37,168 nt of DNA from Opitutales bacterium (GTDB taxonomy: Bacteria > Verrucomicrobiota > Verrucomicrobiia > Opitutales > Seribacteraceae). Where the stretch lies: the NCBI GenBank assembly GCA_028101545.1, contig JAOHKZ010000021.1, forward strand, positions 1 through 37,168, read 5' to 3'. Under the pieces are notes generated by a model. That model searched no databases. It was not told where the DNA came from and worked only from the letters and a program-made list of their open reading frames with translations. A program made the position numbers and the translations under genes. Every line of letters begins with the position of its first letter. Position 1 is the stretch's first letter. Shown here piece after piece: positions 1-37,168 of the stretch.

Positions 1-2378
1 TGATAGGATGAGTTATTATTTTGACTACCGTCCAAATTAGGCATTCCCAAAATCCGACCGGATGGTGAACGAAATTTAGGCGCATAATATTCGTCTATTC
101 TTTCATCAATTGATTGTATATTCTTCTTGGTATTATCAGAACCTGCATTCATTATTGTGGGTTTAAGAAAAATAAGCAGTTCAGTTGGAGTATACTTGAT
201 TGTTTTAGGACGAAAAAACTTTTCCCCAAAATAAGGTATATCACTCAAAAGGTTATATTTTGATTCGGTAGAATCAACTTGAACCTCCTGCAGTCCTCCC
301 AAAACAATAATCTCTTCATTCCTAATGGTTACAAATGACTTAGCTTCTCTTATCTTTTTAGCAGGTAAAGATTGCCCTTGGTAAGTGTTGCTTTGTGTTT
401 CATCAAATTTTTCTGCCTTTACTTCTACTTCCATAAAGATAGAGCCTTTCGAGATTATTGTCCCGTTTTCGTCAATTAAGGGTAAGCCGATTTTTGGTTT
501 TTTAATTTCAAGGGAGGTTTTGGCAGTTATTTTCTCTGCATTTCCTGTGCTACTTGTCCCATCAGTTGAAGTGTTTCCATAATAAGTGGGAATGACAATA
601 TTTCTTTCATCTTCTATTAATATGTGAACTTCTGGGGCATTATGAGAAACCATTAGTGATGGAGTCGAAAAAATCCTCACATCATTTCGCTCAGAAGAAA
701 GAGCAAAGATTTGATCCCACCGAACCCCGGTCAATTCCCAGTCTTCCATTTGAAATGGAACGCTAGAATTTAACCCTGGGATGCCTAAAACTCCTTGAAA
801 AGTATTACGAGCAAGATTTGATTGAACACTAACTGTAGAATCATCTGCTGTACCAAGCAGCCCATCTGCACCAGGGTTGACCTCTTGTCGGGAAGCCGAA
901 GTAGGCTCACCAAACAATGAATCATTCCTAGCCCCTCTCGCGATGCTTGACCACTCTAAATTACTAAACAAAGCATCTATCCCCCGTTGATTTTGCTCAG
1001 TCAAATCAACCATTACAAAAATGGTATCAATACGAGCAAGTGGAAGGGGTTGATCCAAGGATTCAATCATTCTTCCAATTTCTTCGATATCAGCTTTTGT
1101 TCCATAAACCAAAATTGCATTACTTCGCTCATCGGCAGAAATGGTTATAAAATCGCTAAATTCATGGGAACCATCTCCCCCATCGCTAGAATTCCCAGCA
1201 GTATTTGGTTGATTTGACGTTGGAGTAACTTTTCCACCTGGAGCAGCACTTTGTGGTGGAGTATTGGCTTTATTTGCAGTCGACCGTATGTTCTTTCCTC
1301 CCTGCACCTGTTGCTTAATCCTTTGTTGGTTTTTAATTACTTCATCTAGAATGGACTGAATATCTTTGGATTCAGCATGCTGAAGTTTAAACAATTTACT
1401 GGTAGTCTTCATTTTAACCGGTGCATCAAGCGTTTCCAAAATAAATTTAATAGTCTCTAAATTTTCTTTTCTCGTAACCACAATTAGTTTTCCTGTTCTC
1501 TCGTCTGATTCAACTTGAGTGGTTCCACCTAGGAATGATTTAAAACTTCCTTCAATCATTGTCTTTAATTTACCTTCCAACTCACGAGCCCCTGCATGCA
1601 AAGTATCATGAATGTAAAAATCTGTCCCAAGATCCTCTTTGCTGATTGGGCGATCAATCGAAAGTAATAATTTTTCCATCCTCTGCAGGTTAAGCAGAGA
1701 ATCTGTTGCCAATATACTATTTGCTTTCTCAAAGACTAATAAAGTACCAACATTTGGAGTAGAAAAAGGATTTAATTGTTCACGCACCTCAACTGCAGGT
1801 GCGTACTCCAAACGAAACATCTTCACATATATTCTTTGGCTTGGTTTTATTAAAGAAGCTGGGCCATCCAACCAAATGGGAACATGTACATTCATTCCAG
1901 CAGCTGGTACCGCCTTGTAAAATCGATCGTCGATCTTGGTTACCCCTACACCATTCATCGCAAGCAAACTATCCAATGCAAGCAAAGTCTCCCTTTTTGT
2001 AAGAACGCTAAAACTGTCAAAATTAACTTTAATCTGAGGTAGATTTTGAGGCCTCAAAATATATTTCCCGGTAAGTAACTGAATCATTTCCAAAATCATA
2101 TTTGTGTCCTGATCACGCAGACGAAGTCTTTCCAAGGGTTCATCCAAACCATCGACCATGGAGAGTTCTACCGGATCTGATAATACACCCATACCAAAAC
2201 CTAAGTCATCAAAGTCCGAGCCCACTTCGGGGACAAGTTGCTCATCAGCAGAAGGACTGGGTAAACCAGGAATTTCACCCACTGGGACCTGACTTAATAA
2301 ATGGACTTGAAATCCAATAAAAAACAAAGCCGAGAGCAGGCTTGTATTGAGATTTCGAAAATATGGAATGGGTATCAT
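1..2378 (-). CDS. gspD: Type II secretion secretin GspD (C-terminus cut by window edge)
   Basis: Outer-membrane secretin that forms the exit channel of a type II secretion system. I translated about 792 residues from an ATG at 2378; an in-frame TAA lies just upstream, at the stop of the preceding gene. The N-terminus has a hydrophobic signal-like stretch (SLLSALFFIGFQVHLLS), then an acidic linker and periplasmic N-domains, including a KLIVVTRKENLETIKFIL segment typical of secretin ring-forming domains and a second SNAILVYGTKADIEEIGRMI segment. The C-terminal half has secretin-core features: FVTIRNEEIIVLGGL, LLSDIPYFGEKFFRPK and ELLIFLKPTIM. A Gly/Ser/Pro/Asn-rich linker separates the last N-domain helices. 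It is the last visible gene of the minus-strand pseudopilin operon, 18 bases after the GspM-like gene. The frame is open to base 1, so the C-terminal end is missing. A type IV pilus PilQ is less likely given the gspG-K neighbours. Confidence 0.9.
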   Translation of the reverse strand, partial: MIPIPYFRNLNTSLLSALFFIGFQVHLLSQVPVGEIPGLPSPSADEQLVPEVGSDFDDLGFGMGVLSDPVELSMVDGLDEPLERLRLRDQDTNMILEMIQLLTGKYILRPQNLPQIKVNFDSFSVLTKRETLLALDSLLAMNGVGVTKIDDRFYKAVPAAGMNVHVPIWLDGPASLIKPSQRIYVKMFRLEYAPAVEVREQLNPFSTPNVGTLLVFEKANSILATDSLLNLQRMEKLLLSIDRPISKEDLGTDFYIHDTLHAGARELEGKLKTMIEGSFKSFLGGTTQVESDERTGKLIVVTRKENLETIKFILETLDAPVKMKTTSKLFKLQHAESKDIQSILDEVIKNQQRIKQQVQGGKNIRSTANKANTPPQSAAPGGKVTPTSNQPNTAGNSSDGGDGSHEFSDFITISADERSNAILVYGTKADIEEIGRMIESLDQPLPLARIDTIFVMVDLTEQNQRGIDALFSNLEWSSIARGARNDSLFGEPTSASRQEVNPGADGLLGTADDSTVSVQSNLARNTFQGVLGIPGLNSSVPFQMEDWELTGVRWDQIFALSSERNDVRIFSTPSLMVSHNAPEVHILIEDERNIVIPTYYGNTSTDGTSSTGNAEKITAKTSLEIKKPKIGLPLIDENGTIISKGSIFMEVEVKAEKFDETQSNTYQGQSLPAKKIREAKSFVTIRNEEIIVLGGLQEVQVDSTESKYNLLSDIPYFGEKFFRPKTIKYTPTELLIFLKPTIMNAGSDNTKKNIQSIDERIDEYYAPKFRSPSGRILGMPNLDGSQNNNSSY

Positions 2379-2396
2379 AATAAATAGTTTCAAGTT

Positions 2397-2945
2397 TTAT
2401 TGATTCACGAACTCAACTGAACTGACTTCAAAAGTTGCATCATAAGTTGTCGGATCATAAGGGCGGGACTTAGGAGGATAATTAGGTTCGATCTTCACCT
2501 CGCTTAAAAACATGTAGGGACTTTCCTGACGAATTAGATCCGCAAATTCATTCACATTTTCATAGGTCGCCCGATCGAACTTTATTCTGACCTTATGCTG
2601 CGAATACCTTTCCCTCTCATCAGTTTCCAATTCCCGATAATCACGCTGGGGGAAAACCTTATCGGCTAGAGAAGAAGCACGGTTACTTAAATTCTTTTTA
2701 TCATAACTCTTGTTAGCCTGCTCCAACTTCTGAGCCTCTAAGGCTCGGTCAATCGTAGGTTTTAAATTAATTATTGTTTCATGACCCATAATCTGTTGCT
2801 CCGTTAGATCCCATTCCTGGTAAATAGAAACGCCGGCTTGAAAAAACTTGAAGAAAGAAACCAGAACAACAACCCATAAAGAAATAAGCAGCAGAGTCTG
2901 CTCACGATCATTAAGTTTAAAAAACAGTTTCTTAAATGCACTCAT
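2397..2945 (-). CDS. gspM: GspM-like type II secretion inner-membrane protein
   Basis: A 182-residue bitopic protein: a short cytoplasmic N-terminus, one membrane helix at about residues 17-35 (LLLISLWVVVLVSFFKFF), a helical segment rich in charged residues (about 45-100), and a small C-terminal alpha/beta domain. This is the layout of GspM/PilO, which pairs with GspL in the inner-membrane platform of type II secretion. Primary sequence similarity in this family is low, so the call rests mainly on layout and position: its ATG overlaps the stop of the GspL-like gene by 4 bases and the secretin gene follows 18 bases later. Length is close to typical GspM (about 160-180). Confidence 0.7.
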   Translation of the reverse strand: MSAFKKLFFKLNDREQTLLLISLWVVVLVSFFKFFQAGVSIYQEWDLTEQQIMGHETIINLKPTIDRALEAQKLEQANKSYDKKNLSNRASSLADKVFPQRDYRELETDERERYSQHKVRIKFDRATYENVNEFADLIRQESPYMFLSEVKIEPNYPPKSRPYDPTTYDATFEVSSVEFVNQ

Positions 2946-4204
2946 CCTTTGTCATAAACTTTTATTGGTTGAATAAGTTTTGGTAAAAATGCCGATTTGG
3001 AAGGATCTTCCTCAATTAACTCAAACTCTATGTCAAATGTAGTCTTTCCGCCACCACTTTTAATTTCTCGTTTTTCTTCCCCTGACCGTCCTATTCTAAT
3101 ATTACCAACCTTATTTTTCTCCAAGCTCTCTATAAAGGTATTAATCGCCTCAATCGTCTTTCCTTCTCCTTCCAACCTCACTTCATTTCTACTTTCAAAA
3201 TGAGCCATAGAAAACCAAAGATTGGGATTATCTCCTGAACCGCCACGATGAACAGCGACCCGGATTAAAGCACCAAAAGGATCAATCCCGCCAAGTTTAT
3301 TTTGGCGGAGCTTTTCAAGTAATTTCTGAGATTCTATAACCAAGGGCACTTCCTCAGCCATTCTCTGACTCAAAATTTTACGATCCTCGAGCTTCACTCC
3401 CATGATTTTGATCCCTGCAAAAGCCAAAAGCATAGCAACCATTCCTATGCTCCAAACTAAAATACCCTTCCAACGTGCCCTGGCTTGATTCCGCCTTTTT
3501 TGCTCAAACTCCTTAAAATCACGCTGTCGTAAATCACTAGACCATAATTCATCGGCGGCCAATAGAACTTCCTGGTCTAATGATAACCCCGATTCCTTTC
3601 CATCTAAGCATTCATGTTCAAATCTGAAAAACCCATCCTTGGTCCTCTCCACATCTCGGGCGACTAAGATATCCTTGGCAATTTGATAATTTTCCAAATC
3701 AAACAGGGATAGAAGTTTACCTCTAGCATCTTCAATAGATTCGTCTCCCTCATCCTCATCCAAGGGAATTGAGTAAAGTAAATCAGGAACAGATGAATCT
3801 GCCTGAAATGATGCAGCTGTTAAAGTATCTTCAAAAAGCAAAAATGCAATGGTAGGCTCAGAATACTCCACCCCAAGCAATGAAATGAATGATGGAAAAA
3901 CGCGACGAAAGATTTCAAGATTCTGCCAACCCATCTGCCGAAGTTTCGCCAAGGGTGTAGCAAAAATAAAGATCTTCCTCAGTTCTTCATCTATTTGGTA
4001 CCCCCATGCTAATTGCTCAATTGGGTAAGGAGAGAGCCCTCCTTCATTTAAAACAAATTCAGCAAAATCTTGGTATTTATCAGCCTTTAAAGAAACCGGC
4101 AGTGAAATTGAATCACAAAAAAAGTGCTCACCAGGAATTCGAAGGGTGATTTCTCTAAGTTCTCCAATAGGTAACTCGGGTGATTTTTCAAGGGTATCCG
4201 CCAT
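2942..4204 (-). CDS. gspL: GspL-like type II secretion inner-membrane protein
   Basis: A 420-residue protein with a cytoplasmic part of about 245 residues, one membrane helix at about 247-266 (ILVWSIGMVAMLLAFAGI), and a periplasmic part of about 150 residues with a helical segment followed by a ferredoxin-like domain. This matches GspL, or a fusion of PilM-like and PilN-like parts; GspL recruits the GspE ATPase to the membrane and dimerises with GspM. The cytoplasmic part starts with beta-strand-rich sequence (ITLRIPGEHFFCDSISLPV) as in actin-like GspL domains, but conserved ATPase-binding residues cannot be verified by eye. ATG start at 4204, 36 bases after gspK, and a 4-base overlap with the following gspM. 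Divergent in sequence, so the family call is partly contextual. Confidence 0.7.
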   Translation of the reverse strand: MADTLEKSPELPIGELREITLRIPGEHFFCDSISLPVSLKADKYQDFAEFVLNEGGLSPYPIEQLAWGYQIDEELRKIFIFATPLAKLRQMGWQNLEIFRRVFPSFISLLGVEYSEPTIAFLLFEDTLTAASFQADSSVPDLLYSIPLDEDEGDESIEDARGKLLSLFDLENYQIAKDILVARDVERTKDGFFRFEHECLDGKESGLSLDQEVLLAADELWSSDLRQRDFKEFEQKRRNQARARWKGILVWSIGMVAMLLAFAGIKIMGVKLEDRKILSQRMAEEVPLVIESQKLLEKLRQNKLGGIDPFGALIRVAVHRGGSGDNPNLWFSMAHFESRNEVRLEGEGKTIEAINTFIESLEKNKVGNIRIGRSGEEKREIKSGGGKTTFDIEFELIEEDPSKSAFLPKLIQPIKVYDKG

Positions 4205-4240
4205 AGAAATGGTCCTAAAAGAGTAGCACTAAAAACATCT

Positions 4241-5314
4241 TCAGTCGACCAAATTCTCGTTTTCTCGGATTGATAGAATTCTAAATGGATATCGTATCTT
4301 TGTATTTTGCTTACTTCTTGGTTTTTGAACTTTTCCCTTTCCAGCTTTTGGAGGAACCTGCATGGCGTTTCCACTTCCAAGAATTGCGTGTAATTGAAAA
4401 TTTGCTTTTCCTTTACTCACTGTGATAAGAACCCGAAAAACAGTAGCAGTTGTACTTGTGCTTATAGATCGATTATTTCTCATTTGAGCGAGTTTTGGAT
4501 CATTCATATTTTTGAAAAATGGATCCCCTGAAGCCCCGGACGGACCAGTAAGAATTTCTTCATAAAGGCTGTCATCGTCACCACATAAAAATTTAACTAA
4601 GTACGAAGAAGCCGTATTGATATTGACTGGGCCATTATGAAAAAATGAAAAACTATCACGAAAATTCTTCATATGGATGGTTTCGCTACCTGATTCTGAA
4701 TAAAATAAACCTGATTCACTAGGCTCATCTGAATCATATGCAAACCCCTTCACCATTCGAAATTCTTCAAAATTCTCTATCTTTTTACCGGGAGTAAAAT
4801 AAGGAAATTCTAAATCTTCATAAAAATCATCTTCTGCACCCTCATCTCTTTCTTCATCATCAGCATCCTGCCAATCCATAAGGGAATCATAAAAGGGTTG
4901 TCCATCGTCCTCATTAACCAAGGAATCTTCTTCGGCCCGCATAATTGAGAACAAAGAGACCAAATCCTTTTCAGAGATAGCGGATATGGGCACTTTTCCC
5001 GATTCATCAATGAGAGAGATAGACCACTGGACTGTAGAATCTAAAGGAGCAATTTCAGCATAGCCCAAAGGATCTCCCCATCCTTGAGAAGGTGCGTAAA
5101 GCGTCTTTTCAAGCATCATGAATTCATTCAAGGCACCAACAGCAACATCCAGTGCGGAATATGCATGCATTCTCAAATCATCACGTCTGTGAAATTGACT
5201 GACATGACGCAATTCTTGAACGGTTTCCTGCATCAAGCGCATACACAAGACAGAGAGCAAAACGATCAACGCTAGAATAAAAACTAAAATTGACCCCCTT
5301 TTTTTAACGAACAT
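4241..5314 (-). CDS. gspK: Minor pseudopilin GspK
   Basis: The largest minor pseudopilin (357 residues), thought to cap the pseudopilus tip with GspI and GspJ. After a short basic leader (MFVKKRG) comes the hydrophobic N-terminal helix SILVFILALIVLLSVLCM. The +5 glutamate of other pseudopilins is absent (Phe here), as is usual for GspK. Family marks are visible: DSLMDWQDADDEER at about 144-157, GAEDDFY at about 159-165 (the calcium-binding and inserted-domain region) and NINTASSYLVKFLCG at about 231-245, the conserved INTA segment. ATG start at 5314 overlaps the stop of gspJ by 1 base. The C-terminal tail after about residue 320 is basic and variable. Confidence 0.88.
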   Translation of the reverse strand: MFVKKRGSILVFILALIVLLSVLCMRLMQETVQELRHVSQFHRRDDLRMHAYSALDVAVGALNEFMMLEKTLYAPSQGWGDPLGYAEIAPLDSTVQWSISLIDESGKVPISAISEKDLVSLFSIMRAEEDSLVNEDDGQPFYDSLMDWQDADDEERDEGAEDDFYEDLEFPYFTPGKKIENFEEFRMVKGFAYDSDEPSESGLFYSESGSETIHMKNFRDSFSFFHNGPVNINTASSYLVKFLCGDDDSLYEEILTGPSGASGDPFFKNMNDPKLAQMRNNRSISTSTTATVFRVLITVSKGKANFQLHAILGSGNAMQVPPKAGKGKVQKPRSKQNTKIRYPFRILSIRENENLVD

Positions 5315-6027
5315 TAAAAGGGTTCCTCCTCAATTCCACTTGGTGCAATCCTTTTGATTGGAATGGTAATTGTACGCTCAAGGTTTTCTTCTTCCCATTT
5401 AAAAACTAGTTTTACGAAAGCGGGAATTCGATATTTCCCTGATTGAATATTTTCCTCCAAACCTTCCAAAATTTCCCATTCTTTTATATCATCAGGACCG
5501 TCATCCGCCTCTCCATAATAACAGTAAAAAACCTGACTACAAAATGGACTGATTAGGGTCTTAAAAAGATCATCTTCATCCTCAGGTTCAAGCCTGCCTT
5601 CATCATTCTTCTCCAATTCCTGAAGTTCGGAAAACCATAAAAAACTTAATCCATCGCCCTCATCGAATTGAAAATAACAATGCACCCGACTAGCTGGTCC
5701 ACCAGGCCAAACCAAAAGAGGAGGTGCTTCCCGCATGTAAAAATGAATCAAAGGATCCTCAGAGTCAGAATATCCCACCGGTCTTTGCAAATCTATAGCC
5801 TGATCCCCGGAACGATTTAAGATGGGTAAAGTAGCCTCCTCCAAAACAGCAGTCAAAAAATGAGCAACACCATTGACATGAGCATCGAAAGCATCTCGGG
5901 TTGCTGGCCTTTCAGCCCATGCCCGGGAAATGGTAATCAAAAGAGATGTTGCAGCAGTCAGAACTAACCCACCGATAGCCAAAGCAAGAAGAACCTCGAT
6001 CATGGAAAAACCCTTAATCTTCCTCAC
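5314..6027 (-). CDS. gspJ: Minor pseudopilin GspJ
   Basis: A 237-residue prepilin-like protein with a type IV N-methylation signal: leader MRKIKG, cleavage before FSMIEVLLALAIGG with Glu at +5, then a hydrophobic helix. Size and position between gspI and gspK identify it as GspJ, a minor pseudopilin of the tip complex. The body is rich in acidic and aromatic residues (for example FSELQELEKNDEGRLEPEDE), and an SGKYRIPAFVKLVFKWEEE strand near the C-terminus resembles the end of GspJ proteins. The start is GTG at 6027, overlapping the gspI stop by 4 bases (GTGA), so translation is probably coupled. Confidence 0.85.
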   Translation of the reverse strand: MRKIKGFSMIEVLLALAIGGLVLTAATSLLITISRAWAERPATRDAFDAHVNGVAHFLTAVLEEATLPILNRSGDQAIDLQRPVGYSDSEDPLIHFYMREAPPLLVWPGGPASRVHCYFQFDEGDGLSFLWFSELQELEKNDEGRLEPEDEDDLFKTLISPFCSQVFYCYYGEADDGPDDIKEWEILEGLEENIQSGKYRIPAFVKLVFKWEEENLERTITIPIKRIAPSGIEEEPF

Positions 6028-6521
6028 TGACGCCTCCTCTGTTCCTGAATTTCCCTGATTTTGTCTCTTTTGTCTTCCAAAAGCCTAGTTCTTTCACTCG
6101 AAAAATCTCCATTCTTACCCCATGTGGGTCGAAAAAGATACATTTTAGAAACTCGTTCCCCACCCTCAATACCAAGTTCATCATTACCTTCATATTCAAG
6201 CGTTAGAGTAACATGATAAACATCTAAAACATCAGACATCTCGACTTCAGTTTCCCATCTTACCTCCCCCATAGACAAGGATTGTATATCACCTCCATCT
6301 TTTATTTTTTCATAATCCGGTTCCTTAAAAATTTCACCTCTTACCCATAGTAAATCCTGCTCCATCTCCCTCGTATCCTTCATTACACGGATCGTACGTG
6401 CAGCAACAAATGCTCCATCAACAAGGTAAACGGCAGATAACCCAAACAAGGCCAAAGCAATTAAAACTTCGATCAACATAAACCCACGATTTCCATTAAT
6501 TGGCACTCGTAATCTCATCAT
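6024..6521 (-). CDS. gspI: Minor pseudopilin GspI
   Basis: A 165-residue pseudopilin with leader MMRLRVPINGNRG and mature start FMLIEVLIALALFGLSAVYL, including Glu at +5. GspI nucleates the GspI-J-K tip complex of the pseudopilus. The soluble part includes GEVRWETEVEMSDVLDVYHV, the conserved WxxxV strand seen in GspI, and a C-terminal YLFRPTW strand. The ATG at 6521 overlaps the gspH stop by 4 bases; a second ATG one codon later is also possible. The final 35 residues are charged and probably disordered. Length is slightly above the usual 120-140. Confidence 0.85.
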   Translation of the reverse strand: MMRLRVPINGNRGFMLIEVLIALALFGLSAVYLVDGAFVAARTIRVMKDTREMEQDLLWVRGEIFKEPDYEKIKDGGDIQSLSMGEVRWETEVEMSDVLDVYHVTLTLEYEGNDELGIEGGERVSKMYLFRPTWGKNGDFSSERTRLLEDKRDKIREIQEQRRRQ

Positions 6522-7057
6522 TCCTTGCTCTTTAAAACATAACCAGAAAAAGGATCAAAATCCATCACCTGTTTATTATCCCTAAAATTAATCTCGACCG
6601 AGAAAGGCACGCTGCATCCGGAATGAAAGAAGACTCTGTTCAAGAGCAGATCCTGTTCATCATATTTAGAATTTCCTCCATCCTCTCCGGCTAACGGACC
6701 AGTGGCAAAAAAGGACACTTTGGGCAAAAGAGAGTCATCGTTCTGTAATTCTTTATCTAATTGTTTATAAACTCGGTGCTCGGATAATATTTGACCAAAA
6801 GAATCTGTAACCTGAAAGGTTGCGTTTTCTTCAAAATAACTCAGATACGCAGCTCTTTTGCTTTCGCTTGCATGGTAAACTGCGTCAAGTACTGCTTTTT
6901 TTAAGACCCTATCTGGCGGTTCAAAATTGCTCCCTTTTATAAATGCTCCAGCATTCCCTGCTACAATTCCAACAAGTACCGCAACCAAGGCGAGAACAAG
7001 CAACACTTCAATAAGGCTGAAGGCACGCTTTCGGTACGCCTCATGTACCTTATTCAA
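6518..7057 (-). CDS. gspH: Minor pseudopilin GspH
   Basis: A prepilin-like protein with hydrophobic N-terminus FSLIEVLLVLALVAVLVGIV after a basic leader (HEAYRKRA). Position between gspG and gspI and a size of about 180 residues identify it as GspH, the minor pseudopilin linking the tip to the shaft. The residue before the cleavage site is Ala rather than the near-invariant Gly (codon GCC). No ATG is available. The chosen start is TTG at 7057, which follows the gspG stop by 1 base and gives a leader of about 12 residues; a TTG at 7084, overlapping gspG by 26 bases, is the alternative. The C-terminal half is beta-rich (VPFSVEINFRDNKQVMDFDP), as in GspH. Confidence 0.8.
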   Translation of the reverse strand: MNKVHEAYRKRAFSLIEVLLVLALVAVLVGIVAGNAGAFIKGSNFEPPDRVLKKAVLDAVYHASESKRAAYLSYFEENATFQVTDSFGQILSEHRVYKQLDKELQNDDSLLPKVSFFATGPLAGEDGGNSKYDEQDLLLNRVFFHSGCSVPFSVEINFRDNKQVMDFDPFSGYVLKSKE

Positions 7058-7058
7058 A

Positions 7059-7478
7059 TTATTTCCCGGTATCCCAATTTCCAATTATTGTGCCATCAGG
7101 CGCGGTGGTCGAAATATCAAAGCTTCCTGGGTTATTAGTTCCTGGATATTGATAAACATAATCTTTGCCCCATGGGTCCTGAAGATCAGAAGAGCGTTTA
7201 ACGAACGGTGGTGTACCAGCAGGAGGGGTTTTTAAATCATTTAAGCTTTTGGGATATTCTCCAACCAGGGCAAAATAACTAGTCACATATGCCTCTCCAG
7301 TACTATTAACCCAAGTTTGGGCAGCTTTCACTTTCCCTCCTCCAAAAATCTCTCCTAAGTTTGACATGGCCAATCCAGCAACAATGCCAATCAAAGCCAA
7401 AACAATTAAGATTTCAACTAGGGTGAAACCCTTTTGCTTGCGAATAGAATGAGAAAGGTTTTGTGATGAAATTTTCAT
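7059..7478 (-). CDS. gspG: Major pseudopilin GspG
   Basis: A 139-residue major pseudopilin, building block of the periplasmic pseudopilus that drives substrates through the secretin. It has leader MKISSQNLSHSIRKQKG, mature N-terminus FTLVEILIVLALIGIVAGLA with Glu at +5, and the GspG-specific C-terminal region DLQDPWGKDYVYQYPG followed by GSFDISTTAPDG, the DPWG and calcium-loop region of the family. The second conserved helix carries YFALVGEYPKSLNDLKTPP. ATG start at 7478. It is the first gene of the minus-strand operon, so the promoter should lie in 7479-7595, shared divergently with nuoA. Confidence 0.92.
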   Translation of the reverse strand: MKISSQNLSHSIRKQKGFTLVEILIVLALIGIVAGLAMSNLGEIFGGGKVKAAQTWVNSTGEAYVTSYFALVGEYPKSLNDLKTPPAGTPPFVKRSSDLQDPWGKDYVYQYPGTNNPGSFDISTTAPDGTIIGNWDTGK

Positions 7479-7512
7479 ACTTAGAATTTAATTGATGGAA
7501 AGTGCATTTGGC

Positions 7513-7542
7513 AAGCCTCTTGAAATAAATCTCAAAAGGCTT
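7513..7542. promoter_or_regulatory. Imperfect inverted repeat in the gspG-nuoA divergent gap
   Basis: Arms AAGCCTCTTG (7513-7522) and CAAAAGGCTT (7533-7542) are complementary except at one position, with a 10-base A/T-rich spacer. It lies between two divergently transcribed genes, 35 bases from the gspG start and 54 from nuoA. No T-run follows on either strand, so it is more likely an operator or mRNA leader hairpin than a terminator. I found no convincing -35/-10 pair beside it. Confidence 0.3.
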
Positions 7543-7595
7543 CCTTTAGTCGGAATATACTTGCCTCCAAGCCAATTACATACAAATCATAATGT

Positions 7596-7970
7596 ATGAC
7601 ACTTTTAGACTATTTACCTGTTCTTATCCAAATTCTTTTGGCTATCGGAATGGGCTTTGGTATTCTTTTTGCCAGTCATCTATTTGGACAAAAGGCAACT
7701 GCAGGAAAAATTAAAGATTCCCCCTATGAATGTGGATTAGCATCTGAGTCGAAAGGGGAAACACGATATTCTGTTAAATTTTACATCACTGCGATGCTTT
7801 TTATATTATTTGATATTGATGTAGTCTTTCTTATCCCATGGGTGCTGACGCATCGCGATTTAGTTGCAGCAGGTATTCCTATTCTAGGCCCCATGCTCTT
7901 CTTTACATTTGTGCTCGTTGCAGGCTTGATTTACGAATTGAAAAGTGGTGCTCTTGAGTGGGAGAAGTAA
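7596..7970 (+). CDS. nuoA: NADH-quinone oxidoreductase subunit A
   Basis: A 124-residue membrane subunit of respiratory complex I (NADH to quinone, proton pumping). Three membrane helices are visible at about residues 8-30, 64-86 and 94-116. Family motifs are present: DSPYECGLAS after helix 1, with the conserved Cys of the quinone-site loop, and RYSVKFYITAMLFILFDIDV with VFLIPW in helix 2, where acidic residues take part in energy coupling. ATG start at 7596. No nuoB-N genes follow: the next gene is an unrelated three-domain protein, so the rest of complex I must be encoded elsewhere. It is divergent from the type II secretion operon. Confidence 0.92.
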   Translation: MTLLDYLPVLIQILLAIGMGFGILFASHLFGQKATAGKIKDSPYECGLASESKGETRYSVKFYITAMLFILFDIDVVFLIPWVLTHRDLVAAGIPILGPMLFFTFVLVAGLIYELKSGALEWEK

Positions 7971-8029
7971 TAAAATACACTCTATTACACAAACGGGTTA
8001 TTTACTCGTTTATTTTCACACGATAAGAG

Positions 8030-9385
8030 ATGCATATTGATCGATACATCTCAAGTAATCGAATTATCGACATCTCCAGTAAAAACTTGGCTTCTGCCTA
8101 CTCTGAATTACTGGATACATTTACCAACCTCCTGCCAACTCCTGGTAAGCGTAAAAAAGTACTCAATGAATTAATAGACCGGGAAAAATCCCTATCTAGT
8201 TACCTTGGGGAAGGCGTTGCTCTGCCTCATGCCCGCGTCTCTATGAAAAGACCATATGCTCTTGCCATTGGCAGGTGTCCAACCGGGTTGGCTTTTGAAG
8301 GAAAAGACAGTTACGAGGATGTTCGCTTTGTCTTTCTACTTCTCGCGAGCGAAAAAGCGAAAAACTACCTCTCTTTCCTTGCCGCTTTGGCCCGTTCGTT
8401 TCAGGACAATTCGGTCATGGACCAGTTATGGATGGCCCGGGAGAAAAATGAATTTCGCACCGCGGTTCGCAAAGCCTTTGCAGGCACAGATGATCGTCCC
8501 GCCAGAAGGAGAACCAAGTTTAATAAACTTCTTACCGATGAGGCCGCAAAAATTGCCAAGGCAGCGGAATGTTCAACCATTTTAATTTTTGCGGATGTCT
8601 TCCCCCCTAGCCTTGCGCCCAGAATGACCTTTCCTGGCTTCAAGGTAGTTCTTGCGGGGCAGGATGTTTCTGATGACGACAAAGAACACCAAAGAGCCGA
8701 CGCAATACTTGCTGTTCGTGCCCTTTCACGATCCCGTCTTTCTCAGCTTCGGGCCGCTATTCTACTCGGACTGACCAGAGATATATTTGGCTTTCAGGAT
8801 CGAGTCTGTTGCATCGGAGGCATTCCCAACAGTGGTCAATTAGACACCGTCTTAGTGGTGGATGTTGATGAAGAGTTCGAATCTGTTATTGGGCATGGTG
8901 AAGAAATGCTTCCGCCAGATGTTTCAGCCGAGGCCCTTGAAAGAATAACTGCAATCGCAACCGATCTTGCATCTACAGGTCGCGAAGGAAAGTCTATTGG
9001 TGCCATGTTTATCTTAGGCGATTACAAGGAGGTGAATAAGCGTTCAAAACCATTAATTCTTAATCCTTTTCATGGTTACGACGAAGAAGATCGCAGTATA
9101 CTAAATCCCTTTATGGATGAAACTATTAAGGAGCTTGCCCTGATTGACGGTGCATTCATAGTTCGCGGCAATGGGGTTGTTGAATCTGCTGGGTGTTTGA
9201 TCCAAGCTAAAGCTGATGATATCATCTTGCCGGGCGGGTTGGGCACACGTCATGCCGCGGCAGCCGCCATAACCCATGTAACAGACTCCCTTGCCTTAGT
9301 TGTCTCCTCTTCCGGTCAGGTAACTTATTTTAGAAAAGGACAAATGTTTACCCTCTTCGATAAGTCAGAGGGCCGGTCTTTATAA
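8030..9385 (+). CDS. EIIA-Ntr-like / PK-C-like / diadenylate cyclase (DAC) fusion protein
   Basis: A 451-residue cytoplasmic protein that probably makes c-di-AMP from two ATP. Residues about 1-150 resemble PTS EIIA of the nitrogen/fructose type; LGEGVALPHARV (59-70) places the phosphorylatable histidine at His67. Residues about 165-255 (TDEAAKIAKAAECSTILIF through SRLSQLRAAILLGLTRDIFG) look like the pyruvate-kinase-C-terminal-like domain of archaeal DacZ-type enzymes. The C-terminal about 110 residues are a DisA_N/DAC domain with DGAFIV (DGA motif 373-375) and LPGGLGTRHAAAAAIT (RH motif 407-408), then a DSLALVVSSSGQVTYF strand. The third residue of the classical RHR motif is Ala409. No membrane helix is present, unlike CdaA. 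ATG start at 8030, 59 bases after nuoA; nadD starts 7 bases after its stop. Activity and the EIIA role are inferred. Confidence 0.85.
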   Translation: MHIDRYISSNRIIDISSKNLASAYSELLDTFTNLLPTPGKRKKVLNELIDREKSLSSYLGEGVALPHARVSMKRPYALAIGRCPTGLAFEGKDSYEDVRFVFLLLASEKAKNYLSFLAALARSFQDNSVMDQLWMAREKNEFRTAVRKAFAGTDDRPARRRTKFNKLLTDEAAKIAKAAECSTILIFADVFPPSLAPRMTFPGFKVVLAGQDVSDDDKEHQRADAILAVRALSRSRLSQLRAAILLGLTRDIFGFQDRVCCIGGIPNSGQLDTVLVVDVDEEFESVIGHGEEMLPPDVSAEALERITAIATDLASTGREGKSIGAMFILGDYKEVNKRSKPLILNPFHGYDEEDRSILNPFMDETIKELALIDGAFIVRGNGVVESAGCLIQAKADDIILPGGLGTRHAAAAAITHVTDSLALVVSSSGQVTYFRKGQMFTLFDKSEGRSL

Positions 9386-9392
9386 TGATCGG

Positions 9393-9992
9393 ATGGAGAA
9401 AACTACCCGAACTATCACTTCCCGAATTGGCTTCTTTGGTGGTTCATTTGATCCGGTTCACATTGGTCACCTCGAACTTGCCAAGGAGGCTATCCACTTT
9501 GCATCGCTCGACCTTTTACTTTTCTGCCCGGCTTTTCATGCTCCGCTTCGTAATCAAAAACCCGTCTTTTCGGCCGAGCAGCGTCTCAATATGCTATATA
9601 AAATAACGGAAAAAGATTCCCGCATGGATGTATGCACTCTTGAAATTGAAAAACAAAAAACTTGTTTCACCTATCATACTCTTCAGGAAGTCCGTTCGAT
9701 TTATCCAAACTCTGAATTATTTCTACTGCTTGGTGCCGATCAATTTGAACAACTTGAAAAATGGAAATTCAATCAGGAACTGGCTAAAATATGCCAATTT
9801 CTTGTCTTTTCTCGATCAGCAAAAAAAGTGTCTCCTCCAACCGTTAAGAATATAAATTATCAACTTATTGAGAATGAATTAGTCGAAATTTCATCCACTC
9901 AAATACGCAGCCGATTAAATAATAGACAACCAATAAACAAACTCGTTCCACCAAACATCAACCCAATGATCCAAGAATACTTTCCTTCTTAA
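9393..9992 (+). CDS. nadD: Nicotinate-nucleotide adenylyltransferase NadD
   Basis: A 199-residue enzyme that converts nicotinate mononucleotide and ATP to deamido-NAD in the NAD pathway. It has the nucleotidyltransferase signature GGSFDPVHIGH at 16-26 (HxGH for ATP binding) and the C-terminal ISSTQIRSRL motif at about 166-175, both diagnostic of NadD. An LLLGADQFEQLEKW segment matches the conserved GxDxxxxxxxW substrate loop. The ATG at 9393 lies 7 bases after the DAC-fusion stop; rsfS follows 9 bases downstream, so the three genes are probably one transcript. Length is usual for the family. Confidence 0.93.
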   Translation: MEKTTRTITSRIGFFGGSFDPVHIGHLELAKEAIHFASLDLLLFCPAFHAPLRNQKPVFSAEQRLNMLYKITEKDSRMDVCTLEIEKQKTCFTYHTLQEVRSIYPNSELFLLLGADQFEQLEKWKFNQELAKICQFLVFSRSAKKVSPPTVKNINYQLIENELVEISSTQIRSRLNNRQPINKLVPPNINPMIQEYFPS

Positions 9993-10001
9993 CAAAAATT
10001 T

Positions 10002-10376
10002 ATGACTACTGTAATTCCAAAAGAAAAAAGTGAACTACGCAAAAATTTAAAAACTGCCTGCGATGCACTGTTGGACAAAAAAGGTGAAAATATCAAATTA
10101 CTCTACTTTGGTGGAAAATCATCCCTCACTGACTGCTTCATTATAGCCACTGGAAATTCTAATCCACAAATTAAGGCACTTCGCGATAATGTTGAAAAAA
10201 CCCTTAAAGAAAATGATGTTGAATTATTTTCCAAGGATCGCTTTCAACCAAGTGGTTGGTTAGTTATCGATGCCATTGATTTTGTCGTCCACATTTTTTC
10301 TGAAGAACAAAGGAAAAATTACGCTATCGAACAATTGTGGAAAGATGCGGAGGAAATTCTACTGGAAGATCTATAA
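10002..10376 (+). CDS. rsfS: Ribosomal silencing factor RsfS
   Basis: A 124-residue RsfS/DUF143-family protein, which binds ribosomal protein L14 on the large subunit and blocks subunit joining under poor nutrition. The family core is clear: DCFIIATGNSNPQIKALRDN in the middle and SGWLVIDAIDFVVHIFSEEQ followed by RKNYAIEQLWKDAE at the C-terminus, where LExLWxDA is the hallmark. It directly follows nadD, a pairing common in bacteria. ATG start at 10002. The plus-strand unit seems to end here, but no clear intrinsic terminator is visible. Confidence 0.92.
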   Translation: MTTVIPKEKSELRKNLKTACDALLDKKGENIKLLYFGGKSSLTDCFIIATGNSNPQIKALRDNVEKTLKENDVELFSKDRFQPSGWLVIDAIDFVVHIFSEEQRKNYAIEQLWKDAEEILLEDL

Positions 10377-10405
10377 TAAATTTCCGATTTAGATTCTGCT
10401 TCCGA

Positions 10406-10435
10406 TTGACTACCTTAACTTCTTTCAAATTATAT
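10406..10435 (+). promoter_or_regulatory. Possible sigma-70-like promoter upstream of the Gfo/Idh/MocA gene
   Basis: TTGACT at 10406-10411 (one mismatch to the -35 consensus) is followed after 18 bases by TTATAT at 10430-10435 inside an A/T-rich run. It lies 65 bases upstream of the ATG at 10501. The run also offers TATATA at 19-base spacing. Promoter consensus in this lineage is not certain, so this is only a candidate. Confidence 0.3.
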
Positions 10436-10500
10436 ATTAAATTAAAGAATAAAATTAGATTACTTCCTTTTTCTTAACCTAATCAAATAAGGCACAAATT

Positions 10501-11784
10501 ATGACAAACCGACGCTCCTTCCTCAAGAAAGCATCTTTTGCAACCGCTCCGTTTCTTTTACCATCCCACATATGGGCCGCAAAAGGAGAAGCATCCCCTA
10601 ACAACCGCATTAATATTGCCATCATCGGACCAGGTAAAATGGGCAGAACCCATGCACATAAACTTATCCGCAATCCCCGAGCCCAGATTACTGGATTTGC
10701 TGAAATTGCCGATATCCGCACCAAACACACTAAGGACCTGATTGAAAAGCATTACTCCCAAAATACCCCAGGTGATAAATGGAAAGGGCTTAAAATAACC
10801 AACGACTATTTGGAACTACTCGAGGACAAATCCCTCGACGCCGTTCTGATCGCCACTCCTGACCACTGGCATGGCGAAGCCACTATCAGAGCGGCCAGAG
10901 CAAAAAAACATGTTTATTGTGAAAAACCAATCTCTTTAACCATCAAGGAAGGACGGGCTATGGCTCAGGCTGTAAAAGAAAACAATGTAGTTTTCCAAAC
11001 GGGTAGCCAACAACGATCTGAATACGGTGGTAAATTTCGTCGTACCGTGGAAATGGTACGGAGTGGAGCTATTGGCGAATTAAAAAAGATCCGTGTTTGT
11101 GTGGGTGGCCCACCAAAACCATGTGATCTTCCGACCGAACCCACTCCAGCAGGAATTGATTGGGATGCATGGCTCGGGCCAGCTCCGATGCGTGGATTCA
11201 ATAAAATCCTCTGCCCGGATAATGTACATAACCACTTCCCCGCCTGGCGTCGCTACCGTGAATATTGCAATGGTGGTCTTGCCGATATGGGTGCCCATCA
11301 CTTTGATATTGGTCAATGGGCTATGGATGCGGACAATACTGGTCCCGTCAAAATCATCCCACCCAAGGAAGGTGAACATGACCTGAAAATGATCTATGCC
11401 AATGGCGTGGAAGTACATCATGGTAGTACTCCAGACTGGCGCGGAGGGACTATTTTTTATGGTACCGAGGGAACCATTTGGGTGGATCGAGGACCATGGA
11501 AATCAGATCCCGAAAACCTGATCAAAGGTTTCAAAGCCACAGTCAGTTTACGCCAGCCAAAGAATCACCATGATGACTGGCTCGACTGTATACACTCCGG
11601 CGAACTTCCCCTTGCTCATGCTGAAGCTGGTCACCGTACAGCCACACTTTGCCAGCTTTGTAATATTGGATACGAACTCCGTCGCGAACTCACATGGGAT
11701 CCGAAAAAGGAAGTATTTGTCGGGGATAAAGAAGCTAATAAACTTACCGACCGTAAACGCCGTAAAAAATGGTACCGTGTCTAA
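10501..11784 (+). CDS. Tat-exported Gfo/Idh/MocA-family oxidoreductase
   Basis: A 427-residue NAD(P)-dependent sugar or inositol-type oxidoreductase carrying a Tat signal: NRRSFLKKASFATAPFLLPS at 3-22, cut near HIWAAKG. The Rossmann fold starts with INIAIIGPGKMGRTHAHKL, then LDAVLIATPDHWHGEATIRA and the signature HVYCEKPIS, whose EKP lysine is catalytic in the family. The C-terminal GFO_IDH_MocA domain has GLADMGAHHFDIGQWAM, with a histidine usual at the active site. This subfamily is abundant in Verrucomicrobiota and Planctomycetota, where many members belong to polysaccharide use; the substrate cannot be read from sequence. Stand-alone gene, converging on the 383-residue protein gene with a 12-base gap. 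Confidence 0.88.
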   Translation: MTNRRSFLKKASFATAPFLLPSHIWAAKGEASPNNRINIAIIGPGKMGRTHAHKLIRNPRAQITGFAEIADIRTKHTKDLIEKHYSQNTPGDKWKGLKITNDYLELLEDKSLDAVLIATPDHWHGEATIRAARAKKHVYCEKPISLTIKEGRAMAQAVKENNVVFQTGSQQRSEYGGKFRRTVEMVRSGAIGELKKIRVCVGGPPKPCDLPTEPTPAGIDWDAWLGPAPMRGFNKILCPDNVHNHFPAWRRYREYCNGGLADMGAHHFDIGQWAMDADNTGPVKIIPPKEGEHDLKMIYANGVEVHHGSTPDWRGGTIFYGTEGTIWVDRGPWKSDPENLIKGFKATVSLRQPKNHHDDWLDCIHSGELPLAHAEAGHRTATLCQLCNIGYELRRELTWDPKKEVFVGDKEANKLTDRKRRKKWYRV

Positions 11785-11796
11785 CTGCCAAGAACT

Positions 11797-12948
11797 TTAG
11801 TTTTCCTTCAATTTATTGATAATCGGATTTAATAAATACCAAGCTATACCAATGGAGATGATTGCTACTATCCCCCAACCCCGAGCTAAAGCTTGAAGAC
11901 CAAATAAGCCGACGACCACTCCGAAAATACCACGGCAGCCCATCGTTACTAAATTCGTATCTTCTGTTTTTTGGGTTAGGGAAGGTCTTTTTCTTGAACT
12001 TCCCCTGGCGTTGTTACTATTACCGTTCTGAATTGAAATCAGTTTACTTCGTGCTTTTGCCAAACTTAAAAGTTCATTCTCTTCATCGGTTAGTGAAGCA
12101 GCACCATTTTCATATCTCTTGTCACGAATTCTCTCTAATTCGCGAAAATCAATCTCCTTTGCTTTTTTTTGAACTTTCAGACTAGGAATAGGTGGTGGCT
12201 TTTCTTCGGTTTTTAATTTCTCTTTTTTGGATTTGTTCGAAATATCTCTATTAGTACTTTTTCTAGTTACTTTTAAATCTGATAGTTTTGGATTTTCTCG
12301 TTTATCCTTCTCAAAAGCCTTTGCTTTTAAAATCTTTTCCTTGTTACCTTCCAAAAATTCTTCACTGACTACTGAGCTTTGTTCAGGACCCACTCCAGTT
12401 GAATTTCCAGGAATTGGAAATGAAGATCTCTCTTCTTCTATAGCTTTAGTTTTTTCATCATTACCAAAATCGGAAACAATTTCTTTTTCTTCACTATCTC
12501 CAGTTTCACTATCTTCCCTAACATTCGCATCAATTTTTAGAATAGGCTTTAATTTCGCTTTATCCGCCTCAATTTCTTCGACTGCTTCTAAATTCGTCTG
12601 AAAATCTAGACCAAAGACTACTCTTTGATATAAATTATCCAAAGCCAGAACCTTAACATTTGAAACAAATACATCCTCTTTGGAAAGTCCTTCAACCCAT
12701 TCATTTTCAGACGGCGGAAACAAAATTGTACATTCAAGTTTACTGTCTGCCAGTTTTGCCAGAACCGTTTTACCCTTGGAATATTTTTCATCCAATCTAC
12801 TCAAAAATGTACTACTCGATTCAAGAAAAATGAATGACAGGCTATCCTTTTCACCGACAAATGGCTTTATGATTACCTCGGATTCCGAACTCAGTCGCCT
12901 GTTCTCTTTTAAATCCCTAAGCGTATCAATAAGTTTCAGCCTATCCAT
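11797..12948 (-). CDS. Unrecognised 383-residue protein with C-terminal membrane hairpin
   Basis: Not assigned to a family. Residues 1-120 appear globular (alternating hydrophobic strands, for example ECTILFPPSENEWVEGLS). Residues 120-290 are highly charged and low in complexity (EIEADK, DSEEKEIVSD and KSKKEKLKTEEKPPP stretches), probably disordered. Residues about 268-302 (REL.RIRDKRYENGAASLTDEENELLSLAKAR, shown with one residue masked) form two amphipathic helices around a Gly turn, faintly like a SHOCT module. Residues about 332-378 contain two hydrophobic segments (GIFGVVVGLFGLQALARGW and GIVAIISIGIAWYLLNPII), a membrane hairpin. There is no signal peptide, so the bulk is probably cytoplasmic. 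ATG start at 12948; a dyad lies 18 bases upstream. It is a single gene converging on the Gfo/Idh/MocA gene. The reading frame has no internal breaks, which supports it being real. Confidence 0.7.
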   Translation of the reverse strand: MDRLKLIDTLRDLKENRRLSSESEVIIKPFVGEKDSLSFIFLESSSTFLSRLDEKYSKGKTVLAKLADSKLECTILFPPSENEWVEGLSKEDVFVSNVKVLALDNLYQRVVFGLDFQTNLEAVEEIEADKAKLKPILKIDANVREDSETGDSEEKEIVSDFGNDEKTKAIEEERSSFPIPGNSTGVGPEQSSVVSEEFLEGNKEKILKAKAFEKDKRENPKLSDLKVTRKSTNRDISNKSKKEKLKTEEKPPPIPSLKVQKKAKEIDFRELERIRDKRYENGAASLTDEENELLSLAKARSKLISIQNGNSNNARGSSRKRPSLTQKTEDTNLVTMGCRGIFGVVVGLFGLQALARGWGIVAIISIGIAWYLLNPIINKLKEN

Positions 12949-12965
12949 AATTCAAATACATCATA

Positions 12966-12986
12966 CACAAAAAAACTATTTTTGTG
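12966..12986 (-). promoter_or_regulatory. Perfect 8-bp dyad upstream of the 383-residue protein gene
   Basis: CACAAAAA (12966-12973) and TTTTTGTG (12979-12986) are perfect inverted arms around a 5-base spacer. On the minus strand a TATGAT hexamer, a possible -10, lies just downstream at about 12960-12965, so the dyad may be an operator overlapping the promoter. No matching -35 is obvious. The arms are A/T-rich and could occur by chance. Confidence 0.25.
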
Positions 12987-13071
12987 CCATTATAAAATTG
13001 GATGAATTTAGGAAGGCTACTTTTCCTGCCAAACATGATTGAGAAGATCAAGAACTTCGAGCAGAAAAAAC

Positions 13072-13151
13072 CTAGTTGTCAATCCGAACATCGTCAATGG
13101 AACCATCAAAGAGTTTCCATGCAGAATAGCTGACCAGATAAATTACTTTTT
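13072..13151 (-). pseudogene. Possible remnant of a LamG-like domain C-terminus
   Basis: On the minus strand, a 26-codon open stretch ends WKLFDGSIDDVRIDN then TAG. FDGSIDDVRI is very like the final strand of LamG/concanavalin-type domains (usually F-x-G-x-I-D-D-V-R-I-Y-N), which are common in Verrucomicrobiota surface proteins. A stop codon precedes it and nothing upstream resembles the rest of such a domain, so if real it is a decayed fragment. The match is short and could be accidental. Confidence 0.35.
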
Positions 13152-13534
13152 GCTAATTTTAATTAAATTCATGGGAAAGAAACTGTGATCTGGAAAACGG
13201 ATGTTAAATAAGATTTAGCCTAACCATGAAAGTATAAAAATTATTTGCTCTCATTTGTTGAGTTCATTAGAAATGTAATGCATAGGTAAGTGCACATAAA
13301 AGTCTGTTGCCAATCGAAAAGTGACTGGTGACCAAACTTACCCTATTTAATATTAAGGCAACCTATGCCCTTAAAGACTCTTCTTCATTTGTCGAATCCC
13401 AAACACATAAAGCCATCGGTTATGCATGAGAAAATTGATTTAGTATTTACTCAATAAACTAAAAAAGAATAAATTTTTTAAAAACTCGGTTCTTGCAAAA
13501 AACTTTAGTAACGATCATTTTAAACGATTAACTT

Positions 13535-13621
13535 GCCCGGATGGCGGAATTGGTAGACGCGCTGGATTCAAAATCCAGTTTCCGCAAGGAAGTGAGGGTT
13601 CGACCCCCTCTCCGGGTACCA
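13535..13621 (+). tRNA. tRNA-Leu (anticodon CAA)
   Basis: An 87-base class II tRNA. The acceptor arms GCCCGGA and TCCGGGT pair over 7 bp (first pair G-U), followed by discriminator A and an encoded CCA at 13619-13621. The D-arm region is TGGCGGAATTGGTAGACGC. The anticodon stem CTGGA/TCCAG encloses loop TTCAAAA with anticodon CAA, which reads UUG. A long variable arm (TTCC-GCAA-GGAA) fits leucine, and the T-arm contains GTTCGACCC. The GNAT gene begins 14 bases downstream. Confidence 0.95.
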
Positions 13622-13635
13622 TTCTTTTTTCTTTT

Positions 13636-14139
13636 ATGGCAATCATACGCAGAGGACTGGAGTCCGATATGCCCGCCCTGCGGGATATAATTAACCACTA
13701 CATTACAAAGTCGGTGGTCACTTTCGAGATGGTTGAAATGTCTTTGGAGAATAGAAAAACCTGGTTTACTCAATTCACGCAGGATGGTCGCTATCAGTTA
13801 ATGGTTGCCGAATTGGAGGGCATAGTCGTTGGGTATGCAGCAAGTCTACGATTTCTTCTAAGAGCAGCCTACGCGCCTTCCGTGATGACGAGTATATACC
13901 TGCACAAGGATCATACCGGTAAAGGAATTGGTGAAAAAGTATATTCAGCCCTAATTGAAGAGTTAAAAAAGGTGGAAGAGGTTCACCGGGCATACGGACT
14001 GGTGGTTTTGCCCAATCCAGGTTCAGAAAAACTGCATGAAAAATTGGGCTTTCAAGTTGCCGGTTTACTTCATGAAGGCGGATTTAAATTTGGAAAATAT
14101 CATGATGTTCGAATGTACGAACACCGATTGGATAAATAA
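13636..14139 (+). CDS. GNAT-family N-acetyltransferase, phosphinothricin acetyltransferase-like
   Basis: A 167-residue acetyl-CoA-dependent N-acetyltransferase. It begins IIRRGLESDMPALRDIINHY, typical of the Pat/MnaT branch. The acetyl-CoA loop is at about 94-101 (HKDHTGKGIG within IYLHKDHTGKGIGEKVY), and the C-terminal LHEKLGFQVAGLLHEGGFKF followed by GKYHDV is the hallmark of the phosphinothricin/methionine-sulfone acetyltransferase branch. Natural substrates of such chromosomal enzymes are often amino-acid analogues such as methionine sulfone or sulfoximine; which one here is unknown. ATG start at 13636, 14 bases after the tRNA, so it may be read through from the tRNA promoter. It converges on mdh. 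Confidence 0.85.
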   Translation: MAIIRRGLESDMPALRDIINHYITKSVVTFEMVEMSLENRKTWFTQFTQDGRYQLMVAELEGIVVGYAASLRFLLRAAYAPSVMTSIYLHKDHTGKGIGEKVYSALIEELKKVEEVHRAYGLVVLPNPGSEKLHEKLGFQVAGLLHEGGFKFGKYHDVRMYEHRLDK

Positions 14140-14141
14140 GG

Positions 14142-14178
14142 AAAACAACTAAACCCTGGTTATTGAACTTAACCGGGG
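14142..14178 (-). terminator. Candidate intrinsic terminator of mdh, overlapping its stop codon
   Basis: CCCTGGTTA (14154-14162) and TAACCGGGG (14170-14178) form a 9-bp stem with one G-U pair and a 7-base loop. Read on the minus strand it is followed by a T-rich tract (TTTAGTTGTTTT), as for an intrinsic terminator. The mdh stop codon (14169-14171) lies within the hairpin. It sits in the convergent gap between the GNAT gene and mdh; the plus-strand side lacks a T-run. Confidence 0.5.
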
Positions 14179-15161
14179 AGCAAATCGCTCACCAAATTAC
14201 GTTCTTCATCCAATTCGTTTATCGAAGCATCAATTTTACCACGTGCAAATTCATTGATTGGGACATCCTGAACAATTTCCCATTTTTCCCCATCAGAACG
14301 AACGGGAAAAGAAGTGATTAAACCTTCTTTGGTTCCATAACTCCCATCAGAAGCAACACATACACTATTCCAATCACCTTCAGCCGTTGGGGTGGTTAAC
14401 GAACGCACGGTATCTATAGCGGCATTGGCAGCAGATGCAGCAGAGGAAGCCCCGCGGGCTTGTATGATAGCTGCTCCTCGCTGCTGAACAGTTGGTATAA
14501 AATCTACATGGGCCCATGTATCATCGGAAATAATCTCAGATGCGGATTTTCCGGCAATTTTGGCATTATAATAATCAGGATACTGGGTGGCAGAATGGTT
14601 TCCCCATATCGTGACATTGGAAACCTCCGAAACCTGCACTCCCGCTTTCGCAGCTAATTGAGCAGCAGCACGATTTTCGTCTAAGCGGGTCATGGCAAAC
14701 CAACGGTCACGAGGAATATCCGGGGCATTATTCATCGCAATGAGGCAATTGGTGTTACATGGATTCCCCACCACTAATACACGAGCATCAGATGCGGCAT
14801 TGGCTTGAATAGCCTGGCCCTGACCGGTAAAGATTTTACCGTTTATTCCGAGTAAATCACCACGTTCCATTCCAGCTTTGCGGGGAACACTACCCACAAG
14901 GAGTGACCAATTGGCACCGTCAAAACCTTCATTCAAATCGCAGGTTGGACGAATATCCTTCAGTAATGGAAAAGCACAGTCGTCCAATTCCATACATACT
15001 CCCTCCAAGGCTTTCATGCCAGGCTCGATCTCAATCAAATTAAGGGCAACCGGTTGATCGGAACCAAAAACGGCTCCGGACGCGATTCGAAAAAGTAGAG
15101 AGTAACCGATTTGGCCGGCGGCACCGGTTACAGCTACACGGATTGGTGCTTTGTCATTCAT
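14169..15161 (-). CDS. mdh: Malate dehydrogenase
   Basis: A 330-residue NAD-dependent enzyme interconverting malate and oxaloacetate in the TCA cycle. It has the dinucleotide-binding N-terminus [19 protein letters not shown], then [30 protein letters not shown] with substrate-binding arginines, [29 protein letters not shown] and the catalytic-His motif [13 protein letters not shown]. This is the MDH type-2 group (as in Thermus and cytosolic MDH), with usual length about 327-330. ATG start at 15161. The DAHP synthase gene ends 41 bases upstream on the same strand, so the two may be co-transcribed. Confidence 0.95.
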
Positions 15162-15202
15162 AAGTTTTATAAATTAGAAAATTGAAAAGTTAAATAGAAG
15201 GG

Positions 15203-16291
15203 TTAAGAAAAACGAGCCTTATCCACTACATCAGCAGCCCTACGAAGGCAAGCCTCCGTGCTTGCCCAGTCGATACAACCATCTGTGATAGAGACGCCGT
15301 ACTCCAATTCATCCAACGGGCGGGGGAAGGATTGATTACCGCTATTTAAATGACTCTCGATCATTACCGCATGAATCGAATCAGCACCATTTTGTATTTG
15401 TTCCAAAACATTATCGAGAACAACTGGTTGGCGAGCAGGATCTTTTTCACTGTTTGCATGACTGCAGTCCACCATTATCGAAACAGGGGCATTTGCGGCA
15501 ACCAGAGCTTCGTGGGCTGCTGTAACATGCTCTGAAGTATAATTGGGTCCATTACTCCCCCCCCGTAAGATTAATTGGCAATCAGGGTTCCCTTCAGTCG
15601 TCACCGCAGATGCACGGCCATCCTCAGTAATCCCCAAAAATGTTTGGCTTTTTGTTGCGGCAATAATTCCATTGACCGCTGCTTTTAAATCCCCAGCTGT
15701 GGCATTCTTAAATCCTACTGGCATAGATAAACCCGAGGCCATTTGACGATGGGTCTGTGATTCGGATGTACGCGCACCAATAGCAGACCAACATAAAGAA
15801 TCTGCAATATATTGAGGCGTGATTGGATCAAGCAATTCAGTGGCAGTAGGAATACCAAGATCCAAAACCTCGCCAAGGAACTTACGGGCAATTCGAAGGC
15901 CTTCCGGTATGTCACAACTACCGTTGAGTTGGGGATCCATTATTAACCCCTTCCATCCGACAGTGGTACGTGGTTTCTCAAAATACACCCGCATTACTAG
16001 AATAAGACGGTCTTTCACTTCATCTGCTAACTTGGAAAACCGTTCCGCATATTCCCGACAGGACTTTAGATCATGAATAGAACAGGGACCAACTACTGCA
16101 AGCAAGCGGCGATCCTCTCCCTTAATCAGGGCGTGTAAAGAGTTTCTTGCTTCACGAACTAATGAATTTTGATTTGGTGTGCGAGGTATCTCCTCACACA
16201 ATTCAGCCGGTGAAGGAAGAGCTTCTGAATTGGAAATTCTTAAATTTGTTACTTTATCCACAAGCAAGCACCATAAATGGGAAGCTTGCAT
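15203..16291 (-). CDS. aroG: 3-deoxy-7-phosphoheptulonate (DAHP) synthase, class I
   Basis: Catalyses the first step of the shikimate pathway: phosphoenolpyruvate plus erythrose 4-phosphate to DAHP. The AroF/G/H-type family is clear: LAVVGPCSIHD, RVYFEKPRTTVGWKGLIMDP, GARTSESQTHRQMASGLSMP, ILRGGSNGPNYTSEHV, IMVDCSHANSEKDPARQP and EYGVSITDGCIDW. Family members often read GLINDP where this has GLIMDP. The start is uncertain. The frame opens at a TTG (16297); I list the ATG at 16291. A GTG at 16261 gives an N-terminus matching E. coli AroG length better and leaves more room for promoters opposite the divergent ygfZ. Which aromatic amino acid inhibits it cannot be told by eye. Confidence 0.92.
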   Translation of the reverse strand: MQASHLWCLLVDKVTNLRISNSEALPSPAELCEEIPRTPNQNSLVREARNSLHALIKGEDRRLLAVVGPCSIHDLKSCREYAERFSKLADEVKDRLILVMRVYFEKPRTTVGWKGLIMDPQLNGSCDIPEGLRIARKFLGEVLDLGIPTATELLDPITPQYIADSLCWSAIGARTSESQTHRQMASGLSMPVGFKNATAGDLKAAVNGIIAATKSQTFLGITEDGRASAVTTEGNPDCQLILRGGSNGPNYTSEHVTAAHEALVAANAPVSIMVDCSHANSEKDPARQPVVLDNVLEQIQNGADSIHAVMIESHLNSGNQSFPRPLDELEYGVSITDGCIDWASTEACLRRAADVVDKARFS

Positions 16292-16323
16292 GAACAAGCT
16301 AAACTTTTAGAATTAACAATTTA

Positions 16324-17223
16324 ATGAACACTTTTTTTTACAAATCCACCCCAAAAGGGATCATTCGAGTCATTGGAGAAGACGCTGAGGATTACCTCCA
16401 AAGTCAATGGAGTATTAATTTACGAACACTCCCCATTGGCAGTATTCGTTACGGTTTGAGGCTTTCTACTAAGGGAAAAGTACTGGCAGATTCCTATTTC
16501 CTACGCGTTGGCGATAAGGAATTCATTCTGTTAAGCAAAGAATGTGATGGTGCTGACATTCTTTCTCTTCTCCATGAAAATATTGTGGCGGACGAGGTTG
16601 AATTTATTAATGAAACTCAAAACTGGGAACTTTTTACCCTGTGGCACGAAGAAAAAAACTCCGATTTACCGCTTTCAAATTTAATAAAACCCGAGAAATA
16701 TAAATTTACAGCTGTAGAAGACGGTTTTTATTTCGAGGACTTTCGGGCATTTCCTCATGCCCTTTCAATCCTTCTGCCTGTAAAAACAAGATGGAAGATG
16801 GATCCGAATGTGTGCCCAAAAAGTAAAAATGATTTCGAACAATTAAGAATACGGGCAGGAGAAGTATCAATTCCATCAGAGATTGGTTCGGATGAATTAC
16901 CACAGGAAGGAAAACTCGAAAAAGATGGGGTAGACTTTGACAAGGGATGTTATCTTGGGCAGGAAGTGATGGCTAGGATTCATGCAATGGGGCGAGTCAG
17001 AAGGCAGGCTTGTACCGTTTACTGGGCAAGTACTGAAACTCCAACTCTCCCCTGCCCTTTATTTGCTGGAGAAAAAAAAGTGGGGATATTGAAAAGCCTA
17101 ATTCCAACCGAAGAAGGAAATTCAATCGGGATCGCTCTAATCCACGAAAAAGGTTTGGACACTTTAAATGCGGAGGGACTTAGAATAGATGGATTCACAG
17201 ATCTAAAATTAAAAAATGCATGA
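16324..17223 (+). CDS. ygfZ: Folate-binding protein YgfZ
   Basis: A 299-residue YgfZ/GcvT-like protein that uses tetrahydrofolate to support iron-sulfur enzymes such as MiaB. The diagnostic motif is at about 207-218: FDKGCYLGQEVMARIH, containing K-G-C-Y-x-G-Q-E with the functional Cys. The N-terminal region GEDAEDYLQSQWSINL followed by RYGLRLSTKGKVLADSYFLR is also typical (fold with Q-S-x and stop-glycine pattern). ATG start at 16324. It is divergent from aroG, and its last codons overlap the small ORF at 17220 by 4 bases. Confidence 0.9.
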   Translation: MNTFFYKSTPKGIIRVIGEDAEDYLQSQWSINLRTLPIGSIRYGLRLSTKGKVLADSYFLRVGDKEFILLSKECDGADILSLLHENIVADEVEFINETQNWELFTLWHEEKNSDLPLSNLIKPEKYKFTAVEDGFYFEDFRAFPHALSILLPVKTRWKMDPNVCPKSKNDFEQLRIRAGEVSIPSEIGSDELPQEGKLEKDGVDFDKGCYLGQEVMARIHAMGRVRRQACTVYWASTETPTLPCPLFAGEKKVGILKSLIPTEEGNSIGIALIHEKGLDTLNAEGLRIDGFTDLKLKNA

Positions 17224-17456
17224 ATCAGGAAGATGAAACAGAACAGGTGGCCAAAATATTTCTAAATTTAGGTGCCGAAAAGAAAATGGCCCTTCAGATG
17301 GCCGGTCAACTGGTTAAACGCGCTGAGCAACGAGCAAAGGAGGGAATCATTTCGAAAACGGAAGCACTCAGAGAATTATTAGAAGTTGCAGTTTGTGGTG
17401 CACAAGGAAGGCTTAAACCTAGTGATGAAGCCAATTTTGAGGATAAAAAGGGCTAA
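17220..17456 (+). CDS. Small 78-residue protein coupled to ygfZ, unknown function
   Basis: Not recognised. It is mostly helical and charged: VAKIFLNLGAEKKMALQMAG then QLVKRAEQRAKEGIISKTEA and LRELLEVAVCG, with a short acidic tail. No signal peptide or membrane helix. Its ATG overlaps the ygfZ stop (ATGA), which suggests translational coupling and supports a real gene. One Cys is present. It might be a helical partner or regulator, but no function is claimed. Confidence 0.65.
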   Translation: MNQEDETEQVAKIFLNLGAEKKMALQMAGQLVKRAEQRAKEGIISKTEALRELLEVAVCGAQGRLKPSDEANFEDKKG

Positions 17457-17569
17457 ATCCTCGAAAAAATCAGCTTTTTTGTAAAAAAAGTTTGACCATG
17501 TGCTCGAAAACGCAGAGCAATAAAGCTGTTTAACTACTAACAATACTTCCAAACAAAAAGGAAAAATAA

Positions 17570-17851
17570 ATGAATAAAGGACAACTCGTAGAAGCCGTAC
17601 AAAAAAAATTAGGTAAGGACACCACAAAAGCAGCAGCTGACGCAGCACTTAATGCTGTTATTGATTGCATTACTGCAGGTGTAAAGAAAGACAAAGAAAA
17701 AGGTGTTCAAATAATTGGTTTTGGCACTTTTTCAATTGTGAAGAGAGCAGCTCGTAAGGGCATCAATCCACAAACTGGTGAAAAGATTAAGATTAAGGCT
17801 TCTAAGTCTGTTAAATTCAAACCAGGTGCAAAACTCAAAGCATCTATATAA
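17570..17851 (+). CDS. hup: HU-family DNA-binding protein
   Basis: A 93-residue nucleoid protein that bends and compacts DNA as a dimer. The N-terminus MNKGQLVEAVQKKLG and the helical dimerisation region lead to VQIIGFGTFSIVKRAARKGI, the family signature, then the DNA-gripping beta-arm NPQTGEKIKIKASKSVKFKP with the conserved Pro. It is closer to HU than to IHF, but subtype cannot be fixed. A purine-rich AAAAGGAAAAA precedes the ATG at 17570. A strong terminator follows, so it is probably a single-gene transcript. Confidence 0.95.
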   Translation: MNKGQLVEAVQKKLGKDTTKAAADAALNAVIDCITAGVKKDKEKGVQIIGFGTFSIVKRAARKGINPQTGEKIKIKASKSVKFKPGAKLKASI

Positions 17852-17875
17852 TTGCTTGAACAAAATACCCCTTTT

Positions 17876-17904
17876 AAACCCACGGGTAACCGTGGGTTTT
17901 TTTT
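17876..17904 (+). terminator. Intrinsic terminator after the HU gene
   Basis: A perfect 10-bp hairpin, AAACCCACGG (17876-17885) and CCGTGGGTTT (17890-17899), with loop GTAA, is followed by a run of T to 17904. It lies 24 bases after the HU stop codon and 30 bases before the galactokinase start. Confidence 0.9.
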
Positions 17905-17933
17905 GATATTCAAATATAACGAAAAAGGATAAG

Positions 17934-19112
17934 ATGGTTTCGATGGATGGATCAAAAGACGATTACCTTGAATTCATGAAGGGTGCAGTAGCAGCTTTTG
18001 CTCCGGGACGAATTGAATTTTTAGGGAATCATCTAGACTACAATGGTGGAATCGTACTTGGAACCGCCATAAACGCCGGGATTTATGGCCTAGCTCTACC
18101 AATGGAGGGCACCGATTTCCGCTTATTTAGTGAAAGTTTCGAGGGTGCAGAAATATCGGGTTCCATGCAAAAGTTGGAAAAACAAACAGGAAAACAAAGT
18201 TGGGCGAATTATTGCCTGGGAGTGCTCCGAGTTCTTCAAGATAGAGGATTGGCTCCACATCATGGTTTTTCTCTCACCCTAAGCACGGATTTGCCAATGT
18301 CCGCAGGTTTAAGTTCGAGTGCTGCGGTAGAACTCGCAACCGCCCAATGCCTTCTTCAGTTGGCTAATAAAAAAGTCAGTAAAAAAGAACTGGTTAATAT
18401 TTGTCGGCAGGCAGAGAATGAATGGGTCGGTTTACCATGCGGGATTTTGGATCAGGGAACATCTGCATTTGGGGAGAATAATCAGGTTGTTCGAATTGAT
18501 TGCGCCCAAAAAGAGTATTCCACCCTCCCCCTTCCAGCCAATACCAGTTTGTGGATCTTTGATACCGGGATCAAACACGATCTTGTGGATTCTCACTATG
18601 GAACAAGGAACAAGGAATGTATGGATGCATTAACCATTCTTCAAAATTCGGACGCCTCCATCAAAAATCTCGCAGAATGTCCAATCGCCCTTCTGGAAAA
18701 AACAGAGATGGCAAATAATTTAACAAAGAGAGCCCGTCATGTAGTGGAGGAACAAAACCGGGTAAACCTTTTTGTGAATGGTTTAAAGAACGGAACCTCA
18801 CCCGGGGAACTAGGTAAGTTCTTAACTGAATCCCACTACAGTTCATCCCACAATTTTGAAAACAGTGTCCCTGAACTTGATTTCCTCGTCGACCAATTAA
18901 GCAAAGAAGAAAAGGTTTGGGGTGCCCGGCTTACAGGTGGTGGATTTGGGGGAGCAGTCCTTGCATGGACCATGGATTCATTCTCAAAAGAAGAGGCTCT
19001 GTCCATTGCCGATGACTATGAAAAGGAATGGCGGCAAAGACCAAGCTTTCATTCTTTTTTACCCTCGAAGGGAGCTGGTTCTTACGACCCCCTTCTCAGA
19101 ACTGAGCAGTAA
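17934..19112 (+). CDS. galK: Galactokinase-like GHMP kinase
   Basis: A 392-residue sugar kinase, probably galactose to galactose 1-phosphate. GHMP motif 1 is PGRIEFLGNHLDYNGG at about 24-39; motif 2, the ATP loop, is LPMSAGLSSSAAVE at 120-133; CGILDQGTSAFGE places the catalytic Asp at 173; motif 3 is ARLTGGGFGGAV at 331-342. Classical galactokinases read GRxNxxGEHxDY in motif 1; here Glu and Asn replace the usual residues (GRIEFLGNHLDY), so the sugar could differ. No galT, galE or galM is nearby. It sits between the HU terminator and, tail to tail, the hydrolase gene, whose 3' end it overlaps by 17 bases. ATG start at 17934; another in-frame ATG lies three codons later. Confidence 0.82.
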   Translation: MVSMDGSKDDYLEFMKGAVAAFAPGRIEFLGNHLDYNGGIVLGTAINAGIYGLALPMEGTDFRLFSESFEGAEISGSMQKLEKQTGKQSWANYCLGVLRVLQDRGLAPHHGFSLTLSTDLPMSAGLSSSAAVELATAQCLLQLANKKVSKKELVNICRQAENEWVGLPCGILDQGTSAFGENNQVVRIDCAQKEYSTLPLPANTSLWIFDTGIKHDLVDSHYGTRNKECMDALTILQNSDASIKNLAECPIALLEKTEMANNLTKRARHVVEEQNRVNLFVNGLKNGTSPGELGKFLTESHYSSSHNFENSVPELDFLVDQLSKEEKVWGARLTGGGFGGAVLAWTMDSFSKEEALSIADDYEKEWRQRPSFHSFLPSKGAGSYDPLLRTEQ

Positions 19113-19887
19113 GAAGAAATTTATCCAAGGCAGAGAGAAAACCGGCTCGGTCCTCGACATGTACATCATGTCCCGCATTAGGCAGCACCACAAAATCAGC
19201 GGAAGGAAAGTATTCAAGGATTTTTGGCTTATGCTCAGATCGTAAATAACCAGATTTACCTCCCCTTATAAAAAGGGATGGTCCGGAAAAATGATCGCCG
19301 GCATCTAAAGGATTGGAAGAAAGTTTCCCGATGGAGTCTCGTAAAACAGAAATATTTGCTTTCCATGCAAAGGAATTTTCATTCTGAACCAGGTTGGTAA
19401 GTAAAAATTGACGAAAAGCCCAATTGGGAATTAATTCGGCCAACATTTCATCTGCCTGCTTACGGGAGGAAAGCTGGTTCAGGTTGATCCCTAATAATGC
19501 ATCAAGCGTTGGAATATGATGCTCGCGAGGATAGTCGCGGGGGGCAATATCAGCTACAATTAACTTGAGCACACGGGACGGATGATCACAGGCAAATCGC
19601 ATGGCAATTTTTCCACCCAGGCTATGACCACATAAAATAAACCTAGATATATTTTGATTGTCTGCATATCTAAGTAAATCATCAGACATAGCTTGAATCG
19701 AAGAATCATCTTCATGAAAAGAATCCCCATGATTTCTTAAATCCAAGCAATGCATTTGAAAATGCGTACTTAATCCTTTGGCAACTGAACGCCAATTTCG
19801 AGAAGAACCCAATAACCCATGCATCAACAGGAAGGGCAATTCCCCTTCCCCATGCAATTCTGAATGCAGCAATCGAGAATGATTCAA
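19096..19887 (-). CDS. Alpha/beta hydrolase (YbfF-like esterase)
   Basis: A 263-residue alpha/beta hydrolase. Motifs: FLLMHGLLGSSRNW with the oxyanion-hole HG at about 23-24, DLRNHGDS at 49-56, the nucleophile elbow FILCGHSLGGK with Ser89, and the catalytic His in LPNAGHDVHVED at about 240. This pattern (DLRNHGxS, GHSLGGK) matches the YbfF/ABHD11-type esterases that cleave small esters or acyl-CoA; the substrate is not evident. The start is TTG at 19887, overlapping the mutS stop by 4 bases, so translation probably follows mutS. The 3' end overlaps galK by 17 bases. Confidence 0.85.
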   Translation of the reverse strand: MNHSRLLHSELHGEGELPFLLMHGLLGSSRNWRSVAKGLSTHFQMHCLDLRNHGDSFHEDDSSIQAMSDDLLRYADNQNISRFILCGHSLGGKIAMRFACDHPSRVLKLIVADIAPRDYPREHHIPTLDALLGINLNQLSSRKQADEMLAELIPNWAFRQFLLTNLVQNENSFAWKANISVLRDSIGKLSSNPLDAGDHFSGPSLFIRGGKSGYLRSEHKPKILEYFPSADFVVLPNAGHDVHVEDRAGFLSALDKFLLTAQF

Positions 19888-22526
19888 AATAACTCCAGTT
19901 GAGAGGGGTCGACTTTTTTCTTTTTTGACTTTTCGGGAGCCTGGGAAAATTCTTTCGAAGAATCCTGCATTTTTTTTCTTTCAGTGGAAGAATAGGATTC
20001 AGCCGTGGGGTATACTGAACTCGGAAGTGGAGCTGAATCTCCATTTTCCAAGGTGGCAAGAATCTCTTTTGCCCGTCCGACCACTTGGTCTGGCAAACCG
20101 GCAAGGCGGGCAACTTGGATTCCAAAAGAACGTCCGGATGCCCCCGGGGTAACTTGTCGAACGAAAATAATTTCATCGTTCCATTCCTTAACTGCCACGG
20201 AAAAATTCCTAAGTCGTGGGAGAGAATGAGCCAGACGGGTTAATTCATGGTAATGCGTGGCAAAAAGCGTTTTAGGGCCCTCATCGCCCTGACCATGCAA
20301 GTGTTCAACCACTGCCCAGGCAATACTCAACCCGTCATAAGTACTGGTCCCGCGTCCAATCTCATCAAGAATGATCAAACTCGAAGAGGTGCAATTATTA
20401 AGGATATTGGCGGTCTCATTCATCTCCACCATAAAGGTTGAATTACCCCGGGCTAATTCATCTCCCGCACCCACACGGGAAAAAATACGATCCACTAATC
20501 CGAGACGACATCGACTGGCAGGAACAGCTGAACCAACTTGAGCCATCAGGGTGATCAAAGCAACCTGCCTTATAAATGTTGATTTACCCGCCATGTTCGG
20601 GCCGGTTATCAAGGAGATCTGCTCCTGATCGGATGAAAGCAGGCAGTCATTAGGAACAAAGGCATGGGTGCCAGCCAAGCCGAGACTTTCATGTTTTAAA
20701 ACCATTTCCACCACCGGATGTCTCCCTTGCGTAATTTCAAGCTCCTTGGAACCATCTACAAATTCAGGCAGGCAATAATCACGCTCGCGCATAATTGCCC
20801 CCCACGAAGAAAATAAATCAATCTCCGCAAGAACATGAGCGGTTTGGGTCAGGGCATCCGCCTCTTTCAAGGCGAGTTCCACAACTTCAATAAAGAGAGC
20901 CTGTTCCTTCGCAACAGCCCGTTCCTCAGCGTTTACAATTTCTTTTTCTTTCTGGCGTAATTCTTCCGTGTAGTAACGTTCCGCATTGGTCATAGTTTGC
21001 TTACGCACATAATGATCGGGAACAAGATTTAAATTGGCTTTGGTCACTTCAATAAAATACCCAAAGGCTCCATTGTATTTGACCTTTAAATTATTAATTC
21101 CAGTTTTCTCCCGTTCCGATGCCTCCAAATCCAATATCCAGCGCTTCCCTCCGCTCCCCAACTCTCGTAATTGATCAAACTCTTCATCATATCCTGCCCG
21201 GATGACCCGGCCTCCCTCGCCTTTGACATCCACTTTGATATCAGCAGGTAACTCCTCCTCCAATGCACGATTAAGTACGGCACATAATCCTTCAAATGTT
21301 TGCACTCGTTGAGCTAGTTCATAAACAGCTGGAAAACGCTCACCCAAAGCAAGTAGGCAATTCGAAACCGAAGGTAATCCACGAATAGTGGAACGCAATC
21401 CACCTAATTCCCGTGGTCTAACCAAACGATTACGCAACCGTCCAAGGATTCGCTCCAAATCACTCCCGGTTTTAAGGATTGAGGATACTTCTTCCACCGC
21501 TGATGGAGCTTGCGAAAATTCTGCCACACAAGATTGCCTGCGATGAATTTCTCCAAGATTTCTCTCCGGGCTGGTCAAATAACTTTCTAATAAACGAGCA
21601 CCCGCAGAAGTGACGGTTTGGTCCATTGCATCTAAAAGCGATCCCTTGCGAGTTTGGGAAGATGTTTTAAAAACCTCCAAATTTCTTTGGGTTGCCGGAT
21701 CAAGAAGAAGGGATTCACCAGTCCGGTATTCTTCAATTCTACGAATATTTCCGGGTTTCCCCTTCAGTACATCCTGTGCGTAAATTAAAAGAGCACCTGC
21801 TGGGCCAAGGGCTAGGTGGTCGAGATTAATACCAAACCCATCCAGGTTCATTACCCCTAAACTCTCCATTACTTCACGTGCTCCCGAACGGATTTCAAAA
21901 TCAAAATCCGGACGATCTGTACGAGTTACTGCGGTAAATAGTCGATCCAATTCCTGAGCCAACAAAGCTCCATCTGGTAAATTTTCAACCCGCTTTCCCA
22001 TTCCTTCAGGAACCAGAATTTCTCGGGGGGATAAAGCACTTAAGACAGAAAGAAAATCCTGAGAAGACTGACTTTGAGCTAGTACAAACTTACCCGTTGA
22101 TAAATCGAGCCAGGATGCACGAGCACCCTTTTTATCGAAATCTACAGCAAGAAGAAAATGATTATGCCCGGCATCAAGTTGCCGATCTTCCAAAACAGTT
22201 CCCGGTGTAAGAATACGAGTAATTCCACGCTTTACCAGTTTTCCGGTCTGGGGTGCTTCCAACTGCTCACAAATGGCAACCTTGTGCCCACCATTTAAAA
22301 GCTTGGTCAGATATCCATCTGCAGAATGGTAAGGAAAACCAGCCATAGGCATATCATGCCTTTTGGTCAGAGTGATTCCGAGTAATGCAGCACCACGCTC
22401 TGCGTCCTTGTCGAACATCTCGTAGAAATCTCCCAAGCGGAAGAAAAGCAAGGTGTCATCCTCAAGGCTCTCACGGGCCTCACGGTATTGCTTCATCATA
22501 GGAGTCTCTTCTGCTTTTTTGCTCAT
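19884..22526 (-). CDS. mutS: DNA mismatch repair protein MutS
   Basis: An 880-residue mismatch-recognition ATPase. The N-terminal mismatch-binding domain has TPMMKQYREA and FFRLGDFYEMF, where the Phe-x-Glu mismatch probe is intact. The connector, lever and clamp domains follow. The ATPase domain carries Walker A GPNMAGKSTFIRQ (about 640-650), NSTFMVEMNETANIL, the Walker B/signature LIILDEIGRGTSTYDGLSIA, and FATHYHEL. The C-terminal tail is lysine-rich and ends DPSQLELF, a motif resembling a beta-clamp-binding peptide. I chose the ATG at 22526 (MSKKAEE...), aligning with E. coli MutS; a TTG 6 codons upstream at 22544 also opens the frame. The hydrolase gene overlaps its stop by 4 bases. No mutL is in view. 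Confidence 0.96.
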   Translation of the reverse strand: MSKKAEETPMMKQYREARESLEDDTLLFFRLGDFYEMFDKDAERGAALLGITLTKRHDMPMAGFPYHSADGYLTKLLNGGHKVAICEQLEAPQTGKLVKRGITRILTPGTVLEDRQLDAGHNHFLLAVDFDKKGARASWLDLSTGKFVLAQSQSSQDFLSVLSALSPREILVPEGMGKRVENLPDGALLAQELDRLFTAVTRTDRPDFDFEIRSGAREVMESLGVMNLDGFGINLDHLALGPAGALLIYAQDVLKGKPGNIRRIEEYRTGESLLLDPATQRNLEVFKTSSQTRKGSLLDAMDQTVTSAGARLLESYLTSPERNLGEIHRRQSCVAEFSQAPSAVEEVSSILKTGSDLERILGRLRNRLVRPRELGGLRSTIRGLPSVSNCLLALGERFPAVYELAQRVQTFEGLCAVLNRALEEELPADIKVDVKGEGGRVIRAGYDEEFDQLRELGSGGKRWILDLEASEREKTGINNLKVKYNGAFGYFIEVTKANLNLVPDHYVRKQTMTNAERYYTEELRQKEKEIVNAEERAVAKEQALFIEVVELALKEADALTQTAHVLAEIDLFSSWGAIMRERDYCLPEFVDGSKELEITQGRHPVVEMVLKHESLGLAGTHAFVPNDCLLSSDQEQISLITGPNMAGKSTFIRQVALITLMAQVGSAVPASRCRLGLVDRIFSRVGAGDELARGNSTFMVEMNETANILNNCTSSSLIILDEIGRGTSTYDGLSIAWAVVEHLHGQGDEGPKTLFATHYHELTRLAHSLPRLRNFSVAVKEWNDEIIFVRQVTPGASGRSFGIQVARLAGLPDQVVGRAKEILATLENGDSAPLPSSVYPTAESYSSTERKKMQDSSKEFSQAPEKSKKKKVDPSQLELF

Positions 22527-22594
22527 TGGAAAGGAAATAAGCAAGCCCTAGATTGGGTATTCGTCAAGGCAATGAATCAGAAAATGGAAAAAGC

Positions 22595-23515
22595 TTAAAA
22601 ATTTGCACCTAATCCAAGTTCAATCATATGCATCGCTACACTATCAAAACCACCATTATCCGATGCTCCAGTAAACCTGTAACCCAAATAACTATCAAAA
22701 CCGAATTTCATTGAATAGCCAATAGAAAGGAGGAGATCGTATGTAAAAACAGATTTATCATCAAACGAGGAGATTCCACCACTTAAATCAAGATAATCCT
22801 TCCGGTGACCAAAACCCATACCTCCACCAAATCTGAACCAAAAGAATTCCGAAACCGGAATTGCATAACCTAATCTCAAGTTTAAATTCAACAATTCAAA
22901 ACCACCACCGTCTACAGTCACGCTCCCTACAGGAAGTCGAAGTGTTGATCGTTGAAAATCAAAAGTTGAGTATGCAAAAGCCAAACTTGTCTCAAAATTA
23001 CCCCAACGAGTTCCAAATCCTAGACCGAGGGAGTGTCCGAAATCGTCAACATTTATCTTGGATTCAGCCAAGGAGTTCGAATAAGAAATGGAAGATGTAG
23101 GAAATACCGCACCGAAAAAAGGTTGAATAAAATATTCCCCTAGATGGAATTCCATTAAAAGAACTTCCTTTTTTTCAATCTGATGTGATTTAATCTGTTC
23201 GTTTTCGAAATTTGAAACCTCCTCAGAGAGAACTTTCATAGAGTTAACTTCATTATCTTGAAAACCTGTATCAGGTAGTGCATCAAACTCCTCTTGAGGG
23301 GTTGGAGGAGTCGATAAAACAGGGGCAATTGGCTCGGGTGGTGGATTGGGCCTCTCTAAAACTAACGGATCCGTGCCCCCAATTTCTGCAAGTCTTTGTG
23401 CAAGATCTTGAGCACGCCTATCCATTTCATCAAAAAAAACATTTCTTTTATTTTGACTTTGTCCAAAAAAATTGAGGGACGAAAAAAGAAAAAAGAAGAG
23501 GAAAAATTTATTCAT
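22595..23515 (-). CDS. Outer-membrane beta-barrel protein with proline-rich/helical N-terminus
   Basis: A 306-residue exported protein. A signal peptide (MNKFFLFFFLFSSLNFFGQS) precedes a short helix, a proline-rich segment at about 54-75 (RPNPPPEPIAPVLSTPPTP), and an acidic/helical linker. From about residue 117 alternating strands (YFIQPFFGAVFPTSSISYS, FETSLAFAYSTFDF, FGFDSYLGYRFTG) form what looks like an 8-stranded barrel, ending HMIELGLGANF with the C-terminal Phe used by the BAM machinery. The barrel resembles small OmpA/OmpX-like or porin-family proteins, but no specific family is claimed. It starts 26 bases after the giant gene on the same strand, so is probably co-transcribed; a role anchoring or exporting that protein is only a guess. 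ATG start at 23515. Confidence 0.75.
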   Translation of the reverse strand: MNKFFLFFFLFSSLNFFGQSQNKRNVFFDEMDRRAQDLAQRLAEIGGTDPLVLERPNPPPEPIAPVLSTPPTPQEEFDALPDTGFQDNEVNSMKVLSEEVSNFENEQIKSHQIEKKEVLLMEFHLGEYFIQPFFGAVFPTSSISYSNSLAESKINVDDFGHSLGLGFGTRWGNFETSLAFAYSTFDFQRSTLRLPVGSVTVDGGGFELLNLNLRLGYAIPVSEFFWFRFGGGMGFGHRKDYLDLSGGISSFDDKSVFTYDLLLSIGYSMKFGFDSYLGYRFTGASDNGGFDSVAMHMIELGLGANF

Positions 23516-23541
23516 TACATCTAAACAAAAGAACTTTGTAA

Positions 23542-26500
23542 TTAAAAACTAATTTTGTACCCCATTGAAGATAAAGTGGCTGATTGCCCAGTGAGTGCAA
23601 ATTCAGACAAAATTGTTTCTTTTTGTCCATCGCTAAAAATACTAGAGGATTGAACGAAACTAAGAACAGATTCAATATTACTTAAGCTTGAAAAAACTAG
23701 AGCAATTCTTGCATCCTGAAACTTTTCTGGAGTTAACCAAGAAGAATTTTGATGGTCATATAAAGTCCAGTTTTCCCCATTCTCACGGGTACCATTCCAA
23801 CTCAACCAACGAGATAAATCATTAACATATATATATGGAAAATAAAGATCACCTGACCAAAACCAACCCATATCTTGATGCCACATCCAAGTTGTCGACT
23901 CAACTTGTGTTTTTTCCGCAAGATATAACCAACCCATTTTAGTGTGGTAAATCCAATTATTAGAGTTTTCTTTATAATAACCAAATTTTTGCAAAAATCT
24001 CCAATCGGGAAGCCCCGAAGCTCTTGTAACGGTTATCTCAACCTGACCTGTAGCATTTCGATCTCCGTCAGTAAGAGTATAAGAGAAAGATTGGGGACCA
24101 ATGAAAGAACTTGATGGCTGATATGTAAAAGAATCACCATATTTCAGCAAAGTTCCTAATTCAGGCAATAAAGTTCCATTAATGTTTGTTTTAGCCCATT
24201 TGGATATGGTAAGAGCAGTAGAACCAGCACCATTAGGATCTGCAATATCATTACTCATTACATTTAAAAGAAGCACAGCAGAGCCAGAGTTATCATATGT
24301 AAACTCATCCTTTACTGCGATTGGGTATTTCTTTTGTACATAAATTGTCACAGGAAAAGACTCAGAGTAACTTCCATTGTCGGTCACAAGTAATGTTACA
24401 GAATCTGACCCAATATAGCCAAGATTTGGTGTATAAACATAATTACCGCCACCAGAATCAGTCCATGAGCCATTTTGAGGTTTTTGGGTGACAGAGAAAT
24501 TTCCAATATCTCCGACATCCGGATCAGAAACACTTAAATTAAAATTAAGGGAACTATCTGCATCAACATAAAGATCGATCAAACTTAAATCTTGCAACGC
24601 TCCCCCATCAACAGAGGCAAATACATCAGGTGCTTCATTTTGGTCTTTAACTTCTATAGAGAAAGCTTGGTACTGGAATGGATTTGTACCATCAGAAACT
24701 GCTACCTGAACATCGTAAAAATTATCGGTTCCTATATCTAATTTTGATTCGAAATTAGGAGGAGACTTAAAAGTAAGAGTACCGTTCTGATCAATCGCGA
24801 ATAAGGCGTTATCATCTGGGTTGGAAGGAACTATTGAAAAATTAAGATCTAGAACAAGATCATCTGTAGCCTCAACTCTTCCAACATAACTTGTATTCTC
24901 ATTTACTTGGATTGAGACTGTTTGTTGACCATTATAGCTTGTTATGGTTGGTGGAGATTCGTCAACATTGAAGACATCAATTACAATTGGATAATCAACA
25001 AGGTTTCCGGGATTCCCATCGGTGACCCTTATAGTAAGCTTATAGGTATTGTTTAAACCAATATCAAAAGGGTTTTCAAAATCTGGAGGAGTAGGAGTAA
25101 ATCTCAGTTTTCCATTTGAATCAAGGATGAATGAACCATTATCATCTTCCCCTCCTACGATATCAAGCGATACTGAAGTATTGTCATCTGCATCCGAAGA
25201 ATTAAAATCGACAATTTGCATTAAACCTTCCGGATGATTAAAAATAGTTGTTCCAGAAGAGTTCAAACCGGAAACAAAAGGCACCGAATCATTAGTGCCT
25301 GTGATATTAATAGTTAAAGTAAAACTATCAGAACCACCTTTTCCATCAGTAACATTTAAATCCAACATATAAATATTATTAGGAGTGCCAGGGTTTTCAA
25401 AATCAGGTAAAGCGTTTTGTCGGAAACGAAGGTTTCCATTATCTTCAAGATATAAATATTGGAATGCTGAGCTATTTTCATCTGCCCAAAACCAAGTAAG
25501 AGAATCTCCATCACCATCGTCAGCTGTGAGTATTCCGACTTGCGCAGTATTTTCCGGGTGAAAAACTGTAGAGGGATAAGTAATTATGGGTGCATCATTG
25601 GAATTATTTATATCGAGATAAAAAATCTTGTCTGCGTACAAACCCTGATCGTCAGTAACACGGACCGTTAATTGGTCGATTCCTGTTTTATTATCATCAG
25701 GAGAATACCATAAATTAGGACCGGCCGAATAGTTCGCGTTTGAACCAATAAAACCTGCAGAACCAATTGAAGGAGGAACAATAACACTTAATTGCAGTTT
25801 TCCCGTCATGTTGTTATCAGTAGCATTCCGATCCGTAATATTAAAAGGAATAGAGGTATTAGTATCTTCCTGTACAACGATAGTATCCTTGCCGGTAGCT
25901 ACGACAAAAAACGGCTTATCATTTCCATTGATTACATTAACGGTTAACACCTGGTTTGATGAAGCGGGTGGCATACCAGTATCAGTTGCTTTTATAATTA
26001 CATTGTAAGAATTTTGACTCTTTGAATCCGTAGGGGATTCATAATCTGGCGGGCTTTTAAATGTAAGAATTCCAGTGGTTTGGTTCAAATCGAATTCACC
26101 GTCATCTAATCCTCCACCAAAACTAAAGATAGTATTTTGAACAAGGGACTCATCATTTGTGGTGTTTGAATCATAAACAATTCCGGTCATATGCTCAGAA
26201 ACATTTAAATCAACATTCCCCCCTCCTGTAAAAACTGGTGGTTCGTTTGTATTTGTTACAGTGATGGAGACAGCTTTTTGTGTCTTACCTGTAACATTGT
26301 CATCCACTTCAACTAGAATTTCATATTGATTAATTTTATCCTTATCAACCGGGTTTTCATAATCTGGTGGATCGTTAAAAAATAAATTCCCAGAAAAAAG
26401 TGGGCGAAAAGAAAAACGGGTCACATCGTTACCACCAACCACACTGAATCTAAGGTTATCTTTTTCATTATCTAAATGAGCAAGTGAGATTGAATTAATT

Positions 26501-29500
26501 CCATAAATACCACTTACAACCCTGTTGCCAGATAAAGTAAAACCTCCTAACCCATTATTAATAAACCACATTAATGAATCATCGGTGGGAGATGAAGCCG
26601 CAATGTCCATAAACCCATTGTTATTAAGATCTCCAACTTGGATAGAGGTAAACTGTGAACCGCTAGTATAGAAGAAATCTGGGGAAGAAAACTTTCCCGG
26701 ATCATTTGCATTTTGAAGCATTACACCAATCTTGTTAGGATTTGTTGCAACCAATACAATATCAAGCTTATCATCACTGTCGATGAAAGCAAATTCAGCA
26801 ATTCTGGCCTGCCCGCCGGTGTGTTGGTACAACTGCGTGGCTTCACCAAAGCTACCATTTCCATCGTTGAAAAATAAAGAGAAGTTACCATCGTTTATTG
26901 AAGTTACCAAGACATCCAAGTCGCCATCGTAATCCGCATCGCCTAAAACTGCCGTTCTTGGCGAGTGAACTATACTGATAGAATTTACTAAAGTTTCACC
27001 TTCAGAAAAAGTAAATCCGCCACTTGAATCATTATCATACCATGTTATTCGATGATCAGTAGAAGAAACTGCCACAATGTCCAAGTCGCCATCGTTGTCA
27101 ATGTCACCTGCATCAACAAAAGTCACTCCGCTAACATTATTATCAACAGCACCCCCGAAGTTAAACCCACCCGACTTATCGTTTTTATACCACGAAACAT
27201 TACCATCATCAGATAAAGCAACAACCAAGTCCGGATATCCATCCTCATTAACATCAGCGACCACCGCATGGTCGGGACCAGAGCCCTCTGGAACTGTTGA
27301 AACTTCAACTGCTGCCCCAAAATTCCCGCCCCCCGTGTTGTAGTAAAAATTTATACTGTCAGAGCCCTCCCTTAGTGCAAAAACATCCATTTTTCCATTC
27401 CGATCAAAATCTGCCGTACCAACAAAAGATACATTCGAAGTGGTGGCAGTTATGTCAATATTTTGACTTGCCTGAAAGCGCGAGACTGAAGCACCCGTAT
27501 TTTCAACCCAATTAACTGAACCATTTTCAACAATATATACAACATCAAGCAAGGATGCATTTCCATCTTCATCAGAAGCTCGAAGATTACCAACTTTTAG
27601 TTGATTTTCTGGTATAACATAAGTAAGTGTTCCTGATGTATCAAAAGTGGGTAAATCATTGGTATCATTTATTGTAAAAGACCATTCTTGTGTTAGGAAG
27701 TATTCACCATCTGAAACCGTTACATTTACATCATAAACTTGATCTGCTCCTTGATCTAATGGATTTTCATAATCACCAAATCCATTAGCAAATGTAAGTA
27801 TTCCTGTAGCTGCATTCATAACAGTTGCATTTCCATCTACTCCACTCACACTGTAGACCAAATTCTGCCCCCCAGGATTTGGTCCATAATCTACCACTCG
27901 AGAGGCAAAATTTAACATATGAGTGGCATTTTCGTCCAAACTGTAAGAAATACTGGGGCTACTTGGTACACCTGGTATAAAAATAGGCGGATCATTTTCG
28001 TCTACTATGTTAATTAATAAATTTTGCTTCTTCGTAAGAGGCGGAGAACCATTATCATTTGCCAGAACCTGGATATTGTAAACGCCCCCAAGACTAGGAG
28101 TAATTCCACCATACAATGGTGTAAACGCAGGATTTTCCCAATCAACCCCTGAATTTAATGTAATTAAACCAGTGGTTGGATGAATAGAAAAGATAGATGA
28201 ATGCCCTTTCCAACTAGCATTTAATTCAAAGGTAATCGAATCATTTTCCTGATCCGTTACATTGGCATCGTATACATAGGTAGTATTCTCAGAAACATTG
28301 ATATCCAAGTAGTAGTCTGTACTGTTATGTTCTTTCCGCTCCAAAGCCACGGTTGAAAAAACTGGGTATTCATTCACATTGGTAACCAGAACCCGTACCG
28401 GATAATGAGTAAATAAACTACTATCATCGGTGATCGTAATATTAAAATCAAACAGCCTATTATTTGCACCAGAACTTACCGGGGAAGGAAGGTCATAATC
28501 TGGAGAAACAGAAAAATACAAGGAACCATTACTTTCAATTTTAAAGTGCGAAGAATCGGCACCAGTTACCCCCCATTGAAAAACAGTGGAGTCATTATTA
28601 TCCTTTTCATCCGCTGCCAAAAAGTCACGCACATGTAAATTATTTTCAACTACAAGTATTGGGTTTGGAGTACCAGAACTATTATTTGCATCCGAAATGA
28701 CTGGCGAATCATTCACGGAATTTATAAATACAGAAACCTGATAAGTTGAATTCAAATCAAGATCAGTTGCCATGACATAAAAGACATCAGCACCTGTAAC
28801 ATCAGGATCAGGAACATAGCTGACTTGACCACCTTGAAAAGCAACAGTCACAGTACCCTTAGAGGTTTTGTAAGTACCATTTTGATCGCTTCCATTGGAA
28901 TTTGTGGCATACCAGTAAAAAGGATCCCCTTCAGGATCAGTTGCAGTTATATGTGTCCAAGTACTATTCCAGTCACTTGCAGTTGCATCCTCCTGTAAAG
29001 TAACAGAAAATGGCCCGGCATTACTAAATGCAGGTGGATCAGGTGCGTCGATTACAAAGATCGAAAGTGGATAAGAAGTACTTGCTCCCTGCAGATCAGT
29101 AACAGTGATGATAACCTCATACTGATTGTCCCCATTTGTAAAAGTTGGCGAAATCGCAAAAGACAAAACTCCTTGAGAATTTAGCTTAAAATAACTCTTG
29201 TCTATTCCACCTAAAGACCACGATAAGTTGGAAGGCGGAGTCGCATTCCCCAAGTCATTTGCATCGGTTCCATTAAAATCAATTACCGTTATTGTTTTTT
29301 CGGGGTGATTCATGGAAGGACCTACCGTAATTGGTTGCAAAATAGTGGGTGCATCATTGACAGGATGAACTGTGACCTCAACCGCAATTGTCGCATTGAA
29401 TTCTCCGTCCGTGACATTTACATCAAAGTAATCTACACCATAATAATGCTCAGTTGGAACATAACTCAAAATTCCTCCCAATGCAGTAAGTGACGGCGTG

Positions 29501-32500
29501 CCGTTGGTATCAGATCGCGGACTGATTGTCCAATTCAAGACACTAGATAAATCAGGATCAAAAATGAATTGGGACAAATTATTGTCTAACCCTGTATAAT
29601 TGGCATCAGGGAATGATCCATCCTCATTCATTTCATATACCAACTTACCAAGAGAAAAAGTAGGAGGTTCATTGGCATCATTAACTCGAACCCGAACAGC
29701 GAGAGTATCATTAGCATCACCGGAATCTTTGACCATAACCACGAATTCATAGGTGTTATTCTGACCGACAGATAAATCATTATCATAGTCCGGCGAATTC
29801 GTAAAGGTAACTACTCCATTTGCATCAATTTGAAAATGTCCATGATCAGTATGAGAATTATTAAAATCCTTCCCCAACAAACTCCAATTATAAGTATCAT
29901 TTCCACTCGGATCATCCGCCAGATCTGTAACATCGAAATCATAAACACTTGCATTATTCTCAAACCGCTCAAGAGGAACAGCAAAACTTGCTTTATTAGA
30001 TATGAAAGGTGAGTCATTAACTGAATTTATTGTCAAATCTACTCGGAGGGTACCTATTAAGTTGGTGCTATCCGTAGCATTAATTTCAAATGAATCAACA
30101 CCATAAAAGTCCGCGTTAGGAGTATAAGTAAAAGCACCAGTCAGAGAACTGAAAGTTGATTGTGCAGTGTTGTTGCTGAGTGTGCCATTTTGAGGGATCG
30201 AATGCGTAAAGGTAATAGTTTCAAAAACTTCTGGATTAAAGACTATTGAACTGGCATTAAAATCGACGCTTCCATCTTCATTCAAAGTTAGAGATTGTAC
30301 ATTAGGAGTAAAAACTGGTGCCTCATCTATACCTATAACTTGAATCTGCATGGATTTATTACCTTCGGCCAAGCTAGTATCTCTAACCTCAACCGTTAGG
30401 TCATAAACCGTGACACCCGCATCTGCATCCGCAGGACTTTTAAAATATAAACTTCCATTGTTCTCATTAACAAAGAAGTAGGACATGTTACCATCCACCA
30501 AGTACCAACGTAATGTATCATTATCATCATCATGGGCAGTTAAATTCATAATGAAGGTTTCATTTTCATTTACAGAAGTATTCACTCCCGATGTAACCGC
30601 AGGCGGGTCATTAACATCAGTCACAACTACTGAAATATTCTTAGTTGCAGGTGCACCACGAGGATCTTTTACTCTTAGACTAATTTCGTATGAATTGTTA
30701 ATATCCTGATCAACTGGAGATTCATAGTCCTTAGTTGTTTTGAATCGTAGAGTCCCATTTGCATCAATTGAAAATTTATTATCATCCTCAGTACTTGGGT
30801 CATTAACGATTTCCCATGTAAATGCAGAATCAGGAAGGCTGTTTTCTGCATCATCAATATCTGAAACATTTGCATCCAAAACATAGAGTGAATTTTCGAG
30901 AACATTAATTGAATTAGGCACATCCACAAAGGAAGGAACCTCGTTAATATCGATGATTCGAATATGTAAAGTTTGGAATTTCTGAGGTGCAGCCGTTCCA
31001 TCTTCTATACGAATCGTAACCGTATAATTCCCGTCAAAATCAAAATCATTGGTATTCTCATAATCAGGCAAACCTTTGGAATGGGTTGCATTCCACTCTA
31101 GTTGCCCGGTGGATGAATTAATGAAAAAACGATCTTTATCCTGCCCTCCATGGATAACATAATTTAAAGTATCACCATCTACCTCATTCGCAGTTATAAA
31201 TATGGGATCTGGAGCATTCTCATTTGCATACACAACGACGCTTTCATTGCCATCAAAACTAGTAACATAGGGCGAATCTGAAACTGGGGTAATAGAGAGA
31301 TTAAAGACTAAATCCGCAAACAACCCCCCCGGATCAGTTGCTCTAATTGTAAAAGATTCAGCACTCGTTGAATTCCCTTCGGGCATGTACCAAAAATCAG
31401 CAGGTAAACTACCAGTTCCATCACACACCAACGTACCGCGGGACGGAAAAACGACGACACTCCATGTTAAATTTCCATCGTGATTTAAATCTTGGTCGTC
31501 GATGGACAAATCAGGCGACATATCATTTAAACCTGACCAATTACTATCTTCGTTAATAGTGAAAGAGAATGGAGAGCTTAGCAAAGCATCATAAACAGGT
31601 ACCTCATTCACATCCTCGACCCGGACAGTTACAACCTGAGAAACATATTGCCCCGCACCGAATGTTGTATCTTCTATATTTACTCCTACTGAGTACAACC
31701 CTCCATTTTTGGGGTCATTTTCAAAGTCTGGGGCAACTTTAAATTCAATTAAACCCGTTACGGTGTTTAGGTTAAAATAGTTCCAATCAGCAAAAGAAGT
31801 ATCCTTCGAGAAGGCAATGGTTCCATTATCAGGATCACTTGCAGTTACATCGATCACGGTAGTAGTGTTTTCGTTAGTAATCAAAGAATAGTTAGAATCA
31901 TCAAAGGTTGGAGTATCGTCGTTCACGGGATTGACTGTGACATTAACTGTCATAACAGCAGAGCGGTTAGAAGCATCAGTAATAGTAATATCAAAATTAT
32001 CAGAACCATAAAAATTTGTATTGGGCGAATAACTTATCGAATTGAAGTCCCCCGTAGGCTGATCAAGAGATGAAATCCCACTACTTGACTGTGAAGAAAT
32101 AGACCATGTAATAACACCCCCTTCTGGATCCTGGGCGAAAAGGGTTAATCCGGGCCAAGGGGTTGGTGCTTTATCCTCACTCATAACCCTAGAAATTGAA
32201 GATCCACCACCGGCAAAATAGGGAGCTTCTTCCACATCTTGTAAAACCACTTGTATAGTTTGAGAATCAGTATTCGAAGCATCCGATGCTGTAATATTAA
32301 GATTAAAAGTCCTACCTGGACCGACTGGTGGATTTTCATAATCTAAGGGACTATTGCTATGAAGATAAAAAGTATAGGGATCTGGGCCAGGTTGTATGTT
32401 GAATTTACTTCCATCTGTCCCTGTGGTTGCCATAACGAATGAAGAGGAGTCAGGATCATCGATTGTGATAGTGGTAACCAAGGTCTGATTTTCAGGCAAA

Positions 32501-33015
32501 GAATACTGAGCTGTAGTACCCGATGTAAAATTACTATCTGTCTTGGCTCCGCCTGTACCCGTAAAGACATTTGGTACATCATCATCAGGGGTTATGGTTA
32601 TTTGAAAACGATAACTACTTCCGGGAGAAACAGAACTAGGGTAAAGGTTTAAGGTATTAACATCGGTTGCATTCCAATCAAAAGAATCATTTCCATATTC
32701 GTTTGCAAATGGAGTGTATTGAAAGTGACTTTTATTATTGTCAGGGTGTGGTGTTAAACTTCCTTTTAGCGGGCTAATCGTAGTCCAAGAGCCAAAAGAT
32801 ATTGAGCCTCCAGGATCAACAATTGGCAAAAATACATCAACAGCTGGAGAATCTTCCGGCAAAGTAAGGGTTGATGATGGATGATTAATCTGGGCAGACA
32901 AACTTTGAGTAATCAATAAGCCACAAAAGCCATAAAATAGAACCCGATTAAAAATACTATTATTCAAACGCCGGGAATATGATATTAAGGGAATTTTCAC
33001 TAAGCATAGATACAA
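23542..33015 (-). CDS. Giant cadherin/Ig-like repeat surface protein with nested FG-GAP propeller
   Basis: A protein of about 3157 residues, very likely a secreted or cell-surface adhesin. A signal peptide (RVLFYGFCGLLITQSLSA, cleaved near residue 41) leads into about 22 cadherin/VCBS-type repeats. These are recognisable by recurrent linkers (VNDDTPTF, VNEVPVY, VNDPPAV, VNDSPFI, NEPPTF, DENDPPIF) and by the recurring PDYENP and D-x-N-D calcium-binding elements. At about 1826-2185 lies an FG-GAP/VCBS beta-propeller with six clear blades bearing D-x-D-x-D-G-x-x-D loops (DIDNDGDLDI, DADYDGDLDV, DLNNNGFMDI). The C-terminal 150 residues contain a W/Y-rich module (NNWIYHTKMGWLYL, TTWMWHQDMGWFWSG) and a helical tail ending YKISF. 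The start is uncertain: TTG at 33015, GTG at 33000 or TTG at 32967, with no ATG before the signal. The frame is unbroken over 9.4 kb. Ligand unknown; the barrel gene follows. Confidence 0.85.
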   Translation of the reverse strand: MYLCLVKIPLISYSRRLNNSIFNRVLFYGFCGLLITQSLSAQINHPSSTLTLPEDSPAVDVFLPIVDPGGSISFGSWTTISPLKGSLTPHPDNNKSHFQYTPFANEYGNDSFDWNATDVNTLNLYPSSVSPGSSYRFQITITPDDDVPNVFTGTGGAKTDSNFTSGTTAQYSLPENQTLVTTITIDDPDSSSFVMATTGTDGSKFNIQPGPDPYTFYLHSNSPLDYENPPVGPGRTFNLNITASDASNTDSQTIQVVLQDVEEAPYFAGGGSSISRVMSEDKAPTPWPGLTLFAQDPEGGVITWSISSQSSSGISSLDQPTGDFNSISYSPNTNFYGSDNFDITITDASNRSAVMTVNVTVNPVNDDTPTFDDSNYSLITNENTTTVIDVTASDPDNGTIAFSKDTSFADWNYFNLNTVTGLIEFKVAPDFENDPKNGGLYSVGVNIEDTTFGAGQYVSQVVTVRVEDVNEVPVYDALLSSPFSFTINEDSNWSGLNDMSPDLSIDDQDLNHDGNLTWSVVVFPSRGTLVCDGTGSLPADFWYMPEGNSTSAESFTIRATDPGGLFADLVFNLSITPVSDSPYVTSFDGNESVVVYANENAPDPIFITANEVDGDTLNYVIHGGQDKDRFFINSSTGQLEWNATHSKGLPDYENTNDFDFDGNYTVTIRIEDGTAAPQKFQTLHIRIIDINEVPSFVDVPNSINVLENSLYVLDANVSDIDDAENSLPDSAFTWEIVNDPSTEDDNKFSIDANGTLRFKTTKDYESPVDQDINNSYEISLRVKDPRGAPATKNISVVVTDVNDPPAVTSGVNTSVNENETFIMNLTAHDDDNDTLRWYLVDGNMSYFFVNENNGSLYFKSPADADAGVTVYDLTVEVRDTSLAEGNKSMQIQVIGIDEAPVFTPNVQSLTLNEDGSVDFNASSIVFNPEVFETITFTHSIPQNGTLSNNTAQSTFSSLTGAFTYTPNADFYGVDSFEINATDSTNLIGTLRVDLTINSVNDSPFISNKASFAVPLERFENNASVYDFDVTDLADDPSGNDTYNWSLLGKDFNNSHTDHGHFQIDANGVVTFTNSPDYDNDLSVGQNNTYEFVVMVKDSGDANDTLAVRVRVNDANEPPTFSLGKLVYEMNEDGSFPDANYTGLDNNLSQFIFDPDLSSVLNWTISPRSDTNGTPSLTALGGILSYVPTEHYYGVDYFDVNVTDGEFNATIAVEVTVHPVNDAPTILQPITVGPSMNHPEKTITVIDFNGTDANDLGNATPPSNLSWSLGGIDKSYFKLNSQGVLSFAISPTFTNGDNQYEVIITVTDLQGASTSYPLSIFVIDAPDPPAFSNAGPFSVTLQEDATASDWNSTWTHITATDPEGDPFYWYATNSNGSDQNGTYKTSKGTVTVAFQGGQVSYVPDPDVTGADVFYVMATDLDLNSTYQVSVFINSVNDSPVISDANNSSGTPNPILVVENNLHVRDFLAADEKDNNDSTVFQWGVTGADSSHFKIESNGSLYFSVSPDYDLPSPVSSGANNRLFDFNITITDDSSLFTHYPVRVLVTNVNEYPVFSTVALERKEHNSTDYYLDINVSENTTYVYDANVTDQENDSITFELNASWKGHSSIFSIHPTTGLITLNSGVDWENPAFTPLYGGITPSLGGVYNIQVLANDNGSPPLTKKQNLLINIVDENDPPIFIPGVPSSPSISYSLDENATHMLNFASRVVDYGPNPGGQNLVYSVSGVDGNATVMNAATGILTFANGFGDYENPLDQGADQVYDVNVTVSDGEYFLTQEWSFTINDTNDLPTFDTSGTLTYVIPENQLKVGNLRASDEDGNASLLDVVYIVENGSVNWVENTGASVSRFQASQNIDITATTSNVSFVGTADFDRNGKMDVFALREGSDSINFYYNTGGGNFGAAVEVSTVPEGSGPDHAVVADVNEDGYPDLVVALSDDGNVSWYKNDKSGGFNFGGAVDNNVSGVTFVDAGDIDNDGDLDIVAVSSTDHRITWYDNDSSGGFTFSEGETLVNSISIVHSPRTAVLGDADYDGDLDVLVTSINDGNFSLFFNDGNGSFGEATQLYQHTGGQARIAEFAFIDSDDKLDIVLVATNPNKIGVMLQNANDPGKFSSPDFFYTSGSQFTSIQVGDLNNNGFMDIAASSPTDDSLMWFINNGLGGFTLSGNRVVSGIYGINSISLAHLDNEKDNLRFSVVGGNDVTRFSFRPLFSGNLFFNDPPDYENPVDKDKINQYEILVEVDDNVTGKTQKAVSITVTNTNEPPVFTGGGNVDLNVSEHMTGIVYDSNTTNDESLVQNTIFSFGGGLDDGEFDLNQTTGILTFKSPPDYESPTDSKSQNSYNVIIKATDTGMPPASSNQVLTVNVINGNDKPFFVVATGKDTIVVQEDTNTSIPFNITDRNATDNNMTGKLQLSVIVPPSIGSAGFIGSNANYSAGPNLWYSPDDNKTGIDQLTVRVTDDQGLYADKIFYLDINNSNDAPIITYPSTVFHPENTAQVGILTADDGDGDSLTWFWADENSSAFQYLYLEDNGNLRFRQNALPDFENPGTPNNIYMLDLNVTDGKGGSDSFTLTINITGTNDSVPFVSGLNSSGTTIFNHPEGLMQIVDFNSSDADDNTSVSLDIVGGEDDNGSFILDSNGKLRFTPTPPDFENPFDIGLNNTYKLTIRVTDGNPGNLVDYPIVIDVFNVDESPPTITSYNGQQTVSIQVNENTSYVGRVEATDDLVLDLNFSIVPSNPDDNALFAIDQNGTLTFKSPPNFESKLDIGTDNFYDVQVAVSDGTNPFQYQAFSIEVKDQNEAPDVFASVDGGALQDLSLIDLYVDADSSLNFNLSVSDPDVGDIGNFSVTQKPQNGSWTDSGGGNYVYTPNLGYIGSDSVTLLVTDNGSYSESFPVTIYVQKKYPIAVKDEFTYDNSGSAVLLLNVMSNDIADPNGAGSTALTISKWAKTNINGTLLPELGTLLKYGDSFTYQPSSSFIGPQSFSYTLTDGDRNATGQVEITVTRASGLPDWRFLQKFGYYKENSNNWIYHTKMGWLYLAEKTQVESTTWMWHQDMGWFWSGDLYFPYIYVNDLSRWLSWNGTRENGENWTLYDHQNSSWLTPEKFQDARIALVFSSLSNIESVLSFVQSSSIFSDGQKETILSEFALTGQSATLSSMGYKISF

Positions 33016-33256
33016 GTTTATCCAACAATTAAGAAGTATTTAATTATCTGTGTTTTGGAAAGATAAATCATTTTAATTTGTATTCAATGGGGCGTAAAGG
33101 AACATTATTCTCATCTATTTTTGTCAGGACAAAATTAAGTTTGCAACAACTAACTTACTATCGACCATCTCAATTTATTCTTTAATTTGACAAAGCACAA
33201 CCTGCACATAAAGGAATTCTCTTGCCAGAAGTTGTCATTATCGTGAGCATTTAAAT

Positions 33257-33529
33257 ATGAAAACGACTAAAAGTTTAAATCCTGCGGGGTATTGGAATGA
33301 GAGCCTAAAAATAGTGTGCGGATTACTAGCAGTATGGTTTTTGGTCTCTTTTGGATGTGGAATTCTATTCAAGGAGGAGTTAGATCAGTTCTTTGTTGGC
33401 GGAGCACCTCTAGGCTTTTGGATGGCCCAACAAGGTTCGATTTTCTGTTTCGTAATAATTTTGATTACTTACTCGTTCCTAATGAATAAATTGGACCAAA
33501 AATACGGCTACCTAGAGGAGGGCGAATAA
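33257..33529 (+). CDS. Small subunit of sodium/substrate symporter (DUF4212)
   Basis: A 90-residue membrane protein of the DUF4212 family, the small partner of VC_2705-type sodium:solute symporters. Two membrane helices are visible: about 17-37 ([19 protein letters not shown]) and about 55-77 ([20 protein letters not shown]). The loop between carries [17 protein letters not shown], the conserved family core, and the C-terminus [15 protein letters not shown] is cytoplasmic. ATG start at 33257. Its stop overlaps the start of the large subunit by 1 base (TAATG), a coupled pair. The upstream gap (33016-33256) has a TTGACA hexamer at 33187-33192 without a good -10. Confidence 0.88.
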
Positions 33530-35304
33530 TGGAGCAAACCACATGGAATTTTATTTTTATTGGCATAACCTTTGCCGTTTACATAGGAATTGCTATCTGG
33601 TCACGTGCTGGTTCCACTAAAGAATATTATACGGCAGGGGGTAGCGTCTCTCCGTTTGCCAACGGAATGGCAACTGCAGCTGACTGGATGTCAGCAGCAA
33701 CTTTCATTTCCATGGCTGGCGGGATTGCAGCTGCGGGATACGGTGCCTCCAAATTTCTAATGGGATGGACCGGCGGATTTGTGTTACTTACCACTTTAAT
33801 GGTTCCTTATCTAAGGAAATTTGGAAAAGCAACTGTGCCTGACTTTGTGGGCGACCGGTTTTACTCAAACGGTGCACGACTTGTGGCCGTAATTTGTGCC
33901 ATCTTTATTTGCATGACTTACATTATGGGCCAAATGCGCGGGGTCGGCATTGTTTTTTCCAGACTATTTGCAATTGAAATTTGGCAGGGGGTTATGATTG
34001 GTGGTGGAATTGTTTTTTTCTACGCCGGATTGGGTGGAATGAAAGGAATTACCTACACTCAGGTTGCCCAGTATTGTGTAATGGTATTTTCCTACACCAT
34101 TCCGGTCATATTCATTTCGATCATTATCACTGGAGATGTAATACCCCAGCTCGGGTTGATCGGAGATTACATAAAAGACGGTCCCGAAAAAGCTCAGCCC
34201 TTGCTTCAAAAAATAAATCAAATTTCCATCGATCTTGGTTTTAATGAATACACCGCGGGGACAAGTAATAAATTGGACCTTTTTTGCATCACTGCAGCAC
34301 TTATGGTCGGAACGGCTGGATTACCCCATGTAATTGTACGCTTTTTTACGGTAAAAAATGTTAAAGCAGTCCGAAAGTCAGCCTATTGGACCTTAAGTTT
34401 CATTGCCGTTATTTATCTGACTGCCCCCGCATTGGGTATGTTTGCACGTACCAATTTTATTGAAGAAATAAACGGGAAAAAATACCAGGAAGCACCCGAA
34501 TGGTTTACCAACTGGGAAAACCAGGGAATGATTGCATGGGTCGACAAAAACAATGATGGCGTCATGCAGTACCGCGCCGGTGATGTATTTGACGGTAAAC
34601 CTTCTTATGACGATTCCAATCGAAAAGAAGCAAGCCCCCGGAAGGTTTCCAATGAAATTGACCCCTCCGAAAACGAGGTTTACTATGACAAAGACATAAT
34701 TGTTTTGGCAAATCCGGAAATGGCCGGACTGCCCAAGTGGGTTATTGCATTGGTCATGGCTGGTTGTGTGGCTGCTGCCTTATCGACTGCAGCCGGTTTA
34801 TTATTGGTTTTATCTACCTCCATCTCTCATGACTTGATGAAAAAAATCATCAAACCCGATATTTCTGACAAACAGGAAATTCGCTACGCCCGAATTGCTT
34901 CTTTTGGTGCCTTGGTAATAGCAGCTTATTTTGGTATCAACCCACCTTCCAGCTTTGTGGCTAAAACGGTTGCCTTTGCATTCGGTTTAGCTGCGTCCTC
35001 CTTCTTCCCTACCCTGATCATGGGAATATTCTCCAAGAAAATAAATAAGCAGGGAGCTATTGCTGGCATGATATCTGGCATAGGCTTCACACTTGGTTAC
35101 ATTGTTTATTTCCAATTTCTAACCACGAGCAAAGATTATTTGTTCGGCATTTCCCCTGAAGGTATAGGTTTTATAGGAATGCTTATTAATTTTGTCGTTG
35201 CCTTTGCCATTAGTTCGATCACTCCGCCACCTCCTAAAGAAGTTCAAGATATGGTGGAAGAAATCCGTATTCCCAAAGGCACTGGAAAAGCAATTAGTCA
35301 TTAA
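33529..35304 (+). CDS. Sodium/solute symporter large subunit (VC_2705/ActP-like)
   Basis: A 591-residue sodium:solute symporter of the SSS family. The N-terminal region has [20 protein letters not shown] then [20 protein letters not shown], the sodium-site helix typical of acetate/organic-acid carriers, and [19 protein letters not shown] in a mid-protein loop. Further helices fill the rest, about 13 in total. A long exposed loop at about 320-405 contains [10 protein letters not shown] (339-348), an EF-hand-like calcium loop that occurs in this subfamily. Late helices carry [20 protein letters not shown]. The substrate is probably acetate or a related short-chain organic acid. A strong Shine-Dalgarno (GAGGAGG) precedes the ATG at 33529, inside the small-subunit gene. 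Confidence 0.9.
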
Positions 35305-35556
35305 AGCAGTTAGCTTTTAGCTATTTTCTACTGATTCATACTTTTTAAGATATCAATTCCCTTGGGTTCACAATCAAACTAGCTCAACTAGAGCGACTTT
35401 AAGTTTTAATTGTTTTGTCGACCTGATTAATTCAACAAACGATCTGTCTTAGGAAAAAGTATTAGCAAAATTTAGGATATTTTCGCTTTACACGAGTCGA
35501 ACTAATTCAGAGTTTAACCTGACCTCATTTTCACACCCTTAATATTCAAAATAATC

Positions 35557-36960
35557 ATGATCGAAAACAGACGTAAATTCCTAGCTCAATCCAGTCTTTT
35601 TGCCACATTTGCTATCAGTGGCACAAAATCATCGGGGAAAATCATCGGTGCGAATGAGCGTATTAATGTAGCAGTTTGCGGGATCAAAGGACGAGGCACA
35701 TCACATATGGGTGGTCATGGGAGACAAAAAAATGTGGTTATTTCTCATTTAGTGGACCCCGATTCTCGGCTACATGAAGCCCGCAAGAAATTTATTATTT
35801 CCAAGTTCAAGAATTCACCAGAATGTGTAAAGGATGTACGCAATGTTTTGGACAACAAGGATGTGGATGTTATTTCAATCGCAACTCCTAATCATTGGCA
35901 TAGTTTAATGTCGATTTGGGCCTGTCAGGCAGGCAAAGATGTATATGTGGAAAAACCATTAAGCCATAACCTTTTTGAGGGCAGGAAATTAGTGGAAGCG
36001 GCCAAAAAATATGGCCGTATCGTGCAACACGGAACTCAAAATCGTTCCCTAAGTAAATGGTCAAACCTCGCAAAGGAAATTGCATCCGGAAAAAGAGGAA
36101 AACTGGAAGTCGCTCTTGGCACTTGTCATAAAAGTCGTAATTCCATTGGTTTTAAAGAATCCAAATCTCCCCCAGATGAACTCGATTTTGATATTTGGAC
36201 CGGACCGGCTCCCAAAGAGGATTATCATGAAAACCTTGTTCATTATAATTGGCATTGGTTTTGGAATTATGGAAACGGAGATATCGGAAACCAGGGTGTA
36301 CATCAAATGGATATCGCCCGATGGATGATACCTGGGGCAGTCTGGCCCAAAAAAGTATTCTGCGTAGGCGGAAGATTTGGATATAAAGATCAAGGCCAAA
36401 CCGCTAATACACAACTAGCCATTTTTGACTACGGTGAATCCCTCCTTGTCTTTGATGTTCGGGGCCTTGCCGGTAAATCAAATATGGGAGTATCCAATCA
36501 TGTATACTTTGACAAGAATGCGAAACAAAAAGCCACGAAAAGCCATGGGCTTAAAAATATAAAAGACCCACTTGCTGATCGAGGTAAAGTGGATATTTTT
36601 GAAAATTTCATTCAGGCTGTCCGGAATCGCAAAGAAAATCATCTCGATGCCCATGTTTATGAAGGTCATGTATCAAGCGGACTCTGCCACCTTGCTAATC
36701 TGTCCTATCGATTAGGAGAAAAATCTGGTTTTAATAAAAAGAACAAAAATTTTGGAGGAGATAAGAAAGCTTATGAATATTTTGAACGAATGCAGGAGCA
36801 TCTCAAAGAAAATGGATTAACCCTGGAGGGAACAGATTATATCGTGGGAAGAACCTTAAACTTTGACTCCAAAACCGAGTCAATTACCGGGGATGATGAA
36901 GCAAACAAAATGCTTTCCCGAACCTATCGACCACCCTATGTGGTACCAAATAAAGTTTAA
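35557..36960 (+). CDS. Tat-type Gfo/Idh/MocA-family oxidoreductase
   Basis: A 467-residue NAD(P)-binding oxidoreductase of the Gfo/Idh/MocA family. The N-terminus MIENRRKFLAQSSLFATFAI is a Tat-like signal, but the h-region is short and no AxA site is obvious. The Rossmann fold starts INVAVCGIKGRGTSHM, then VDVISIATPNHWHSLMSIWA and the signature DVYVEKPLSHNLFEGRKL with the EKP lysine. The C-terminal domain has GDIGNQGVHQMDIARWMIPG. It is longer than the protein at 10501 and only distantly like it, so it is not a recent copy. It is flanked by gaps of 252 and 113 bases, so probably single. Substrate unknown, presumably a sugar or cyclitol. Confidence 0.85.
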   Translation: MIENRRKFLAQSSLFATFAISGTKSSGKIIGANERINVAVCGIKGRGTSHMGGHGRQKNVVISHLVDPDSRLHEARKKFIISKFKNSPECVKDVRNVLDNKDVDVISIATPNHWHSLMSIWACQAGKDVYVEKPLSHNLFEGRKLVEAAKKYGRIVQHGTQNRSLSKWSNLAKEIASGKRGKLEVALGTCHKSRNSIGFKESKSPPDELDFDIWTGPAPKEDYHENLVHYNWHWFWNYGNGDIGNQGVHQMDIARWMIPGAVWPKKVFCVGGRFGYKDQGQTANTQLAIFDYGESLLVFDVRGLAGKSNMGVSNHVYFDKNAKQKATKSHGLKNIKDPLADRGKVDIFENFIQAVRNRKENHLDAHVYEGHVSSGLCHLANLSYRLGEKSGFNKKNKNFGGDKKAYEYFERMQEHLKENGLTLEGTDYIVGRTLNFDSKTESITGDDEANKMLSRTYRPPYVVPNKV

Positions 36961-37073
36961 AGTTTTTATCTCTTCAAAAATATTGGTTCATCGACCAATC
37001 ATCAAATTCAAAAGCGATCGTTTGCATATTGGCTTTAATTAAGTTTATGTTGGCTGAAACTCGTACATCGATC

Positions 37074-37168
37074 ATGCGCACCTTTCTTTTCTTTCTTTTT
37101 CTATGTTACCTTTCGGGAGATGTACACTCTCAACGAACAGCACCGGCAGCGTTCAATCCAAGTGAAGA
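37074..37168 (+). CDS. N-terminus of an exported protein (cut by right edge)
   Basis: Thirty-one codons from an ATG at 37074 read to the window edge. They encode a signal peptide (MRTFLFFLFLCYLSGDVHS) followed by QRTAPAAFNPSE. A signal-peptidase I cleavage site after HS or further on is plausible. The start is supported by the signal-like N-terminus and the gap to the previous gene. The family cannot be identified from this fragment. Confidence 0.55.
   Translation, partial: MRTFLFFLFLCYLSGDVHSQRTAPAAFNPSE

Follow-up and report, generated by a model that had tools for sequence, protein, structure and literature searches.

In enteric bacteria EIIA-Glc, a component of the PTS, controls adenylate cyclase. 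Among the diadenylate cyclases (DACs), the class DacD was reportedly defined by Corrigan and Grundling in 2013 through its PTS EIIA domain, and the 2023 survey by Galperin (All DACs in a row) is said to cover 22 DAC families and very likely lists this architecture. Five DacD members, from Lacunisphaera, Puniceicoccaceae, Coraliomargarita, Verrucomicrobia and Opitutae bacteria, are named in a figure legend (PMC6741144, Figure A1 legend), and the same paper groups the archaeal enzymes DacZ and DacY/CdaZ as a single family whose N termini are PK_C-like (PMC6741144). For c-di-AMP to form, two DAC domains must meet head to head, a contact that GlmM prevents when it inhibits CdaA (PMC8573169). In other bacteria ties to potassium balance are described for the PTS-Ntr (PMC13104625) and for c-di-AMP (PMC7900238). 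No experimental study of a cyclase fused to EIIA came up in a non-exhaustive literature search.

Domain architecture and genomic neighbourhood

The window, by which we mean the whole stretch of 37,168 nucleotides that was analysed, is located on contig 14 of an Opitutales assembly (G000; 2.2 Mb, 57% complete). An open reading frame on its plus strand (8030-9385) with an ATG start encodes a protein of 451 amino acids, and the features of this protein and of the adjoining genes are as follows:

7596..7970, plus strand, nuoA-type gene (NADH-quinone oxidoreductase subunit A), directly upstream of dac (PF00507, E 2.4e-28)
8030..9385, plus strand, dac, EIIA-DacZ_P-DAC diadenylate cyclase, 451 aa (open reading frame, Pfam, AlphaFold2 model, Foldseek)
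8099..8467, plus strand, PTS_EIIA_2 domain, residues 24-146 (PF00359, E 4.3e-20; IIA-Ntr structure matches)
8228..8230, plus strand, codon of His67, the putative phospho-acceptor (conservation; alignment with the PtsN PH motif)
8528..8881, plus strand, DacZ_P domain, residues 167-284, a probable sensor or linker (PF21755, E 4.6e-12)
8969..9343, plus strand, DAC catalytic domain, residues 314-438 (PF02457, E 5.7e-20; CdaA structures in the fold search)
9146..9154, plus strand, DGA motif, residues 373-375 (alignment)
9248..9256, plus strand, RHA in place of the RHR motif, residues 407-409 (alignment)
9393..9992, plus strand, nadD, 7 bases downstream of dac
10002..10376, plus strand, rsfS, after nadD

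A preliminary description of the window had proposed that one protein joins an EIIA domain, a pyruvate-kinase-C-like (PK-C-like) region and a DAC domain, and all three parts were recovered above their Pfam cut-offs, with 72.6 bits for PTS_EIIA_2 (cut-off 27), 46.1 bits for DacZ_P (cut-off 27.4) and 71.5 bits for DAC (cut-off 27). The profile search that it suggested for the EIIA and cyclase domains was clearly positive (E 4.3e-20 and E 5.7e-20, respectively), and all three families were detected at E 0.001 or better in 59 of 59 members of alignment A1, which consists of the window protein and 58 of the 79 kept relative loci. An AlphaFold2 model built from this alignment had a mean pLDDT of 82.8 and a pTM of 0.56, which means that the domains can be trusted and that the arrangement between them is uncertain. 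In a Foldseek search with this model, the best 50 of 321 matches (E up to 0.001) were structures of the IIA type and of DACs, headed by IIA-Ntr; the IIA-Ntr structures 3urr, 2a0j, 4gqx and 1a6j were among the top matches and CdaA structures matched the DAC part. The EIIA assignment of the N-terminal part in the preliminary description stands on matches by both profile and fold. A sequence search of the PDB again gave the IIA-type and DAC groups.

The middle domain had no structural match among the best 50 of the 321 Foldseek matches, and its fold is therefore assigned from Pfam, which annotates DacZ_P as a probable sensor. The earlier label 'PK-C-like' for this region holds at the family level (DacZ_P) but goes too far for the PK_C model itself, which was weak and appeared in relatives (L205, E 0.0024; L198, E 0.058), and for the fold, which was unmatched in those 50. 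His67 and Asp373, the two residues singled out in that description, were found at these positions within GVALPHAR and DGA.

The genes around the cyclase are conserved to different extents. Of the 115 loci that had 600 bases or more ahead of dac, 105 had a single nuoA-type gene there in the same orientation, at a distance between aligned ends of 8-526 (median 64), a further four loci being too short; these are counts of loci and not of genomes, from which four known duplicates were removed and in which others may remain. None of the nine distant or EIIA-less loci with room had nuoA upstream. The gene nadD, which is possibly on the same transcript as dac in the window, followed the cyclase in 31 loci by tblastn, each with 77% identity or more to the window protein, and rsfS together with nadD was detected downstream just in the near group of the window. 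An operon link with nadD and rsfS was rejected as a general feature, nuoA being the wider conserved neighbour, with the proviso that a diverged nadD could escape tblastn. A promoter scan of positions 7400-10600 gave 11 sites, compared to 7.1 expected in shuffles, and no c-di-AMP riboswitch was found in the window, where tRNA alone reached the Rfam cut-off. Further along the window, an open reading frame of 3157 residues (23542-33015) carries bacterial Ig, cadherin and FG-GAP repeats and likely encodes a giant surface or secreted protein, and a run of minus-strand open reading frames (4241-7478) with several prepilin-like N termini resembles, by eye, a pseudopilin cluster of a type II secretion system or pilus.

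Distribution of the fused cyclase

Relatives were encoded by 129 stretches in the genome collection; the best 79 of these 129 loci had 42-98% identity and all came from Verrucomicrobiota, mostly Opitutia. The cyclase was present in 47 of a set of 57 genomes, own genome included (27 of the same genus, 10 of the same family and 20 of the same order), with the gene split over two contigs in G036 and G046. We also used a phylum sample of 387 genomes, consisting of 63 of the same order (own included) and 324 from outside it. A near full-length match was found in 59 of the 63 same-order genomes, one of them with an internal stop (G398), and the remaining four (G054, G197, G349, G432) had no DAC domain. 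In 56 of these 59 genomes no DAC other than the fused protein was found, and the other three (G223, G274, G361) had a second one.

Outside the order, six of the 324 genomes had a near full-length match (G059, G089, G210, G298, G369, G431), the copy of G369 being listed with an internal stop, and all six except G059 had a second DAC. DacZ_P-DAC proteins without the EIIA part were found outside the order in G167, G296 and G397, that of G296 as a contig-end fragment. A DAC of some kind was present in 312 of the 324 genomes, in open frames that were mostly of 256-363 residues, with a few longer, among the matches listed. Ten of 30 outside-order DAC loci (L165-L194) were examined, and a motif search led to an open frame in five, all of which were CdaA by TIGR00159. 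The order therefore carries the fused form where the rest of the phylum, within this sample, has CdaA-sized DACs. The near full-length copies in 59 of the 63 same-order genomes rule out a unique fusion, and the rarity implied by the preliminary description did not hold up, as the fused protein is the cyclase normally found in this order and the class name DacD already existed.

Two variants were seen in the course of this survey. G223 encodes, beside its fused copy, a second DacZ_P-DAC protein of 300 residues without EIIA (L207:6738-7637). In G167, from outside the order, DacZ_P-DAC forms the end of an 840-residue open frame (L204:6006-8525), the first part of which matched no Pfam family at E 0.1.

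Proposed phosphorelay control of the cyclase

Conservation was counted on 114 of 135 aligned sequences (125 distinct), with the EIIA-less L204-L207 and the fragment L226 left out and six distant fused sequences set apart. His67 was His in 109 of the 114 and in all six distant sequences, and is one of 21 positions conserved at 95% or above within residues 1-150, where the mean frequency of the top residue is 0.59. In the PDB sequence search it lines up with the PH-motif His of PtsN structures. Residue 113, which we take to be the position of the second active-site His of PTS EIIA type 2, is Tyr in 113 of the 114, compared to His in PtsN 4gqx and 3urr, and is His, Phe and Leu in two each of the distant fused sequences. 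The five sequences lacking His67 fall into two clades of a FastTree tree that was built without the EIIA columns and on which the EIIA-less L204 and L207 are counted as well. One clade consists of L062 and L152 (both Tyr) and the other of L208, L209 and L210 (Ser, Ser and Cys; from G226, G200 and G355, respectively). The EIIA score was below the Pfam cut-off of 27 bits in L208-L210 (26.1, 23.9 and 15.9 bits) compared to 57.7 bits in L152, and two of the three Ser/Cys-clade members had lost Arg69 as well as His67. Both clades retain a full-length protein with DGA and RH, which shows that this His can be lost while the cyclase is kept. In L210 and L198 DacZ_P likewise fell short of the Pfam cut-off, and L199 lacked it.

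In the DAC domain, Asp373 and Gly374 of the DGA motif, which the window protein has in full, and Arg407 and His408 were invariant (114/114), with Ala375 in 101 of the 114. The window protein has RHA instead of the RHR motif. Residue 409 was Ala in 98 sequences, Ser in 15 and Val in one, and since it was never Arg in the 114, catalysis is not assured; the six distant fused sequences have Thr (4), Ala (1) and Arg (1, L199) at this position.

The preliminary description had seen no HPr or EI gene, which is true of the window, but both are present elsewhere in the genome. One copy of HPr (G000:C18:16354) and one EI (N-terminal domain at G000:C18:17985) adjoin on contig 18 in convergent orientation. 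Their domains are ordinary by Pfam, the EI containing three PEP-utiliser domains and no GAF domain, and the motifs GIHARPA in HPr and GGRTSH in EI are presumably the phosphorylation sites. Within this 57% complete genome the fused EIIA is the sole EIIA_2 and no HPr kinase was found.

Across the set of 57 genomes HPr was found in 51, EIIA_2 in 48, PTS_EIIC in one (G048) and EIIA-man in one (G003); the survey of acceptors covered these last three families. HPr was present in 43 of the 47 cyclase-bearing genomes and was not found in G011, G025, G041 and G043, two of which are 93-95% complete. No further EIIA_2 was found in 42 of the 47, the exceptions being G028, G038, G045, G048 and G056. The cyclase occurred with HPr and without any other EIIA_2, PTS_EIIC or EIIA-man in 37 of the 47 genomes (genus 19/22, rest of family 9/10, rest of order 9/15), a total that is weighted by one genus, which supplies 19 of the 37. 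A strict coupling between loss of HPr and loss of His67 was not supported: G041 and G043 (L195, L196) retain His67 with no HPr found, and G038 (L152) has Tyr at position 67 together with HPr and another EIIA_2 in a 1368-residue frame.

EI was searched for genome-wide in the own genome and at HPr loci elsewhere. Among 30 HPr loci of about 3.2 kb each (L102, L106-L134), an EI of at least 64% identity was located beside HPr in 11 (own genome and ten of its family) and a 32% match in L130 (G003), with none seen in 18. In longer stretches EI was found in L229 (G055, 48%) and not in L227, L228, L230 or L231. Many same-order genomes of the phylum sample, above all in family f13, had a second match to the EIIA part among the matches listed, in frames of about 160-235 residues with some longer, and the picture of a single acceptor therefore fits the family of the window best. 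G054, a same-order genome without a DAC, has HPr and a free EIIA (L197:6370-6924) that by eye directly follows a P-type-ATPase-like gene.

The reading we lean towards is phosphorelay control of the cyclase in cis, in which EI and HPr would phosphorylate His67 and so set the output of a soluble diadenylate cyclase. Phosphate from PEP would pass to EI and on to HPr, and HPr would then phosphorylate His67 in the EIIA domain. The phosphorylation state of His67 may be relayed through the DacZ_P domain and would alter the head-to-head meeting of two DAC domains, changing the yield of c-di-AMP from ATP. By analogy, the phosphorylatable N-terminal domain could act at the same head-to-head step as GlmM. 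That the protein makes c-di-AMP is itself a prediction from its DAC domain. Control by phosphotransfer, an idea of the preliminary description, fits most of the results, which point to it through sequence comparison (the conservation of His67, the presence of EI and HPr and the few other acceptors). Weighing against it are the loss of His67 in two cyclase-bearing clades, the four genomes with the cyclase where HPr was not found, Tyr113 in place of the second His, the missing second Arg of RHR and the further EIIA-like matches in other Opitutales.

The EIIA domain might instead mainly dock HPr or partners such as potassium transport proteins, with a metabolite bound by DacZ_P setting the cyclase and phospho-His67 tuning partner binding. 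In keeping with this, PtsN is described as regulating potassium proteins (PMC13104625), Pfam regards DacZ_P as a probable sensor, and PK_C-fold proteins bind fructose-1,6-bisphosphate or FMN (PMC6741144). We nevertheless consider it rather unlikely, as EIIA and cyclase share a single chain throughout this order and also in 6 of the 324 genomes from outside it, which makes an effect in cis on the cyclase the simpler reading. It is less probable still that EIIA is a structural or oligomerisation module whose phosphorylation has no role. The conservation of His67 in 109 of 114 sequences speaks against such a module, as do HPr in 43 of 47 cyclase-bearing genomes with no other EIIA_2 in 42, and the joint loss of Arg69 and His67 in two of three members of the Ser/Cys clade, even though full-length proteins with DGA and RH persist in both His67-less clades, Tyr replaces the second His of PtsN and His67 is kept in G041 and G043 where HPr was not found.

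A last alternative concerns the catalytic domain, which may be inactive or weak because RHR is incomplete, making the protein a sensor and not a synthase. Residue 409 is Ala, Ser or Val in all 114 sequences, and DGA and RHR are described as required for ligand binding (PMC8573169). However, no DAC besides this protein was found in 56 of the 59 same-order genomes having one, D373, G374, R407 and H408 are invariant, and other DacZ_P-type proteins vary at position 409 too (among the distant fused sequences Arg is found in L199 alone), which together leave this alternative highly improbable.

Under phosphorelay control in cis, c-di-AMP control may be the main output of the relay, as many of these bacteria have no PTS_EIIC-family permease; they keep the start of the chain while showing little trace of transporters for sugar, and its present role may be c-di-AMP control. 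A broader and more tentative proposal, which we hold to be less likely than not, is that the PTS no longer transports sugars in the family of the window and in several further families of Opitutales, with EI and HPr surviving mainly for the c-di-AMP synthase. If true, a PEP-driven relay would end in a second messenger, joining the glycolytic state to c-di-AMP.

Comparison with known systems

Both the DacD class and the Pfam families are already published and thus known; what this analysis adds is the genomic setting, with its relay context around the cyclase. If the coupling is real, it would offer an explanation, open to test, of how c-di-AMP synthesis is set across a bacterial order, and it would give a role to a PTS in which few transport components are recognised. 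Two potassium-linked systems, the PTS-Ntr and c-di-AMP, meet here in one protein.

The window protein has its EIIA domain N-terminal to DAC, in agreement with the reported definition of DacD, and like the members in the legend cited above it comes from the Opitutae group. Its best NCBIfam DAC match is DacZ (NF041371, E 2.4e-28, residues 239-441), although the score of 99.2 bits is far from the cut-off of 430 for this haloarchaeal equivalog. It shares with DacZ/CdaZ a DacZ_P domain (PK_C-like, by Pfam family) before DAC, and differs from the archaeal proteins in its added N-terminal EIIA and in the Ala at the third RHR residue. The DAC fold is common to CdaA/DacA, for which TIGR00159 gives 30 bits (cut-off 188.8).

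On the PTS side, the EIIA part matches IIA-Ntr (PtsN) structures, and the occurrence of EI and HPr with PTS_EIIC in one of the 57 genomes may be a likeness to the PTS-Ntr. Unlike PtsN, this EIIA is fused to a cyclase, has Tyr at the second His and scores 48.5 bits with TIGR01419 (cut-off 138.7), and unlike in the PTS-Ntr the EI of G000 has no GAF domain. The proposed setting of a nucleotide cyclase by a PTS EIIA would resemble the control of adenylate cyclase by enteric EIIA-Glc, which differs from the window protein in being a separate protein of another fold and in acting on a cyclase whose product is cAMP.
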